This document shows positions 1 through 64,000 of a stretch of 64,000 nucleotides of DNA, piece by piece. The notes under the pieces are model-generated. The model did not search any database. It was not told the DNA's origin and worked only from the letters and a program-made list of their open reading frames with translations. Both the position numbers and the translations under genes were made by a program. How positions within the stretch are numbered: the stretch's first letter is position 1; the number at the start of each line of letters is the position of its first letter. This DNA is from Massilia rhizosphaerae (GTDB lineage Bacteria; Pseudomonadota; Gammaproteobacteria; Burkholderiales; Burkholderiaceae_D). The stretch is from positions 496,001 through 560,000 of the forward strand of contig NZ_JADKYX010000002.1 of assembly GCF_016093545.1 (NCBI RefSeq), written 5' to 3'.

Positions 1-28
1 CGCTGGTGACGGAACCGATGAGTTTCAT
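1..28 (-). CDS. Glutathione S-transferase, N-terminal fragment cut by the window edge
   Basis: Reading the minus strand from position 28 gives an ATG and nine codons translating as MKLIGSVTS before the window ends. This is the typical start of the first thioredoxin-like strand of bacterial glutathione S-transferases (MKLIGS..SPYVRKV). It is divergent from purB, sharing about 165 bp of upstream DNA. Only nine residues are visible, so the family call rests on this start motif and on my recollection that a gst gene often neighbours purB in Oxalobacteraceae. Confidence 0.5.
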
Positions 29-55
29 AAATGCTCAGTAGAGGAGAGTGGCTGA

Positions 56-1573
<1,518 letters not shown>

Positions 1574-1580
1574 GCAAACG

Positions 1581-1606
1581 AAAACCGGGGCGCGTCCCCG
1601 GTTTTT
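1581..1606 (+). terminator. Rho-independent terminator after purB
   Basis: A perfect 10-bp stem (aaaaccgggg / ccccggtttt) with a 5-nt loop is followed by Ts. It lies between convergent purB and the TonB receptor gene, whose stop codon touches the T-tract. The A-rich left flank means it may work in both directions. Confidence 0.85.
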
Positions 1607-3532
1607 TCATCGCTGCCACGTGAATTTCACGCCCACCGTCCTGGGCACCTCGGTACGCACGGACGCCACGCCGTATTCCGCGTGGCCGCCGTTCAGGTTC
1701 GTGCCGATCACCGACAGCACCATCCCCTTTGCCACGCGCCAGCCGAAACGGGCGTCGACGGCCCAGTAGGCCGGCACGTACGGGAATCCCAGCGCGCCGT
1801 TGCGGCGCACGGCCAGTTCCAGCTCGCGCGTCTCGTCGATCACGTGGCTGGAGCGCAGCTGGGCCGTGTACGCCGGGTCGCGGCCCGTCGTCATGACGCT
1901 GCCCCGGTCGCGGCTGCCGGGCTTGAGGACGAAGTCTTCGTGCAGCAAGGTCGCGCCCGCGGCGATGCGCCACGTGTCGCTCATCTGCACGTTGCCCCAC
2001 GCTTCGATGCCGCGCGTCGTTCCCTCCATCAGGTTGCCGAACACGATCGCGCGGCCGTCGGGCGTGATGTCCTGCGTGCGCAAATGGTCATACAGGTTGC
2101 GGAAGGCCGTCACGGAATACGACATGCGCCGCCCCGCCTGCCCGCGGTAGCCCAGTTCGAACACGCGCGCGGTCTCGGCGCGCACCCGGCTGCCGCCCGC
2201 CAGCAGATAGGGCGGCGCGCCCGGCACGTAGGCGTCGACGTCCAGCCGCGACGGCGCGCGCACCGTGCGCGACACGGCCGCCCAGAACGCGTGCGCGGGC
2301 GTGGCGCGCCAGGACAGGCGCACGGTCGGCAGGAATTCGACGCCCGTGTACGGATTGCGCTCCCAGCGCGCGCCGGCCGTGACGTGCAGGTCGTCGCGCA
2401 CGGCGACGTCGTCCTGCGCGAACAGGCTCGCCCAGGCCTGCCTGTCGCTGGCCGGCAGGAAGGCGACGAAGCGGCTGTTGTCGACGCGGTCGCGGTTGTA
2501 ACGGTATTCGCCGCCCCACACGATGCGGTGGCGGCCCAGCGGCGCCAGCGCATGCTGCAGCTGCAGGTCGGCGATGTCGACGGTGTCGGTGAACGTGGGC
2601 GGCACGCGGCGGTAGCGGACGTCGTAATACGCCTGCGCGCTCACGCTGCCGCCGCCGTCCAGCACGTGCTCCCAGTGCCCGGTGACGTTGGCGCCGTGGA
2701 GCCGGATGTCGTCCAGGCCCGTGCTCGCGCCCGGTGCCGCGATGACGCCAGGCCGAGGCTGGCCCTCGCGCCCGCGCCAGGCATTGGCGTTGACGCTGAA
2801 CCGCTCCGGCCCGCGCTCCCAGTCGCCGCGCCAGCCCACCTGGCCCTGCGTCCAGTCGTCGTCGATGGGCTGGCCGGACGCCAGTTCGCTGTGCCGCAGC
2901 CCGAACACCTTGCCGTAGACGCGCCAATGGCCATCAATCATGGCCGCGCCGTGGCGGAACGCGGCCTGGGCGCCGTCGTCGTCCGCGCGCAGCACGAGCA
3001 GGTCGCCCTGCGTGTCGCGCGCGTGGCGCGTCGTGACGTTGATGACGCCGTTGACGGCATTCACGCCCCACAGCGTGCCGCCCGGGCCGCTGATCACTTC
3101 GATCCGTTCCACGTCTTCCAGCATCACGTCCGGCTCGTCCCAGAACGTGCCCGAGAACAGCGGGGAGTAGACGGAGCGGCCGTCGATCATCACCAGCAGC
3201 TTGTTGGCCGGGCTGTTGCTGGTGCCGTTCATGCCGCGCGCGGAAATGAAATAGGTCGCGTTGCTGCTGCGCGCGACCTGGATGTTGGGCGCCAGGTTCA
3301 GGGCCTCGACGAGATTGCGGACGCCGGAACGGCGGATGTCTTCCGCCGTGATCACGTACACGGCGGCCGGCGCGTCCTGCAGGCGCTCGGGCCGGCGCGA
3401 GACCGACGTGACGTCGATGTTCGCCAGCTCTTCGATCGACAGGTCGGCGAACTCGCCGGCGAGCCGCGCCCCCTCCTCCGCATGGGCCGACAGCGCCAGC
3501 AGCCCGGCCAGCAGCAGGGACAAGCGCGACAT
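1607..3532 (-). CDS. TonB-dependent outer-membrane receptor
   Basis: Outer-membrane gated beta-barrel taking up an unidentified ligand with TonB energy. From ATG 3532 the product is 641 aa with a signal peptide (MSRLSLLLAGLLALSAHAEE). Next come an ELANIDVTSVSRRPERLQDAPAAV segment and a plug domain with VYVITAEDIRRSG and the GTLWGVNAVNGVINVTTR motif. A barrel-type C-terminus follows, ending GVKFTWQR. The SIEELxNIxVTSVS opening marks a subfamily common in environmental proteobacteria. I chose 3532 because GGAAG lies about 10 bp upstream and it heads the signal peptide; in-frame ATGs at 3556 and 3565 are alternatives. No transport or regulatory partner is adjacent, so the substrate cannot be named. 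Confidence 0.88.
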   Translation of the reverse strand: MSRLSLLLAGLLALSAHAEEGARLAGEFADLSIEELANIDVTSVSRRPERLQDAPAAVYVITAEDIRRSGVRNLVEALNLAPNIQVARSSNATYFISARGMNGTSNSPANKLLVMIDGRSVYSPLFSGTFWDEPDVMLEDVERIEVISGPGGTLWGVNAVNGVINVTTRHARDTQGDLLVLRADDDGAQAAFRHGAAMIDGHWRVYGKVFGLRHSELASGQPIDDDWTQGQVGWRGDWERGPERFSVNANAWRGREGQPRPGVIAAPGASTGLDDIRLHGANVTGHWEHVLDGGGSVSAQAYYDVRYRRVPPTFTDTVDIADLQLQHALAPLGRHRIVWGGEYRYNRDRVDNSRFVAFLPASDRQAWASLFAQDDVAVRDDLHVTAGARWERNPYTGVEFLPTVRLSWRATPAHAFWAAVSRTVRAPSRLDVDAYVPGAPPYLLAGGSRVRAETARVFELGYRGQAGRRMSYSVTAFRNLYDHLRTQDITPDGRAIVFGNLMEGTTRGIEAWGNVQMSDTWRIAAGATLLHEDFVLKPGSRDRGSVMTTGRDPAYTAQLRSSHVIDETRELELAVRRNGALGFPYVPAYWAVDARFGWRVAKGMVLSVIGTNLNGGHAEYGVASVRTEVPRTVGVKFTWQR

Positions 3533-3565
3533 GCGGCGACGTCTTCCGGGAACCATTGGGTTCAT

Positions 3566-3857
3566 GGGGTATATGTTTTATAAATCCATTTTCTTAACAT
3601 TTTACCTTCACGGGACCCGGATCGTGCCCCTGACGGGGCCGGCACTGGCTTGCGCGCCACGGATTGTGCCACCTGCTGAACAAAGTTATCCGTTCAAGTG
3701 GCTTCCTTGAGATATTTGGAACCGTTAAAGTAGCCGTATTGCAAATCCACGCCCAACCGCATTCGTGCTAGTGTGTTTAAGGAAATGCCGGCTGCTTAAC
3801 TCGGCCGATGTTGATAAGATTTAGTTCTAACTCGTACTACTTACCGGAGACCCGTCC
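3566..3857. other. Divergent intergenic region
   Basis: About 290 bp between the TonB receptor and the cytochrome b561 gene. It is more AT-rich than its surroundings and must hold both promoters. I see no confident operator, repeat or small gene here. Confidence 0.5.
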
Positions 3858-4394
3858 ATGCAGCGCTATACCACGACCGCCATCGTGCTTCACTGGCTGA
3901 TCGCCACGCTGATCGTCGGCACGTTCACGCTGGGCCTGGTGATGACGGACATCCCGGGCCTCACGCCCACGAAGCTGAAATATTTTTCGTGGCATAAATG
4001 GGCCGGCGTGACCGTGCTGCTGCTGGCCACGCTGCGTCTGCTGTGGCGCCTGAAGAACCGTCCGCCCGCACTGCCCGACACGATGCCCGCATGGCAACGC
4101 GGCGCGGCCCACGGCCTGCATCACCTGCTGTACGTGCTGATCTTCGCCGTGCCGCTGTCCGGTTATTTTTATTCGCTGGCGGCCGGCGTGCCGGTCGTCT
4201 ATTTCGGGCTGTTCCAGCTGCCGGTGCTGATCGCCAAGGACCCGGCGCTGGCCCACACCCTGAAACCCATCCACTACTGGCTGAACATGATCATGGCCGG
4301 CCTCGTCGGCCTGCACGTGGCGGCCGCCCTGAAGCACCAGTTCATCGACCGCGACGGCACCCTCGGACGCATGCTGCCCGGCCGTACCCAATGA
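3858..4394 (+). CDS. Cytochrome b561-type membrane protein
   Basis: Di-haem b-type cytochrome of the inner membrane that moves electrons from the quinone pool. The 178-aa protein has four hydrophobic segments (about residues 10-30, 48-65, 88-110, 138-160). The histidines expected to bind haem are visible: HWLIATLI near residue 14, HKWAGV near 46, and HYWLNMIMAGLVGLH near 140-155. An ATG at 3858 follows a GGAGAC Shine-Dalgarno. It stops 11 bp before the first YceI gene. This b561-YceI pairing is widespread and suggests redox or quinone/isoprenoid handling in the envelope, but the electron acceptor is unknown. Confidence 0.9.
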   Translation: MQRYTTTAIVLHWLIATLIVGTFTLGLVMTDIPGLTPTKLKYFSWHKWAGVTVLLLATLRLLWRLKNRPPALPDTMPAWQRGAAHGLHHLLYVLIFAVPLSGYFYSLAAGVPVVYFGLFQLPVLIAKDPALAHTLKPIHYWLNMIMAGLVGLHVAAALKHQFIDRDGTLGRMLPGRTQ

Positions 4395-4405
4395 AGGAGA
4401 TATCC

Positions 4406-4960
4406 ATGAAATTCACTCGTGGCGGCCTCGCCGCCCTGCTTGCCGGCGTCGCGCTGATCGCCGGTGCCGTCCCCCTGAAGACCGACGTGGCGCACAGCAG
4501 CGTCTCGGCCGTGTTCAAGCAGATGAACGTGCCGGTCGAATCGAAGTTCAAGGCGTTCAACGCGCAGATCGACTACGACGCCGCGCATCCGGACAAGGCG
4601 ACGGCGCGCGTCGACATCGACACCGCCAGCTTCGACATCGGCGAGGCCGAGTACAACAAGGAAGTGGCCGGCAAGGACTGGTTCAACTCGGCCAAGTTTC
4701 CGAAGGCAACGTTCGTGTCGTCCGCGATCAAGCCGGCCGGCCCGGGCAAGCTTACCGTGTCCGGCAAGCTGACCATCAAGGGCAGGAGCCAGGACGTGAC
4801 CTTCCCGGTCACGATCAAGCCGGAAGGCAAGAAACAGGTTTTCGAAGGACAGTTGCCGATCAAGCGGCTGGCTTTCAATATCGGCGAAGGCGAGTGGAAG
4901 GACACGAGCATGGTCGCCGACGACGTCGTCATCAAATTCCGTGTCGCCGCGGGACAATAA
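4406..4960 (+). CDS. YceI family periplasmic protein (first copy)
   Basis: Lipocalin-like periplasmic protein of the YceI family, whose members bind polyisoprenoids. 184 aa with an N-terminal hydrophobic segment acting as signal peptide (MKFTRGGLAALLAGVALIAG). The usual YceI blocks follow: DVAHSSVSAVFKQMNVPV, WFNSAKFPKATFVSS, GKLTIKGRSQDVTFPV and a final strand. Start at ATG 4406 behind GAAGGAGA. It lies between cytochrome b561 and a second, distinct YceI gene, so the three are probably one transcript. Ligand and role are inferred from the family only. Confidence 0.92.
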   Translation: MKFTRGGLAALLAGVALIAGAVPLKTDVAHSSVSAVFKQMNVPVESKFKAFNAQIDYDAAHPDKATARVDIDTASFDIGEAEYNKEVAGKDWFNSAKFPKATFVSSAIKPAGPGKLTVSGKLTIKGRSQDVTFPVTIKPEGKKQVFEGQLPIKRLAFNIGEGEWKDTSMVADDVVIKFRVAAGQ

Positions 4961-4990
4961 ACTTCACCCATCGTTAAAGGATCGTTCTAC

Positions 4991-5560
4991 ATGAAACTCA
5001 AGCACCTCGCCCTGCTGGCCGTTGCCTTCGCTTCCACCACCGCCTTCGCCGCCGACACGTATAAAGTCGACCCGGGCCACACCTACCCGAGCTTCGAGGC
5101 CGACCACTTCGGCGGCCTGTCGAACTGGCGCGGCAAATTCGACAAGAGCGAGGGCACCATCGTGCTGGACCGCGCCGCCAAGACGGGCTCCGTCGACATC
5201 ACCATCGACACCGCCAGCCTGGACTTCGGCCACGCCCGTCTGAACGAGCACGCCAAGGGCCCGGACATGTTCGACGTCGCCAAGTATCCGACCGCCAACT
5301 ACAAGGGCAAGATCGTGTTCAAGGGCGACGTGCCGAACAGCGTCGACGGCACGCTGACCCTGCACGGCGTGACCAAGCCGGTCACCCTGCACATCAACCA
5401 GTTCAAGTGCATCATGCATCCGATGCTCAAGCGCGAAGTGTGCGGCGCCGATGCGTCGGCGACGTTCAACCGCGCCGATTTCGGCATCGATTACGGCGTC
5501 AAGATGGGCTTCAAGCCGGAAGTCAAGCTGGCTATCCAGGTCGAAGCCGTCAAGCAATAA
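4991..5560 (+). CDS. YceI family periplasmic protein (second copy)
   Basis: 189-aa YceI protein with a clear signal peptide ([20 protein letters not shown], cleavage before ADTYK). Family hallmarks include [43 protein letters not shown] and [14 protein letters not shown]. Unlike the first copy it carries two cysteines ([17 protein letters not shown], about residues 137-150) that could form a disulfide. It starts 30 bp after its paralogue and ends the b561-YceI-YceI operon, just before an inverted pair of TAGGGTGGGC palindromes that may terminate or stabilise the mRNA. Confidence 0.93.
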
Positions 5561-5584
5561 CCGGCGCGCATCGACGTGAACGCT

Positions 5585-5649
5585 TGGTGGGCTCGGGGAG
5601 CCCACCCTACGTTTGTGTGGGCCGTAGGGTGGGCACCCCGTGCCCACCA
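5585..5649. repeat. TAGGGTGGGC palindrome, inverted pair
   Basis: Two imperfect palindromes face each other: 5585-5610 (minus sense) and 5624-5649 (plus sense, gtagggtgggcacc...). Each can fold alone, and the pair can fold into one long hairpin. They sit between the stop codons of the second YceI gene and the glycine-zipper gene. Member of a family also at 10329, 20752, 36727, 41229 and 55676. Confidence 0.85.
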
Positions 5650-5655
5650 TTTCGA

Positions 5656-7161
5656 TCAACGACCGTCACGGTCGAGATCACCCGGCATCGTGCGCTCGAC
5701 CTTGTCCCACGCGGCGCGGCTGGCCGCCTTCGCCTGCTCCCACGACAGGCGCGAATGGCCCTTCACGCGGTCCCACTCGTCCGCCATGTGCGGCTCGGCC
5801 AGGTCGTAGCTCGGGAAGCGGCGGGCATTGTTGTAGCCCAGCGCATAGGCCGGCGAATAATCGTCGTACGTGTAGCCCTGGGCGTAGTACGGCTGGGTCT
5901 GGTAGTTCGCGCGCCAGTAGGCGTCTTCCTCCGTCGGATTGACGAGATGGCCGGCGCCCTTGCCCACCATGCCGCCCGCGATGCCGCCGATCGCCGCACC
6001 GGCCGCCATGCCCACCGGACCGCCCACGGCGCCCACCGCCGCGCCGGCCGCGGCACCGCCGCCCGCGCCGACGCCGCCGGCCAGGTTGTGCTCATGCAGC
6101 TGGTCGCCCGGTTTCGGGTTCACGACTTCGCCCGCGCCCTTGCCGGCCATGCCGCCCGCGATGCCACCGATCGCGGCGCCCGTGACGGCACCGATCGGAC
6201 CGGCCGGGCTGCCCATCGCGGCACCGGCCAGCGCGCCCGCGCCGGCGCCCGTGCCCTGGGCCAGGTTGTGCTCCTGCAGGCGGTCTTCCGCATGCGGATT
6301 CACGACCTCACCCGCACCGCGGCCCGCCGCGCCGCCGGCCAGGCCGCCGATCGCGGCGCCGGCCAGCGCGCCGACCGGACCGCCCACCGAACCCGCCGCC
6401 GCACCCATCGCGGCGCCGGCGCCGGCACCCGTGCCCTTGGCCAGATAGTGTTCGCCCAGGTCGTCGCCCGGTTTCGGATTGACGACTTCGCCCACGCCCT
6501 TGCCGGCCATGCCGCCGGCGATGCCGCCGATCGCCGCGCCGGCCGCCATGCCCACCGGACCGCCCGCCGCGCCGAGCGCGGCGCCCGTGGCCGCGCCCGC
6601 GGCGGCGCCGATGCCGGTGCCGATCACGTGCGAGCCGCCGTTATCGACGAAGGTCTGGTTCAGGTAGGCGACGTCTTCGTCCGAACGCGGCGTCACGCCC
6701 ATCACGATGCCGCCCTTCTGGATGCCTTCCTCGTAGTGCTTGACGCGTTCTTCCGGAATGCCGGCACCGATCAGCGCGCCGATCAGGCCGCCGGTGATGC
6801 CGCCCGCGCCCGCCCCGGCCAGTGCGGCCGCCAGCGGACCGGCAACGACGAGGCCCGCGCCCGGGATCACGAGCGTGGTGCCGATGGCGGCCACGCCGGC
6901 CAGCACGGCGCCGATGGTGCCGCCGATGCCGGCACCGGCGGCGGCGCCCTCGGCGGCCTTGCTGCCCAGCTCAGTGTCGACGTCGGAAAAATGGGTCTTG
7001 CGGGTGGAGTCCGACATCATCAGGTTGACGTCGTCCTTCGTATAGCCGCGGGTCGAAATCGCGCTGTAGGCACGCTCCGCGCTGGCGCGGTCGGGGAACA
7101 GCCCGGTCACCATGCGGTTCTGCCTGTTCTGTTCAGTCGTCGTCTTGTCGTAAATGGCCAT
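5656..7161 (-). CDS. Glycine-zipper stress-related protein with four 60-residue repeats
   Basis: 501-aa protein, function unknown. Residues 1-70 resemble the general-stress 17M/YflT-like N-terminal domain (VTGLFPDRASAERAYSAISTRGYTKDDVNLMM). Then come Gly/Ala-rich zipper segments able to insert in membranes, and four near-identical 60-aa units each ending in a VVNPKPGD-like linker (DNA units at about 5940, 6120, 6300 and 6480, exact 180-bp period). The C-terminus is different in kind: Tyr-rich (YYAQGYTYDDYSPAYALGYN), then a charged helix (WEQAKAASRAAWDKVE). No signal peptide is seen. Promoter lies in 7162-7447. The repeats make copy-number change by slippage or recombination likely. Confidence 0.85.
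   Translation of the reverse strand: MAIYDKTTTEQNRQNRMVTGLFPDRASAERAYSAISTRGYTKDDVNLMMSDSTRKTHFSDVDTELGSKAAEGAAAGAGIGGTIGAVLAGVAAIGTTLVIPGAGLVVAGPLAAALAGAGAGGITGGLIGALIGAGIPEERVKHYEEGIQKGGIVMGVTPRSDEDVAYLNQTFVDNGGSHVIGTGIGAAAGAATGAALGAAGGPVGMAAGAAIGGIAGGMAGKGVGEVVNPKPGDDLGEHYLAKGTGAGAGAAMGAAAGSVGGPVGALAGAAIGGLAGGAAGRGAGEVVNPHAEDRLQEHNLAQGTGAGAGALAGAAMGSPAGPIGAVTGAAIGGIAGGMAGKGAGEVVNPKPGDQLHEHNLAGGVGAGGGAAAGAAVGAVGGPVGMAAGAAIGGIAGGMVGKGAGHLVNPTEEDAYWRANYQTQPYYAQGYTYDDYSPAYALGYNNARRFPSYDLAEPHMADEWDRVKGHSRLSWEQAKAASRAAWDKVERTMPGDLDRDGR
5940..6659 (-). repeat. Four tandem 180-bp coding repeats
   Basis: Blocks starting at about 5940, 6120, 6300 and 6480 recur with an exact 180-bp period, in frame, each encoding a linker plus a glycine-zipper pair. 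Copies differ by scattered substitutions, so the array is not brand new. Confidence 0.85.
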
Positions 7162-7447
7162 GATGCATTCCTTTCAGTAATCGAAGCGTCCGGGGTGGTG
7201 CGTTTCAATCGATGCAGTTTTAATCGATGCACAGTGATTGAACGATATGCCTGCCCAACAGTGCACTTCTGTTCGCTGACGCACCCAGTTCGGGACATTC
7301 CGCATCACAAGAGAACGCCCACGCGGTTTGCGCGTCTAACGTTCGGCAACGCACCGACCCCGAAGCTTGTGCATCACTAGACTTTGCACATGGCCTCGGC
7401 ATTCAATTGGCCTGGAGTATGTTTTTCCAACTTGAGGAGGACTCAAC

Positions 7448-7717
7448 ATGTTATTCATTATCTGGATCGTCGTCGGTGGTGTTCTCGGCTGGCTCGCCAG
7501 CATGGTCATGAAAACGGATGCTGAGCAAGGCATGATTCTCAATGTCGTTGTCGGTATCGTGGGAGCCTTCCTGGGTGGCTGGCTGCTGTCGCCATTGTTC
7601 GGCAGCGGCACCATCAACTCCGACGACTTCAGCGTCTCATCGCTGCTGGTCTCTTTCCTGGGCGCCGTGATCCTGCTCGCGATCGTCAATCTGCTACGTC
7701 GCGGCCGCGTCCGCTAA
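7448..7717 (+). CDS. GlsB/YeaQ/YmgE family small membrane protein
   Basis: 89-aa integral membrane protein of the family once named transglycosylase-associated. It shows three hydrophobic helices (about residues 2-20, 28-48, 62-82) with the GGxLGWLAS and VGIVGAFLGGWLL motifs. The family is often stress-induced, but its biochemical role is not known. Start at ATG 7448 follows a strong GAGGAGGA site. The neighbouring glycine-zipper gene is divergent, so the two share 7162-7447 and may both belong to a general stress response (inference). Confidence 0.9.
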   Translation: MLFIIWIVVGGVLGWLASMVMKTDAEQGMILNVVVGIVGAFLGGWLLSPLFGSGTINSDDFSVSSLLVSFLGAVILLAIVNLLRRGRVR

Positions 7718-7738
7718 GCAGGTGCAAGCCCCACTTTG

Positions 7739-7769
7739 AAAACCAACGTCGATCGGCGTTGGTTTTTTT
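7739..7769 (+). terminator. Rho-independent terminator after the GlsB-like gene
   Basis: Stem aaaaccaacg / cgttggtttt with an 8-nt loop and a seven-T run. The T-run ends only 20 bp before the next ATG, so the downstream gene must use a promoter in or upstream of the terminator, or arise by read-through. Confidence 0.85.
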
Positions 7770-7788
7770 ACGTCCTCAATCCGAGCTC

Positions 7789-9066
7789 ATGCGTATCAAA
7801 CGTTCCATCGTCGTCCTCATCACTTGCATCGCCACCATCGTGGCGGGCTTGCTCGTGCTGAACTTTTCGCCCGGCGAAAAGAAGATCGACACCCAGTTGA
7901 CGCGGCTCTACGGCACGGACGATCCGCAATTCCGCCGCTCGCTGGGCGTGCTGCTGGGTCCGCCCATCGTCGAAGGCAACAAGGCCGACGTGCTGCTCAA
8001 CGGCGACCAGATCTTCCCCGCCATGCTGGACGCGATCCGCTCGGCGCGGAAGTCCGTCAACTTCGAAACTTATATTTATTGGGAAGGCACGATCGGCCGC
8101 GAATTCACGGACGCGCTGTCGGAACGGGCGCGCGCCGGCGTCAAGGTGCACGTGCTGCTCGACTGGATCGGCAGCATGAAGATCGATGACGCCTCCCTCG
8201 ACGAGATGCGCCGAGCCGGCGTCGAAGTGCACCGCTATCACAAGCCCGTCTGGTGGAAGCTCGCGCGCCTGAACAACCGCACGCACCGCAAGCTCCTGAT
8301 CGTCGACGGCAAGGTCGGCTTCACGGGCGGCGTGGGCATCGCCGACAAATGGCGCGGCCATGCCCAGGATCCCGACCACTGGCGCGACTCCCACTTCCGC
8401 GTCGTCGGTCCCGTCGTCGGCCAGATGCAGGCCGTGTTCAACGACAACTGGACGAAGGCGACCGGCACGGTGCTCGACGGCCCGGATTATTTTCCGGCGC
8501 TGACCGCGCAAGGCGACATGCCGGCGCAGATGTTTTCCAGCTCGCCCACGGGCGGCAGCGAGAGCATGCACCTGATGTACCTGCTCGCCATCACGGCCGC
8601 GCGCCGCACCATCCACCTGTCGAATTCCTATTTCGTGCCGGACGAACTGGCCGTCAAGGCGCTCATCGCGGCGGCGAAGCGCGGCGTCGACGTGCGCATC
8701 ATCACGCCCGGTCCGTACATCGACGCCGACGTCGTGCGCGTCGCGTCGCGCGAGCGCTGGGGCGAATTGCTGGCGGCCGGCATCAAGATGGCCGAGTACC
8801 AGCCGACGATGTACCACGTGAAGTCGCTCATCGTCGATTCGCTGCTCGTCTCCGTGGGCTCCACCAACTTCGACAACCGCTCGTTCATCCTCAACGACGA
8901 GGCGAACCTGAACGTGCTCGACCCGACCTTCGCCCGGCAGCAGGAAGCCGTCTTCGAGGACGACTGGAAGCACGCGCGCCAGGTCACCTTGCGCGCGTGG
9001 GAAAACCGGCCGTTCACGGAAAAGGTCGGCGGCATGCTGGCGGACCTGATCGGCGCGCAGCTGTAA
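7789..9066 (+). CDS. Cardiolipin synthase-like phospholipase D protein
   Basis: Membrane-anchored phosphatidyltransferase/phospholipase D, most likely making cardiolipin or a related phospholipid. 425 aa: N-terminal transmembrane anchor (about residues 5-25), then two PLD domains. Both HKD motifs are intact: HRKLLIVD near residue 165 and HVKSLIVD near 343, each followed by the Gly/Asn-containing stretch (GFTGG; GSTNFDNRS). ATG 7789 is chosen because the frame upstream runs through the preceding terminator. Which cardiolipin synthase class it belongs to cannot be settled by eye. Confidence 0.88.
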   Translation: MRIKRSIVVLITCIATIVAGLLVLNFSPGEKKIDTQLTRLYGTDDPQFRRSLGVLLGPPIVEGNKADVLLNGDQIFPAMLDAIRSARKSVNFETYIYWEGTIGREFTDALSERARAGVKVHVLLDWIGSMKIDDASLDEMRRAGVEVHRYHKPVWWKLARLNNRTHRKLLIVDGKVGFTGGVGIADKWRGHAQDPDHWRDSHFRVVGPVVGQMQAVFNDNWTKATGTVLDGPDYFPALTAQGDMPAQMFSSSPTGGSESMHLMYLLAITAARRTIHLSNSYFVPDELAVKALIAAAKRGVDVRIITPGPYIDADVVRVASRERWGELLAAGIKMAEYQPTMYHVKSLIVDSLLVSVGSTNFDNRSFILNDEANLNVLDPTFARQQEAVFEDDWKHARQVTLRAWENRPFTEKVGGMLADLIGAQL

Positions 9067-9195
9067 GAGAAGCCGCGCATTTCATCCGCGCAGTATGCAG
9101 TCCATGCCGCGCGCAGCGCAGTTCATGCCATCGCCGCTGTCCGCCGCCGCGCCGCCCGCTACACTGCCCGCATACCAATCATAAGGAGAACGGCA

Positions 9196-10299
9196 ATGAA
9201 GCGAATCTGGATCTTGTGCTGGGCCCTGCTCGGCATCGCATGCGCGGACGCGCGCGCGCAGGACGACGCGAAGGCGCAGTCGGAGAAGGCGTGGCACCAG
9301 GCCCGCGCCATCGTGGCGGACCTCGATAAAATCGTCGCGCCGCACGGCGTGCAGGAGTCGTACAAGACGCGCATCGGCGGCATCGACCAATGGCTCACCG
9401 TGCGCGGCCAGGAACGCGACAACCCGATGATCCTGTTCGTCCACGGCGGCCCCGCGTCGCCCGTCACGCCGACCTTGTGGCAGTTCGAGCGTCCGCTCGA
9501 GGAATACTTCACGATCGCGAACTGGGACCAGCGCGGCGCCGGCAAGACCTACGGCGAGACCGACACGAGCAAGGTCGCGGACACCATCCACATCGACCGC
9601 TACGTCGACGACGCCATCGAAGTCGCCGAGCACCTGCGCCAGCGCTACGGCAAGAAGAAGCTGATCCTGATGGCCCACAGCTGGGGCACCATCGTCGCCA
9701 TGAAGGCGGCGCTGAAGCGTCCCGATTTATTCTATGCCTACGTCGGCATCGGCCAGGTGATCAGCGTGCGCGAGAACGAACGCATCAGCTTCGACTACGC
9801 GCTGGAACAGGCGAAACTGCACAAGAACGAGGAAGCGCTGCGCGACCTGCAATCGATCGCGCCCTACCCCGGCAACCAGCCGATCACGCGTGAGCGCATC
9901 ATCGTGGCGCGCAAATGGCCGCAGTACTACGGCGGCTTGAGCGCGTACCGCAGCGAGTCCGCCTACTACTTCGACGGCCCGCGCCTGTCGCCGGAGTACG
10001 ACGCACAGCAGGTGAAGGACATCGACCAGGGCAGCCTGCTCACGCTGGGCCGCATCCTGCCGGAATTCGTGCAGGTGGATTTCACGAACGTGAAGACCTT
10101 CCCGATCCCGGTCGTCATGTTCATGGGCCGGCACGACTACACGACGCCGACGGCACCGACCGCGGCCTGGCTCGCGCAGGTGAAGGCGCCGTCGAAGCAG
10201 GCCGTGTGGTTCGAGCGCTCGGCGCACATGATCCCGTGGGAAGAGCCGGGCAAGACACTCGTCAGTTTGCTGACCTACGTCCGCCCGTTGGCGCAATGA
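9196..10299 (+). CDS. Secreted alpha/beta hydrolase (proline iminopeptidase-like)
   Basis: 367-aa alpha/beta-hydrolase with a signal peptide (MKRIWILCWALLGIACADARAQ), so periplasmic or secreted. The oxyanion-hole motif HGGPASP (about residue 81) and FTIANWDQRGAGKTYG are typical of the prolyl aminopeptidase/AB-hydrolase-1 branch. The nucleophile elbow is MAHSWGT (Ser near residue 160). The acid and His are likely in MGRHDYTTP and ERSAHMIPWEEP. Start follows AAGGAGAA. Substrate is unknown: esterase, lactonase and aminopeptidase activities all occur in this fold. Confidence 0.85.
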   Translation: MKRIWILCWALLGIACADARAQDDAKAQSEKAWHQARAIVADLDKIVAPHGVQESYKTRIGGIDQWLTVRGQERDNPMILFVHGGPASPVTPTLWQFERPLEEYFTIANWDQRGAGKTYGETDTSKVADTIHIDRYVDDAIEVAEHLRQRYGKKKLILMAHSWGTIVAMKAALKRPDLFYAYVGIGQVISVRENERISFDYALEQAKLHKNEEALRDLQSIAPYPGNQPITRERIIVARKWPQYYGGLSAYRSESAYYFDGPRLSPEYDAQQVKDIDQGSLLTLGRILPEFVQVDFTNVKTFPIPVVMFMGRHDYTTPTAPTAAWLAQVKAPSKQAVWFERSAHMIPWEEPGKTLVSLLTYVRPLAQ

Positions 10300-10328
10300 C
10301 GGTCGCGGTTGGTGAGCACGATCCAATC

Positions 10329-10354
10329 GTAGGGTGGGCGCCCCGCGCCCACCA
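10329..10354 (+). repeat. TAGGGTGGGC palindrome, single copy
   Basis: One 26-bp imperfect palindrome (gtagggtgggcgcc... with a mirrored ggcgcccacc-type arm) between the convergent hydrolase and permease genes, 30 bp after the hydrolase stop. Same family as 5585-5649. Confidence 0.8.
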
Positions 10355-10372
10355 CGCCTCACCGCCGGCGCA

Positions 10373-11860
10373 TCAGTGCGTCAACTCCGCCTGCGCCGCC
10401 TCCACCTTGTTCAAGCGGCTGTTACGGATGCCGTAACCGAAATAAGTGAGCACGGCCACCGTCATCCAGATGGTGAACACGGTATAGGTCGTGCTCGACA
10501 ACCCGCCCACGAGATACAGGCAGGCGAGGATCGACAACCCAGGCACCAGGTAGGGCCCGAACGGCACGCGAAATCCCTTTTTCCCCGTCTCGCCCTGCTT
10601 GCGCCGGATGACCGGCACCGCGATCGACACGACGATGAACGCGACCAGCGTGCCCATGCTCACCATGTCCCACAGGAAGGTGGAGTCGACGAGACCCGCC
10701 ACGATGCCCACGGCGATGCTGACGATCAGCGTGTTCGTCACCGGCGACTGCGTGCGCGGATTGACGGCGCGGAAGGCCTTGGGCACGAGGCCGTCCTTGG
10801 CGATGGCGTACAGGATGCGCGTCTGGCCGTAGATCGTCACCAGGGTCACGGAAAACACGGAGATGACGGCGCCGGCCGACAGCACCAGCGCCGGCCACGC
10901 CTTGCCCGTCACGTTTTGCAGGATCACGGCGAGGCCCGCTTCCTGGCCCGCGAACATCGAGGCCGGCTGGGCGCCGAGGGCGGCGATCGCCACCAGCATG
11001 TAGAACACGGTCACGATGCCGAGGGCGGCCAGGATGCCGATCGGGACGTCGCGCGTCGGGTCCTTGACCTCTTCGCCGGCCGTGGCGATGGTGTCCAGGC
11101 CGATGAACGAAAAGAACACGGTGCCCGCGGCGGCCGTCACGCCCGCCAGGCCGCCGACGCCCTTGCCGCTCGCCGGCCAGACGAACGGGTGGAAGTTGTG
11201 GATGTCGAAGCCGGACAGCGCGATCACGGAAAAGAACACGAGGATGGCCAGCTTGATGAGCACCATGATGGCGTTCGTCGTCGCCGATTCCTTGGTGCCG
11301 CGGATCAGCAGCACGCAGCACAGCACGACGAGCAGGATCGGCGGCAGGTTGACGTGGCCGGCCTGGAATTCGACGCCGCCGTTCTTGCCCGCGACGATCA
11401 TGGGCGAGCGCAGCGCGTCGGGGATCTGCCAGCCGAGCGCGTTCTGCAAAAAGTTGTTCAGGTAATCCGACCAGCCGATCGCGGTCGCGCTGGCGGCGAG
11501 GCCATATTCCAGCAGCAGGCAGGCCGCGACGACGAACGCGGCGAACTCGCCCACCGTGGCATAGGCGAAGGAATACGAGGATCCGGCGGCCGGCACGCGG
11601 TTGGCCAGCTCGGCATAGCACAGCGCGGTGAGGCCCGCCGTGATGGCGGCCATCAGGAACGACAGCACGACGGCCGGACCGGCCTTCGGCACGGCTTCCA
11701 CCATCGTGAAAAAGATGCCGGTGCCGATCGTGGCGCCGACGCCGATCATGGTCAGGGGAAACAAGCCCAGCGAGCGGCCCAGGGCGTGGGCGTTGCCGTC
11801 ATCGAGTTTGTGCTCGGATGTCTTGGTGCGGAAGAGCTTTTGGCCCAGTGTCTGGTTCAC
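10373..11860 (-). CDS. APC-superfamily amino-acid permease
   Basis: 495-aa inner-membrane amino-acid transporter of the APC superfamily, closest in look to the cationic amino-acid transporter/YfnA group. The first-helix motif IGVGATIGTGIFF (about residue 38) and YAELANRVPAAGSSYSFAY (about residue 83) are characteristic. At least twelve hydrophobic helices can be traced. I place the start at GTG 11860 (VNQTLGQKLF) because AGAGGA lies just upstream; the longer in-frame extension to 11902 has no support. Divergent from nsrR. Specificity is unproven, though the arginine cluster nearby makes a cationic substrate plausible. Confidence 0.88.
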   Translation of the reverse strand: MNQTLGQKLFRTKTSEHKLDDGNAHALGRSLGLFPLTMIGVGATIGTGIFFTMVEAVPKAGPAVVLSFLMAAITAGLTALCYAELANRVPAAGSSYSFAYATVGEFAAFVVAACLLLEYGLAASATAIGWSDYLNNFLQNALGWQIPDALRSPMIVAGKNGGVEFQAGHVNLPPILLVVLCCVLLIRGTKESATTNAIMVLIKLAILVFFSVIALSGFDIHNFHPFVWPASGKGVGGLAGVTAAAGTVFFSFIGLDTIATAGEEVKDPTRDVPIGILAALGIVTVFYMLVAIAALGAQPASMFAGQEAGLAVILQNVTGKAWPALVLSAGAVISVFSVTLVTIYGQTRILYAIAKDGLVPKAFRAVNPRTQSPVTNTLIVSIAVGIVAGLVDSTFLWDMVSMGTLVAFIVVSIAVPVIRRKQGETGKKGFRVPFGPYLVPGLSILACLYLVGGLSSTTYTVFTIWMTVAVLTYFGYGIRNSRLNKVEAAQAELTH

Positions 11861-11966
11861 GGCGATTCCTCTTGGCGCGGGTAGCGCTCGTTGTCTATCC
11901 AAAGTCCGCGATTATAGGGCCAGTTTCCTGGCCTACTTCAATGCAGAAAAAAAATAGTTCGTTTAA

Positions 11967-11985
11967 ACATGCATTTTTTATGCAG
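11967..11985. promoter_or_regulatory. NsrR-type palindrome upstream of nsrR
   Basis: acATGCA-N7-TGCAgat at 11967-11985 has the two TGCAT-like half-sites of the NsrR box seen in beta/gammaproteobacteria. It is slightly more degenerate than the hmp site at 12595. Likely autoregulation (inference). Confidence 0.6.
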
Positions 11986-12043
11986 ATTTAGGTAGAATAC
12001 GTTCGTGCAGGTAGAATACGCCGGTACTCAATGAGCTTACCCG

Positions 12044-12541
12044 ATGCGACTCACACGATTCTCCGATATTGGCCTGCGCGTCCTGATCTATCTGGAACGC
12101 GCGGGAGAACGTACGCAGCCGGTGACGGTGGCCGAGATCGGCAAGCAGTTCGACATCCCGCTGAACCACCTCGTGAAAGTGGTCGGGCAACTGGCCAAGT
12201 TGGGGTGGGTGCAGGCGACGCGCGGACGCAACGGCGGCCTGCGCCTCGCCGCGGATCCGGCCACGTTGACGATCGGCCAGGTGCTGCGCAAGCTGGAAGG
12301 CGAGGACGACGAGCTGGTCGACTGCGACGGCACGGACTGCGCACTGAAGCTCGATTGCCAGCTGCGCGGCATGCTGCGCACCGGCATGAAGGCCTTCTAC
12401 GACGCGATGGACCGCTACACCCTGGCCCACGCGACGGGTGGCAACACCGGCGAGCAGGTCATGCGCATGCACCGCATGTTCTGGGAGAGCAGCGCCGCGA
12501 AACGCGGCCAGGCCGCGCCCGAGCCGGTGAGTGAGGATTAA
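12044..12541 (+). CDS. nsrR: Nitric-oxide-sensing Rrf2 repressor
   Basis: 165-aa Rrf2-family transcription factor. An N-terminal winged helix (MRLTRFSDIGLRVLIYLE..., DNA-reading helix around VAEIGKQFDIPLNHLVKVV) is followed by three cysteines at 94, 99 and 105. The C-x4-C-x5-C spacing is that of NsrR Fe-S cluster ligands, which NO damages, releasing repression. Its context fixes the call: hmp follows 85 bp downstream, and palindromic NsrR-like sites precede both genes. The start at 12044 is the conserved MRLT opening. A hairpin terminator separates it from hmp, so hmp has its own regulated promoter. Confidence 0.93.
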   Translation: MRLTRFSDIGLRVLIYLERAGERTQPVTVAEIGKQFDIPLNHLVKVVGQLAKLGWVQATRGRNGGLRLAADPATLTIGQVLRKLEGEDDELVDCDGTDCALKLDCQLRGMLRTGMKAFYDAMDRYTLAHATGGNTGEQVMRMHRMFWESSAAKRGQAAPEPVSED

Positions 12542-12559
12542 CTAGTATTTGATGGCAAC

Positions 12560-12582
12560 GCCCGCCATGCGGGCTTTTTTTT
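12560..12582 (+). terminator. Rho-independent terminator after nsrR
   Basis: Stem gcccgc / gcgggc with a 3-nt loop followed by eight Ts, immediately upstream of the hmp operator. Confidence 0.85.
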
Positions 12583-12594
12583 GAGTCTTAAATC

Positions 12595-12609
12595 TGCATT
12601 TTAAATGCA
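12595..12609. promoter_or_regulatory. NsrR operator upstream of hmp
   Basis: tgcattttaaatgca is a near-perfect dyad with the TGCATTT half-site known for NsrR, embedded in an AT-rich stretch 18 bp upstream of the hmp ATG. The position would block transcription or initiation when NsrR is bound. Confidence 0.85.
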
Positions 12610-12626
12610 TAATTAAAGGAACCACA

Positions 12627-13820
12627 ATGATTTCGGAAGCTTCCCGCCCCTACATCGATGCCAGCGTCCCCGTCCTGCGCCAGCATGGCCTGACGATCAC
12701 CAAGCTGTTCTACACGAACATGCTGGGCGCGCATCCTGAACTGACCCGCATCTTCAACATGGGGAATCAGGCCAGCGGGGCGCAGCAGCAATCGTTGGCG
12801 TCGGCGGTGTTCGCCTACGCGGCCAACATCGGCAATCCGGGCGCGCTGGGTCCCGTCGTCGAGCGCATCGTGCACAAGCACGTGTCGGTCGGCATCCGCG
12901 CCGAGCACTACCCGATCGTCGGTAAGCACCTGCTGGAATCCATCGCCGCCACGCTGGGCGACGCCGCCACCGAGCCGCTGCTGGACGCCTGGAAGGAAGC
13001 GTACAACTCCCTCGCCAAGCTGTTGATCGAAGCGGAAGCGAAGATGTACAGCACGGCCGGCGTGGAACCGGGCGAAACCCGTCCGATGCGCGTCACCGAC
13101 GTGAAGACGGAATCCGTCAACGTGCTGTCGATCCGCCTGGTTCCGGCCGATGGCAAGCCGGCCCCCGCATTCAAGCCGGGCCAGTACGTCAGCGTCGCCG
13201 TCGACTTGCCGGGCGGCCGTCACCAGCTGCGCCAGTACAGCCTGTCGGATGCGCCCGACGGCGCGAGCCTGCGCATCTCCGTCAAGCGCGAAGACGGCGC
13301 GGACGACGTCCCGGCCGGCGAAGTGTCGAACTGGCTGCACGCCAACGTGAAAGTCGGCGCCACGCTGCAGGTGTCGCATCCGTTCGGCGAATTCCTGCCC
13401 GAGACGGAAGGCGACAAGGCGCTCGTGCTGCTGTCGGGCGGCGTCGGCATCACGCCGATGGTGTCCGCCCTCAAGCGCGTGGCGAACGTCAACCCGCAGC
13501 GCCGGGTGATCTTCGCCCACGCCGCGCGCGACGCGGGCCACCATGCGCTGCGCGCCGAAGTCGAAGCCTTGAAGGCCGTGATGCCGAACCTGTCGGTCGT
13601 GTCGTTTCACGAAGACGCGCAGGGTGCCACCGGCGTCATCGAAGGCCGCATGGACGTGGCCAAGCTGCCGGCCTGGCCGCGCGAAGAAGCCGAGGTGTAC
13701 CTGTGCGGTCCGCACAAGTTCATGCAGGCGCAGTGGCTCGGGTTGCTGCATGCGGGCGTGCCGGCGGCGCGCCTGCATCGCGAGGTGTTCGGGCCGGAGC
13801 TGCTGGATCACCTGCTCTGA
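12627..13820 (+). CDS. hmp: Flavohaemoglobin, nitric oxide dioxygenase
   Basis: Cytoplasmic enzyme converting NO and O2 to nitrate with NAD(P)H. 397 aa, the standard length. The globin domain (1-138) keeps Tyr29, Gln53 and proximal His85 in the positions known from E. coli Hmp. The FAD domain has RQYSLSD (about residue 203), and the NAD domain has LSGGVGITPMVS (about residue 270) and the final VYLCGPHKFMQ. ATG 12627 follows AAAGGA. Expression should rise when NO inactivates NsrR. Confidence 0.97.
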   Translation: MISEASRPYIDASVPVLRQHGLTITKLFYTNMLGAHPELTRIFNMGNQASGAQQQSLASAVFAYAANIGNPGALGPVVERIVHKHVSVGIRAEHYPIVGKHLLESIAATLGDAATEPLLDAWKEAYNSLAKLLIEAEAKMYSTAGVEPGETRPMRVTDVKTESVNVLSIRLVPADGKPAPAFKPGQYVSVAVDLPGGRHQLRQYSLSDAPDGASLRISVKREDGADDVPAGEVSNWLHANVKVGATLQVSHPFGEFLPETEGDKALVLLSGGVGITPMVSALKRVANVNPQRRVIFAHAARDAGHHALRAEVEALKAVMPNLSVVSFHEDAQGATGVIEGRMDVAKLPAWPREEAEVYLCGPHKFMQAQWLGLLHAGVPAARLHREVFGPELLDHLL

Positions 13821-13845
13821 TCACGCGTTCAACCATCGCATGAAC

Positions 13846-13870
13846 TGCCGGCCACGTGCCGGCTTTTTTA
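13846..13870 (+). terminator. Rho-independent terminator after hmp
   Basis: gccggc-cacgt-gccggc hairpin plus six Ts. The T-run overlaps the stop codon of the convergent lipoprotein gene. Confidence 0.8.
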
Positions 13871-14734
13871 ATTCACGACCTGGATCTGCTTCCCGCTCAT
13901 GGTCCGCTGCGCCGGATTGCCGTACACGCGGATGCCGCCGGACCCGCCGTTCTGCGCGACGAGCGACTGCCGCACGTTCGCCGTGATGCCGCCCGATCCC
14001 GTCGCCGACAGGTCCGCCTGGTCGCTGACGAGGTTCGCCAGGTCCAGATGACCGGACCCGTTCGACCGCGCCACCAGGCGATGCGCGGCGCCCGCCACGC
14101 GCATCTGGCCCGAGCCGTTCAGGTTCGCCGTCACGTGCTCGCCCTGCATCTGCCCCACCACCAGCCGGCCGGAACCGATCATGCTCACGGTGCCGCCGCC
14201 GCTCTGCAGCGTCTCGGCATCGATGGTCCCCGATCCGTTCAACGCCGCATTCAGGTTGGCCACGCGGCCCGTCAACAGCAGCGAGCCCGATCCCTGCTCC
14301 GCCACGACGAGCGGCGCGCCGTTCAGGTCCTGCACGGTCAGGTGGCCGGAGCCGTTATGGCGCACGTCCGTCAGGCGCGGCACGGTATAGGTCACGCGCA
14401 CGGGGTGATTGGTGCGGAACGAACGCGTCTTCTCGATGACGAGATGGTCGCCGCGCAGCTCGGTGCTGACGAACGGCAGCAGGTTGCTGTCCGCCTCGAC
14501 GACCAGGGACGTCGCCGGGCCCACGCGCACGTCGACCGTGATGGTGCCGTTCACTTCCAGTCCCGGCACGGTGGCGATCACGCGTTCGTCGCGCGCGGGC
14601 ATGCCGTTGCCTTCGATGGAACCGCTGGAGAACGGCGTGCGGACCTGGTAGTCGCCGTCGCCGTCCGGATTGACGATGATGGCGCAGCCGCCGAGGACGG
14701 CGCAGACGACGGCGATGACGAGCGATGTACGCAT
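13868..14734 (-). CDS. GIN-domain (DUF2807) lipoprotein
   Basis: 288-aa probable lipoprotein: signal MRTSLVIAVVCAVLGG followed by a lipobox Cys (LGGC, about residue 17). The body is a repetitive right-handed beta-structure built from GSGxLxVxxL-type turns (NGSGHLTVQDLNGAPL, EQGSGSLLLTGRVANL, NGSGTIDAETL, GSGRLVVGQM, NGSGQMRVAG, NGSGHLDLANL, TGSGGITANV). These match the head-GIN/DUF2807 domain. The cellular role is unknown. ATG 14734 is preceded by AAGGGACA; the frame upstream is spurious. Its promoter lies in 14735-14852, next to the 3' end of astE. Confidence 0.85.
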   Translation of the reverse strand: MRTSLVIAVVCAVLGGCAIIVNPDGDGDYQVRTPFSSGSIEGNGMPARDERVIATVPGLEVNGTITVDVRVGPATSLVVEADSNLLPFVSTELRGDHLVIEKTRSFRTNHPVRVTYTVPRLTDVRHNGSGHLTVQDLNGAPLVVAEQGSGSLLLTGRVANLNAALNGSGTIDAETLQSGGGTVSMIGSGRLVVGQMQGEHVTANLNGSGQMRVAGAAHRLVARSNGSGHLDLANLVSDQADLSATGSGGITANVRQSLVAQNGGSGGIRVYGNPAQRTMSGKQIQVVN

Positions 14735-14852
14735 GTCGGATGTCCCTTCTTGTTGTTGGATGGCGCAAAAGCGCCGACCTTGCCACTGTAGCAAGGACAT
14801 CCGGCGCCTGCCCGCGGCATGCGACAGGCGGTCGAAAACAAGGAACGAACGG

Positions 14853-15863
14853 TCACCAACCGGCGCGGACCACCATGATCCCGGCCCGCAGTCCGACCCG
14901 CACGTCCGGATTCGGAAACACGACATATTCTTCGTCGTGCCGAACGGTATAAACGGTATCGCCGTCGCGCGCGATGACCTCGCCCTTTTTCAACGGCGTG
15001 AAGTTCTCGGTATCGCGTCCAAAGCTCATGGTGAAGGCATCGGACAGCTTGGTGATCGACTGCGCCGTATCGAACACGATCGGCGCCTTGCCCTCGCCGG
15101 CCGTCGAACCGCGCAGCAGCCCGTGCAGCGCGTCGGCCATCGCGGCGAACTGCGACAAATCGTTCTGCCCCAGCGTGCCGATGCGCCCCAGCTCCACGGT
15201 GGTGCCCGCGGTTCCGTGCCGCTCGGCCGTCCACCAGCTGTACGTTCCGGCGGATGCCGGGTTCATGATCACGGCCTCGATGCCGCCCAGTCCCAGCCAG
15301 GCGATCAGTTCGCGCCGCGTTTCAATCGCGATCAGCTCCGGCACGATCGCGAAGCGCGGATAGCGCGAGCCGCGGATCGCCGTGTGCAGGTCGAGGTGCC
15401 AGCGGCGCGGGCCGCTGCCTTCGAAGAACGCGCCAGTCGCCGCGATCAGCGTGTCGGCCCGGCCGGCCTCAAAGGTGCCGGCCAGGTCGCCGCGCTGGTC
15501 GCGGAACATGCGGTTCAGGTCCGCGTCGATGAAACGCTTGCCGGCCGCGATGGCATCGATGTTCCCGACGCACAGCATCAGGTCCACCGCGAGTTCGGAC
15601 GGTGCGCGCGACAGGGCCTCGATGGCGTAGGCCACCATCTCGATCGGGCCCGTCTCGTCGCCGTGCACGCCCACCGACAGCAGCACGGCAGGCCGGTCCG
15701 GCGTCGGTGCGGCCGCCTTCACCGTCAGCACGCCCTTCGCCGGCTGCTTGACGTCGAAGCCGGCTGCCGCGAAGCGATCTGCCACCTCGCCGAAGTCGGC
15801 CTGGGCCAGCGCCCGGATCTCCTTCGGCAGGGTACCCAACTGAGCGAACGAAGCGGCGGCCAT
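14853..15863 (-). CDS. astE: Succinylglutamate desuccinylase
   Basis: Last step of the AST arginine pathway: N-succinylglutamate to glutamate plus succinate. 336 aa, zinc carboxypeptidase (M14/AspA-AstE) family. The metal motif HGDETGP is at about residue 66, with a further His in the HLDLHTAIRGS segment (about residue 155). The catalytic glutamate is probably in TVELGRIG near 220. It begins 5 bp after the gdh stop, so the two are tightly coupled. The enzyme is thus separated from astB by the 4.8-kb gdh gene. Confidence 0.94.
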   Translation of the reverse strand: MAAASFAQLGTLPKEIRALAQADFGEVADRFAAAGFDVKQPAKGVLTVKAAAPTPDRPAVLLSVGVHGDETGPIEMVAYAIEALSRAPSELAVDLMLCVGNIDAIAAGKRFIDADLNRMFRDQRGDLAGTFEAGRADTLIAATGAFFEGSGPRRWHLDLHTAIRGSRYPRFAIVPELIAIETRRELIAWLGLGGIEAVIMNPASAGTYSWWTAERHGTAGTTVELGRIGTLGQNDLSQFAAMADALHGLLRGSTAGEGKAPIVFDTAQSITKLSDAFTMSFGRDTENFTPLKKGEVIARDGDTVYTVRHDEEYVVFPNPDVRVGLRAGIMVVRAGW

Positions 15864-15867
15864 CGCG

Positions 15868-18800
15868 TCAGGCCAGGTTCGCGACGGTGGTCGCGGCGGT
15901 GCCCGACGCGATACGGTCCGGGCTCGAACCTTCCGACAGCGACCACACGGCCAGCATCGCCTGTTCCAGGTCGACGGGCTGGACGTAGCCGCCGGACAGG
16001 CCCATCGCGGCCGTCAGCTCGCGCACGGCGGACTGCATGTCGCCGGTGCCGCGGCTGGCCGCCAGCACTTCCAGCAGCAGGCGCTGCTGCGTGCGGCGCA
16101 GGGCTTGCAGCGCATAGTTGCGCAGCTGTTCCTGCGACTTGCTGACGGCCGGCAGCTTGAGGCCGCGCTCCAGCGTGTCGATGCCGGCCTGCTCGCGCAG
16201 CAGCATGCCGACCTGCAGGAACTCGGCCAGCGACATGCCTTGCGGACGCTGCACCGACACGGCCGCGAACAGGAACGCCGCCAGCGATTCGACCGTGTCC
16301 ACGGCCTTCCACGCCTGCACGAACGACGGCGACAGGCCCGCCTGCGTATCCGCTTCCGACTTCGCCGGCATCAGCTGGCGCAGTTGCTCCGGCTGGGCGA
16401 ACAGGTTCGACAGCTCTTCCATGCCGCCGGCGCCCGCCTGTTCGGCCGGCAGCGACAGCACGCCTTCGATCACGGTGCGCAGCATCACGCGAGTGCGCGC
16501 GTCGACCGTCTGCGACACGTCGCGCGGCACGACCAGCGCGTCATGGTCCAGCGCCTCGAACACGGGCGCCAGGTGCAGCGCGGCCCAGGCCTGGCCCCAC
16601 GCTTTCACGACTTCGGCGTCGTCGATGCGGTGTTCCAGCGCCAGGTCGCGCAGCATCAGCGGGCCGCAGCGGTTGACGGATTCGTTGGCCAGCACCGTCG
16701 CCAGGATCGCATTGGCCAGCGGGTGCGCCAGCGGATCGCGCGTCGCCACCAGCTGCGCCGGGAAGTAAGGTCGCAGGATGGTCTCGGCCCACGGCTGGCC
16801 GGCGAGCGGCAGCGCGGCGAGGATGCGCTTGAAGCGGTTCTTGACGTTGGCGACGACGACGGCCAGTTCCGGCGTCGTGAGGCCCAGGCCGAGGGCCTTG
16901 CGGCGCTGCAGTTCCGTTTCGCTCGGCAGCTGTTCCAGCTCGCGCGACACGGCGCCTTCCGCCTCGAGGCTGGCGATCAGCGCGGCATAGCCGTCGACCA
17001 CGGCGCCGTTGCTCTGCGCCTGCGCCTCGCGCACCAGCAGGTGCGTCTGCAACGTGTTGTCGCGCAGGACCAGCTTCTCGATGTCGCTCGTCATTTCCGT
17101 CAGCAGGCGGTTGCGCTCGCCCTCGTCCAGCTGGCCCGCGTTGACTTCGGTGTCGAGCCAGATCTTGACGTTGACCTCGTGGTCGGAGCAGTCCACGCCG
17201 GCCGAGTTGTCGATCGCGTCCGTGAAGATGCGGCCGCCGGCCAGTGCGAATTCGATGCGGCCGGCCTGGGTCGCGCCCAGGTTGCCGCCTTCCGCCACGA
17301 CCTTCACGCGCAGCTCGTTGCCGTTGACGCGGATGTTGTCGTTGGCGCGGTCCTTCACCTGCGCGTTGGTTTCGGTCGACGCCTTGATGTAGGTGCCGAT
17401 GCCGCCGTTGTAGAACAGGTCGACCGGCGCCAGCAGGATGCGGTGCATCAGATCTTCCGGCGTCAGCGAGGTCTCTTCGATGGCGAGGGCCTCGCGCACC
17501 TGCGGCGACAGCTCGATATGGCGTGCGGTGCGCGGGAACACGCCGCCGCCTTCCGAGATCAGCTCCTTGTCGTAGTCGTCCCAGGAACTGCGCGGCAGCG
17601 CGAACATGCGCTTGCGCTCGTTGAACGACACGACGACGTCCGGATTCGGGTCGAGGAAGATGTGGCGGTGGTCGAACGCGGCCAGCACTTTCAACTGGCG
17701 CGACAGCAGCACGCCGTTGCCGAACACGTCGCCCGACATGTCGCCCACGCCGACCATCGTCACGGGGGTCGTGCTCATGTCGTGGCCCATCTCGTAGAAG
17801 TGGCGTTTCACGGCTTCGAACGCGCCCTTCGCCGTGATGCCCATCTTCTTGTGGTCGTAGCCGTTCGAGCCGCCGGACGCGAACGCGTCGCCGAGCCAGA
17901 AGCCGCGCGAGACGGCGATGCTGTTGGCGATGTCGGAGAACGTCGCGGTGCCCTTGTCGGCGGCGACCACGAGGTACGGGTCGTCCTGGTCGTAGCGGAC
18001 GGTGTCGCTAGGGGGCACGATCTCGCCGCGCACGCGGTTGTCCGTCAACTCCAGCAGGCTCGCGACGAACAGGCGGTAGACGGCTTCGCCTTCGGCCGCC
18101 ACGACGTCACGGGCGGCATCCTTGGGCATCTGTTTGCACACGAAGCCGCCCTTCGAGCCGGCCGGCACGATGACGGCGTTCTTGACCATCTGCGCCTTCA
18201 CGAGGCCCAGCACTTCGGTGCGGTAGTCTTCCATGCGATCGGACCAGCGCAGGCCGCCGCGGGCGACCGGGCCGCCGCGCAGGTGCAGACCTTCGAAGCG
18301 GCGCGAGAACACATAGATTTCGCGGAACGGACGCGGTTCCGGCACGAGCGCCAGGTGGCTCGTGTCGAACTTGAAGATGATCTTTTCGCCGTCGTTCTGG
18401 AAGTAATTGGTGCGCACGGTCGCCATCACGAGGTCGATCAGCGCGGCCATGATTTCCTCGGTGTCCGCATGGTTGACCTGGGCCAGGCCGGCCTTCAGCA
18501 CGGCCAGCTTGGCGTCGCCCGACGCGCGTTCCTCGTCCGACAGTTTAGGATCGAAGCGCAGTTCGAAACCGTCGACGAGTTCCTTCACGAGGCGCGCGCG
18601 CGGTCGCAGCGTCTCCGCCATGTAGCGGGTCGAGAACTTGCTGCCGGCCTGGCGCCAGTAGCTGATGTAGGCGCGCACCAGCTGCACTTCGCGCATCGAC
18701 AGGCCGCCTTCGATGGTGAGGCCGTTCAGGCGGCCGTCTTCCGCTTCGTCGTTGAACAGCGCGGCGAACAGCTCGTCGGCGACGTCGGCGACGCCCGGCT

Positions 18801-20625
18801 TGGCCAGCTTGGCGGCGGAATCCGCATCGACGATCAGGCTCGTGATGTAGTGGCGCGCGCCGTCGGGCGTGTCGATCCAGAAGCTCTGTTCGCGGTCGAT
18901 GGCGACGCCGGCGTTCTGCAGCGCCGGCAGGATGCGCGACAGCGACGGCACCGTGCCGGTAGAGTACAGACGCAGCGAGGTCACGCCGGCTTCGTCGGTC
19001 TCGATGCGGACGGAGATATGGCCCGGCTGGCCGTTCTCGATGATCGCGGTGGCGTCGCGGAACGCCACTTCCGGCGCCGTCGCGGCCACGTAGTTCACGG
19101 GCAGCGTGGGCAGCAGCTTGCGCAGCGCGTTGCGGATCGGGGCGTCTTCGACCGTGTCGGTCAGCGCCGTGTAGCGGTCATGCCAGCCGTCCAGCACGGA
19201 CAGCAGCGGCTTCTGGATGTCGGTTTCGAGGTCGAGCGGATAGCGCGCGGCCTGGGCGATCAGGTAGACGCGGGCCAGCGGGCCGTCGGCGACGAGGGTC
19301 TGCGTGCGCACGTCGACCGCGCCCGAGCTCTCCTTCAGCGCCTGCGCCAGCGCGGCCACGACGGCGGCGCTGTAGCGCTCGCGCGGCAGGTAGACGAGGA
19401 CGTTCAGGTGGCGCTGGTACACGTCGCGGCGGGCGAACACTTTCGCGCGCGGCTGCTTGTACAGCGAGACGACGGAGCTGCACACCTGGGCGAGCCAGTC
19501 CGGCTCCGCTTCCAGCGCTTCCGTGCGCGGCAGCGATTCCAGGATCTCGAGGAATTTCTCGGCGCGGAAGCCTTCCTGGCGCACGCCGGCGATGGTCAGC
19601 ACCTTGGCCACGCGGCCGCGCGCGAACGGCAGGCGCGCCAGCGGCGTCGACGTGGCGGCGCGGGTGAACAGGCCGACGAAGCAGTGTTCGCCGATCGTAT
19701 TGCCCTGCGTGTCGGTGTCGCGCACGCCGATGAAGTCCAGCGGCTGGTCGCGGTGCAAGGTGCCGGCCACATCGGCCTTCACGATCGACAGCGTTTCGTC
19801 GCGCTTGGACAGGATCTCGAAATCGCCCGGGATGTTCTGCAGGCAGGTGCCGTACACGGGGTGCGACGTGTCCTGCAGCACGCCGATGCGGCTCGGGATG
19901 TCGCGTTCCAGTTCGCGCGCGCCCGGCTTCACGAAGTAATAGGCGTAGCCGAACGGCTCGAAGCCTTCGTTCTTGGCCCAGTCGAGGAAGGCGGCCACTT
20001 CCTGGCCGGACGGCGTGCCCGCATTTTTCCCATTCTCGGCCGCGGCGGCGGCAACAAAGGTCATGCGGTCGGCCATGGCGACGGCGTCGCGGTGCACGAT
20101 GGCGGCGTCGCGCGCGACCATCTGGATACGGCCGATCAATTCGGACAGTTCGTCCTGCGGCAGGTCTTCCGCCAGCAGGCACAGGACGTACGATTCCAGC
20201 GGCGCGCCGGCCTCGCCGACGGCGACCACGCGGCCCGCTTCGTCGCGGCGCACGGGCAGCACGGCATTCATCACGCCCGACGCGACGACGCGCTGGCGGC
20301 GCAGCGCCATCACGAACGAGTCGACGAGGTAGGGCATGTCCTCGTTCAGGATCAGCAAGGCGGTCGACATGCCGCAGCGCCCGTCCGTATAGCGCATTTG
20401 CGCGATCTGGCAGCCTGGCGTCGTGCGCTGCGCCACCTGGGCGAAGGCGTCCCACAGGATGGCGGCGAGGTTGCGCGGGTCGATGCCGGCGAGGTCGTCC
20501 TCGTCCAGGGCGCCGATCCAGGCGCCGATCAGCGCGCCCACCGTCTCGGCGGCGCCCACCGGCTTGTTCTCATTGACGAGCGCGAGGGTCTGGGTGCGCA
20601 GGTCGTGAGGCATGTCTTTGTTCAT
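15868..20625 (-). CDS. gdhB: Large NAD-specific glutamate dehydrogenase
   Basis: Oxidative deamination of glutamate to 2-oxoglutarate with NAD+, in the cytoplasm. 1585 aa, the size of the 180-kDa bacterial NAD-GDH class. The N-terminal half has the regulatory ACT-like region; the catalytic part shows PAGSKGGFVCKQ (about residue 822), GVGDMSGDVFGNG (about 963), LDPNPDVVVSFNERKR and NSAGVDCSDHEVN. I use ATG 20625 (MNKDMPHDLR) because GGAGAAGC lies upstream and the longer frame runs through the repeats at 20752-20852. It sits inside the arginine cluster between astB and astE, feeding arginine-derived glutamate to the TCA cycle. In Pseudomonas the orthologue is unlinked but arginine-induced. Confidence 0.96.
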   Translation of the reverse strand: MNKDMPHDLRTQTLALVNENKPVGAAETVGALIGAWIGALDEDDLAGIDPRNLAAILWDAFAQVAQRTTPGCQIAQMRYTDGRCGMSTALLILNEDMPYLVDSFVMALRRQRVVASGVMNAVLPVRRDEAGRVVAVGEAGAPLESYVLCLLAEDLPQDELSELIGRIQMVARDAAIVHRDAVAMADRMTFVAAAAAENGKNAGTPSGQEVAAFLDWAKNEGFEPFGYAYYFVKPGARELERDIPSRIGVLQDTSHPVYGTCLQNIPGDFEILSKRDETLSIVKADVAGTLHRDQPLDFIGVRDTDTQGNTIGEHCFVGLFTRAATSTPLARLPFARGRVAKVLTIAGVRQEGFRAEKFLEILESLPRTEALEAEPDWLAQVCSSVVSLYKQPRAKVFARRDVYQRHLNVLVYLPRERYSAAVVAALAQALKESSGAVDVRTQTLVADGPLARVYLIAQAARYPLDLETDIQKPLLSVLDGWHDRYTALTDTVEDAPIRNALRKLLPTLPVNYVAATAPEVAFRDATAIIENGQPGHISVRIETDEAGVTSLRLYSTGTVPSLSRILPALQNAGVAIDREQSFWIDTPDGARHYITSLIVDADSAAKLAKPGVADVADELFAALFNDEAEDGRLNGLTIEGGLSMREVQLVRAYISYWRQAGSKFSTRYMAETLRPRARLVKELVDGFELRFDPKLSDEERASGDAKLAVLKAGLAQVNHADTEEIMAALIDLVMATVRTNYFQNDGEKIIFKFDTSHLALVPEPRPFREIYVFSRRFEGLHLRGGPVARGGLRWSDRMEDYRTEVLGLVKAQMVKNAVIVPAGSKGGFVCKQMPKDAARDVVAAEGEAVYRLFVASLLELTDNRVRGEIVPPSDTVRYDQDDPYLVVAADKGTATFSDIANSIAVSRGFWLGDAFASGGSNGYDHKKMGITAKGAFEAVKRHFYEMGHDMSTTPVTMVGVGDMSGDVFGNGVLLSRQLKVLAAFDHRHIFLDPNPDVVVSFNERKRMFALPRSSWDDYDKELISEGGGVFPRTARHIELSPQVREALAIEETSLTPEDLMHRILLAPVDLFYNGGIGTYIKASTETNAQVKDRANDNIRVNGNELRVKVVAEGGNLGATQAGRIEFALAGGRIFTDAIDNSAGVDCSDHEVNVKIWLDTEVNAGQLDEGERNRLLTEMTSDIEKLVLRDNTLQTHLLVREAQAQSNGAVVDGYAALIASLEAEGAVSRELEQLPSETELQRRKALGLGLTTPELAVVVANVKNRFKRILAALPLAGQPWAETILRPYFPAQLVATRDPLAHPLANAILATVLANESVNRCGPLMLRDLALEHRIDDAEVVKAWGQAWAALHLAPVFEALDHDALVVPRDVSQTVDARTRVMLRTVIEGVLSLPAEQAGAGGMEELSNLFAQPEQLRQLMPAKSEADTQAGLSPSFVQAWKAVDTVESLAAFLFAAVSVQRPQGMSLAEFLQVGMLLREQAGIDTLERGLKLPAVSKSQEQLRNYALQALRRTQQRLLLEVLAASRGTGDMQSAVRELTAAMGLSGGYVQPVDLEQAMLAVWSLSEGSSPDRIASGTAATTVANLA

Positions 20626-20751
20626 GTTAGCTTCTCCAAAAGCTGGTTGTTGCGCCGGGTTCGGCGCGGCTTGTGGCCACATGTTCCCGGCTGGTACGGA
20701 CGGGGTTGTCCCGTCCAAATCTCGTGCTTCCTGTCTCCGGAAACCATTTAA

Positions 20752-20852
20752 GTAGGGTGGGCACCCCCGTGCCCACCATGCGTTACCGCGGCTCATGCGT
20801 CTGGTGGGCGGAGGGCCGCCCACCCTACCGCTCTGGGCACCCTGTGTCCACC
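20752..20852. repeat. TAGGGTGGGC palindromes, two facing copies plus a degenerate third
   Basis: Copies at 20752-20778 (plus sense) and 20802-20828 (minus sense), then a decayed one at about 20832-20852. A short direct repeat, ccaccatgcgttaccg, follows the first and third copies, suggesting local duplication. They fill the gap between astB and gdhB, the only sizeable gap in the downstream part of the AST cluster, and may attenuate or protect the transcript. Confidence 0.8.
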
Positions 20853-20886
20853 ATGCGTTACCGCTCACGGCATCATCATGATCCTT

Positions 20887-22230
20887 TTACGACAGGTCGT
20901 ACAGCCCCGGCAGGCCGAGGATGCGTTCCAGGTCTTCCAGTGCGGCCGCGCACTCGATGGCGAGCTGCGGATCGGCCAGGTCCTTCGGCTCGACGCGGTC
21001 GCGGTAATGGCGCTCGACCCACGGCACGAGGCGCGCGTACAGGTCTTCCGTCATCAGCACGCCCTGGTGCATCGCGGCCGCCTCCTCGTCCGTGAGCGCG
21101 ACGCGCAGGCGCAGGCACGCGGGGCCGCCGCCGTTGCGCATGCTCTGGCGCAGGTCGAATTCGATCAACTCGTCGATCGGGCCACCCGATGCCACCATCT
21201 GCTCCAGGTAGCGGGCGACGGTCGGCGTCTCGCGGCATTCGTGCGGCACGACGAGGGCCATGCCGCCGTCCGGCTTCGACAGCAGCTGGCTGTTGAACAG
21301 ATAGCTGGCGACGGCGTCGGCGACGGGGACGATGCCCGTGTCCACGCGCACGGCGCGCAGGTCGGTGCCGGTCGTGCCGAGCGCGCGGCGCAGAGCATCC
21401 AGCGTCGCGGTTTCGTCGGCGAACGCCTGCTCGTGGTAGAACAGCACGTTGCCGTTGCCGACGGCGATGACGTCGTTGTGGAACACGCCCTGGTCGATCA
21501 CGTCCGGATTCTGCGCCGCGAACACGGTGCGCGCCGCGTCCAGGCCATGCAGGCGGGCGACGGCCTGCGACGCTTCCAGCGTCTGGCGGGCCGGGTATTT
21601 GGTCGGCGCGGGCGCGGACGGGTCGAACTCGACGCGGCCGTAGACGAAGAACTCGACGCCGGCCGCCCCGTGGCTGCTCGCAAAGCGCGTGTGGTTGGCG
21701 GCGCCTTCGTCGCCGAACGCGGGCGTCGACGGCAGCGGATCGTGCACGACGAAACGGTCCGTGTTCGCGAACAGGGCGCGCAAGGTGCGCGTGGCCTGCA
21801 CGTGTTCTTCCGCGCGGTGCAGCTTGTTGTTCAGGTTCGCCGCGGTGAAGTGCACGCGGCCGTCCGCCGTGTCGGCCGACGGGCTGACGGTGGCGGCGTT
21901 CGCCGTCCACATCGGCGCCGCGGAGTAGGCGCAGGCCAGGATCACCGGGGATTCGCGGTACGCCTGCGCCAGCACGTCGGCGTCCGTGCCGGAAAAGCCG
22001 AGGCGGCGCAGCAGGCGGAAATTCGGGCGCGCCTGCGGCGGCAGCAAGGCTTGCGCGAAACCGCGCGCGGCCAGGGCGCGCATCTTCGCGAGGCCCTGCA
22101 ATGCGGCCTGGCGCGGGTTCGACGCGCTTCTCACGTTGTTGAACGAGGCCACGTTGCCGAACGAGAGGCCGGCGTAGTTGTGCGACGGGCCCACGAGACC
22201 GTCGAAGTTGAATTCGCGTGCGTTGCGCAT
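20887..22230 (-). CDS. astB: N-succinylarginine dihydrolase
   Basis: Second AST step: N2-succinylarginine to N2-succinylornithine, CO2 and two ammonia. 447 aa, exactly the usual AstB length, with the family opening [20 protein letters not shown] and the HNDVIAVGN and [11 protein letters not shown] blocks; the last holds the catalytic Cys region. ATG 22230 ([11 protein letters not shown]) is chosen over a much longer upstream frame that overlaps astD. It starts 5 bp after the astD stop, indicating translational coupling. Confidence 0.96.
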
Positions 22231-22235
22231 ATCGT

Positions 22236-23702
22236 TCAGAAAGTGAGACCGGGCGACAGCTTGGCCGGCATGTCCAGCTCGGACGTTTCGATGGAGGCGA
22301 CCGGGTACGCGCAGTAATCGGCCGCGTAATACGCGCTCGGGCGATGGTTGCCCGACTTGCCCACGCCGCCGAACGGCGCGGAGCTGGCCGCGCCCGTCGT
22401 CGGCCGGTTCCAGTTGACGACGCCGGCGCGGATCTTGACCGCGAAGCGCTTCCACAGGTCTTCCGACGGCGACAGGAGCGCCGCCGCGAGGCCGAATTCG
22501 GTGGCGTTGGCGACCTCGATGGCGCGGTCGAAATCGGCCACGCGGATCACCTGCAGCAGGGGACCGAACCACTCCTCGTCCGGAATGCCCGTCGCATCGG
22601 TCACGTCGACGATGCCCGCCGTGACGAAGCCCGCGTTCGGATCCAGCTGGCGCATGCGCAGCAAGACCTTGCCGCCCTGCGCTTCCATCATCTCCTGCGC
22701 CTGCACGAGGCGGTGCGCGACGGCGGCCGAAACGACGGGGCCCATGAACGGCTGCGGGTCCGCGTTCGACGGGCCGACGGCGAGCTTGCCCGCCACGTCC
22801 ACGAGGCGATCGATGAAGGCTTGTCCCTGCGGCGTGTCCTGCACGATCAGGCGGCGCGCGCACGTGCAGCGCTGGCCGGCCGAGATGAACGCGGACATGA
22901 CGGCATGGTGCACGGCCGCGTCCACGTTCTGCACGTCCCACACGACGAGCGGATTGTTGCCGCCCATTTCCAGCGCCAGCATCTTGCCCGGCTGGCCGCC
23001 GAACTGTTTATGCAGCGCGACACCCGTCTGGCTGCTGCCCGTGAACAGGATGCCGTCGACGTCCGCCTGGCCCAGCGCGACGCCGGTCGCGCGGCCGCCG
23101 TTCACGAGGTTCAGCACGCCCTTCGGCAGGCCGGCCTCTTCCCATAACTGCACCGTGCGCACGGCCGTGCGTGGCGCGTATTCGCTGGGCTTGAACACGA
23201 GCGTGTTCCCGGCGATCAGCGCGGGGACGATGTGACCGTTCGGCAGGTGGCCCGGGAAGTTGTACGGTCCGAACACGGCGAACACGCCGTACGGACGATG
23301 GCGCAGCACGGCGTTGCCGTCCGCGACCTTGGTACTCGTTTCTCCCGTGCGCGCGGCATGCGACTGCACGGAGATGTCGACCTTGTTCGCCATCGTCGTC
23401 ACTTCGGTGCGGGCTTCCCACAAGGGCTTGCCCACTTCCTCGGCGATGATCGCGGCGAGGTCCTCGTTGTGCTCCTTGAGCAGGTCGCGGAAGCGCCGGC
23501 AGATCGCGATGCGCTCGTCGAGCGGCGTCAGCGCCCAGCCTTCGAAGGCGGCGTGGGCGGCCTGCACGGCGCCGGCGACGTCGTCCGCCGTGGATTCGTT
23601 GCTGGTCCAGGTCTGGCGGCCGTTGGACGGATCGATCGTCGCGAGCAGCGGACCGCTGCCGGGCAGCCATTCGCCGCCGATGTAGTTAGAGACATTAGCC
23701 AT
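22236..23702 (-). CDS. astD: N-succinylglutamate 5-semialdehyde dehydrogenase
   Basis: Fourth AST step, NAD-dependent oxidation of succinylglutamate semialdehyde. 488-aa aldehyde dehydrogenase. Catalytic residues are visible: the general-base Glu in [10 protein letters not shown] (about residue 246) and nucleophilic Cys in [11 protein letters not shown] (about residue 280). The NAD-site FTGSSQTG (about residue 222) and [19 protein letters not shown] are AstD-like. Its start overlaps the end of the upstream succinyltransferase gene by 8 bp. Confidence 0.96.
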
Positions 23703-24726
23703 TGTTCTTCCTTACATTGAGGGCCAGCGAGCGGATCGGATCGCCCGGCTGGCAATGCAGCAGTTGGAGTTCGCGCACGGATAGCGCGACCTTGCGGCCG
23801 CCGTCGCAGGCCTGGGTGAGGACCATGCGGAAATCGTCGAGCTTCGTGTTGGAGACCAGCGTGACTTCGCATTCGCTGCCAGGCTGGCCTTCCTCGGCCG
23901 CGGTCAGCACGCTGTCGCGCACGGCGCGCAGCTCGGACACGCGGCCCTGCAGCACGGGGCCCGCGTCGAAGATGTCGACGTAGCCTTCATAGTGCATGCC
24001 TTCCTGCTCCAGCAGCTTGCGCGCGGGGAGCGTGGAGCGGTGCACCTGGCCGATCACGGTCTGCGCGTCTTCCGGCAGGTACGCGACATACAGCGGCTGG
24101 CGCGGCATCAGTTCGGCGATGAACGATTTCTTGCCCAGCGCCGTGAGGCCGTCGACGTGGTTGAAATCCATCTTGAAGAAATGGCGGCCGAGGCCTTCGT
24201 AGAACGGCGACGTGCCGTCCTCCGCCTGGTAGCCGCGCATCTCGGCGATGATCTTTTCCGTGAACAGGTGCTGGAACTGGGCGATGAACAGGAAGCGGCT
24301 CTTCGACAGCCACTTGCCGTTGTGGCCCGTGCGGTATTCCGGCATCAGGAACAGCGAACACAGTTCGGTGGAACCGGTCAGGTCGTTCGACAAATACAGC
24401 GTGTCCATGCGCGTGAACACGTTCAGTTCGCGGCTCGAATGCACGAGCGTGCCGATGCGGTAGTTATAAAACGGTTCGGTCAGGCCGACGGCGGCCTTGA
24501 TGGCGCACACGCCGGCCAGGCGGCCATTGGACGTGTCTTCCATCACGAACATGTAGTCGCGTTCCTCGGGCGGGATCGTCTGCGCGAACGACGCCACCGC
24601 GGTCTCGACGCGTTCGCCCAGCATGGCGCGGTCCGGCTTCAGCGTGGTCATGCCGCTGCCGACCTGGCGCGCCATCTCGATCAGCGGATCGATGTCGTTC
24701 AGGGTGATTGCGCGGATTACGAGCAT
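23695..24726 (-). CDS. aruG: Arginine N-succinyltransferase, beta subunit (AruG-like)
   Basis: First AST step, transferring succinyl from succinyl-CoA to arginine (and ornithine). 343 aa; ATG 24726 (MLVIRAITLNDIDPL) follows GAGGAA. The AstA family is recognised from GSGMTTLKPDR, ELCSLFLMPEYRTG, EMRGYQAEDGTSPFYEGLGRHFF-type and YVDIFDAGPVLQ blocks. A second, diverged AstA-family gene lies directly upstream, as in the pseudomonad heteromeric AruF/AruG enzyme. The alpha/beta assignment follows gene order and is less certain than the family. Confidence 0.92.
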   Translation of the reverse strand: MLVIRAITLNDIDPLIEMARQVGSGMTTLKPDRAMLGERVETAVASFAQTIPPEERDYMFVMEDTSNGRLAGVCAIKAAVGLTEPFYNYRIGTLVHSSRELNVFTRMDTLYLSNDLTGSTELCSLFLMPEYRTGHNGKWLSKSRFLFIAQFQHLFTEKIIAEMRGYQAEDGTSPFYEGLGRHFFKMDFNHVDGLTALGKKSFIAELMPRQPLYVAYLPEDAQTVIGQVHRSTLPARKLLEQEGMHYEGYVDIFDAGPVLQGRVSELRAVRDSVLTAAEEGQPGSECEVTLVSNTKLDDFRMVLTQACDGGRKVALSVRELQLLHCQPGDPIRSLALNVRKNNG

Positions 24727-24751
24727 GGGTTCCTCATTGTTTTCCAAGACG

Positions 24752-25792
24752 TCAGATGCGTACGCAGATGACGCTGTCGCCGGTCGCGACGGACAGGGCC
24801 TCGCGCGCCGCGGGCGGCAGGCAGATCGTGTCCGAGCTCTCGGCCGGGTCGCACGGCAGCACGATCGCGCGGAACTTGCGCTCGCTGCTGGCCACCGCGT
24901 AATTCACCATCGCCGCCTTGCCGCCGCGCGTGGGCGGCTGCAGTTCGGCGTTCGCGACCTTCCTCACCATCGAGCCGGAGAACGACCGCAGCGCGTGCTT
25001 GTGCGCCTGCAGGATCGGGCCGCCGTCGAAGATGTCGATGTATTCGTCGGCCTCGAAGCCCTCGTCCGTCAGCAGGTCGAACGCGAGCTGGCCGCTCGGG
25101 TGGATCTGGCCCATCACGGCCTGCGCGGGGCCGGGCAGCAGCGGCACGTACACGGGGTAGTGCGGCATCAGCTCGACGATCAAGGTGCGGTTGCGGGCGC
25201 CGCCGATCGTGCGCTCGGCGTCGAGGAAATCCATCTTGAAGAACTTGCGGCCCAGCGCGTCCCAGAACGGCGACTGGCCTTGTTCGTCGGTGACGCCGGC
25301 CAGCGGCACGAAGAAGCGGTCGCCGAAGCGGTGCGGCGCCAGCACGGCGTACAGCAAGCGGGCACGCGACAGCAGCGCCGCCTCGCGCCCGGCCGTGTCG
25401 CGGTCGCGCATGTAGAAGCCGGACAGCTGGGAATACGCCGTCAGCTCCGAGCACAAGGTCAGCGCGTGCACGCTGTGGCTGATGTTCAGGTCGCGCGAGA
25501 CCTGCTGGATCACGTCGTTGCGAAACGCGAAATAAGTGCCGTTCGAGCCGGCCGACGCGTGGATCGAGGCGGTGCCGACCAGTTCGCGGCGGTCGACGTC
25601 TTCGAGCACGAACAGGTAGGACTCCTCGCTGGGGATGTCGACGTGGGCGGCGAACGACGCCACCGAACGCTCCACGAACGCGGCGATTTTTTCGCGCGTG
25701 CGCGGCAGGGTGTGCACTCCCGGCGTGGATGCGGCGAGCAGCGTCTCGAGGGCGCCGACATCCGCTGGTTCTACCGGACGAACTACGTACAT
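24752..25792 (-). CDS. aruF: Arginine/ornithine N-succinyltransferase, alpha subunit (AruF-like)
   Basis: 346-aa AstA-family paralogue, partner of the next gene. It starts at ATG 25792 (MYVVRPVEPADVGALETLL). Shared blocks include ELTAYSQLSGFYMRDRDT, SPFWDALGRKFFKMDF, LMPHYPVYVPLLP and YIDIFDGGPILQ. The glycine-rich segment aligned with GSGMTT in the other subunit reads STPGVHTLP here, so one subunit may carry more of the acyl-CoA chemistry. It is 25 bp upstream of aruG and 80 bp downstream of the transaminase gene. Confidence 0.92.
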   Translation of the reverse strand: MYVVRPVEPADVGALETLLAASTPGVHTLPRTREKIAAFVERSVASFAAHVDIPSEESYLFVLEDVDRRELVGTASIHASAGSNGTYFAFRNDVIQQVSRDLNISHSVHALTLCSELTAYSQLSGFYMRDRDTAGREAALLSRARLLYAVLAPHRFGDRFFVPLAGVTDEQGQSPFWDALGRKFFKMDFLDAERTIGGARNRTLIVELMPHYPVYVPLLPGPAQAVMGQIHPSGQLAFDLLTDEGFEADEYIDIFDGGPILQAHKHALRSFSGSMVRKVANAELQPPTRGGKAAMVNYAVASSERKFRAIVLPCDPAESSDTICLPPAAREALSVATGDSVICVRI

Positions 25793-25872
25793 GGGAACTC
25801 CCGACAAAGGCGTCAATCGGACGGAGCCGGCCGGGCTGGGGTGCCCCCCCTTCCGGCCGGGTGGTGCGGAGG

Positions 25873-27114
25873 TCAGCCGGCGAGGAACGCGTCGGCGGCC
25901 TGGCGCATCAGGCGATCCGCTTCGGCGATCTGCTCGTCGGAGACGATCAGCGCCGGGGCCAGGCGGACGACGTCCGGACCGGCGATCAGCAGCATCAGGC
26001 CCAGTTTTTCCGCGACCTTCGTGTAGTCTTTGGCGCGCCCTTTGTTGTCGGCGGCCATCGGCAGGCCGATGAGAAGGCCCTTGCCGCGCGGCTTGGTGAA
26101 CAGCTGCGGGTAGTCGGCCGCCAGCTTCTCCAGGTTCGCCATGATCCTGGCGCCGGCTTCGCGCACGCGGGCGAGGAACGCGGGCTGGTTGATCTGGTCG
26201 ATCACGTTCAGCGCGACGGTCGTCGCCAGCGGGTTGCCGCCGTACGTCGTGCCGTGCGTGCCGACCGTGAAGTGCTGGCCGATCTCGTTCGTCGTCAGCA
26301 TCGCGCCGATCGGGTAGCCGTTGCCCAGCGCCTTGGCGGACGTCAGGATGTCCGGGGTCACGCCCACGTTCATGTAGTCGTACAGCGCGCCGGTGCGGCC
26401 CACGCCCGACTGCACTTCGTCGAACACGAGCAGCGCGCCCGTCTTGTCGCACAGTTCGCGCAGCGTCTTGAGGAACTCGACGTCGCCCGGGATCACGCCG
26501 CCCTCGCCCTGGATCGGCTCGACGATCACGGCCGCCACGTCGTCGCCGATCGCGGCGCGCGCGGATTCGATGTCGTTGTAGTTGATGTGGTTGATTTCCG
26601 GCGGCAGCGGCTCGAAGCCTTCGGTGTATTTCGACTGGCCGCCGACCGACACGGTGAACAGCGTACGGCCGTGGAACGAGGAATAGCACGACACGATGCG
26701 CGACTTGTGCGGGCCGAAATTGTCGTGCGCGTACTTGCGGGCCAGCTTCAGCGCGGCTTCGTTGGCTTCCGCGCCGGAGTTGCAGAAGAAGGCGCGGTCG
26801 GCGAACGTCGCTTCCGTCAGCGCGGTGCCCAGGCGCAGCACGGGTTCGTTCGTGTAGCCGTTACCGAGGTGCCACAGCGTGTTGATCTGGCGGGTCATCG
26901 CGTCGACCAGCACCGGGTTGCAGTGGCCCAGGCTCGACACGGCGATGCCGGAGGTGAAGTCGAGGTAATGCTTGCCTTCCTGGTCCCAGACGTCCAGGCC
27001 CGAAGCGCGCACCGGGACCATCGCGGCCGGCGCATAGGTCGGGACGAGCACCTCGTCGAAAGTCTGGCGTGTGACAGGCCGCGTGGTGACACCCGATTCG
27101 AGCTTAGCATTCAT
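25873..27114 (-). CDS. astC: Succinylornithine transaminase / acetylornithine aminotransferase
   Basis: Third AST step: PLP-dependent transamination of succinylornithine with 2-oxoglutarate; enzymes of this group also accept acetylornithine. 413 aa, class III aminotransferase. It shows FCNSGAEANEAALKLAR (about residue 103), the FDEVQSGVGRTG PLP-Asp motif (about 228) and the Schiff-base Lys in LTSAKALGNGYPIGAM (about 256). ATG 27114 follows GAGGAAAA; a second Met six codons upstream lacks a site. First gene of the AST operon, immediately downstream of the ArgR-type operator. Confidence 0.95.
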   Translation of the reverse strand: MNAKLESGVTTRPVTRQTFDEVLVPTYAPAAMVPVRASGLDVWDQEGKHYLDFTSGIAVSSLGHCNPVLVDAMTRQINTLWHLGNGYTNEPVLRLGTALTEATFADRAFFCNSGAEANEAALKLARKYAHDNFGPHKSRIVSCYSSFHGRTLFTVSVGGQSKYTEGFEPLPPEINHINYNDIESARAAIGDDVAAVIVEPIQGEGGVIPGDVEFLKTLRELCDKTGALLVFDEVQSGVGRTGALYDYMNVGVTPDILTSAKALGNGYPIGAMLTTNEIGQHFTVGTHGTTYGGNPLATTVALNVIDQINQPAFLARVREAGARIMANLEKLAADYPQLFTKPRGKGLLIGLPMAADNKGRAKDYTKVAEKLGLMLLIAGPDVVRLAPALIVSDEQIAEADRLMRQAADAFLAG

Positions 27115-27174
27115 GACGTTTTCCTCATCCAAATTAAAGATTGCGCGGACTCCAGCAGCCGCGCCGAGCGACCC

Positions 27175-27180
27175 ATTATA
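27175..27180 (-). promoter_or_regulatory. -10 box of the AST operon promoter
   Basis: On the minus strand the sequence is a perfect TATAAT. The -35 hexamer 17 bp upstream (AGAACG-like) is poor, as expected for an activator-dependent promoter. It lies about 60 bp upstream of the astC ATG. Confidence 0.7.
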
Positions 27181-27197
27181 GAGAAGCCAAACCTTGC

Positions 27198-27218
27198 CGT
27201 TCTTTCCAAACTGCGACA
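27198..27218 (-). promoter_or_regulatory. ArgR (AraC-type) half-site at the astC promoter
   Basis: The minus strand reads TGTCGC, eight bases, AA, five bases: exactly the TGTCGC-N8-AA-N5 consensus published for the Pseudomonas aeruginosa AraC-family ArgR. Its 3' end falls on the -35 position set by the TATAAT at 27175. One 21-bp step upstream only a weak second half-site (AA retained) is seen. The regulator gene lies next door. Confidence 0.75.
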
Positions 27219-27237
27219 GGCATTTTCATTTTTGGAC

Positions 27238-27252
27238 GAGCAACAATTGCTC
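27238..27252. promoter_or_regulatory. 15-bp perfect dyad upstream of astC
   Basis: gagcaa-caa-ttgctc at about -57 to -71 from the predicted transcription start. It could be an additional regulator site or part of the adjoining repeat element. Nothing identifies its protein. Confidence 0.4.
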
Positions 27253-27379
27253 AAATTCGGGGTCAGACCCCTTTATTTTGCTTTAATTTTGCAAACTTCG
27301 CCAAAGCCGCAGGCATGATCGGCCTATGCCGGCCAACGTCGTCGAATTCGAAAAAACAGTGTGCTCTGACCCCGAATTT
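27253..27379. repeat. Inverted repeat with GGGGTCAGA arms
   Basis: Perfect 15-bp arms aaattcggggtcaga (27253-27267) and its complement (27365-27379) flank a 97-bp core that has a small internal ggcat/atgcc stem. The distal arm includes part of the stop codon of the regulator gene. Such GGGGTCAGACCC ends resemble REP-type elements mobilised by RAYT transposases, but no RAYT gene is in this window. Confidence 0.7.
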
Positions 27380-28316
27380 ATTGGCTGAGCTTGCGTTGGC
27401 GTTCTTCGCGGGGGGTGTTGCCGAACAGGGCGCCGAAGGCGGTGGAGAAGTGGGAGCCTGACGAGAAGCCGCACATCAGCCCCACCTGCACGATGGAGTG
27501 GTTGGTGTCGCGCAGCAACTGGCGGGCGCGCTGCAGGCGCAGTTCGAGGTAGTAGCGCGACGGCAGGCTGCCCAGGTATTGCTTGAACAAACGCTCCAGC
27601 TGCCGCCGCGACACGCCCGCCAGCTGGGCGATGTCGTCGGTCGACAGCGGCTCCTCGATGTTCGCTTCCATCAGCGTGACGGCCTCCGTCAGCTTGGGCT
27701 GCAGCACGCCGAAACGGGCCTGCAGCGCGACGCGCTGGCGTTCGTCCGGGCCGCGCACGCGGTCCACGCACAGGATTTCCTTCACTTGCGCTTGCACCGT
27801 CGCGCCGAACAGCAGGTCGACGAGGGTCAGCGCGAAGTCGATGCTGGCCGCGCCGCCGCATGAGGTGATGCGGGCCCCGTCGATCTCGTACAGGTGCGGA
27901 CTCAGCAAGGCTTGGTCGGCATGCATGTCGACGTCGGGATACAGCGACCACGGCAGCGCGGCCCGCGCACCGTTCAGCGCGCCCGCCTCGGCCAGCCACA
28001 GCACGCCGGCGCCGACGCCGCCCCAGCAGGGCGCAGCGCGGCAGCGGCCGACGACAGTGCGCAGGTTGGCGGGACGCAGGCCGGCCTCGGCCTCGTCCGC
28101 GACGAGCAGCACGAGGTGCCAGTGGCGCTGGTCGGCCGTGAATTTGTCCGGGCTGCGCACGTCCACGTGCAGGCGCCCGGGCCCCAGCATCTTGGCCGCG
28201 AGGCGCAGCGGCTGCACGAGGCCCGACCACGTCAGCGAATCCGGCTCGCCCGCATGCACGAGCAGCACGCGCAGCGGCGCCTCCTGCGCGAGACGGGACA
28301 AGTCAGCGTGCTGCAT
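27378..28316 (-). CDS. AraC-family regulator of arginine catabolism (ArgR-like)
   Basis: 312-aa GlxA/ArgR-type regulator: N-terminal DJ-1/PfpI-like sensor domain (about 1-190) and C-terminal double helix-turn-helix (about 215-308; EEPLSTDDIAQLAGVSRRQLERLFKQYLG, then NHSIVQVGLMCGFSSGSHFSTAFGALFG). Location directly upstream of the AST operon on the same strand, and the consensus ArgR half-site between them, support a role as arginine-responsive activator. That role is inferred from Pseudomonas. It starts 18 bp after the stop of the EamA transporter gene, so the two may be co-transcribed. Confidence 0.85.
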   Translation of the reverse strand: MQHADLSRLAQEAPLRVLLVHAGEPDSLTWSGLVQPLRLAAKMLGPGRLHVDVRSPDKFTADQRHWHLVLLVADEAEAGLRPANLRTVVGRCRAAPCWGGVGAGVLWLAEAGALNGARAALPWSLYPDVDMHADQALLSPHLYEIDGARITSCGGAASIDFALTLVDLLFGATVQAQVKEILCVDRVRGPDERQRVALQARFGVLQPKLTEAVTLMEANIEEPLSTDDIAQLAGVSRRQLERLFKQYLGSLPSRYYLELRLQRARQLLRDTNHSIVQVGLMCGFSSGSHFSTAFGALFGNTPREERQRKLSQ

Positions 28317-28334
28317 CGGACAAGACAGGGATCA

Positions 28335-29252
28335 TCACTCGGGGGCGAGCGCGGCGGCCGGCCGGCTTTCGGCATTCCATTGACTGACTATCATACCGGA
28401 GATCAACAATGCAGCGCCGAGCCACCCGCGGGCGCCCATCGCCTCGCCCAGCCAGACGTAGGCGAAAAACGCGGCGCCGCCGGGCTCGAACGCATAGATG
28501 ACGGCCGCCTCGTTGGCGCTCGTGCGCGCCTGGCCCCAGGCCTGCATCGAGATGATGGCGGCCGTGCACAGCACGCCGAGATAGGCGAAATTGAGCCAGT
28601 AATGCGCGAGGCCCTGGCCGATGTAGGACCAGTAATTCGCTCCCGCTTCCACGACGCCGATGCCGCCGCGCGGCACCTCGCGCACGAGCAGCCATAGCGC
28701 GGCGCACACGGCGACGGTGCCGATCTGCGCGGCCGTCACGCTCATCAGCCGGACGGCGCGGCGCGTGTAGATCTCCATGACCTTGATGTAGCTGCCGAAC
28801 GTGAGCGCGGCCAGCAGCGCGAGCGTGTCGCCGCGGCCCCAGCCGCCGCCGCCGTCCCAGCACAGCGAGACGAGCCCGGCGATCGCGAGCAGCAATGCGA
28901 CGACGATGCGGCGCTCCGGCAGGCGTCCACCGAGCAGACCGAGCAACGGCACGACGAGCACGTTCAGGCCGCAGATGAAGGCGTTGCGGTTGGAGGTCGT
29001 CAGGGCGAGACCCTCCACCTGGAACACGTAGCAGAAAAACAGCAGCAGACCGAGCGTCGCGCCCAGTGCGAGGTCGGCGCGGCGCGCGCGCCACAGGAAA
29101 GGCGTCAGCAGCACCGTCGCAATGGCGAATCGGGTCAGGATGATCCAGACGGGAGAAAAGTATGCCGTCAATTCCTTCATCGCAGGAAACGTCGTGCCCC
29201 ACACGAGGACGACGACGACGAGGGCGGCGATGCCGCGCAGATGCTGGGTCAT
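28335..29252 (-). CDS. EamA/DMT-superfamily permease
   Basis: 305-aa inner-membrane drug/metabolite transporter with ten predicted helices in two EamA repeats (GTTFPAMKELTAYFSPVWIILTRF near the start; second repeat from about residue 150). Members export amino acids, metabolites or drugs; the substrate here is unknown. Its place upstream of the arginine regulator raises the possibility of arginine or lysine export, but this is only context. I chose ATG 29252 (MTQHLRG); a TTG at 29276 is a possible alternative and neither has a strong Shine-Dalgarno. Confidence 0.82.
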   Translation of the reverse strand: MTQHLRGIAALVVVVLVWGTTFPAMKELTAYFSPVWIILTRFAIATVLLTPFLWRARRADLALGATLGLLLFFCYVFQVEGLALTTSNRNAFICGLNVLVVPLLGLLGGRLPERRIVVALLLAIAGLVSLCWDGGGGWGRGDTLALLAALTFGSYIKVMEIYTRRAVRLMSVTAAQIGTVAVCAALWLLVREVPRGGIGVVEAGANYWSYIGQGLAHYWLNFAYLGVLCTAAIISMQAWGQARTSANEAAVIYAFEPGGAAFFAYVWLGEAMGARGWLGAALLISGMIVSQWNAESRPAAALAPE

Positions 29253-29365
29253 GAAGCGTTCAATAAAGCCTGGCAAGATTGCTATGGTAACGGGCGCGGG
29301 CGCAAACGGAGAAGCACGGCGCGCGAAGCAGCGGGGTCGCCCCGCGCAGAGGCTATAATCGTTTC

Positions 29366-29863
29366 ATGGGTGAACGATATCTGAAGAGTGTGCGCCTGCT
29401 GGCCGAGTGCCTGCAAGGGTTCGAGCGCTTCGTCGCCGAACCGGTGCGCCGGCACGGGCTGACGCATCCGCAATTCGACATCATCGCCACCCTCGGCAAC
29501 ACGCCCGGCATGACTTACAAGGAACTGGGCGAGCGAACCCTGATCACGAAGGGGACGCTGACCGGCGTCATCGACCGCCTGGAACGGAAGGGCCTCGTGG
29601 AACGCGTGCGCAAGTGCGACGACAAGCGTTCTTTTCTCGTGCGCCTGACGGCGTCGGGGGAGTCCGTGTTCCATAATGTGTTTCCGGCCGTGGTCGCTCA
29701 CGGCAAGCAGCTGTTCGCCGATTATGGCGACGGCGATTTCGAACAACTGGACCACGCGCTGCTCCGCCTGCGCACCCGGCTCGACGCGCCGGGCCTGTCC
29801 ACCCAGGGCGGGCACATTCCCGCCGACGAAGGATCTTATGAAGACAGCACTGCTCGAAGGTAA
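29366..29863 (+). CDS. MarR-family transcriptional regulator
   Basis: 165-aa winged-helix regulator. The DNA-binding core is HPQFDIIATLGNTPGMTYKELGERTLITKGTLTGVIDRLERKGLVER (about residues 34-78), followed by the wing CDDKRSFLVRLTASG. The effector is unknown. It is divergent from the EamA permease with about 113 bp between, so it could regulate that permease (inference). The last 26 bp overlap the start of the next gene, indicating coupling. Confidence 0.9.
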   Translation: MGERYLKSVRLLAECLQGFERFVAEPVRRHGLTHPQFDIIATLGNTPGMTYKELGERTLITKGTLTGVIDRLERKGLVERVRKCDDKRSFLVRLTASGESVFHNVFPAVVAHGKQLFADYGDGDFEQLDHALLRLRTRLDAPGLSTQGGHIPADEGSYEDSTARR

Positions 29864-30119
29864 AAAGCCTCCGCATTTCGACAAACACATCATCGGCAAC
29901 CTGCTGCTGGACGTGGCCTCGCCCGCCGAGGTGCGCGATGAGCCGATGCTGATCGGCGTGCGCAACGAGGCCGGCGACATCTACCGCCTGATCGGCGCCG
30001 CCACCCTGAACAGCTTCATGAACGCGGTCGAGGAATTGTTCGACCTCGGCCTCATCGACGAACTGGAGGACACCGAGGAACCGAAAGACGGCTGCGACGC
30101 CATTTTCAGCGAACCTTGA
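29838..30119 (+). CDS. Small conserved-looking protein of unknown function
   Basis: 93-aa acidic protein that I do not recognise. ATG 29838 follows GAAGGATC inside the end of the marR-like gene and uses a different frame. The sequence (MKTALLEGKKPPHFDKHIIGNLLLD to the end) has no signal peptide or membrane segment and a very acidic C-terminus (ELEDTEEPKDGCD). Codon use is like its neighbours and the overlap with an upstream coding gene supports it being real. Probably co-transcribed with the regulator; the HDOD gene follows after 29 bp. Confidence 0.7.
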   Translation: MKTALLEGKKPPHFDKHIIGNLLLDVASPAEVRDEPMLIGVRNEAGDIYRLIGAATLNSFMNAVEELFDLGLIDELEDTEEPKDGCDAIFSEP

Positions 30120-30148
30120 CGACCTGCCCGGGGGTATAATTTTTTCCC

Positions 30149-30985
30149 ATGGACAGAATCGACGCCCTCAAGAGCATTGCCGCGCAAGCCGGGCGCGGCG
30201 ACCTCCACTTCCCCACCCACGTCGACGCGACGCTGAAGCTGCAGCGCGCGCTGGCCGACCCGGACTGCCACATCGACGAAGCGGCGCGCCTCGTGCAGAC
30301 GGAGCCGCTGCTGGCCGCGCGCACCGTCGCCATCGCCAATTCGGCCGCCTATAACCGCTTCGGCAACGACGTCACCAACGTCAAGGCGGCCGTGTCGCGC
30401 GTGGGTTTCCGCACGCTGGGCGCGCTGGCCGCGGCCGTCATCGTGCGCCAGCTGGCCAGCGAGATCCACGACCCGGAGTTGCGCGCCAAGGCCGACCAAT
30501 TGTGGCTGCACTCGACCCACGTGGCGGCGCTGTCGCAAGTCATCGCGCGGCGCGTGTCGTTCGTCGATCCGGAAACGGCGATGTTCGCCGGCATCGTGCA
30601 CGAGGTCGGCGGTTTTTACCTGCTGTCGCGTGCCGCCGAATTCCCGGGCCTGCTGGAAGGCGGCGCCGACGAATGGATCGAGCATGGCGAGACGGCCATC
30701 GGCCGCGGCGTCCTGCTCAAGCTGGGCGTGCCGGCCCCCGTGATGGGCGCCATCGAAGCGCTGTGGAACGGCATGCGCGCCCTGCCGCCGGAAACCCTGG
30801 GCGACACGCTGCTGCTGGCGAACGACCTGTCGCCCGTCCCCTCGCCCCTGCTGGAACGCGATCCGGGCATCCCCGGCGTGCAGGTCGGCGCCACCATCGA
30901 CTTCGCCGTCGGCGAAGGCACCTTGAGCACGATCCTCCAGGAATCGGAGGACGAGGTCAACAGCCTCACGGCCGCCCTGGCCTGA
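30149..30985 (+). CDS. HDOD-domain protein
   Basis: 278 aa, essentially a stand-alone HDOD domain, a non-catalytic relative of HD phosphohydrolases used in signalling. Family features: the N-terminal FPTHVDATLKLQRAL, AARTVAIANSAAYNRFGNDVTNVKAAVSRVGFRTLGALA (about residues 55-95) and the degraded HD motif in MFAGIVHEVGGFYLLSRAAEFP (about 145). No GGDEF, EAL or kinase domain is attached. HDOD proteins often act in c-di-GMP, motility or stress signalling, but nothing nearby indicates which. Confidence 0.88.
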   Translation: MDRIDALKSIAAQAGRGDLHFPTHVDATLKLQRALADPDCHIDEAARLVQTEPLLAARTVAIANSAAYNRFGNDVTNVKAAVSRVGFRTLGALAAAVIVRQLASEIHDPELRAKADQLWLHSTHVAALSQVIARRVSFVDPETAMFAGIVHEVGGFYLLSRAAEFPGLLEGGADEWIEHGETAIGRGVLLKLGVPAPVMGAIEALWNGMRALPPETLGDTLLLANDLSPVPSPLLERDPGIPGVQVGATIDFAVGEGTLSTILQESEDEVNSLTAALA

Positions 30986-31183
30986 CCCCTTTTTCGCGTG
31001 TCGATACCGGCCGCCGCTTGCGCGGCCGGCGTCACTTCATGCATATGTGACTTTTCAGTCATTTACTTTCATCTTGTTACATTCCTTACCGATTAAGAAC
31101 TTCTCTTAGGGAAACATGGTGCTATCTTGGCCACATTGCGATTCACGACGAATCGCGAGCCCGAGAACACTAAGGAGTGAACC

Positions 31184-31702
31184 ATGAAAAAACTGCTGCT
31201 CGCATTGATCGCCACGTCCGCCGTCGCCGGCGGCGCCCAAGCCCAGACCACCGCACCGCACGCCTACGTCGGCATCGGCGCGGCCACCGCCGACAACAAG
31301 TCGACCGACGACTACAAGACGAACGCCAAGGTCTACGGCGGTTACGAGTTCGACCAGAACTGGGGCGTCGAAGCCGGCTACACGAACTTCGACAAGGAAA
31401 ACGTCGCCGGCGGCACCGTGAAGGGTTCCGGCACCTATGTCGCCGGCAAGTACAGCATGCCGCTGGGCGAACGCTTCACCGGCTACGGCAAGGTGGGCGT
31501 CGCTTACAACGAGCGCAAGTTCAGCAGCAACCTGGGCACGCAGGTCAACAACTACGACACGGGCCTGTATGGCGGCGTCGGCGTCGAGTACAAGCTGAAC
31601 GAGAAGCTGGCCGTGAACGCCGAGTACGAGCGCTATGGCAAGGACAAGGCGTTCGGCGCCAAGGCGGACGTGTACACGGTCGGCCTGAAATACGGTTTCT
31701 GA
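31184..31702 (+). CDS. Small outer-membrane beta-barrel protein
   Basis: 172 aa with signal peptide MKKLLLALIATSAVAGGAQAQ, then eight amphipathic strands of the OmpA-like/Opa-like transmembrane barrel type (HAYVGIGAAT, KVYGGYEFDQNWGVEAGYTNF, GTYVAGKYSMPL, FTGYGKVGVAYNE, NYDTGLYGGVGVEYKLNEKLAVNAEYERYG). It ends in a C-terminal Phe (VGLKYGF), as outer-membrane barrels do. Start follows AAGGAG. Function is unknown. Its terminator is directly followed by the IS1595-like element. Confidence 0.9.
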   Translation: MKKLLLALIATSAVAGGAQAQTTAPHAYVGIGAATADNKSTDDYKTNAKVYGGYEFDQNWGVEAGYTNFDKENVAGGTVKGSGTYVAGKYSMPLGERFTGYGKVGVAYNERKFSSNLGTQVNNYDTGLYGGVGVEYKLNEKLAVNAEYERYGKDKAFGAKADVYTVGLKYGF

Positions 31703-31739
31703 TTCCCTCCCCGGACCCGGCGACGGGTCTGCTGCACCG

Positions 31740-31774
31740 ACGTCGTCCCTGCGCGAGCACGGACGACGTTTTTT
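31740..31774 (+). terminator. Rho-independent terminator of the barrel-protein gene
   Basis: Stem acgtcgtcc / ggacgacgt and a T-run that ends a few bases before the left end of the insertion sequence. Confidence 0.8.
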
Positions 31775-31777
31775 ATT

Positions 31778-32855
31778 GGGCTGTGTTCGCGTTAGTTCTG
31801 CGAACGGAATCCGGTTGCAGCGGTCATACGCATCGTCGAGTTAACTCATGGGGAGCGGCGATGCGCAGCCTGCAGTTCGACGAAATCTTTGCCACGTTGA
31901 CCGCGGTACCGTTGTCGGCAACCGACCTGGTCCGGTTGCGGGAATGGATCGCGAGCATCGCAGATCCGACGGAGTGCATCGCGCTGATCGAGACCGCGGC
32001 CAGAGGTCGGCCCTGTCCGCGCTGCGGTTGCGGCCACGTCCACCGCTGCGGCCAGGCCAGCGGCTTGCAGCGCTTTCGCTGCCTCGGCTGCGGACGCAGC
32101 TATAACGCGCTGACGGGCACGCCACTCGCGCGGCTGCGCAAAAAAGAGTGCTGGCTGACGTATCTGCAATGCATCCTGGAATCGCGCACGGTCCGTGACG
32201 CGGCGCGCGTCGTCGGCGTGCACCGCACGACCAGCTTCCGGTGGCGCCATCGCTTCGTGCCCGGCGCGATGCGCGACCGGCCTGCGACGCTGTCGGCCAT
32301 CGTCGAGGCGGACGAAACGTATCGCCTCGAATCGCAGAAGGGCTCGCGCCATTTGACGCGCAAGCCGAGGAAGCGCGGCGGCGTGGCGAGACGGCGCGGC
32401 ATCAATCGAGAACACGATTGCCTGCTGGTCGCGCGCGACCGCAGCGGCCAGACGCTCGATTTTCACACCGGGCGAGGTCAAGTGACGGCCGCGCAACTTG
32501 ATCGCTGCCTCAAGCCGGTGTTGCCGGCCGATGTGTTACTGATCAGCGACGGTGCCGTCGCTTATCGACATTTCGCCGCGCAAGCGGGCATCACGCACGA
32601 GTGGGTGAACGTAAAGGCCGGCATCCGGGCGCGTGGCGCGATCCACATCCAGAATGTGAACAGCTGGCACAGCCGCTTCAAGAGTTGGCTGGTCCGGTTC
32701 CGTGGCGTCGCGAGCCGCTACCTGATCAATTACTCGGGATGGCAGCGCATGCTGGATGCGCGGCACCTGACGACGCCCGGGCATCTGCTCCGCGCCGCGG
32801 TCCAGCCCGGTTAGTCCATTGCAGTCGGGTTACTGAAATAACGCGAACACAGCCC
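31778..32855 (+). mobile_element. IS1595-family-like insertion sequence, 1078 bp
   Basis: Terminal inverted repeats of 17 bp (gggctgtgttcgcgtta at 31778-31794 and its complement at 32839-32855) enclose a single transposase gene. Size and transposase type fit IS1595. The expected 8-bp target duplication is absent: the left flank reads tttttatt and the right flank aaaaaaat. The element sits exactly between two T-runs of opposing transcription terminators. Confidence 0.9.
31861..32814 (+). CDS. IS1595-like DDE transposase
   Basis: 317 aa. An N-terminal zinc ribbon (CPRCGCGHVHRCGQ...RFRCLGCGRSYNALTGTPLARLR, about residues 44-85) and a helix-turn-helix (RDAARVVGVHRTTSFRWRHRF) precede the catalytic domain. 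The catalytic domain has VEADETYRLESQKGSRH (first Asp, about residue 144), LLISDGAVAYRHFA (second Asp, about 223) and an asparagine-rich HIQNVNSWHSRFKSWL block typical of IS1595/ISXO2 elements. ATG 31861 follows GGGGAGCGG. It looks intact, so the copy may still be active. No passenger gene is present. Confidence 0.9.
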   Translation: MRSLQFDEIFATLTAVPLSATDLVRLREWIASIADPTECIALIETAARGRPCPRCGCGHVHRCGQASGLQRFRCLGCGRSYNALTGTPLARLRKKECWLTYLQCILESRTVRDAARVVGVHRTTSFRWRHRFVPGAMRDRPATLSAIVEADETYRLESQKGSRHLTRKPRKRGGVARRRGINREHDCLLVARDRSGQTLDFHTGRGQVTAAQLDRCLKPVLPADVLLISDGAVAYRHFAAQAGITHEWVNVKAGIRARGAIHIQNVNSWHSRFKSWLVRFRGVASRYLINYSGWQRMLDARHLTTPGHLLRAAVQPG

Positions 32856-32965
32856 AAAAAAATGCCCGCTACGAGAGCGGGCCAAGTCCAAAACTAGGGA
32901 TGTCCTGAAAGAGACGAGTCCATCTTAGTGTCCGCCACCTCGGCACTCTGTGCGCTGACTCACAC
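32856..32965 (-). ncRNA. Predicted small RNA, downstream copy of a tandem pair
   Basis: Minus-strand unit of about 110 nt: GTGTGA-like start at 32965, CAGCGCACAGAG, a 35-nt block identical to the upstream copy (32884-32918), then a terminator hairpin (gcccgct/agcgggc) with seven Us ending exactly at the insertion-sequence border. There is no ribosome-binding site plus frame worth calling. Compare 33032-33145. Confidence 0.6.
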
Positions 32966-33031
32966 TCTGTTAAATTTTCCTACCCATCTGTAAAAATGCC
33001 TACGCAGGAGTATGCAAGCGGGGAGACAGAC

Positions 33032-33145
33032 AAAAAAAACCCGCTCCTTGCGGGAGCGGGTGAAGTCCAAAACTAGGGATGTCCTGAAAGAGACGAGCCC
33101 ATGGTAAGGCAGCCCCGCATGAGCGCTCTGTGCGCTGCTTCACAC
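33032..33145 (-). ncRNA. Predicted small RNA, upstream copy of a tandem pair
   Basis: Minus-strand unit of about 114 nt with the same layout as 32856-32965: GTGTGA start, CAGCGCACAGAG, a variable middle, the identical 35-nt block (33063-33097), and a strong terminator (cccgctcc/ggagcggg) followed by eight Us. The terminators differ in sequence but conserve pairing, which argues for selection on RNA structure. It lies downstream of secF but beyond that gene's own terminator, so it probably has its own promoter in the AT-rich stretch 33146-33190. Confidence 0.65.
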
Positions 33146-33197
33146 AAAGAAAAATCTTTTATATCAAAGCAGTGCCGTTTTGATCTACCCCATAAAG

Positions 33198-33231
33198 ATA
33201 AAAGCCGCCACGGCCAGGCCGGGCGGCTTTG
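33198..33231 (-). terminator. Rho-independent terminator after secF
   Basis: Stem aaagccgcc / ggcggcttt with a 12-nt loop, read from the secF side, ending in a short U-run 17 bp past the stop. Confidence 0.75.
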
Positions 33232-33247
33232 TCGGGGGCGATCGCAA

Positions 33248-34270
33248 TCAGACGACGGCGCCGTCCGTTTCGTCCTTCGCCTTGATCGGCTTGATCAGGT
33301 CCTCGCGCTTGACGCCCAGCCACATCGCGATGGCGGCCGCCACGAACACGGACGAGTAAATACCGAACAGGATACCGATGGTCAGCGCGACCGCGAAGTA
33401 GTGCAGCGTCTCGCCGCCGAAGAACAGCATCGACAGCACCATCATCTCGGTACAGCCGTGGGTGATGATCGTACGGGAGATCGTGCTGGTGATCGCATGA
33501 TCGATGACCTGGGTCACGGACAGCTTGCGCTCCTTGCGGAAGGTCTCGCGGATCCGGTCGAAGATCACGACCGATTCGTTCACGGAGTAACCCAGCACGG
33601 CCAGCACGCCGGCCAGCACGGTCAGCGAGAATTCCCACTGGAAGAAGGCGAAGAAGCCCAGGATGATCACGACGTCGTGCAGGTTGGCGATGATCGCCGC
33701 CACCGCGAATTTCCACTCGAAGCGCACGGCCAGGTAGATCATCACACCGATCACGACCATGACCAGCGCGTTCAGGCCGTTCTGCGCCAGCTCGTCGCCG
33801 ACCTGCGGGCCGACGAATTCCACGCGCTGCTGGCTCAGCACTTCGGCGCCCGCCGCATTGACGCAGCTCGTGTGGGCGACGGTTTCACCCTTGGCGGTGG
33901 TCTGCTCGACCTGCTTCGGCGTACCGGATTCCGCCGCGCACAGCGCTCCAAACACCGTGGCCGACGTGCCCGAACCGGGCACGCCCTGGCGAATCGGCAG
34001 GCGCATCATGACGTCCTGCGCGGTGCCGAAGCTCGACACCTCGGGCTGCTCGTAACCCAGCTTTTCCAGCGTGCGGCGGATCTTTTCCTGGTCGGCCGCG
34101 TGCGGGTAGCGCAGTTCCATCACCGTACCGCCCGTGAACTCGACCGAGAAGTTCAGGTGCTTGGTCACCAGGAAGAACACCGCGGCGACGAAGGTCAGCG
34201 CCGAGATCACGTTGAAGATCAACGCGTGGCGCATGAACGGGATGTCCCGTTTAATCTTGAAAAATTCCAT
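33248..34270 (-). CDS. secF: Protein translocase subunit SecF
   Basis: Inner-membrane proton-driven motor subunit that, with SecD, pulls translocating proteins through SecYEG. 340 aa with six transmembrane helices. First helix near residue 18-38; the P1 periplasmic loop begins LNFSVEFTGGTVMELRYP; the second half has VLAVLGYSVNESVVIFDRIRE (about 228) and TTISRTIITHGCTEMM. It starts 14 bp after the secD stop. Length is slightly above the E. coli form because of a longer periplasmic segment around residues 85-130. Confidence 0.97.
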   Translation of the reverse strand: MEFFKIKRDIPFMRHALIFNVISALTFVAAVFFLVTKHLNFSVEFTGGTVMELRYPHAADQEKIRRTLEKLGYEQPEVSSFGTAQDVMMRLPIRQGVPGSGTSATVFGALCAAESGTPKQVEQTTAKGETVAHTSCVNAAGAEVLSQQRVEFVGPQVGDELAQNGLNALVMVVIGVMIYLAVRFEWKFAVAAIIANLHDVVIILGFFAFFQWEFSLTVLAGVLAVLGYSVNESVVIFDRIRETFRKERKLSVTQVIDHAITSTISRTIITHGCTEMMVLSMLFFGGETLHYFAVALTIGILFGIYSSVFVAAAIAMWLGVKREDLIKPIKAKDETDGAVV

Positions 34271-34284
34271 GTTCTACCCGCTCC

Positions 34285-36177
34285 TTATTTCTTGACGGCC
34301 GGCTTGGCGCCCGCGGCTGCCGCACCGTTGTTCCAGACGGTGCCGATGGCGATCTTGCCGAGCTTCTTCTGGCGGCCGTACCACAGGTTCACGACGCCGC
34401 GCGACACGAACACGGCCGAGAACATCGACGTGAGGATGCCCAGGCAGTGGACGACGGCGAAGCCGCGCACGGGGCCCGAACCGAACACCAGCAGCGCCAG
34501 GCCGACGATCAAGGTCGTCACGTTCGAGTCGAGGATGGTCGCCCAGGCGTGGCTGAAGCCGGCCGCGATCGATGCCTGCGGCGTGTTACCCGCACGCAAT
34601 TCCTCGCGGATGCGCTCGTTGATCAGCACGTTGGCGTCGATCGCCATACCGAGCGCCAGCGCGATTGCCGCGATACCCGGCAGGGTCAAGGTCGCGCCCA
34701 GCATCGACAGCAGGGCCAGCAGGAACAGCAGGTTGCAGGCCAGCGCCAGGACGCTGAAGAAGCCGAACAGCTGGTAGTAGATCATCATGAAGATGGCGAT
34801 CGCCACGAAGCCCCACAGCGTCGAATGCAGGCCCTTGGCGATGTTCTCGGCGCCCAGCTGCGGGCCGACGACGCGCTCCTCGACGAATTCCATCGGTGCC
34901 GACAGCGCGCCGGCGCGCAGCAGCAGCGCCAGCTCGGCGGCAGCCTGCGGGCTGGCCATGCCGGTGGTCTGGAAGTTCGAACCGAATTCGCTCTGGATGG
35001 TCGCGACCTGCAGCACGGTGTACTTGCCTTTTTCCTTCAGCAGCGTGGCCATGCGCTTGCCGACGCGCTCGCGCGTCATGGCGCGCATCTTGCGGCCGCC
35101 GTCGGCGTTCAGCTCGATGCTCACCGCCGGACGCTGGTTCTGGTCGAAGCTGGCGACGGCGTTGACGACCGAGTCGCCGGAGACGAGGACGTCCTTCGAC
35201 ACGACGACCGGCGCGCCCGGGCCTTCGGTGAACAGTTCCGAATTCAGCGGGATCGCGGCGGACAGTTCGGTGCCCGGGGTGACGGTATCGTCGGTCACGC
35301 GGAATTCCAGCGTGGCGGTGCGGCCGATGATGTCCTTCGCGTGGGCGACGTCCTGCACGCCCGGCAGCTGGACGACGATGCGGTCGCGGCCTTGCTGCTG
35401 GATCACGGGCTCGCTCACGCCCAGTTCGTTGATGCGCTTGCTCAGCGCGCTGATGTTCTGCTTGACGCCCTGCTCCACCGCGCGTTGCAGCGCTTCCGGC
35501 TTGAGGGTGACGAGCAGCTTGAGGTCGGTGCCGTCGGCGGCTTCCGCAAACGCCAGGTCGGGATTCTGGCCGGCCAGCAGGTTGCGTGCCTCGGTACGGG
35601 TGGCTTCGTCGCGGAACTTGATCTCGATATTGTTGCCGACGCGTTCGATGCCGGCGTGACGCACGTTCTTTTCGCGCAGCTCGGTGCGGACGCTGGACAG
35701 GACGTTCTTGATGCGCGTTTCCTGCACGGCCTTGGCATCCACCTGCAGCAGGAAGTGCACACCGCCGCGCAAGTCGAGGCCGAGGTTCAGCGGCTTGGCG
35801 TTCAGGGCCTGCATCCAGGCAGGGGTGTTCTTGACCAGGTTGACGGTGACGATGTAGTCGGGGTCGGCCGGGTCACGGTTCAGGTCGCGCTCCAGCGCCG
35901 CCTTGGCCTTGAACTGGATGTCCGGGGTCGCGAAGCGCGCACGCACGGCGCTCCTGTCGCCCGAACCTTCCAGCGCCACGCCGTCGGTGGGAATACCGTC
36001 GCGCTTGAGCGCGTCGGCAACCTGACTGACCGTGTCGCTGTTGATCTTGACTGTCGCCTTGGACGTCGTCACCTGCAACGCCGGCGAATCGACGAAATAG
36101 TTGGGCGCCGTGTACAGCAGGCCGAGCAGCACTGCCACAAGGATCAGTATGTATTTCCAGAGGGGGTAACGATTCAT
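34285..36177 (-). CDS. secD: Protein translocase subunit SecD
   Basis: 630 aa, six-helix RND-type subunit of the Sec holotranslocon. It starts MNRYPLWKYILILVAVLLGLLYTAPN, then the large periplasmic P1 domain with LNLGLDLRGGVHFLLQVD (about residue 125), DRIVVQLPGVQD (about 265), and the C-terminal membrane half with GAALSAPMEF-type entry, LALGMAIDANVLINERIREEL (about 520) and FGSGPVRGFAVVHCLGI. Encoded between yajC and secF, the classical order. No unusual features. Confidence 0.97.
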   Translation of the reverse strand: MNRYPLWKYILILVAVLLGLLYTAPNYFVDSPALQVTTSKATVKINSDTVSQVADALKRDGIPTDGVALEGSGDRSAVRARFATPDIQFKAKAALERDLNRDPADPDYIVTVNLVKNTPAWMQALNAKPLNLGLDLRGGVHFLLQVDAKAVQETRIKNVLSSVRTELREKNVRHAGIERVGNNIEIKFRDEATRTEARNLLAGQNPDLAFAEAADGTDLKLLVTLKPEALQRAVEQGVKQNISALSKRINELGVSEPVIQQQGRDRIVVQLPGVQDVAHAKDIIGRTATLEFRVTDDTVTPGTELSAAIPLNSELFTEGPGAPVVVSKDVLVSGDSVVNAVASFDQNQRPAVSIELNADGGRKMRAMTRERVGKRMATLLKEKGKYTVLQVATIQSEFGSNFQTTGMASPQAAAELALLLRAGALSAPMEFVEERVVGPQLGAENIAKGLHSTLWGFVAIAIFMMIYYQLFGFFSVLALACNLLFLLALLSMLGATLTLPGIAAIALALGMAIDANVLINERIREELRAGNTPQASIAAGFSHAWATILDSNVTTLIVGLALLVFGSGPVRGFAVVHCLGILTSMFSAVFVSRGVVNLWYGRQKKLGKIAIGTVWNNGAAAAGAKPAVKK

Positions 36178-36232
36178 GATGTTCCAGCGGTCAGGATCGG
36201 GCGGGAAGCGCGGCGCGGGCCGCGCGGCCGGA

Positions 36233-36565
36233 TTACAGGGACTTCAGCGTGCCCTTGGGCAGCAGCGCGGTCACGGCGTTCTTCTGCACGACCACTTCGG
36301 TGCCGGCCGCCACTTCGATGTTCACGTAAGTGTCGGTCACCTTGGTGACGCGGCCCAGCATGCCGCCGGCGGTGATCACTTCATCGCCCTTGGCCAGCGC
36401 ATCCATCATCGATTTCAGCTCTTTCTGGCGCTTTTGCTGCGGACGGATCATGAGGAAGTACATGACCACGAACATCAGGACCAGCGGGGCGAACGTGGTG
36501 AGGTTGCCCATCAGACCCGGATCGGCGGCACCGGCGGTTTGCGCGTACGCGTTGGAAATGAACAC
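36233..36565 (-). CDS. yajC: Sec translocon accessory protein YajC
   Basis: 110 aa, single-helix inner-membrane protein of the SecDF-YajC complex. It shows MFISNAYAQ at the N-terminus, a transmembrane helix about residues 22-40 ending in MIRPQQKRQKE, and the cytoplasmic beta-rich domain with GDEVITAGGMLGRVTKV. It lies 55 bp upstream of secD and probably leads the yajC-secD-secF operon; tgt and queA lie further upstream on the same strand. Confidence 0.96.
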   Translation of the reverse strand: MFISNAYAQTAGAADPGLMGNLTTFAPLVLMFVVMYFLMIRPQQKRQKELKSMMDALAKGDEVITAGGMLGRVTKVTDTYVNIEVAAGTEVVVQKNAVTALLPKGTLKSL

Positions 36566-36726
36566 AAGGACTCCGATTGTATGAGATGAAAAAACAAGCG
36601 CTGTATTCTAGCACCGGCAAACTGTCAACAGCCAGTTTCCGCCATGTGGGAACGGCATGCCCGAATGCAAGACGTTGTTGGAAATTTAATTATGACCGCA
36701 CCGGCGCGATATGCGATCCGCATTTC

Positions 36727-36787
36727 GTAGGGTGGACGCCCCGCGCCCACCAAGCGCATGCGTCAACGCGACGCCATGGTGGGCAAA

Positions 36788-36790
<3 letters not shown>
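36727..36790. repeat. TAGGGTGGGC palindrome plus truncated facing copy
   Basis: Full copy at 36727-36752 and a partial minus-sense copy starting near 36777 (tggtgggca...) that runs into the tgt stop codon. It fills the gap between tgt and yajC, separating the two halves of a commonly continuous queA-tgt-yajC-secDF operon. Confidence 0.75.
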
Positions 36791-37930
<1,140 letters not shown>

Positions 37931-38992
37931 TTACATCGTGTCCTTGGTTGCGCGTGCCCGCTCGGTTGCTTGCGTGGTGAGCAGCATCGCGTCGCCGTAA
38001 CTGAAAAAGCGGTATTCGCTGGCGATCGCGTGGGCGTACGCCTTGCGGATTTCATCGTAGCCGGCAAAGGCCGAGACGAGCATCATCAGCGTCGACTTGG
38101 GCAGGTGGAAGTTGGTGATCAAGCGCGTGACCGTCTTGAAGCGGTAGCCCGGCGTGATGAACAGGTTCGTGTCGCCGCTGCCGGCCGCGAGCTCGCCCGA
38201 CTGCGACGCCGATTCCAGCGCGCGCAGCGACGTCGTGCCGACGGCGACCACGTCGCGGCCGGATTCGCGCGCGGCGCGCACGGCGTCGACGGTCTCCTGC
38301 GGGATCGTGTACCACTCGCTGTGCATCTTGTGCTCCGCGAGATTCTCCACGCGCACGGGCTGGAACGTGCCGGCGCCCACGTGCAGGGTGACGTAGGCGA
38401 TGCGCACGCCCTTCGCGGCGACCTTGTCGAGCAGCGGCCGGTCGAAGTGCAGGCCGGCCGTCGGGGCGGCGACGGCGCCCGGCGCCGATGAATAGACGGT
38501 CTGGTAACGCTGCTCGTCGAAATCGTCGGCGTCGTGCTCGATGTACGGCGGCAGCGGCAGGCGGCCATGGGCCTCGATCAGCTCGAACACGTCGCCGTCG
38601 AAGTGCAAGGTGAAGAATTCGCCGGCGCGCTCGCCGACACCGACCTCGAACGCATCGGCCAGGCGGATGCGCGAACCGGGTTTCGGCGACTTCGACGCGC
38701 GTACCTGCGCCAGCACCGTGCGCGGATCGAGCACGCGCTCGACCAGCACCTCGACCTGGCCGCCCGTGTCCTTCTGGCCGAAGAAGCGTGCCTTCAGCAC
38801 CCGGGTGTCGTTCATCACGAGCGTGTCGCCGGGCTGGAGCCGGTCGACGATGTCGGAGAATGTGCGGTCGGTGATGCGGTCGCCGTCCAGCTGCAGCAGG
38901 CGCGACGCGCTGCGGTCGGGCAGCGGCACCTGGGCGATGCGCTCGGGTGGCAGGTCGAAATCGAAATCGGAGAGGGAGTACGTTTTGCTCAT
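37931..38992 (-). CDS. queA: S-adenosylmethionine:tRNA ribosyltransferase-isomerase
   Basis: Adds the epoxycyclopentanediol ring from SAM to preQ1-modified tRNA, the step after Tgt. 353 aa. QueA signatures include [71 protein letters not shown] and [17 protein letters not shown]. First gene of queA-tgt, divergent from recG across about 150 bp. Confidence 0.97.
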
Positions 38993-39142
38993 CTGGGAAA
39001 AACTCGGCGTGGCGCCTTACAATATGGGCTACAGCGTGCGGCGAACCCATTATTTTACACCCGGATTCCGGCACAAGGGGCGCAGGCCATCACCATCATG
39101 TCCGAATCCTGATAAGCCGACAACACGCGCCAACGAACCGCC

Positions 39143-41227
39143 ATGCCAGCCACGAACGCGAAACCGGCGGCCAAAGCCGCAGCCAAGACAGCACCGAAAA
39201 GCATCGAGAGCAAGCTCGCCAAGCTCGGCCTGCATACCGACATGGATCTCGTGCTGCACCTGCCGATGCGCTACGAGGACGAGACCCAGATCGTGCCCAT
39301 CCGCGAAGCCTGCCTGCGCGGCGGCCACGTGTCCCAGGTCGAAGGCGTCGTGATCAAGAACGAAATCGCGTACAAGCCGCGGCGCCAGCTCCTGGTGACC
39401 ATCGCCGACGACACGTCCGACATCCAGCTGCGCTTCATGAATTTCTACGGCAGCCAGGTCAAGCAACTGGCCGAGGGCACGCGCGTGCGTGCGCGCAGCG
39501 AGGTGCGGCACGGCTTCTTCGGCGCCGAGATGGTCCACCCGGTGTACAAGATCGTCAACGAGGGCGCGCCGCTGCCCAACGCCCTCACGCCCGTGTACCC
39601 GTCCGGCGAAGGCCTGTCGCAGACGGTGCTGCGGAGGGCGATCGCGGACGCGATGAAGCGCGTGGACTGGACCGACACGGTGCCGCGCGCCGTGCGCGAA
39701 AAACTCAACCTGGCCGAGTTCCAGCCGGCCGTGCGCCTGCTGCACTACCCGCCGCCGGACGTCGACGAGCACGCGCTGACGGAGCGCACGCACCCGGCCT
39801 GGACCCGCGTGAAATTCGACGAGCTGCTCGCGCAGCAGCTGTCCCTGAAACGCGCGCAGCAGGCGCGCCGCGAAAAAGGCGCGCCGATCCTGGGCGCCGT
39901 GGGCGCGTTGTCTTCCGCATTCCTGCAGGCCTTGCCGTTCAAGTTGACCAATGCGCAGCAGCGCGTGGTCGAAGAAATCCGCCGCGACCTGCGCGAGGAC
40001 TACCCGATGCAGCGCCTGCTGCAGGGCGACGTCGGCAGCGGCAAGACGGTCGTGGCGGCGCTGGCGGCCGCGCAGGCCATCGACAGCGGCTACCAGGCCG
40101 CGCTGATGGCGCCGACGGAGATCCTGGCCGAGCAGCACTTCCGCAAGATCGCGGCCTGGATGGAACCGCTGGGCGTGAAGGTCGCGTGGCTGACGGGCAG
40201 CCTGAAAAAGAAAGAAAAGACGGCGGCCAGCGAAATGGCGGAGTCGGGCGAAGCGCAGCTCGTGATCGGCACGCACGCCCTGATCCAGGACTCCGTGCAA
40301 TTCGCGAAGCTGGGCCTCGTGCTCGTCGACGAACAGCACCGCTTCGGCGTCGGCCAGCGGCTCACCTTGCGCAACAAGGGCAGCGACGGCCTGGTGCCGC
40401 ACCAGCTCATGATGTCGGCGACGCCGATCCCGCGCACCCTTGCGATGACGTACTACGCCGACCTGGAAGTGTCGATCATCGACGAGCTGCCGCCGGGCCG
40501 CACGCCCATCGTCACGCGCGCCATCGACCAGAACCGACGCGACGAAGTCATCGAACGGGTGCACGCGGCCGCGCAGGAAGGCCGGCAGGTGTACTGGGTC
40601 TGCCCGCTGATCGAGGAATCGGAAGCGCTGCAGCTGCAGACGGCCACCGAGACCTACGAGACGCTGGCCGAAGCCCTCCCCGACCTCGTCGTCGGCCTCG
40701 TGCACGGCCGCATGAAGCCGGCGGAAAAGCAGGTGATCATGGATGCGTTTTCGGCGGGCGCGGTGCACGTGCTCGTGGCGACGACGGTGATCGAGGTGGG
40801 CGTGGACGTGCCGAACGCGTCGCTGATGGTGATCGAGCACGCGGAGCGCTTCGGCCTGTCGCAGCTGCACCAGCTACGGGGCCGCGTGGGCCGCGGCTCC
40901 GCCGCCAGCGCCTGCCTTCTGCTGTATCAGAGCCCGCTGGGCCCCGTGGCCAAGCAGCGCCTGATGACGATGCGCGAGACGACGGACGGCTTCGAGATCG
41001 CACGGCGCGACCTGGAGATCCGCGGTCCCGGCGAATTCCTCGGCGCGCGCCAGTCCGGCCAGGCGATGCTGCGGTTCGCGAACCTGGAGACGGACCAGTG
41101 GATCGTCGAACAGGCGCGCGACGTGGCGGCGTGGCTGCTCGGATCGGACCGGCCGGAGATGGAGGCGATCGTGGACGCCCACCTGCAGCGCTGGCTGGGC
41201 GGGCGCGAGGAATTCCTCAAGGTTTGA
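39143..41227 (+). CDS. recG: ATP-dependent DNA helicase RecG
   Basis: Branch-migration helicase acting on stalled forks and Holliday junctions. 694 aa. An Ala/Lys-rich N-terminal extension (residues 2-22) precedes the wedge domain. Helicase motifs: Walker A GDVGSGKT (about residue 295), DEQHRFGV (motif II, about 396), MSATPIPRTLAMT (about 423), TTVIEVGVDVPNA (about 550), QLRGRVGRG (about 577) and the TRG-like RRDLEIRGPGEFLGARQSG. ATG 39143 gives the N-terminus; the ORF has no clear earlier start. Confidence 0.97.
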   Translation: MPATNAKPAAKAAAKTAPKSIESKLAKLGLHTDMDLVLHLPMRYEDETQIVPIREACLRGGHVSQVEGVVIKNEIAYKPRRQLLVTIADDTSDIQLRFMNFYGSQVKQLAEGTRVRARSEVRHGFFGAEMVHPVYKIVNEGAPLPNALTPVYPSGEGLSQTVLRRAIADAMKRVDWTDTVPRAVREKLNLAEFQPAVRLLHYPPPDVDEHALTERTHPAWTRVKFDELLAQQLSLKRAQQARREKGAPILGAVGALSSAFLQALPFKLTNAQQRVVEEIRRDLREDYPMQRLLQGDVGSGKTVVAALAAAQAIDSGYQAALMAPTEILAEQHFRKIAAWMEPLGVKVAWLTGSLKKKEKTAASEMAESGEAQLVIGTHALIQDSVQFAKLGLVLVDEQHRFGVGQRLTLRNKGSDGLVPHQLMMSATPIPRTLAMTYYADLEVSIIDELPPGRTPIVTRAIDQNRRDEVIERVHAAAQEGRQVYWVCPLIEESEALQLQTATETYETLAEALPDLVVGLVHGRMKPAEKQVIMDAFSAGAVHVLVATTVIEVGVDVPNASLMVIEHAERFGLSQLHQLRGRVGRGSAASACLLLYQSPLGPVAKQRLMTMRETTDGFEIARRDLEIRGPGEFLGARQSGQAMLRFANLETDQWIVEQARDVAAWLLGSDRPEMEAIVDAHLQRWLGGREEFLKV

Positions 41228-41228
41228 T

Positions 41229-41292
41229 TGGTGGGCACGGTGTGCCCCTACCTGTTCCTCGTGGCCGTAGGGTGGGCACCCCGTGCCCACCA
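41229..41292. repeat. TAGGGTGGGC palindrome, inverted pair
   Basis: 41229-41251 (minus sense, beginning two bases after the recG stop) and 41267-41292 (plus sense). It separates convergent recG and the first Asr-like gene and has no better terminator nearby, so it may serve as a bidirectional terminator. Confidence 0.82.
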
Positions 41293-41296
41293 TGCA

Positions 41297-41563
41297 TCAC
41301 TTGCCCGCAGCCGGCGCCGTGGTATCGGCCGCCGCATCCTTCGCGGCTTCCTTCTGCTCGGCCTTGGCCGCGGCCTTCTTGTGGTGCTTGGCCTTCTTCA
41401 CATGCTTCTTGGTCGCCTTGGCTTCCTGCTTGTCGTGCGTCGCTTCGGCCTTGGCGACGGCCGGCGGCGTGGCCGAATCCGGGGCGGTCGCCGGTGCCGG
41501 GGTCTGGGCGAAGGCGGCGGTGGCGAACAGGCCGGCGATCAGGGTGGCGATGGTGTATTTCAT
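41297..41563 (-). CDS. Asr-like small secreted Lys/Ala/His-rich protein, copy A
   Basis: 88 aa. The Sec signal MKYTIATLIAGLFATAAFAQ is nearly identical to the three other copies in this window. The mature part is disordered and basic: TP/PA-rich start, then KKHVKKAKHHKKAAAKAEQKEAA and an acidic-Ala tail. Composition and layout recall the acid shock protein Asr of enterobacteria (periplasmic, Lys/His-rich, thought to protect at low pH). Start ATG 41563 behind AGGACC. The upstream operator array is shortened by the neighbouring gene. Function by analogy only. Confidence 0.8.
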   Translation of the reverse strand: MKYTIATLIAGLFATAAFAQTPAPATAPDSATPPAVAKAEATHDKQEAKATKKHVKKAKHHKKAAAKAEQKEAAKDAAADTTAPAAGK

Positions 41564-41647
41564 GATGAAGGGTCCTCGGTAGCGTTGGGTGTCGGTGATC
41601 ACGTTTGCGTATCACTTGTGCCTGAAAACGGCCCACCCCGCCGCCCT

Positions 41648-41672
41648 GTTGACGCGTTTTACAAATGCTTAC
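41648..41672 (-). promoter_or_regulatory. Response-regulator-like operator of Asr-like copy A (short form)
   Basis: On the minus strand: GTAAG-N5-TGTAAA-N3-CGTCAAC. Half-sites GTAA/GTAA/GTCA step by 9-10 bp. The proximal end lies 85 bp from the ATG. The distal GTAA overlaps the stop codon of the isonitrile-hydratase-like gene and the outer repeat seen in copies B-D is missing. Confidence 0.6.
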
Positions 41673-42349
41673 AGCGCGACCGTGTTCGCCAGCGCCGCCT
41701 CGACCCGCGCCAGCCGCGGCGCCTGCAACGCGCGCAGCTTGGCGACCAGCTCCGGGCCGGCGCTGTGCGGCGAGCCGGCGTCGAACGGCGGCTGCGGATC
41801 GTATTCGAGCGCCAGCTGGATCGTGCGCGCGACGTCTTCCCCGGCCAGTTCGGCCGCCAGCGCGAGGCCGAAGTCGATCCCGGCCGTCACGCCGCCGCCG
41901 GAGATCCGGTTGCGGTCGCGCACGATGCGCTCGGCCACCGGAATGGCGCCGAAGTGCTCCAGCAACGGCAACCACATCCAGTGGCACGCGGACCGATAAC
42001 CCGCGAGCAGCCCGGCCGCGCCCAGCACGAGCGAGCCGTTGCAGACGGAGGTGACGTAGCGCGCGCGGCCGCCCTGGCGGCGCAGGAAGGCCAGCGTGGT
42101 GGCGTCGCCGAACAGGTGCTCGATGCCGAAACCGCCCGGCACGCACAGCACATCGAGCGGCGGGCAGTCCGCGAACGTGGTCGTCGGATTGATCGTGAAG
42201 CCGACGTCGGTCGGCACGGGGTCGCACGTCTTCCACACGAGATGCACCTGGGCGCCGGGCACGCGGCTGAGGATCTGGGCGGGACCGGTGAGGTCGAGTT
42301 GGGTCACGTGGGGGAACAGCAGAAATCCGATGTGAAGGGGTGCACTCAT
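41669..42349 (-). CDS. DJ-1/PfpI family protein, isonitrile hydratase-like
   Basis: 226 aa, same length as the Pseudomonas putida isonitrile hydratase, which hydrates isonitriles to N-formamides. IGFLLFPHVTQLDLTGPAQ, FADCPPLDVLCVPGGFG and ARYVTSVCNGSLVLGAAGLL (catalytic Cys about residue 103), then SGGGVTAGIDFGLALAAEL, closely track that enzyme as I recall it. Start ATG 42349 (MSAPLHIGF) follows GGAGCC. Divergent from a GlxA-type regulator that presumably controls it. The substrate is inferred from the family; it could be another small amidase-like DJ-1 activity. Confidence 0.82.
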   Translation of the reverse strand: MSAPLHIGFLLFPHVTQLDLTGPAQILSRVPGAQVHLVWKTCDPVPTDVGFTINPTTTFADCPPLDVLCVPGGFGIEHLFGDATTLAFLRRQGGRARYVTSVCNGSLVLGAAGLLAGYRSACHWMWLPLLEHFGAIPVAERIVRDRNRISGGGVTAGIDFGLALAAELAGEDVARTIQLALEYDPQPPFDAGSPHSAGPELVAKLRALQAPRLARVEAALANTVAL

Positions 42350-42404
42350 GGCGGGCTCCGGGTCATTGTCGATGATGAATGACGCCATTCTAGGAATGGG
42401 CTAG

Positions 42405-42445
42405 CATTGGCAGCAATGTCAATCTTGTGTCGAATCCTGCCAATG
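42405..42445. promoter_or_regulatory. 9-bp inverted repeat in the divergent promoter
   Basis: cattggcag (42405-42413) and ctgccaatg (42437-42445) form a perfect dyad with a 23-bp centre. The right arm includes the start codon of the AraC-type regulator. Candidate operator for autoregulation and control of the divergent gene. Confidence 0.5.
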
Positions 42446-43435
42446 CCTTCCACATCCCGCCAGATCGCGCTGATCGCTTTCGACGACGTCCAGGTGCTCG
42501 ACGTCACCGGCCCCGCCGCCGTGTTCGGCGCCGCCAACGACGCCGCCATGCATCGCCTCGGCCGACCGTTCTACCGCATGCACATCCTGTCGCCGCAGGG
42601 CGGTCACGTGACGAGCAATTGCGGGCTGGCCGTCGTGACGGCGTCGCTGGCGAGCGTCAAGCCGGGAGCGCTGGACACCGTGCTGGTGGCCGGCGGCAGC
42701 AAGCAGGGCCTGCAGGCGCTCGCGCGCGACGCGGCGGCAAGCGCGTGGCTGCGGCGCGCCTGCGCGCGGGCGCGGCGCTACGGCTCCGTGTGCACGGGCG
42801 CCTTCGCGCTGGCCGCGTGCGGCCTGCTGGACGGCAAGCGCGTCGCCACGCATTGGGAGGCGACGGCCATCCTCGGCCGCAAGCATCCGGCCATCGAGGT
42901 CGACGCAAACGCGCTCTACGTGGAGGATGGCCGCGTGTGGACATCGGCCGGCGTCACCACCGGCATCGACATGTGCCTCGCGCTCGTCGCGCGCGACCTG
43001 GGCGACGCCGTCGCCAACGCCATCGCGCGCCGGCTCGTGCTGTACGCGCGGCGGCCCGGCTACCAGTCGCAGTTCAGCACCGTGCTGGCGGCGCAGGAAA
43101 AGGCGGACAGTCCGTTCGCCGACCTCGTCGACTGGATCCGCACGCACCTGGACGACACACTGGACGTGGCCGGCCTGGCGGAACGCGCGGGCATGTCGCC
43201 CCGCACGTTCCACCGCCGCTTCACGGACGCGCTGGGCGAGACGCCGGCGCGCTTCGTCGAGACGCTGCGCCTGGACCATGCGCGCACGCTGCTGCAGACG
43301 TCACTGGCACTGAAGACCGTCGCCGCGCAGACGGGTTACGGGACGCCGGCCCAGCTGTCGAAGGCGTTCGCGCGCCGCTTCGGCATCAGCCCCGGGCTGT
43401 TTCGCGCAATGCACCGCGACGCGGCGACGCCATGA
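42443..43435 (+). CDS. GlxA-family AraC-type transcriptional regulator
   Basis: 330 aa. N-terminal DJ-1/PfpI-like domain (IALIAFDDVQVLDVTGPAAVFG; GSVCTGAFALAACGLLDGKRVATHW with its Cys elbow) and C-terminal AraC double HTH (DTLDVAGLAERAGMSPRTFHRRFTDALGETPARFVETLRLDHAR; YGTPAQLSKAFARRFGISPGLFR). It shares fold ancestry with the enzyme it faces. ATG 42443 is preferred over 42407 because the domain starts right there. Ligand unknown; the likely target is the divergent isonitrile-hydratase-like gene. Confidence 0.88.
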   Translation: MPSTSRQIALIAFDDVQVLDVTGPAAVFGAANDAAMHRLGRPFYRMHILSPQGGHVTSNCGLAVVTASLASVKPGALDTVLVAGGSKQGLQALARDAAASAWLRRACARARRYGSVCTGAFALAACGLLDGKRVATHWEATAILGRKHPAIEVDANALYVEDGRVWTSAGVTTGIDMCLALVARDLGDAVANAIARRLVLYARRPGYQSQFSTVLAAQEKADSPFADLVDWIRTHLDDTLDVAGLAERAGMSPRTFHRRFTDALGETPARFVETLRLDHARTLLQTSLALKTVAAQTGYGTPAQLSKAFARRFGISPGLFRAMHRDAATP

Positions 43436-43460
43436 ATTGCCCGGGGCAAGCGGCCGAAAT

Positions 43461-43490
43461 GCGAAAAGCCCGCGTCGCGCGGGCTTTTCG
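43461..43490. terminator. Bidirectional terminator between the GlxA-type regulator and Asr-like copy B
   Basis: cgaaaagcccgcg-tcg-cgcgggcttttcg: a 13-bp perfect stem with A-tract and T-tract on opposite sides, serving both convergent genes. Confidence 0.85.
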
Positions 43491-43504
43491 GGGGGACTAC
43501 GGAA

Positions 43505-43816
43505 TTACTTGGCGGCCGGTGCCGGTGCCGGCTCTGCGGCGGCGACGGTCGTGTCCTTGGCGGCTTTCGTCTTCGCCACGTGGTGCTTGGCCTTGTGCTT
43601 GGCGTGCTTGGCGTGCTTGGCGCTGGCCTTGGCTTCCTTCGCATCGACCTTGGCGGCCTTCGCATCGGCTTTCGCTTCCTTCACGTCGGCTTTCGCCTCG
43701 GTCTTCACGGCGGCGGGCGTCGCAGCCGGCGTCGTCGTGGCGGCAGGCGCCGGGGCTTGCGCGAAGGCTGCGGTGGCGAACAGGCCGGCGATCAGGGTAG
43801 CGATGGTCTTTTTCAT
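43505..43816 (-). CDS. Asr-like small secreted Lys/Ala/His-rich protein, copy B
   Basis: 103 aa. Signal MKKTIATLIAGLFATAAFAQ, then APAPAATTT, a Lys-rich run of ADVKEAKADAKAAKVDAKEAK type, a His-rich core KHAKHAKHKAKHHVAK and a Pro/Ala tail ending APAPAAK. It is the most Asr-like of the four because of the histidines. ATG 43816 with AAGGACC. It has the full 44-bp operator array, 84 bp upstream. Mature part predicted disordered or single helix by composition. Confidence 0.82.
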   Translation of the reverse strand: MKKTIATLIAGLFATAAFAQAPAPAATTTPAATPAAVKTEAKADVKEAKADAKAAKVDAKEAKASAKHAKHAKHKAKHHVAKTKAAKDTTVAAAEPAPAPAAK

Positions 43817-43899
43817 GGTGAACGGTCCTTGAAGTTTGTCGGGGCAGTGCACGTCGTTTGCGTGTCACTTGCTCCTGAAACGCGGTCGGCCGGGTGGGT

Positions 43900-43943
43900 G
43901 TTGACGAGCTTTACAAACGCTTACCGTGCTGACAATTGCTTAC
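43900..43943 (-). promoter_or_regulatory. Response-regulator-like operator of Asr-like copy B
   Basis: Minus strand: GTAAGC, TTGTCAGC, GGTAAGC, TTTGTAAAGC, then CGTCAAC; half-sites GTAA/GTCA/GTAA/GTAA/GTCA at 9-10-bp steps over 44 bp. The proximal end is 84 bp from the ATG. Confidence 0.7.
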
Positions 43944-43985
43944 AAACTCCAGCGCGGAATCCGGGCGCTTGAGGGAATCTTGCAT

Positions 43986-44180
43986 TCACGTGGGGGCAGA
44001 ATCGTCGTCATTGGTCGAATCGAGTCCCCACTCCTGCCAATCATCGCCGAATAATTCGGCCGGGTGCTGCGTGCGCACCGAACCGTTTCCGCATGCGAGT
44101 GAATCCGCAGGGCAATACTTGTCACATCCCCAGCACACACGCTCCGGGTGTATTGGATGGATGGGAAATTTTTTAGCCAT
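43986..44180 (-). CDS. DUF3079 small cysteine-containing protein
   Basis: 64 aa, soluble. MAKKFPIHPIHPERVCWGCDKYCPADSLACGNGSVRTQHPAELFGDDWQEWGLD matches the short DUF3079 family: CWGC, then CP and CG, give four cysteines able to bind a metal, plus the conserved RTQHPxELFGDDW block. Function is not known. No clear Shine-Dalgarno is seen before ATG 44178-44180. It lies alone between two plus-strand genes, upstream of the copy B operator. Confidence 0.85.
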   Translation of the reverse strand: MAKKFPIHPIHPERVCWGCDKYCPADSLACGNGSVRTQHPAELFGDDWQEWGLDSTNDDDSAPT

Positions 44181-44352
44181 GCATGCAGTATATTGACCTG
44201 GGCAGTGAATTTCGTTGATCTAGGTTAACTCGGTCCGAAACCAATCAAGAATAGTAAATCGATTCATTGTGTCCCGTTTCTCGGAAATAAAGCCGTTACA
44301 TGAGCGACGTACAATCGCCGGGCTGCTGTTCAATTTCTCGTGCGAGGTCTCG

Positions 44353-45372
44353 ATGAAAGCGTTGACGTTCGGCGTCTTGCTTTTCGTAAAGGCGCATGCC
44401 GCCTATGCCGACGTGCCGTTGGCAGAAAATTTCATGGCGGCGCCTGACCGCATCGAATGGAACGCCGGCGCGTTGTACGACGGCCGATTCGAAGACGGCG
44501 CCGCGTTGGAGATCGAGGTCGCCTATCCGGCACCGGCAGGGGTGTCGAAGCGCGATGCCGACAGCTTCGTCCAGACGGTCTGGGAACCGCGCCATTACCA
44601 GGGCGAGCCGTCGCATCTGTTTGCCGTCGATGCCGTCGGCTCCAACATCCGCCTGAAAGTGCTGGATGAGCGCAGCGCGGAGAACGGCAGCATTTATACG
44701 ATCACGCTGGCGCCTGACCGCGCATCGGGCCAAGGCACCGTGACCGCGCCGGGCGGCAAGCCGCGTTCGTTCACCCTGCGACGCAGCGTGCCCTACACCG
44801 GCATCGTGGTGACGCGGCCTGCACCACCCGACCTGGCCGACAATCCCTACTACAAGCAAAACGGTTTCGTGTTCTCGGCCTTCTTCCCGACGCTGGGCGA
44901 TCCGGACGCGGACGCCTGGATCCGCCAACGGGCCGGCATCTGCCGCGACGAGGGCGAATGCAGGAACGATGTCCGTATCCGGTGGCGCTCGCGTTCACTG
45001 GTGTCGCTCATGGCGACGGTGTGGGGCGATTCGGGCGGCGCTCACGGCGACGGGCAGTTCGAGACCCGGCAGTACCGTATCGACGGCCGAACCATGACGC
45101 CACTCGGCCTGGACGCCTTCATCGACCTGGACGACACCTGCCGGGCGAAAATCTCGGCGTATCTGGTCGCCAGGCTGCGTGCGAAAGCGATGCCCAAGGC
45201 CGGAAGGGGCGGGTTGGACGGACGGGGCACAGTCCCGTTCACACCCACCTCGGGCGGTGTCGCCTTTCATTTCAATTTGTACGAGGTAGGCGGGTACGCG
45301 GATGGCACACCAACGGTGTTCGTGCCGCGCGCGCAGATGGGGACATGCGTGAAGTATCTGCCGGCGGATTGA
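44353..45372 (+). CDS. Secreted protein of unknown function, RsiV/DUF3298-like C-terminus
   Basis: 339 aa with a signal peptide (MKALTFGVLLFVKAHAAYA). The N-terminal half (about 20-170) is a beta-rich region I do not recognise. The C-terminal part has FVFSAFFPTLGDPDADAWIRQRAG, SLVSLMATVWGDSGGAHGDGQFETRQYRIDGRTMTPLGLDAFID and GGVAFHFNLYEVGGYADGTPTVFVP, with the Gly-Gly-Ala-His turn and beta pattern of DUF3298/RsiV-PdaC-type domains. Two Cys pairs may form disulfides. Start ATG 44353 after GAGG. It could bind glycans or another periplasmic ligand; no partner is adjacent. Confidence 0.7.
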   Translation: MKALTFGVLLFVKAHAAYADVPLAENFMAAPDRIEWNAGALYDGRFEDGAALEIEVAYPAPAGVSKRDADSFVQTVWEPRHYQGEPSHLFAVDAVGSNIRLKVLDERSAENGSIYTITLAPDRASGQGTVTAPGGKPRSFTLRRSVPYTGIVVTRPAPPDLADNPYYKQNGFVFSAFFPTLGDPDADAWIRQRAGICRDEGECRNDVRIRWRSRSLVSLMATVWGDSGGAHGDGQFETRQYRIDGRTMTPLGLDAFIDLDDTCRAKISAYLVARLRAKAMPKAGRGGLDGRGTVPFTPTSGGVAFHFNLYEVGGYADGTPTVFVPRAQMGTCVKYLPAD

Positions 45373-45440
45373 AGACGAGAGCCGTGGATGAGGCGTGGAA
45401 AGTACAGCATTCCGGGCCAAGCGACCCGGACGCCCTGTGC

Positions 45441-45632
45441 TTACCGGACTGCCCACACCTCGGCCGCCGCATGCGCAAAATCGTCGAAGCGACGGGCGGG
45501 CCGGCCGGTAATGCGCGCCATGGTGCCCGGTCACGCAGGATCATGCCGGCGTAATCGGCAGGCATGCTTGCCACGGCGAGCGTCGGGGCCGACAGCGCGT
45601 GAACCGCGTCCGCGCGCCGTCGGACGACGGAT
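45441..45632 (-). pseudogene. Remnant of an NAD(P)-binding (NmrA/SDR-like) oxidoreductase C-terminus
   Basis: In minus-strand frames the segment reads DAVHALSAPTLAVASMPADYAGMILRD and, after a frame change near 45530, MARITGRPARRFDDFAHAAAEVW with a TAA at 45443-45441. LTGRPPRxFxDFA-type endings are characteristic of NmrA-like NAD(P)-binding proteins. The rest of the gene is gone: copy C of the Asr-like family begins immediately upstream. No intact paralogue is in this window. This reading explains why the 260-bp gap looks coding but has no open frame. Confidence 0.55.
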
Positions 45633-46133
45633 TTACTGGGTGACGGGCGCGGCAGGCGCCGGGGCCGCTTCAGGTGCCGGGGCGGCCGGGGTCGCCGGAG
45701 TAGCCGGGGTGGCTGGAGTGGCTGGAGTGGCCGCATCGGCCGGCGCCGCAGCGGGTGCAGCGGGTGCAGCGGGTGCGGCCGGGGTCGCCGGAGCGGCGGG
45801 AGTTGCCGGCGTGGCGGCAGTTGCCGGAGCGGCTTCCGCCGCCGGCGTCGGCGTCGCCGTGGCGGCCGCGTCTTCCTTCATGGTCTCGGTCTTCGCGACG
45901 TGCTTGGCCTTGTGCTGCGCATGCTTGGCGCTCGACTTCGCGGCTTTGGCATGCGTCTTGGCCACCTTCGCATCGGCATGCGTCGTCGTCTCGGCTTTCG
46001 GTGCCTTGGCCTCGGCCTTCTCTGCCTTCAAATCCGCATTGTTGACGAGCACGGCTTGCTTGGCGCTGGGCGCCTGGGCGAACGCTGCGGTGGCGAACAG
46101 GCCGGCGATCAGGGTAGCGATGGTTTTTTTCAT
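45633..46133 (-). CDS. Asr-like small secreted protein, copy C, with long Pro/Ala/Thr tail
   Basis: 166 aa, the longest copy. Same signal (MKKTIATLIAGLFATAAFAQ), then a Lys/Ala part with ADAKVAKTHAKAAKSSAKHAQHKAKHVAK (about residues 55-85). A C-terminal half of about 80 residues is made of PA, AT and PAT repeats, similar to periplasmic spacer regions. The tail is encoded by short DNA repeats (gccggagtggctgga-like) and should vary in length between strains. ATG 46133 behind GAGGATCC; full operator array 84 bp upstream. Confidence 0.8.
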   Translation of the reverse strand: MKKTIATLIAGLFATAAFAQAPSAKQAVLVNNADLKAEKAEAKAPKAETTTHADAKVAKTHAKAAKSSAKHAQHKAKHVAKTETMKEDAAATATPTPAAEAAPATAATPATPAAPATPAAPAAPAAPAAAPADAATPATPATPATPATPAAPAPEAAPAPAAPVTQ

Positions 46134-46216
46134 GATGAAGGATCCTCTTAGGTTGTCGGTCCAGTGCACATAGTCTGCGTGTCACTTATCCCTTCAACGA
46201 GCCCTTCCGTCCGTCT

Positions 46217-46260
46217 GTTGACGCGCTTTACAAACGGTTACTGCGTTGACAGATGCTTAC
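46217..46260 (-). promoter_or_regulatory. Response-regulator-like operator of Asr-like copy C
   Basis: Minus strand: GTAAGC, CTGTCAACGC, AGTAACCG, TTTGTAAAGC, GCGTCAAC. Five GTMA half-sites at steps of 10, 9, 10 and 9 bp. On the plus strand the middle pair reads TACA-N4-GTTAC, close to the RstA box (TACATNTNGTTACA) as I remember it. Confidence 0.72.
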
Positions 46261-46328
46261 GCCGGCATCATCCGCGTTCCGCCGCCGGGACTTGTGGGAT
46301 GATTATTGTTTTCATATAACAATCCAAC

Positions 46329-47453
46329 ATGAAGTCAACTCATCATTTCGATGCGATCGTCGTGGGCGGCGGCCTGGCCGGACTGGCGATCAGCCGGCAG
46401 CTGCACGAGGCGGGCATCGGCGTCGTCACGCTCGAACGGCGCGCAGCGTTTGCGAACGAAGGTTTCGCCATCAATCTTCCCGGTAACGCGATTGCGGCGT
46501 TGCAGGAGATGGGACTCGGCGAGAGGATCGCCGGGATGGGCCGGCCGACCAAGCGGCGCGAATACCGCGACCATCGCGGCCGGATGCTGTTCGACATCGA
46601 CGAGGATGCGTTCTGGGGACAGGATTGCCGGCCCCGGTGCGTGAAGCGGAACGAGTTGATGGACTTGTTGCGCGACGGCCTGCCCGACTCGATGTTCCGC
46701 ATGTCGAGCCAGGTCGAGGGCATTGCGGCGGATGCGTCCGCGGTCACCGTGACGACCGCCGGCCAGCAGGCCTTCACCGGCCGGATCGCGATCGGCGCGG
46801 ACGGCGTGCATTCGCGCACGCGGGCACTCGTGTTTCCCGATGCGGCCACGCGCGCCGCCATGCTGTCCCCGTCGAGCTGGCGTTTCCTCGCGCCCGACCC
46901 CGGCATCGATTGCTGGACGGTGTGGGCCGGGCCGTCCGGGCTGTTCCTGCTGATCCCGCTGGGCAACGGCGAAGTGTATGGCTGGGCCAGCAGCGACGTC
47001 GACGGCAGCCACGGCCTCGCGCACGTGTTCCGCCAATTTCCGCCCGAAGTGCGGCGCACGGCCGACTTCCTCGACGCGCATCCCGGCAACATCCACCATT
47101 CCCCTCTCGAGGAAGTCCGGATACCGTCGTGGGGCAACGAGCGCGTCGTGCTGATCGGGGACGCCGCACACGCGACGGCGCCCGTCTGGGCCCAGGGCGG
47201 GGCACTGGCATTCGAGGATGCGAACGCGCTGTCCGGCATCCTGGCGGACGGCAGCGACTGGTCGCAGGCGGCGGCCCGCTTCGAAACGGTCAGGCGCCAG
47301 CGCGTCGCCCACGTGCAGGCGATGACGGACAAGATGTCCAGGGCTGCCCGCCTGCCGGCGGCCATCCGGAACCTGCTGCTGCCGTTCGTCGGCCCGAAGA
47401 ACTACCGGGCCACGTATGCTCCACTGCGCCCGGGACAGGTCGTCGCGGGCTGA
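46329..47453 (+). CDS. FAD-dependent monooxygenase
   Basis: 374-aa group A flavoprotein monooxygenase (PHBH-like). FAD motif GGGLAGLAISRQLHEAGIGVVTLER (residues 13-37), the DG motif IAIGADGVHSRTR (about 156) and the second FAD motif VVLIGDAAHATAPVWAQGGALAFEDANAL (about 272-300). Substrate not deducible; aromatic hydroxylases and salicylate/3-hydroxybenzoate-type enzymes share this layout. No catabolic partners flank it. Start ATG 46329 has only a weak Shine-Dalgarno. It is divergent from Asr-like copy C, with the operator array between them. Confidence 0.88.
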   Translation: MKSTHHFDAIVVGGGLAGLAISRQLHEAGIGVVTLERRAAFANEGFAINLPGNAIAALQEMGLGERIAGMGRPTKRREYRDHRGRMLFDIDEDAFWGQDCRPRCVKRNELMDLLRDGLPDSMFRMSSQVEGIAADASAVTVTTAGQQAFTGRIAIGADGVHSRTRALVFPDAATRAAMLSPSSWRFLAPDPGIDCWTVWAGPSGLFLLIPLGNGEVYGWASSDVDGSHGLAHVFRQFPPEVRRTADFLDAHPGNIHHSPLEEVRIPSWGNERVVLIGDAAHATAPVWAQGGALAFEDANALSGILADGSDWSQAAARFETVRRQRVAHVQAMTDKMSRAARLPAAIRNLLLPFVGPKNYRATYAPLRPGQVVAG

Positions 47454-47473
47454 GCGCGCGCCTGCGTAAACGG

Positions 47474-47500
47474 AAAAAGCCCGCATCGCGCGGGCTTTTT
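47474..47500. terminator. Bidirectional terminator between the monooxygenase gene and Asr-like copy D
   Basis: aaaaagcccgc / gcgggcttttt stem with a 5-nt loop, A-tract and T-tract on opposite sides; same design as 43461-43490. Confidence 0.85.
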
Positions 47501-47518
47501 GAAGTGCGGGGACCGGGA

Positions 47519-47830
47519 TTACTTGGCCGCGACCTTCGTGGCCTTGTGCTCGGCCTTCGCTTCCTTCACGTCGGCCTTGGCTTCCTTCTTGGTTTCCTTC
47601 ACGTCGGCCTTGGCTTCCTTCTTGGCTTCCTTCTTGGCGTGCTTCACATCGGCTTTCGCGTCCTTCTTGGCTTCCTTGACGTCGGCCTTGGCGGCTTGCT
47701 TTTCCTGCTTGGCTTCGACCTTGGCTGCGGCCGCGGTCTTGGCCGGGGTGGCGGCGGCAGGCGCGGGCGCCTGGGCGAAGGCAGCGGTTGCGAACAGGCC
47801 GGCGATCAGGGTAGCGATGGTCTTTTTCAT
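47519..47830 (-). CDS. Asr-like small secreted protein, copy D, 11-residue Lys-rich repeats
   Basis: 103 aa. Signal identical to copies B and C. The mature region is built of ADVKEAKKDAK-like units of 11 residues (one of 15), giving a highly charged amphipathic helix reminiscent of group-3 LEA proteins; it has few histidines compared with copies A and B. ATG 47830 behind GAGGACC, full operator array 85 bp upstream. The repeats are also visible in DNA as 33-bp units, so length polymorphism is likely. Confidence 0.82.
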   Translation of the reverse strand: MKKTIATLIAGLFATAAFAQAPAPAAATPAKTAAAAKVEAKQEKQAAKADVKEAKKDAKADVKHAKKEAKKEAKADVKETKKEAKADVKEAKAEHKATKVAAK

Positions 47831-47914
47831 GATGAAGGGTCCTCAGAGTGTTTGGGGTTCGGTGCGCGTCGTTTGCGCTGCACTTGTCCCTTAAACGAGG
47901 CGGCCCACCCGTCT

Positions 47915-47958
47915 GTTGACGGGCTTTACAATCGGTTACCGCGCTGACAGATCCTTAC
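47915..47958 (-). promoter_or_regulatory. Response-regulator-like operator of Asr-like copy D
   Basis: Minus strand: GTAAGG, CTGTCAGCGC, GGTAACCG, ATTGTAAAGC, CCGTCAAC. Same 44-bp, five-half-site design and the same distance (85 bp) to the ATG as the other copies. Confidence 0.72.
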
Positions 47959-47968
47959 ATCTCAGCCG

Positions 47969-48339
47969 TTAGAAGCCGTAACCGTGCCAGGCATCCTTGA
48001 ACTCGCGGGCGCGCGCATCGACGACTTCCGGCCGCGCGCGCAGCCACGCGATCACGGCCTCGCGGTCGTCCTCCGACGGCGAGCCACGTTCGATGCGGGC
48101 GACCACGCCTTCCGTCTCGCTGAACGGCTCGCGGCCGCCGAAGCCGCCGCCGAGCAGTCCCCGTTCTTCCAGTGCGCCGAAGAAGTCGTTGATGAAGTCG
48201 TGATACGGCGCGCCGCGCATCGGGCTGTGGAACACGAGTTCGACGTCGAAGCAGTGCTCGCGGAATTCGCCGACGCGCAGCTTCTTGCGCTGGCGGGCAT
48301 TCAGGCGCCGCATGCGGCTGGTCGAACGGGGATCGCGTT

Positions 48340-48343
<4 letters not shown>
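47969..48343 (-). CDS. yggL: YggL family (DUF469) protein
   Basis: 124 aa. MKRDPRSTSRMRRLNARQRKKLRVGEFREHCFDVELVF matches YggL: a basic N-terminus followed by LNxRQRKKLRVGEFxExGF and the FxxDFI-type block (HDFINDFFGALEERGLLGGGFG). YggL is reported as a large-subunit ribosome-associated protein. ATG 48343 behind AAGGAGAA. The start codon overlaps the stop of the upstream oxidoreductase gene in an ATGA junction, so translation is coupled. Last gene of the pyrC operon. Confidence 0.9.
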
Positions 48344-49339
<996 letters not shown>

Positions 49340-49347
<8 letters not shown>

Positions 49348-50152
49348 GGCGTCCTCCTTGAGGTTGGCTGGCCGGCCGCTTGGGCCGGAACACGGTGTGG
49401 TCGAGATAAAAGGCCTCGCCCTGGTCCGGCCACCAGCCCGGCACGCCCAGCACGGGCAGCGGCGTGAAGCCGGCCGTGGACAGGCCCTCGGCCGCGATCT
49501 CCTTGGACACCACGACGTCGATCCAGTCGCGGCGCCCGTCGCGCTCAAACGCAAAAAAGTCGTCAGTAGCGAACACGACGCGCACGTGGGCCGTGATCGC
49601 CTTGCGCGGCGCGACGAGCTTTTCCATCAGCGCGTGCCCGAACAGCCACGGCTCGGCGTCGCGGCCGAACATCGCGCGCTTGTCGAACAGCGCGTCGCGC
49701 CAGCGGTGCGCGCGCAGGTCGTCGACGAGCGCGCGGCCTTCCGCATCGCCGCGCACGACGAGCAGCGCCGCGTTCTCGTCGAAGATGGTGGCGGCGTCGC
49801 GCGCCGATCCGCGCGATTTGCCGACGCCCGCCTGCGCGATCTGCGCGGCCTGCAGCGCGTTCAGCGCGCGCTTGATGCGCGGGAAGGTCTGCCACACGAG
49901 GCCATTGAAAAAATCGTGCAGGTTCGCGCGCGTGGGCACGCGGCCCGTGGCGCCGATGAAGGCTTCGTACGCCATCCCTTCCGGCAGCTCGGCCTGGGGC
50001 ACGAAGCGGATCGGCTGGCCGCCGGCATTCGCAAGCCCGAGCCGCGCCGCATTGGCATTGAACGTGTCAATGAACGGGCCGGCAGCCAGGCTCTCGAAAG
50101 CGGGACGGACCGTGTCGAACCACGGCCGCGTCCAGTCGATGTCCGCGAACAT
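49340..50152 (-). CDS. DUF3025 protein
   Basis: 270 aa, cytoplasmic by appearance, function unknown. DUF3025 features: IRFVPQAELPEGMAYEAFI, GRVPTRANLHDFFNGLVWQTFPRIKRALN (about 85-115), DENAALLVV, FGHALMEKLVAPRKAITAHV and a C-terminal PVLGVPGWWPDQGEAFYLDHTVFRP. I take ATG 50152, which is 5 bp past the pyrC stop, giving coupling. DUF3025 genes often sit next to pyrC in Burkholderiales, suggesting a linked but undefined role. Confidence 0.88.
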
Positions 50153-50157
50153 CCCCG

Positions 50158-51207
50158 TTACAGCATCTTCCAGGTGATCTGTTCGCCCGCGTTCAGCGGG
50201 ACGAGGTCGTGCTCGCCCATCGGCACCGTCGCCGGCAGGTTCCACGCTTCGCGCTTCAGGGTGATCGTGCCCTCGTTGACGGGCAGGCCGTAGAAGTTCG
50301 GGCCGTTCAGGCTCGCGAACGCTTCCAGTTTATCGAGGGCGCCGGCCTGTTCGAAGGCGGTGGCGTACAACTCCATCGCGTGCAGCGCCGTGTAGCAGCC
50401 GGCGCAGCCGCAGCTCGTCTCCTTCGTGTGCACGGCGTGCGGCGCGGAGTCGGTGCCGAGGAAGAAGCGCTCGTCGCCGCTCGTCGCAGCCGTCACCAGC
50501 GCCAGGCGGTGTTCCTCGCGCTTCAGGACCGGCAGGCAGTAGTAGTGCGGGCGGATGCCGCCGCGGAAGATCTCGTTGCGGTTGTACAGCAGGTGATGCG
50601 CCGTGATCGTCGCCGCGATCGGGCCTTCGGCCTCGGCCACGTACTCGGCCGCGTCCTTCGTCGTGATGTGCTCGAACACGATCGGCAGTTCCGGGAAGTC
50701 GTGGCGCAGCGGGCGCATCACGCGCTCGATGAACACGGCTTCGCGGTCGAACAGGTCGATGTGCTGGTCCGTCACTTCGCCGTGCGTCAGCAGCGGCATG
50801 TCCAGCTCCTGCATCACTTCCAGCGTCTTGTAGCACTTGCGCAGGTCGGTCACGCCGGCCGCGGAATTGGTCGTCGCGCCGGCCGGGTACAGCTTGACGC
50901 CGTGGATGAAGCCGGTGTCGCGCGCGCGGCGGATCTCGTCAGGTTCCGTGTTGTCGGTGAGATACAAGGTCATCAGCGGCTCAAAACTCATGCCAGCCGG
51001 CAACGCGGCGAGGATGCGGGCGCGGTATTCGGCAGCGAGCGCGGCCGTCGTGACGGGCGGCTTGAGGTTCGGCATGACGATGGCGCGGGCGAACTGGCGC
51101 GCGCTGTGCGGCAGCACGCTGGCCATGGCCGCGCCGTCGCGCAGGTGCAGGTGCCAGTCGTCGGGGCGGATGAGGGTGAGGGTGTCGGGGGATTCGATGG
51201 TGGACAT
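50158..51207 (-). CDS. pyrC: Dihydroorotase
   Basis: Pyrimidine biosynthesis: carbamoyl-aspartate to dihydroorotate. 349 aa, class II (E. coli PyrC) type. Metal ligands are visible: [10 protein letters not shown] (His pair about residue 19), the carboxylated-Lys loop [13 protein letters not shown] (about 104), LTHGEV (about 141), FEHITT (about 178) and the Asp in FLGTDSAPH (about 248). First gene of the operon pyrC - DUF3025 - Gfo/Idh/MocA - yggL; the promoter is within 51208-51353, divergent from the TauE gene. Confidence 0.96.
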
Positions 51208-51353
51208 GGCGGATCTCGGATTGCGAACCCCGACATTTTACTCGCACGCACCCGCGCCGGGCAGGCCGTGTGCCTGCGCACGATACATTGCAATACAGAA
51301 CAAAAATATCTTTAGGACTAGAATCGGCATATTGTCAACCGGCCCGCGCAAAC

Positions 51354-52091
51354 ATGGCATTCGATTTGACCACGCTCACCCTGCTGGCGTGCATCATCGT
51401 ATTCGGGTACACGGTGTACGGCCTCACCGGTTTCGGCTCGTCCGTGACGGCGATGCCGCTGCTCGTGCTGTTGATCCCGCTGCGCATGGCGGTGCCGCTG
51501 ATGCTCGTGTTCGATCTCGTGTCCGGCCTGCTGCTGGGCCTCAGGAACCGCCGCTTCATCGAAAAACGGGAAGCGCTGCGCCTGATTCCCTTCATGCTGG
51601 CCGGGATGGCGCTCGGCGTGCTCGCCCTCGTGCGCGCGCCCGAGCACTTGCTGCTGCTCGTGCTCGGCCTGTTCATCCTGTGCTATTCGGCCTGGAGCCT
51701 GCTCGTGCACGGCAAGCCGCGGCCGCTGGCGAGCGCGTGGGCCGGGCCGTTCGGCGTCGTCGGCGGCATGTTCACGGCGCTGTTCGGGACGGGCGGCCCG
51801 TTCTACACGATCTTCCTCACGCGGCGGCTGCACGACAAGCTGACCCTGCGCGCCACCATCAGCGGCGTGCTGCTCTTCAGCGCCGTCGCGCGCCTCGTGC
51901 TGTTCACGGGCGCCGGGCTGTATCGCCAGGCGACGCTGCCGCTGCTGGCCACCGTGCTGCTGCCGTTCGCGCTCGGCGGGCTGTACCTGGGCAACCGCCT
52001 GCACCAGTGGATGCCGGCGGAGCAGGTCAGGCAGGCGGTGTGGGTCGTGCTGATCGCGGGCGGGGCGAGCCTGGTGTTGCGCAACCTGTGA
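51354..52091 (+). CDS. TauE/SafE (DUF81) family permease
   Basis: 245-aa membrane protein with about eight helices. The conserved YGLTGFGSSVTAMPLLVLLIPLRMAVPLMLVFDLVSGLLLG (residues 25-65) and VVGGMFTALFGTGGPFYTIFL (about 128-148) are the two halves of the TauE/SafE repeat. Members move sulfur-containing anions, sulfite or other organic anions; no sulfur gene is adjacent. Start ATG 51354 is chosen; a longer frame upstream is unlikely. Its stop codon abuts the stop of the ABC ATPase gene with zero spacing. Confidence 0.88.
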   Translation: MAFDLTTLTLLACIIVFGYTVYGLTGFGSSVTAMPLLVLLIPLRMAVPLMLVFDLVSGLLLGLRNRRFIEKREALRLIPFMLAGMALGVLALVRAPEHLLLLVLGLFILCYSAWSLLVHGKPRPLASAWAGPFGVVGGMFTALFGTGGPFYTIFLTRRLHDKLTLRATISGVLLFSAVARLVLFTGAGLYRQATLPLLATVLLPFALGGLYLGNRLHQWMPAEQVRQAVWVVLIAGGASLVLRNL

Positions 52092-52817
<726 letters not shown>

Positions 52818-52841
52818 TCGTTGCGCCGGGTTTGAGTGTGC

Positions 52842-52870
52842 TTGACAGTACCATCAACGCCTAGGATACT
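52842..52870 (+). promoter_or_regulatory. Sigma-70-type promoter for the symporter gene
   Basis: Perfect TTGACA (52842-52847), 17-bp spacer, GATACT (52865-52870; four of six -10 matches). It is about 125 bp upstream of the symporter ATG, leaving a long 5' leader. Confidence 0.6.
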
Positions 52871-52994
52871 GCCGGGACTTGTCAATATCACAGCACCAGG
52901 CACCCGGCAATTACCTGATCTTGCACGAGATTGTGCCACGGCGCCGGAACAGGACGGACGATCTCCCCCTGTCCCGCCACCACAGAGGAAGCTT

Positions 52995-54266
52995 ATGAAC
53001 AAACGAAACCGTCTCACCACCTGGATCCTCGTGGGCCTGGTCCTCGGCGTCGCCGTCGGCTATGTGGCGAACACCCATATTGCCGATCCCAAGGGATTCG
53101 CCGACACCATGTCGCTGGTGACGACCCTGTTCCTCCGCCTGATCAAGATGATCATCGCGCCGCTCGTGTTCTCCACGCTGGTGGTCGGCATCGCCAAGAT
53201 GGGCGACGCGGCGGAAGTCGGCCGCATCGGCGTCAAGGCGCTGGGCTGGTTCATCGTCGCTTCCCTGCTCTCGCTCACCCTGGGCCTGATTCTCGTGAAC
53301 CTGTTCCGTCCGGGCGATGCGATGGCCTTGGCCGGCGGCCTGCCGGCGACGGGCGCCTCGTCGGGCGTCACCGCATCCGGCCTCACGCTCAAGGACTTCG
53401 TCACCCACCTCGTGCCGACCTCGATCTTCGAGGGCATGGCCAAGAACGAAATCCTGCAGATCGTGATCTTCTCGATCTTCTTCGGCACCGGCGCCGCCGC
53501 CGTGGGCGAGCGCGCCGCGCCGATGATCGCCGCCATCGATGGCGCCGCGCACGTGATGCTGAAGGTGACCGGCTACGTGATGAACTTCGCGCCGTTCGCC
53601 GTGTTCGCGGCCGTCGCCGACGTCGTCGCGACGAGCGGCGTCGGCGTGCTCGGCACCTACGGCAAGTTCATGGCCGAGTTCTACCTCGGCATCCTGCTGC
53701 TGTGGGCCGTGCTGATCACGATCGGCGTGCTGTTCGTCGGACCGCGCCTGTTCAAGCTTCTCGGGCTGCTGCGCGAACCGACCATCCTCGCATTCACCTG
53801 CGCCTCGTCGGAAGCCGCGTACCCGAAAACGCTGGAAGGCCTGGAGCGCTTCGGCGTCAAGAACCGCCTGGCCGCGTTCGTGCTGCCGATCGGCTACTCG
53901 TTCAACCTGGACGGCTCGATGATGTACTGCACGTTCGCCGCCGTCTTCATCGCCCAGGCCTACGGCATGGAGCTGCCGCTGTCCACGCAGCTGACCATGA
54001 TGCTCGTGCTGATGCTGACGTCGAAGGGCATGGCCGGCGTGCCGCGCGCATCGCTCGTCGTCATCGCCGCCACCCTGAGCCAGTTCCACATCCCGGAAGC
54101 AGGCCTGCTGCTGCTGCTCGGGATCGACCATTTTCTCGACATGGGCCGATCGGCCACGAACGTGATCGGCAACGGCATCGCCACCGCGGTCGTCGCAAAG
54201 TGGGAGGGGGACCTCACCGATCCAACACCTGCCGAGAAAGACATCGCCGCCGCGCCCTTGCGCTGA
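52995..54266 (+). CDS. Dicarboxylate/amino-acid:cation symporter (DAACS)
   Basis: 423-aa inner-membrane symporter of the GltP/DctA family. Eight helices and two hairpins; ligand-binding elements are present: TCASSEAAYPKTLE (HP1 serine-rich loop, about 307-320), PIGYSFNLDGSMMYC (the TM7 NMDGT-like motif, about 345), SKGMAGVPRASLVVIAATL (HP2, about 400-region) and DHFLDMGRSATNVIGNGIA. The NMDGT motif reads NLDGS here. Likely substrates are glutamate, aspartate or C4-dicarboxylates. ATG 52995 after AGAGGAA. A periplasmic asparaginase follows, fitting aspartate uptake. Confidence 0.92.
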   Translation: MNKRNRLTTWILVGLVLGVAVGYVANTHIADPKGFADTMSLVTTLFLRLIKMIIAPLVFSTLVVGIAKMGDAAEVGRIGVKALGWFIVASLLSLTLGLILVNLFRPGDAMALAGGLPATGASSGVTASGLTLKDFVTHLVPTSIFEGMAKNEILQIVIFSIFFGTGAAAVGERAAPMIAAIDGAAHVMLKVTGYVMNFAPFAVFAAVADVVATSGVGVLGTYGKFMAEFYLGILLLWAVLITIGVLFVGPRLFKLLGLLREPTILAFTCASSEAAYPKTLEGLERFGVKNRLAAFVLPIGYSFNLDGSMMYCTFAAVFIAQAYGMELPLSTQLTMMLVLMLTSKGMAGVPRASLVVIAATLSQFHIPEAGLLLLLGIDHFLDMGRSATNVIGNGIATAVVAKWEGDLTDPTPAEKDIAAAPLR

Positions 54267-54282
54267 GCGGCTCCCGAAACCA

Positions 54283-54309
54283 GGCTCCTTCCGCAGGAGC
54301 CTTTTTTTT
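54283..54309 (+). terminator. Rho-independent terminator after the symporter gene
   Basis: ggctcc-N7-ggagcc stem and eight Ts; so the asparaginase gene, 32 bp further, needs its own promoter or read-through. Confidence 0.85.
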
Positions 54310-54341
54310 GCCTTCCAAAAATTGTTAAAAAAGGAGATCCA

Positions 54342-55418
54342 ATGTTTTTAAAATCCATACGCGCACTCTTCGCACTGTTCCTGTTTTCGGTGTGGGCCGC
54401 GGCCGCGCAAGCGCAGACGGCCGCCCGCCTGCCCAACGTCGTGATCCTCGCCACCGGCGGCACCATCGCCGGCACCGGCGCCACCAGCACGACGACGGTC
54501 GGCTACACGGCCGCCAAGGTCGGCGTCGATGACCTGATCAAGGCCGTCCCGGAACTGAAGCAGGTCGCGCACGTGACCGGCGAACAGGTGTTCCAGATCG
54601 CCAGCGAAAACATGAGCAACGAGCATTGGCTGACCCTGGCCAAGCGCGTCAACACGCTGCTGGCCCGGCCTGACGTGGACGGCATCGTGATCACCCACGG
54701 CACCGACACGATCGAGGAAACGGCGTACTTCCTCGACCTCGTCGTCAAGAGCCGCAAGCCGGTGGTGGTGGTGGGCGCGATGCGTCCGTCGACCGCGATC
54801 TCGGCCGACGGCCCGATCAACCTGTACAACGCGGTGCTCGTCGCCGGCAGCCAGGAAGCCGTGGGCAAGGGCGTGCTCGTCGTGATGAACGACCAGATCA
54901 ACGCCGCGCGCGACGTCAGCAAGACCAACACGACGACGACGGACACCTTCAAGTCGACGGAACTGGGCCTGCTCGGCTACGTGGTGGGCAACAAGCCGCA
55001 CTTCTACCGTGCCTCGACCCGCAAGAACACCGTCGACACGGAGTTCGACGTGAGCAACCTGACGTCGCTGCCGCAAGTCGACATCGCCTACACCTACGCG
55101 AACGTGGGCCCGACGGCCGTCAACGCACTGGTCGCCGCCGGCGACGAGGGCCTGATCCACGCGGGCGTGGGCGACGGCAGCCTGCCGATCAAGGTGCGCC
55201 CGGCCCTCTCGGCCGCGCGCAAGAAGGGCGTGATCATCGTGCGCGCGAGCCGCGTGGGCCACGGCATCGTGGCGCGCAACGGCGAAGCCAATGACGACCA
55301 GCTGGACTTCGTGGTGGCCGACACGCTCAATCCGCAGAAGGCGCGCATCCTCTTGATGCTGGCGCTGACCAAGACGCACGACACCAAAGAGATTCAGCGG
55401 ATGTTCTACACGTATTAA
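54342..55418 (+). CDS. ansB: Periplasmic (type II) L-asparaginase
   Basis: Hydrolyses asparagine to aspartate and ammonia in the periplasm; many homologues also act on glutamine. 358 aa with signal peptide (MFLKSIRALFALFLFSVWAAAAQAQ). Catalytic motifs: ATGGTIAGTG (first Thr, about residue 40), ITHGTDTIEETAYFL (second Thr and Asp, about 123) and the Lys region. ATG 54342 after AAGGAG. Together with the preceding symporter it makes an asparagine-to-aspartate scavenging pair. Confidence 0.95.
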   Translation: MFLKSIRALFALFLFSVWAAAAQAQTAARLPNVVILATGGTIAGTGATSTTTVGYTAAKVGVDDLIKAVPELKQVAHVTGEQVFQIASENMSNEHWLTLAKRVNTLLARPDVDGIVITHGTDTIEETAYFLDLVVKSRKPVVVVGAMRPSTAISADGPINLYNAVLVAGSQEAVGKGVLVVMNDQINAARDVSKTNTTTTDTFKSTELGLLGYVVGNKPHFYRASTRKNTVDTEFDVSNLTSLPQVDIAYTYANVGPTAVNALVAAGDEGLIHAGVGDGSLPIKVRPALSAARKKGVIIVRASRVGHGIVARNGEANDDQLDFVVADTLNPQKARILLMLALTKTHDTKEIQRMFYTY

Positions 55419-55426
55419 GGTGAAGG

Positions 55427-55460
55427 GTGCGTTAGGGTAGGATGGGGTCAACCAACGCAC
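55427..55460. repeat. GTGCGTT/AACGCAC imperfect palindrome
   Basis: 7-bp arms gtgcgtt and aacgcac flank a 20-bp GA-rich centre, 8 bp after the asparaginase stop. Elements with these ends are scattered in many proteobacterial genomes. Only one copy is seen here. Confidence 0.5.
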
Positions 55461-55582
55461 GAACGGCCGATTTGCTTAGATCGACGAAGACCGAGCCTTC
55501 TTGACTTGGTCTCCGGGATTTGCGACCATACTTCGACCACTCCCCCCTTGCGGTGTCACTCGATTGGCGCCAGCTCGGGACG

Positions 55583-55611
55583 AAAAAGCCGCTCTACCAG
55601 GGCGGCTTTTT
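55583..55611. terminator. Hairpin terminator in the ansB downstream region
   Basis: aaaaagccgc-N9-gcggcttttt, symmetric A and T tracts, so usable in both directions; between convergent ansB and the Kdo-hydroxylase-like gene. Confidence 0.7.
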
Positions 55612-55675
55612 CACATCCGGAGGTCGACCCGCGAGAATTCAATCAGCGCGTTCATTCACAAGCTGGTTGAACGCG

Positions 55676-55699
55676 TGGGCACGGAGTGCCCACCCTACC
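55676..55699 (-). repeat. TAGGGTGGGC palindrome, single copy (minus sense)
   Basis: gtgggcacggagtgcccaccctac, ending 17 bp before the stop codon of the dioxygenase-like gene. Same family as 5585-5649. Confidence 0.8.
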
Positions 55700-55715
55700 C
55701 GTGACGCACGCGATA

Positions 55716-56588
55716 TCAAACGAGCGCATGCCCTTTCATGCGCGTAAGGATCGCCAGCGGACTCGCATCCTTGTCGTACTGGTGCATGGGCGACAGCTGC
55801 AGCGTGTGCTCCATCATGTACTGCCCCGCCATCACGGCGTGCGAGGTCTGGTCCGAGAAGCACACCCACGCGCAGCCCGGCGGGAAGTCGAACGTGACCT
55901 GCGGCGCGTTCTTCTGGTAGTCGAGGTCGGACTTCATGGCGTCGTGCAGCTGCAGCATGATGTGGTCGTATTCGCTGCGCAGCGACTTCGTCACGTGGAG
56001 CAGCTTCAGCACCCTGGCCTGCCAGGCCGAATACGGCTTCACCTTCGGCAGGAAGCGCCGGGCCACGTCCTCGAACGGTTCGCCCACGCGCCACACGCGC
56101 GGCGCGCCTTCCGGGTTCACATTGGTGAACACGCGCAGCAGGCGTTCGCCGTAGTTCGGGCGCGACGGGAACGCGTCCACGTGCATGCGGCGGTCGTCCG
56201 CGCGCCACGACTGCACGCGATTCTGCACGACTGCTGGCCGGAAGCTCGTCGCGCCGCGCCGCAGATGCTCGCCGTAGCGCGGCACCAGGTTGGCCAGCAG
56301 GCCTTCCGCTTCGGCCCGGAAGCGCCCGATCATCCCGGCCATCAGCGCGCGCGTCGCATCGTCGCCGGTGACGCCTTTCAGGTCGCCGCTCGCGGACAGG
56401 CTGATGTTGCGGGTCTTGGGGTCGCGGATGTCTTCGCGGAACAGCGTCAGCTCTTCCTTCTGCGGCGCGAAGCCGTGCTGCCCGAAGTTCGGGAAGTACA
56501 GCACCTTGCCCGCTTCCAGCGCGGCGATCCAGGCCGGGTTGCCGTGGCCGACATCCGCCATGTCGATCTCGACGATCTGTTTTTCCAT
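55716..56588 (-). CDS. Kdo hydroxylase-like Fe(II)/2-oxoglutarate dioxygenase
   Basis: 290 aa. It resembles the KdoO family that hydroxylates the 3-position of Kdo in the lipopolysaccharide inner core to give Ko, known from Burkholderia. Iron ligands are probably the HxD in RRMHVDAFPSRPNYGERLLRVFTNVNP (about residue 136) and the distal His in CFSDQTSHAVMAGQYMMEHT (about residue 255). It starts at ATG 56588 (MEKQIVEIDMADVG) after AGGATTG. It lies 11 bp after the ABC exporter gene; that exporter could be unrelated. Assignment is from family wording and length. Confidence 0.82.
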   Translation of the reverse strand: MEKQIVEIDMADVGHGNPAWIAALEAGKVLYFPNFGQHGFAPQKEELTLFREDIRDPKTRNISLSASGDLKGVTGDDATRALMAGMIGRFRAEAEGLLANLVPRYGEHLRRGATSFRPAVVQNRVQSWRADDRRMHVDAFPSRPNYGERLLRVFTNVNPEGAPRVWRVGEPFEDVARRFLPKVKPYSAWQARVLKLLHVTKSLRSEYDHIMLQLHDAMKSDLDYQKNAPQVTFDFPPGCAWVCFSDQTSHAVMAGQYMMEHTLQLSPMHQYDKDASPLAILTRMKGHALV

Positions 56589-56599
56589 TCTGTTCAATC

Positions 56600-58456
56600 C
56601 TAATCTTGTACGACTTCGACCGGCGGTGAGGCCAGGTCCTCGTCCTGCCTTGCCTGCTGGCGGTCCCACATCTGCTTGTACAGGCCGTCCGCCGCGATCA
56701 AGGAAGCGTGCGTGCCCCGCTCGACGATGCGGCCGTGGTCGAGCACGAGGATCTGGTGGGCGTCGGCGATGGTCGACAGGCGGTGCGCGATGACGAGCGT
56801 CGTGCGCTGCTTCGCGATTTCCTTCAACTGCGCCTGGATCGCCTGCTCCGACTTCGAATCGAGCGCCGACGTCGCTTCGTCGAAGATCAGGATCGCTGGG
56901 TTCTTGAGCAGCGTGCGCGCAATGGCCACCCGCTGCTTTTCGCCGCCGGACAATTTGAGGCCGCGTTCGCCCACCATTGTCGCATAGCCGTCGGGCAGGG
57001 TTTCGATGAAGTCGTGGATCGACGCGGCACGCGCGGCCGCCACGATGTCAGCCTTGCTCGCACCGGGACGGCCGTAGGCGATGTTGTATTCGATGGTGTC
57101 GTTGAACAGCACCGTGTCCTGCGGGACGATGCCGATCGCGTGGCGCAGCGAATCCTGCGTCACGTTGCGCACGTCCTGGCCGTCGATGCGGATGGCGCCC
57201 TGCTGCACGTCGTAGAAGCGGAACAGCAGGCGCGACAAGGTCGACTTGCCCGAACCGCTGTGGCCCACGACGGCCGTCGTCGTGCCGGGCGCGATCGTGA
57301 AGTCGACGTCGAACAGGATCTGGCGTTTCGGGTCGTAGTTGAATTCCACGTGCGAGAACTCCACCTTCGCGCCCGGGGTTCCTTGAATCGCGAGCGGCTT
57401 CGCATGAGGGGAGTCGGCCACTTCGCGGTTCTGCTCGAGAAGGCCGAACAGGCGCTCCATGTCGGCGAGGCTCTGCTTGATCTCGCGGTAGATCACGCCC
57501 AGGAAGTTCAGCGGGATGTACAGCTGGATCATGAACGAGTTCACGAGCACGAGGTCGCCCAGCGTCATCGTCTTGTCGATCACGCCCTGCGTCGCGCGCC
57601 ACAGGATCGCCGTGACGGCCGCCGCGATGATCAGGGACTGGCCGCTGTTGAGCAACGACAGCGACGTCTGCGAACGCACGGCCGCCTGCTCGTAGCGCTG
57701 CAGGCCTTCGTCGTAGCGCTGCGCCTCGTAGTCCTCGTTGCCGAAGTATTTCACGGTCTCGTAGTTGATCAGCGAGTCGATCGCCTTCGTGTTCGCCTTC
57801 GAATCCAGCTCGTTCATCGTGCGGCGGAAATGCGTGCGCCATTCCGTCACGGTCACGGTGAACGTGATGTACGTGACGAGGGCGATGACGGTGATGCCCG
57901 CGAACCAGGCGTCGTAGTGCGTGCCGAGGTAGCCCAGCACCAGCGTGATCTCGACGAGCGTGGGCAGGATCGAGAACAGCGAGTACGACACGAGCGAGCT
58001 GACGCCGCGCGTGCCGCGCTCGATGTCGCGCGTCATGCCGCCGGTCTGGCGGTTCAGGTGGAAGCGCAGCGACAGCGCGTGCAGGTGCCGGAACACTTTC
58101 AGGGCGATCGTGCGCACGGCGCGCTGCGTCACGCGCGCGAACAGGAATTCGCGCAGCTCGGTGAACAGGGTCGTGGAAAAGCGCAGCAGGCCGTAGGCGA
58201 TCAGCGCGCCGAGCGGCAGCACGAGCAGCGCGTGCGGGTTCGATGGGTTGATCGTCAGCGCGTCGATGAGCTTTTTCAGCACGAGCGGCACGCCGACGTT
58301 GGCCATCTTGGCGCCGACGAGGCAGATCAGCGCGGCCAGTACGCGCCATTTATAGACCCACAGGTAGGGCAGCAAGGTGGCGATGGTCGCCCAGTCGTTC
58401 CGGCGTGCGTTCGGGTCGGCCGCGGGCGGCAGGGAGTTTGGAGAAGAGCGTCGCAT
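56600..58456 (-). CDS. ATM1/HMT1-type ABC exporter (fused permease-ATPase)
   Basis: 618 aa half-transporter: six-helix domain (about 30-330) then an ATPase domain. Walker A GHSGSGKST (about residue 404), signature LSGGEKQR (about 505), Walker B AILIFDEATSALD (about 525), H-loop IAHRLSTI. The FHLNRQTGGMTRDIERGTRG and NYETVKYFGNEDYEAQRYDE blocks are those of the ATM1/AtmA class, which exports glutathione-linked compounds or heavy-metal conjugates and links to Fe-S or metal tolerance. Start ATG 58456 (MRRSSPNS) is preferred; 58483 is possible. Confidence 0.9.
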   Translation of the reverse strand: MRRSSPNSLPPAADPNARRNDWATIATLLPYLWVYKWRVLAALICLVGAKMANVGVPLVLKKLIDALTINPSNPHALLVLPLGALIAYGLLRFSTTLFTELREFLFARVTQRAVRTIALKVFRHLHALSLRFHLNRQTGGMTRDIERGTRGVSSLVSYSLFSILPTLVEITLVLGYLGTHYDAWFAGITVIALVTYITFTVTVTEWRTHFRRTMNELDSKANTKAIDSLINYETVKYFGNEDYEAQRYDEGLQRYEQAAVRSQTSLSLLNSGQSLIIAAAVTAILWRATQGVIDKTMTLGDLVLVNSFMIQLYIPLNFLGVIYREIKQSLADMERLFGLLEQNREVADSPHAKPLAIQGTPGAKVEFSHVEFNYDPKRQILFDVDFTIAPGTTTAVVGHSGSGKSTLSRLLFRFYDVQQGAIRIDGQDVRNVTQDSLRHAIGIVPQDTVLFNDTIEYNIAYGRPGASKADIVAAARAASIHDFIETLPDGYATMVGERGLKLSGGEKQRVAIARTLLKNPAILIFDEATSALDSKSEQAIQAQLKEIAKQRTTLVIAHRLSTIADAHQILVLDHGRIVERGTHASLIAADGLYKQMWDRQQARQDEDLASPPVEVVQD

Positions 58457-58517
58457 GGCAGGGCTTCGGCTTTTATGGTTCAATCGAGAGGATTGTAGCC
58501 TTTACCGAGATTTCAAG

Positions 58518-58952
58518 ATGACCCAGCCCGAAAACCAGTCCCCGTCCATCAGCCGCCTGCCCGAAGGAAAGATGCCCGTGCTGCGGATGATGCCCGCCCC
58601 GTCCGATGCGAACGTCTACGGGGACGTGTTCGGCGGCTGGATCATGGCCCAGGTCGACGTGGCCGGCTCGCTGCCGGCCGTGCGCCGCGCGAATGGCCGC
58701 GTCGCCACCATCGCCGTGAATTCCTTCCTGTTCAAGAACCCGGTGTTCGTCGGCGATTTGCTGTCGTTCTACGCCGACATCGTCAAGGTCGGCAATACTT
58801 CGATCACCGTCTACGTCGAGGTGTACGCGGAGCGCAACCGCCTGCAGACGGACGTCGTCAAGGTGACGGAAGCCACGCTGACCTATGTCGCCACGGGCCC
58901 GGACCGCAAGCCGCGCCAGTTGCCGCCGCTGGAAGCGCTGATCGCGCAGTAA
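58518..58952 (+). CDS. Acyl-CoA thioesterase (YciA-like hotdog fold)
   Basis: 144 aa. SDANVYGDVFGGWIMAQVDVAGSLPAVRRANGRVATIAVNSFLFKNPVFVGDLLSFYADIV covers the hotdog helix, with the Asp in GDVFGGW as catalytic residue as in YciA. This family hydrolyses a range of acyl-CoAs and may release free fatty acids or CoA. ATG 58518 (MTQPENQSPS); divergent from the ABC exporter with about 60 bp between. PhoD follows after 13 bp, so they may be one transcript. Confidence 0.92.
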   Translation: MTQPENQSPSISRLPEGKMPVLRMMPAPSDANVYGDVFGGWIMAQVDVAGSLPAVRRANGRVATIAVNSFLFKNPVFVGDLLSFYADIVKVGNTSITVYVEVYAERNRLQTDVVKVTEATLTYVATGPDRKPRQLPPLEALIAQ

Positions 58953-58965
58953 GCCGCCGTTATCG

Positions 58966-60543
58966 ATGACTTGGCCGCGCCGCCTGTTTTTGCTGAACGC
59001 CGCGCGGCTCGCGGCGGCGTCGACTTCCCTGCTGCTCGCGCGGCCGTCGAACGCGGCCGGCTATCCGTTCAGCCTCGGCGTCGCATCCGGCGCGCCGCTG
59101 CCGGATGGCGTGGTCCTGTGGACGCGCGTCGCCCCCGATCCGCTCGACGCGACGAAGACGCCGCCGCTCGCGCTGACGCTGCGATGGGAAATGGCGCACG
59201 ACGCCGCATTCCGCAACGTCGTCGCCAAGGGCAGCGTGCTCGCCACGCCCGAGCTGGCGCACAGCGTGCGCGTGGACGTGCGCGGCTTGCAGAGCGCGCG
59301 CTGGTACTGGTATCGCTTCATGCTGGGCGACGCCGTCAGCCCCGTCGGGCGCACGCGCACGGCCCCCGCGCCGGACAGCCTGCCGGACGCGCTCAAGCTC
59401 GCGGTGGCCTCGTGCCAGCACTGGGAATTCGGCAGCTATGCGGCGCATCGCCACATCGCGCAGGCGAATCCCGACCTGGTCGCCTTCCTCGGCGACTACA
59501 TCTACGAATGGGGCGCCTACCGCCTGCGGCATCCGGCGCCGGGGGAGCGGATCGTGCGCCGGGACGAATCGTTCACGCTGGACGACTACCGCCGCCGCTA
59601 CGCCCAGTACAAGACCGACCCCGACCTGCAGGCCGCGCACCTGGCCGCGCCGTGGATCGTCACCTGGGACGATCACGAGGTGGCGAACGACTACGCGGCC
59701 GACCGCGACGAGCGGCTGGCCCCCGACTTCGCGGCGCGGCGCGCGGCCGCCTACCAGGCCTTTTACGAGCACATGCCGCTGCGCCTGCCGCCGCCGCGCA
59801 ACTTCGCGAACGTGCGCATGTTCCAGCGCTACGACTGGGGGCGCCTCGCGCGCTTGTTCGTGCTGGACGACCGCCAGTACCGCGCCTACGAAGCCTGCCC
59901 GCGTCCCGGCCGCGGCGGCTCGAATTCCGTCACGCCGCGCGCCTGCCCCGACCTGCGCGACCCGCGCCGCTCGATGCTGGGGCTCGAGCAGGAAGCGTGG
60001 CTCGAGGCCGGGCTGGCATCGTCGCGGGCGCGCTGGAACATCCTCGCGCAGCAGACGCTGATGGCGCAGTCGTCGCAGATTCCCGTGACGGCACCGGACG
60101 GCGGCCGCTTCTGGACGGATGGCTGGGACGGTTACCCGATCGCGCGCCGGCGCCTGCTCGACACGCTCGCCGGGACGGGCGCCGCGAATCCGCTCGTGCT
60201 GGGCGGCGACGTCCACACGTTCTACGCGACGGAGCTGCGGCGCGATTTCGACCGGCCCGTGTCGAAGGCGAATCCGGTGGTCGCGACGGAATTCGTCGGC
60301 ACGTCCGTCACGTCGAACTCGCGCCCGCAGCAGCGCACGGCGGAATACGTGGCCATGAACCCGCACATCAAGTTCGGGCGCAGCGACAAGCGGGGTTACA
60401 TGCTGATGGAGATCACCCCGGCGGAAACGCGCACGCGCTTCCTGGGGCTGGACGAGGTGCGCGACCCGAAGACCGCCCAGCGCGAGCTGGCGGCCTTCCG
60501 GGTCGAGGATGGGAAGCCGGGCGTGGAGATTACGGCGATTTAA
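58966..60543 (+). CDS. phoD: PhoD-type alkaline phosphatase/phosphodiesterase, Tat-exported
   Basis: 525 aa. The N-terminus MTWPRRLFLLNAARLAAASTSLLLA is a twin-arginine signal (RRLFLL). Then the PhoD N domain (YPFSLGVASGAPLPDGVVLWTRVAP) and the metallophosphatase domain: VASCQHWEFG (about residue 147), AFLGDYIYEWG (about 173), TWDDHEVANDY (about 230) and LGGDVHTFYATEL (about 412). These provide the Fe/Ca ligands of PhoD. Secreted enzyme that frees phosphate from mono- and diesters. No Pho box is obvious. Its stop overlaps the convergent fadD stop by 3-4 bases. Confidence 0.93.
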   Translation: MTWPRRLFLLNAARLAAASTSLLLARPSNAAGYPFSLGVASGAPLPDGVVLWTRVAPDPLDATKTPPLALTLRWEMAHDAAFRNVVAKGSVLATPELAHSVRVDVRGLQSARWYWYRFMLGDAVSPVGRTRTAPAPDSLPDALKLAVASCQHWEFGSYAAHRHIAQANPDLVAFLGDYIYEWGAYRLRHPAPGERIVRRDESFTLDDYRRRYAQYKTDPDLQAAHLAAPWIVTWDDHEVANDYAADRDERLAPDFAARRAAAYQAFYEHMPLRLPPPRNFANVRMFQRYDWGRLARLFVLDDRQYRAYEACPRPGRGGSNSVTPRACPDLRDPRRSMLGLEQEAWLEAGLASSRARWNILAQQTLMAQSSQIPVTAPDGGRFWTDGWDGYPIARRRLLDTLAGTGAANPLVLGGDVHTFYATELRRDFDRPVSKANPVVATEFVGTSVTSNSRPQQRTAEYVAMNPHIKFGRSDKRGYMLMEITPAETRTRFLGLDEVRDPKTAQRELAAFRVEDGKPGVEITAI

Positions 60544-62219
60544 GCCGGCTGCTTCTCGTCCCGCAGCTCGCGCCGCAGGATCTTGCCGACGTTCGTCTTG
60601 GGCAGGCTGTCGCGGAACTCGACGTACTTCGGCCGTTTATAACCGGTCAGCTGCTCCTTGCAATAAGCCAGCAGCTCGTCCTTGGTGAGGCCCTTGTCCT
60701 TCTTGACGACGTACAGCTTGACGGCCTCGCCGGAGTGCTCGTCCGGCACGCCCACGCACGCCACTTCCAGCACGCCCGGGTGCGACGCGACGACGTCCTC
60801 GACTTCGTTCGGATACACGTTGAAGCCCGACACGAGGATCATGTCCTTCTTGCGGTCGACGATCTTGACGGCGCCGCTCTCGTTCATCACGCCGATGTCG
60901 CCCGTCTTGAAAAAGCCGTCCGCCGTCATGACCTTCGCCGTCTCGTCCGGACGCTGCCAGTAGCCGCTCATCACCTGCGGCCCGCGCACGGCGATCTCGC
61001 CGGGCGTGCCGAACGGGACGTCGTTGCCGGCATCGTCGAGGATGCGCAGCTCGGTCGACGGCAGCGGGTAGCCGATGGTCCCCGTGAATTCCTTGATGTC
61101 GCAACGGTTGGCGGCGACCACGGGCGACGTCTCCGACAGGCCGTAGCCTTCCACGATCGGGATGCCCGTGACGGCGAGCCACTTGTCGGCCACGGCCTTC
61201 TGCACGGCCATGCCGCCGCCCGGGCACACGAGCAGGTCCGAGAAATCCAGGCTCGCGAAGTCCGGATGGTTCAGGAGACCGTTGTACAGCGTGTTCACGG
61301 CCGGGAAGATGTTCATGCGGCGGCCCTTCAGCTCCTTGATGAAACCACCGATGTCGCGCGGGTTCGGGATCAGGAGGTTGGTGCCGCCCAGGCGGATGCC
61401 GAGCAGCGCGCACACCGTCAGCGCATAGATGTGGTACAGCGGCAGCGCGCACACGAATTGCGGTGTCGCGCCGGCCGGGATCCTGGCCAGCGTGGGCGCG
61501 AACCAGGCTTCGTTCTGCAGGATGTTCGCGATCACGTTCCGGTGCTTCAGCACGGCGCCCTTCGACACGCCCGTCGTGCCGCCCGTGTACTGCAGGAAGG
61601 CGACGTCGTCGCTGCCGCACTCGACGGGTTTGCGGGCCAGGCGCGCGCCTTCGGCCAGCATGCGCTTGAACGGCACGGCCGCCGGCAGCGACCACGCCGG
61701 CACCATCTTTTTCACCGTGCGCACGACGAAGTTGACGAGCAGTCCCTTCACGCCCAGCAGGTCGCCCATGGTGGCCACGATGACGTGCTTGACCTTCGTG
61801 TTCGGCAGGACGTCGGCGACGGTGTGCGCGAAGTTCTCCAGCACGACGATGGCCTCGGCGCCCGAGTCGTTCAGCTGGTGCTGCAGTTCGCGCGCCGTGT
61901 ACAGCGGGTTGACGTTGACGATGGTGTAGCCGGCGCGCAGGATGGCGGCCATCGCCACCGGATACTGCAGCACGTTCGGCAGCATGATCGCCACTCGCGC
62001 GCCCGGCGCCAGACCTTTCTGCTGCAGCCACGCGGCCATCGCGCCGGACATCCTGTCCAGCTCCGCGAACGTCATGGACTTGCCCATGCAGGCGAAGGCG
62101 TCGCGGTTGGCGTACTTGCGGAAGGCGTCCTCCAGCAGGTGCGTAAGGGAGCGGTACTGCGTCCAGTCGATCTCCGCGGGCACGCCCGCCTCGTACGACT
62201 TCAGCCAGAATTTGTCCAT
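60540..62219 (-). CDS. fadD: Long-chain fatty-acid-CoA ligase (downstream tandem copy)
   Basis: Activates long-chain fatty acids to acyl-CoA at the inner membrane. 559 aa. AMP-binding motif YTGGTTGVSKGAVL (about residue 213), GYGLSETSP (about 360), the FADD-type YWQRPDETAKVMTADGFFKTGDIGVM signature (about 420-445) and the C-terminal Lys in PKTNVGKILRRELRD (about 550). It follows its paralogue on the same strand with a terminator between. Which of the two is the main FadD is unknown. Confidence 0.94.
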   Translation of the reverse strand: MDKFWLKSYEAGVPAEIDWTQYRSLTHLLEDAFRKYANRDAFACMGKSMTFAELDRMSGAMAAWLQQKGLAPGARVAIMLPNVLQYPVAMAAILRAGYTIVNVNPLYTARELQHQLNDSGAEAIVVLENFAHTVADVLPNTKVKHVIVATMGDLLGVKGLLVNFVVRTVKKMVPAWSLPAAVPFKRMLAEGARLARKPVECGSDDVAFLQYTGGTTGVSKGAVLKHRNVIANILQNEAWFAPTLARIPAGATPQFVCALPLYHIYALTVCALLGIRLGGTNLLIPNPRDIGGFIKELKGRRMNIFPAVNTLYNGLLNHPDFASLDFSDLLVCPGGGMAVQKAVADKWLAVTGIPIVEGYGLSETSPVVAANRCDIKEFTGTIGYPLPSTELRILDDAGNDVPFGTPGEIAVRGPQVMSGYWQRPDETAKVMTADGFFKTGDIGVMNESGAVKIVDRKKDMILVSGFNVYPNEVEDVVASHPGVLEVACVGVPDEHSGEAVKLYVVKKDKGLTKDELLAYCKEQLTGYKRPKYVEFRDSLPKTNVGKILRRELRDEKQPA

Positions 62220-62260
62220 GTCATTGCCTCGCTAGTTCTCAATCATTCAATCGTGTGCGC

Positions 62261-62288
62261 AAAAAAACCGCCCGGCAGACGGGCGGTT
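62261..62288 (-). terminator. Rho-independent terminator between the two fadD genes
   Basis: Stem accgcccg / cgggcggt with a 5-nt loop and seven Us on the minus strand, 22 bp past the upstream fadD stop. The two fadD genes are therefore at least partly separately transcribed. Confidence 0.8.
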
Positions 62289-62309
62289 CGTGCCGTGCTG
62301 CCGCCTCGG

Positions 62310-63992
62310 CTATGCCGCCTGCTTTTCGTCGCGCAGCGCGCGGCGCAGGATCTTGCCGACGTTCGTCTTCGGCAGCTCGTCGCGGAATTCGATGTATTTC
62401 GGCTTCTTGTAGCCCGTGAGCTCGCGCCTGCAGTAGTCCATCAGCTGCTCGGCCGTCAGGTGCGCGTCCTTGCGCACGACGAACACCTTCACCGCTTCGC
62501 CGGAGTGCTCGTCCGGCACGCCGACCACCGCGCATTCCAGCACGCCCGGATGCGCCGCGATCACCGCTTCCAGTTCGTTCGGGTACACGTTGAAGCCCGA
62601 CACGAGGATCATGTCCTTCTTGCGGTCGACGATCTTCACGTACCCGTTCTCGTCCATGATGCCGACGTCGCCCGACTTGAAGAAGCCGTCCGCCGTCATC
62701 ACCTTCGCCGTCTCGTCCGGGCGATTCCAGTAGCCGGCCATCACCTGCGGGCCGCGGATCGCGATCTCGCCCACGCTGCCCAGCGGCAGCGGCCTGCCGT
62801 CGTCGTCGACGATGGCGATCTCCGTCGACGGCACCGGCAGCCCGATCGTGCCGGTGAAGCCCGGCACGTCGCAGCGGTTGCACGTGGCCACGGGGGCCGT
62901 CTCCGACAGGCCGTAGCCCTCGATGATGTTGGTGCCCGTGAGCGCCTTCCACTTGTCGTTGACGGCCTGCTGCACGGCCATGCCGCCGCCGTTGGACACC
63001 TTCAGCGCGCTGAAGTCGACGTCCTTGAAATCGGGATGGTTCACGAGCGCGTTGTACAGCGTGTTCACCGCGGGCAGCATGTTGATGCGGTACTTCTTGA
63101 GTTCCTTGATGAAGCCCGCGATGTCGCGCGGGTTCGGAATCAGGATGTTCAACGCGCCCACGCGCATGCCCCACAGCGCGCACGCCGTCAGCGCGAAGAT
63201 GTGGTACAGCGGCAGCGCGCACACGATGGTCGGGAATTCGGCGAGCGGCGGCTGGCTCATCGCCGGCTTCGACCACGCCTCCGTCTGCAGGATGTTGGCG
63301 ATGACGTTGCGGTGCGTGAGCGTCGCGCCCTTCGACACGCCCGTCGTGCCGCCGGTGTACTGCAGGAAGGCGACGTCCGTATTCTTCAGCTGCGCCGCCT
63401 GGAACGGCATCCTGGCGCCCTGCGCCAGCGCGTCCTTGAAGCGCACCATGTGCGGGATCGTGAAGTCCGGCACCAGTTTCTTGATGTTGCGGACGACGAA
63501 ATTCACCAGCATGCCCTTCACGCCGCCCAGCAGTTCGCCCGCGCTCGCGACGACGACGTGGCGCACCGCCGTCCTGGGCAGCACCTGCTCGACCGTGTGC
63601 GCGAAGTTCTCGAGCACGATGATGGCTTCGCTGCCCGAATCCTTGAGCTGGTGCTCCAGTTCGCGCGGCGTGTACAGCGGATTGACGTTGACGACGGCAT
63701 AACCCGCGCGCAGGATGGCGGCCAGCGCCACCGGATATTGCAGCACGTTCGGCATCATGACGGCCACGCGCGCGCCCGGCTTCATGCCGCGGCTCTGCAG
63801 CCAGGCGCCCAGCCGCTTCGACATATTGTCCAGTTCCCCGTACGTGAGGAACTTGTCCATGCAGACGAAAGCGTTGTTTGCCGCATACTTGCGGAACGAT
63901 TCCTCCAGCAGCTGCACCAGCGAACCATACTGGTCGGGATCGATCTCCGCCGGCACGCCGGGCGGATAAGCCTTGAGCCAAATCTTGTCCAT
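62310..63992 (-). CDS. fadD: Long-chain fatty-acid-CoA ligase (upstream tandem copy)
   Basis: 560 aa, clearly homologous over its full length to the neighbour: YTGGTTGVSKGATL (about residue 217), EGYGLSETAPV (about 360), YWNRPDETAKVMTADGFFKSGDVGIM and PKTNVGKILRRALRDEKQ. Start at ATG 63992 (MDKIWLKAYPPGVPAEID) right after GAGGCACG, so the gene is complete although only eight bases from the window end. Tandem fadD pairs also occur in pseudomonads, with different chain-length use; here specificity is unknown. Confidence 0.94.
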   Translation of the reverse strand: MDKIWLKAYPPGVPAEIDPDQYGSLVQLLEESFRKYAANNAFVCMDKFLTYGELDNMSKRLGAWLQSRGMKPGARVAVMMPNVLQYPVALAAILRAGYAVVNVNPLYTPRELEHQLKDSGSEAIIVLENFAHTVEQVLPRTAVRHVVVASAGELLGGVKGMLVNFVVRNIKKLVPDFTIPHMVRFKDALAQGARMPFQAAQLKNTDVAFLQYTGGTTGVSKGATLTHRNVIANILQTEAWSKPAMSQPPLAEFPTIVCALPLYHIFALTACALWGMRVGALNILIPNPRDIAGFIKELKKYRINMLPAVNTLYNALVNHPDFKDVDFSALKVSNGGGMAVQQAVNDKWKALTGTNIIEGYGLSETAPVATCNRCDVPGFTGTIGLPVPSTEIAIVDDDGRPLPLGSVGEIAIRGPQVMAGYWNRPDETAKVMTADGFFKSGDVGIMDENGYVKIVDRKKDMILVSGFNVYPNELEAVIAAHPGVLECAVVGVPDEHSGEAVKVFVVRKDAHLTAEQLMDYCRRELTGYKKPKYIEFRDELPKTNVGKILRRALRDEKQAA

Positions 63993-64000
63993 CGTGCCTC

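What the first reader, a model, noticed from the sequence alone, without database searches (positions are those of the whole stretch)
41297..47958. Four interleaved Asr-like secreted proteins form a paralogous family with one shared promoter design
Copies at 41297-41563, 43505-43816, 45633-46133 and 47519-47830 are all on the minus strand and separated by unrelated genes. They share almost identical signal-peptide DNA and a conserved leader (AGGANCC before the ATG; CAAGTGACACGCAAACG-like block about 55-60 bp upstream), but have divergent disordered mature parts: His-rich (A, B), PAT-tailed (C) and 11-mer Lys repeats (D). This looks like repeated duplication of a promoter + signal-peptide cassette with fast evolution of the cargo. 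Asr of enterobacteria is the nearest concept I know. A multi-member, co-regulated set would be a local periplasmic buffering, chaperone or desiccation system.
Basis: partly seen in the sequence, partly recalled or inferred. Interest (0 to 1): 0.85.

Follow-up and report, generated by a model that had tools for sequence, protein, structure and literature searches.

The report
Co-regulated secreted disordered stress-protein family
Four small secreted, lysine- and alanine-rich, probably disordered proteins of a Massilia-like bacterium belong to an expanded family that mostly carries its own DNA switch, which suggests a dedicated envelope-stress response resembling the acid-shock protein Asr of E. 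coli without detectable sequence kinship to it.

Summary
Four secreted Lys/Ala-rich ORFs (A-D) share signal peptide and promoter. The genome has two more members, and 37 of 37 same-genus genomes examined have the family. At ≤1 mismatch it occurs in 36 of 37 same-genus genomes; 57 of 58 sites precede a family-type secreted protein, and the control pattern has 1 site.

Interleaving is secondary: the copies form an old cluster between yggL and recG into which other genes came. Copies are orthologous between species, not homogenised.

Best reading: a lineage-specific set of cationic periplasmic disordered protectants, switched on together by an OmpR/CpxR/RstA-type response regulator. It works like Asr/RstA but is not an Asr member (no PF06392 match). 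The regulator is unidentified: the RstA-like orphan does not track the box; CpxR-like and OmpR remain candidates. The inducing stress is unknown.

The parts
41297..41563 (-). Copy A, 88 aa secreted; PDSATPPAVAKAEATHDKQEAK..., His/Lys-rich
41648..41673 (-). Response-regulator-type box of A (TGTAAGCATTTGTAAAACGCGTCAAC), 0 mismatches
41590..41615 (-). 5' leader hairpin of A, predicted -7.0 kcal/mol
43505..43816 (-). Copy B, 103 aa secreted; Lys/Ala/His-rich
43900..43943 (-). Half-site array of B (box core 43900-43925 plus upstream GTAAGC/GTCAGC half-sites)
43843..43868 (-). 5' leader hairpin of B, predicted -7.3 kcal/mol
43457..43488 (-). Terminator-like inverted repeat after B, 88% identical to the one after D
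   Evidence: repeat D13; terminator reading is mine, the scan does not list it
45633..46133 (-). Copy C, 166 aa secreted; KQAVLVNNADLK motif and long PAT-rich tail
46217..46260 (-). Half-site array of C
46160..46185 (-). 5' leader hairpin of C, predicted -4.9 kcal/mol
47519..47830 (-). Copy D, 103 aa secreted; 11-residue Lys repeat
47915..47958 (-). Half-site array of D
47858..47883 (-). 5' leader hairpin of D, predicted -8.4 kcal/mol
47468..47499 (-). Terminator-like inverted repeat after D
   Evidence: repeat D13; terminator reading is mine, the scan does not list it

Best explanation
A-D, and E elsewhere in the genome, are members of one expanded, lineage-specific family of small secreted, disordered, cationic proteins that are switched on together by a two-component response regulator of the OmpR/CpxR/RstA type. 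The phosphorylated regulator would bind the GTAA/GTCA half-sites about 10 bp apart and recruit polymerase to a weak core promoter (CGTTTTNTGCTCAG or CGTTTNAGGNACAAG). The mRNA would begin with a short hairpin and be translated from AGGANC; the protein would leave through its common signal peptide and act in the periplasm as a disordered cationic protectant (anti-aggregation or buffering polymer), as reported for E. coli Asr. The paralogues would supply different polymers: His-containing A and B, PAT-tailed C, LEA-like 11-mer D. Shown by computation: family, box, its near-privacy to the family, hairpin covariation, old cluster. Inferred: class of regulator, transcription start, export, periplasmic protectant role. 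Unknown: which regulator, which stress.
For: Family in 37 of 37 same-genus genomes. Box in 36 of 37, 58 sites against 1 control site; 57 of 58 precede family-type secreted proteins (50 by profile coordinates; 7 by reading). All 3 box sites of G061, a genome of another genus, precede family members. Of 174 distinct copies 92 have the box and 34 lie directly downstream of another family gene. The 10-bp direct-repeat geometry equals the RstA core TACANNNNNNTACA read on the other strand (PMC4117788, passages). Leader hairpin: natural mean -7.2 kcal/mol against -4.7 for half-swapped chimeras, reached in none of 200 permutations per cut. Cationic, and free of aromatic residues and Cys in 160 of 169 members. 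Asr is annotated as a periplasmic chaperone and described as a disordered chaperone (PMC10746267, passages).
Against: No expression data. No regulator found: the RstA-like orphan is absent, at the threshold used, from G061, which has the box, and has no GTAA-N6-GTAA site upstream in 22 of 22 orthologues; none of 23 own regulator promoters scores near the box (best -3.1, training boxes at least 17.6). F-type members (37 of 174) have no box and a different promoter, so the family is not under one switch as a whole. One same-genus genome, G030, has members but no box at ≤1 mismatch. One of 58 sites (G008) precedes nothing recognised. No sequence kinship to Asr. Disorder is inferred from composition and a low-confidence model (mean pLDDT 59, which also shows one long helix).
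Confidence: 0.5

Rival explanations
1. The set is a desiccation or osmotic protection system: periplasmic LEA-like proteins whose 11-residue repeats fold into helices on drying, with OmpR as the likely regulator, rather than an acid or misfolding response.
For: D has Lys autocorrelation 0.68 at lag 11 (maximum of 500 shuffles 0.38); C 0.31 and F 0.33 also exceed their shuffle maxima (0.25, 0.22). The D model is one low-confidence helix, residues 32-102. The own genome has a clear OmpR (421 bits, cut-off 331).
Against: A, B and E do not exceed their shuffles for Lys at lag 11. No LEA model among the Pfam matches of the six members up to E 5. Lysine excess and His in A and B fit Asr-like roles as well.
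Confidence: 0.2
2. The regulator is the CpxR-like response regulator and the set belongs to a Cpx-type envelope-misfolding response.
For: CpxR-like L149 is in 21 of 23 same-genus genomes, and all 21 orthologues scanned have a GTAA-N6-GTAA site upstream, 19 of them at -65 to -67: the geometry of the family box. PMC7083825 (passages) reports acid activation of E. coli CpxRA and a GTAAA-(5 nt)-GCAAA site called similar to the known CpxR site.
Against: Not found at E 1e-60 in G016 (100% complete), which has family and box. Its own site reads GTAAA...GTAAA without the TGTAAG first half and the GTCAAC third half that the family boxes keep. G061 was not tested for it.
Confidence: 0.2
3. The proteins are unrelated low-complexity ORFs that acquired similar leaders independently.
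For: The mature parts have biased composition and much of their similarity could come from that.
Against: Copies keep orthologues with the same cargo in the same cluster; orthologous cassettes are closer than paralogous ones; box and hairpin are conserved across species and in a second genus.
Confidence: 0.03

Closest known systems
Asr, acid shock protein (PF06392) of enterobacteria, activated through RstA
   Same: Small, exported, Ala/Lys/Pro/Thr-rich, cationic, no aromatic residues or Cys; direct-repeat box with TGTA units 10 bp apart.
   Different: No PF06392 match; pairwise BLASTP finds only 5 residues and profile comparison only the signal peptide. Many paralogues instead of one gene. In E. 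coli asr the box reads TACATATCGTTACA in the direction of the gene, the opposite orientation to the boxes here, which also keep a third unit GTCAAC.
CpxR-type boxes
   Same: Direct GTAA half-sites 10 bp apart; the CpxR-like gene of this genus has such a site itself.
   Different: Family boxes keep TGTAAG first and GTCAAC third; sites found at ≤1 mismatch are nearly confined to one protein family (57 of 58).
LEA group 3 proteins (11-residue repeats)
   Same: D has an 11-residue Lys periodicity and a predicted long helix of low confidence.
   Different: Exported by a signal peptide; no LEA model matched; A, B and E lack the periodicity.

Membership tests
Asr (PF06392) | Match to the curated Pfam model | tested here: not met
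   No Asr match for any of 6 members up to E 5; positive control E. coli Asr E 2.2e-12
Asr (PF06392) | Small exported protein, cationic, rich in Ala/Lys with His, Pro, Thr, no aromatic residues | tested here: met
   A-D pI 9.2-9.9, aromatic plus Cys 0; Asr pI 10.5. Export is by signal-peptide appearance only
Asr (PF06392) | RstA-controlled promoter | tested here: inconclusive
   Box geometry agrees, but the RstA-like regulator does not track the box and binding is untested
Asr (PF06392) | Strong induction by acid | not testable with these tools
   No expression data
Asr (PF06392) | Disordered chaperone activity | not testable with these tools
   Only composition and a low-confidence model
LEA group 3 | Match to a LEA model | tested here: not met
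   No LEA family among Pfam matches of the 6 members up to E 5
LEA group 3 | 11-residue repeats | tested here: inconclusive
   Clear in D, weaker in C and F, not in A, B, E for Lys at lag 11
OmpR/CpxR/RstA-type regulon | Direct half-sites 10 bp apart in front of the genes | tested here: met
OmpR/CpxR/RstA-type regulon | Identified cognate regulator | tested here: not met
   No own regulator promoter carries the box; RstA-like does not track it; the Metal_resist-linked regulator is in only 6 of 37 same-genus genomes; CpxR-like and OmpR remain open

The most novel reading that the evidence does not exclude
A dedicated signal-transduction output made almost only of disordered protein: one response-regulator box whose strong sites, over a genus and in a second genus, nearly all lie in front of one family of secreted disordered polymers. 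The paralogues would give the periplasm a tunable mixture of chaperone, buffer and spacer polymers, each mRNA opening with a co-varying 5' hairpin.
Probability: 0.3. Interest if true: 0.75.

Novelty: new variant of a known kind. Interest (0 to 1): 0.55.

Why it matters
The family is in every same-genus genome examined (37 of 37), yet the members tested match no Pfam or NCBIfam model. The box gives a handle to find the set and its regulator. If the reading is right, Asr-like disordered periplasmic protectants arose more than once and can be expanded into a multi-polymer response, so that the role of disordered periplasmic proteins can be tested by comparing natural paralogues under one switch.

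Tried and rejected
Asr membership: rejected (control). LEA membership by model: rejected. PhoB-type box: rejected by spacing, 10 and 9 bp here against 11 (PhoB consensus recalled). RstA-like orphan L141 as the regulator: tracks the family within the genus (22 of 23 genomes, 0 of 14 of other families), but in the order sample it is in 4 of 4 same-genus genomes, 0 of 6 of other genera of the family (G061 with its three boxes included) and 14 of 290 others (only 9 candidates per genome were scored). Metal_resist-linked regulator as general regulator: rejected (6 of 37 same-genus genomes, 45 candidates scored per genome). Regulator next to the family: 21 own regulators against 76 named loci hit only three of these loci, all with that one type; a further 22 loci gave nothing beyond that regulator's own locus. 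Gene conversion: rejected. Mobility: no plasmid match for the C leader or protein D. Rfam: nothing at gathering score in 41200-48200. Sigma-70 scan: 0 sites, shuffles 0.5; terminator scan 7 sites, shuffles 7.4, none at the repeats after B and D. PDB sequence search with the D profile: 2 matches, E 0.9. Exact TGTAAGNNNNTGTAA in the own genome: 3 sites (A, E, and one near the 3' end of F), control 1.

Literature, open-access library only: no paper holds the signal-peptide string. The search on acid shock protein with genus names found 607 papers with at least 2 terms; the 12 listed hold no 'acid shock protein' (listing only). No paper held 4 of 5 terms on Asr, RstA and Burkholderiales. Searches were listings; of these papers I saw passages of PMC4117788, PMC7083825 and PMC10746267. 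None of what I saw describes this family.
Full report
What is there. The four ORFs are at the stated coordinates. Each has a signal peptide of the type MK(K/Y)TIATLIAGLFATAAFAQ followed by an Ala/Lys-rich stretch. A-D match nothing with significance in Pfam or NCBIfam, and the six own-genome members nothing in Pfam. The mature parts of A-D are cationic (pI 9.2-9.9) without aromatic residues or Cys.

Family. An alignment profile finds six members in the own genome: A-D, E at C1:59620-59955 and F at C12:167746-168144. In the 61-genome sample 37 of 37 same-genus genomes (own included) match, with 1 to 8 members each, and 3 of 24 genomes of other families match weakly. In the named collection 359 stretches matched the one pattern used, 180 were confirmed, the best 80 were kept (76 loci); 100 confirmed stretches were not seen. 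The named loci are labelled Massilia, Telluria, Duganella, Pseudoduganella, Janthinobacterium, Rugamonas, one Herbaspirillum, and some MAGs or strains named only at family level or above.

Synteny. In the window D, C, B and A lie in this order from yggL (47969-48346) to recG (39143-41227). L024, L085 and L214 hold D, C, B, an extra A-like copy and A in this order between the same genes; L026-L029 hold D, C, A (L026 with the extra copy) without B; L215 and L216 repeat the arrangement of L027 and L028 and may be the same genomes; L080 holds D and C. L037, L049 and L217 hold an A-like and a D-like copy, in L037 and L049 with the A-like copy next to yggL, so the order is not universal. In L025 D, C and B are there but the recG side was not fetched. 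L024 and L085 have D, C and B in direct tandem, without the DUF3298 and FAD genes that separate them in the window. The interleaving is thus best read as other genes lying within a tandem cluster. Over 35 copies of 9 genomes, orthologous pairs differ by 2.3 of 60 signal-peptide bases, same-genome copies by 5.4, non-orthologous pairs of different genomes by 5.5: no sign of homogenisation, and duplications older than these species.

Box. Aligned leaders show half-sites such as GTAAGC, GTCAAC, GTAACC, GTAAAG, GTCAAC at steps of 10, 9, 10, 9 (C). Over 57 distinct boxes the conserved core is NGTAAG....TGTAA[A/T]G..CGTCAAC. Copy E has it with one extra base. Of 174 distinct family copies 92 have a box (up to 3 substitutions), 34 lie directly downstream of another family gene, 37 are F-type with another promoter, and 11 are left over, most of which read as further downstream cistrons or degenerate boxes. 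TGTAAGNNNNTGTAANNNNNGTCAAC with ≤1 mismatch has 58 sites in 36 of 37 same-genus genomes; the reversed control pattern has 1. 50 sites lie 68-108 bp before a profile-found member; 7 more precede a related signal-peptide protein, six of them PAT-rich; one, in G008, precedes nothing recognised. In 300 genomes of the order the box is in 3 of 4 same-genus genomes, 1 of 6 genomes of other genera of the family, and 1 of 290 others, where the control has 3 sites. All three sites of G061, the genome of another genus, precede family members by 77-80 bp.

Leader. About 17 bases after the box comes CGTT..., then CTCAG or ACAAG, then a block that folds as a small hairpin. For 84 leaders the mean energy is -7.2 kcal/mol; swapping the 3' halves between leaders gives -4.7 (-4.6 to -4.7 for three cut points, 200 permutations each, none reaching the natural value) and shuffling -3.5. 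The leaders are related, so the z of about -12 overstates the evidence; still, different stems occur (CACG/CGTG, CGGGA/TCCCG, GTAGC/GCTAC, GTGCAAC/GTTGCAC; CCTCA/TGAGG in G061, read by eye). Two of 84 do not fold. A dyad read by a DNA-binding protein is not excluded.

Regulator. The 10-bp direct repeat is the geometry of the OmpR/CpxR/RstA group; PMC4117788 gives the RstA core TACANNNNNNTACA (passages). The own genome has 23 matches to the DNA-binding domain. Of ten regulators scanned with NCBIfam only L141 matches RstA best (221 bits, cut-off 330), L149 matches CpxR best (227, cut-off 341) and L136 is OmpR (421, cut-off 331). L141 has no kinase recognised beside it among the ORFs of at least 200 aa. 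It is in 22 of 23 same-genus genomes and 0 of 14 others, but not in G061, and 22 of 22 orthologues lack a GTAA-N6-GTAA site upstream. L149 is in 21 of 23 and 2 of 14; 21 of 21 same-genus orthologues scanned have such a site. A third regulator (L133) is divergent from the cluster in L050, L055 and L065; in L050, the one read in full, a Metal_resist/LTXXQ protein and a histidine kinase go with it. It is in only 6 of 37 same-genus genomes. No regulator is proven.

Function. By composition and export the proteins resemble Asr, which RefSeq calls a periplasmic chaperone and which PMC10746267 (passages), citing Ren et al. 2022, describes as a disordered chaperone taking about 2% of ribosome-profiling reads at pH 4.4. 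D differs by an 11-residue repeat and a low-confidence helix, which recalls LEA group 3. The most likely role is a mixture of disordered periplasmic protectants made together under an envelope stress. Stress and action are inferred.

Verdict. A real, conserved and, as far as my searches show, undescribed family with a largely private promoter design; an analogue of Asr, not a member.

Noticed in passing
L011:1177-1731 (copy F) and 37 F-type copies in the fetched loci: F-type members (at least 150 aa, KADPEDK-like motif) lack the box; 34 of 37 share another promoter-like pattern, [G/T]AACAGA or [G/T]ACAGA, then TATTCT: a second control circuit for the same family.
   Followed up: partly
L050:3563-5792; own genome L158 (C57): An operon of a Metal_resist/LTXXQ periplasmic protein, a response regulator and a histidine kinase lies divergent from the family cluster in L050. 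Five of six same-genus orthologues scanned have a GTAAAG-N4-TGTAA site upstream; the own genome has TGTAAAGCG repeats there.
   Followed up: partly
L022, L023, L077, L079, before downstream copies of tandem arrays: Many intercistronic stretches hold an inverted repeat like AATAAACCGTTTATAT shortly before the next copy.
   Followed up: no
L155:3514-4200 (own genome C3): RstA-like response regulator without a kinase recognised nearby, in 22 of 23 same-genus genomes.
   Followed up: partly
41669-43435: Two DJ-1/PfpI-domain genes side by side, divergent, one with an AraC-type HTH; the pair is kept beside copy A in most of the syntenic loci.
   Followed up: no
L005:1452-1520 (own genome C3:170634-170651): GTAACCCATTGTAA and a 2-mismatch box core lie before a gene for another apparently secreted protein: possibly a further target, or chance.
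   Followed up: no
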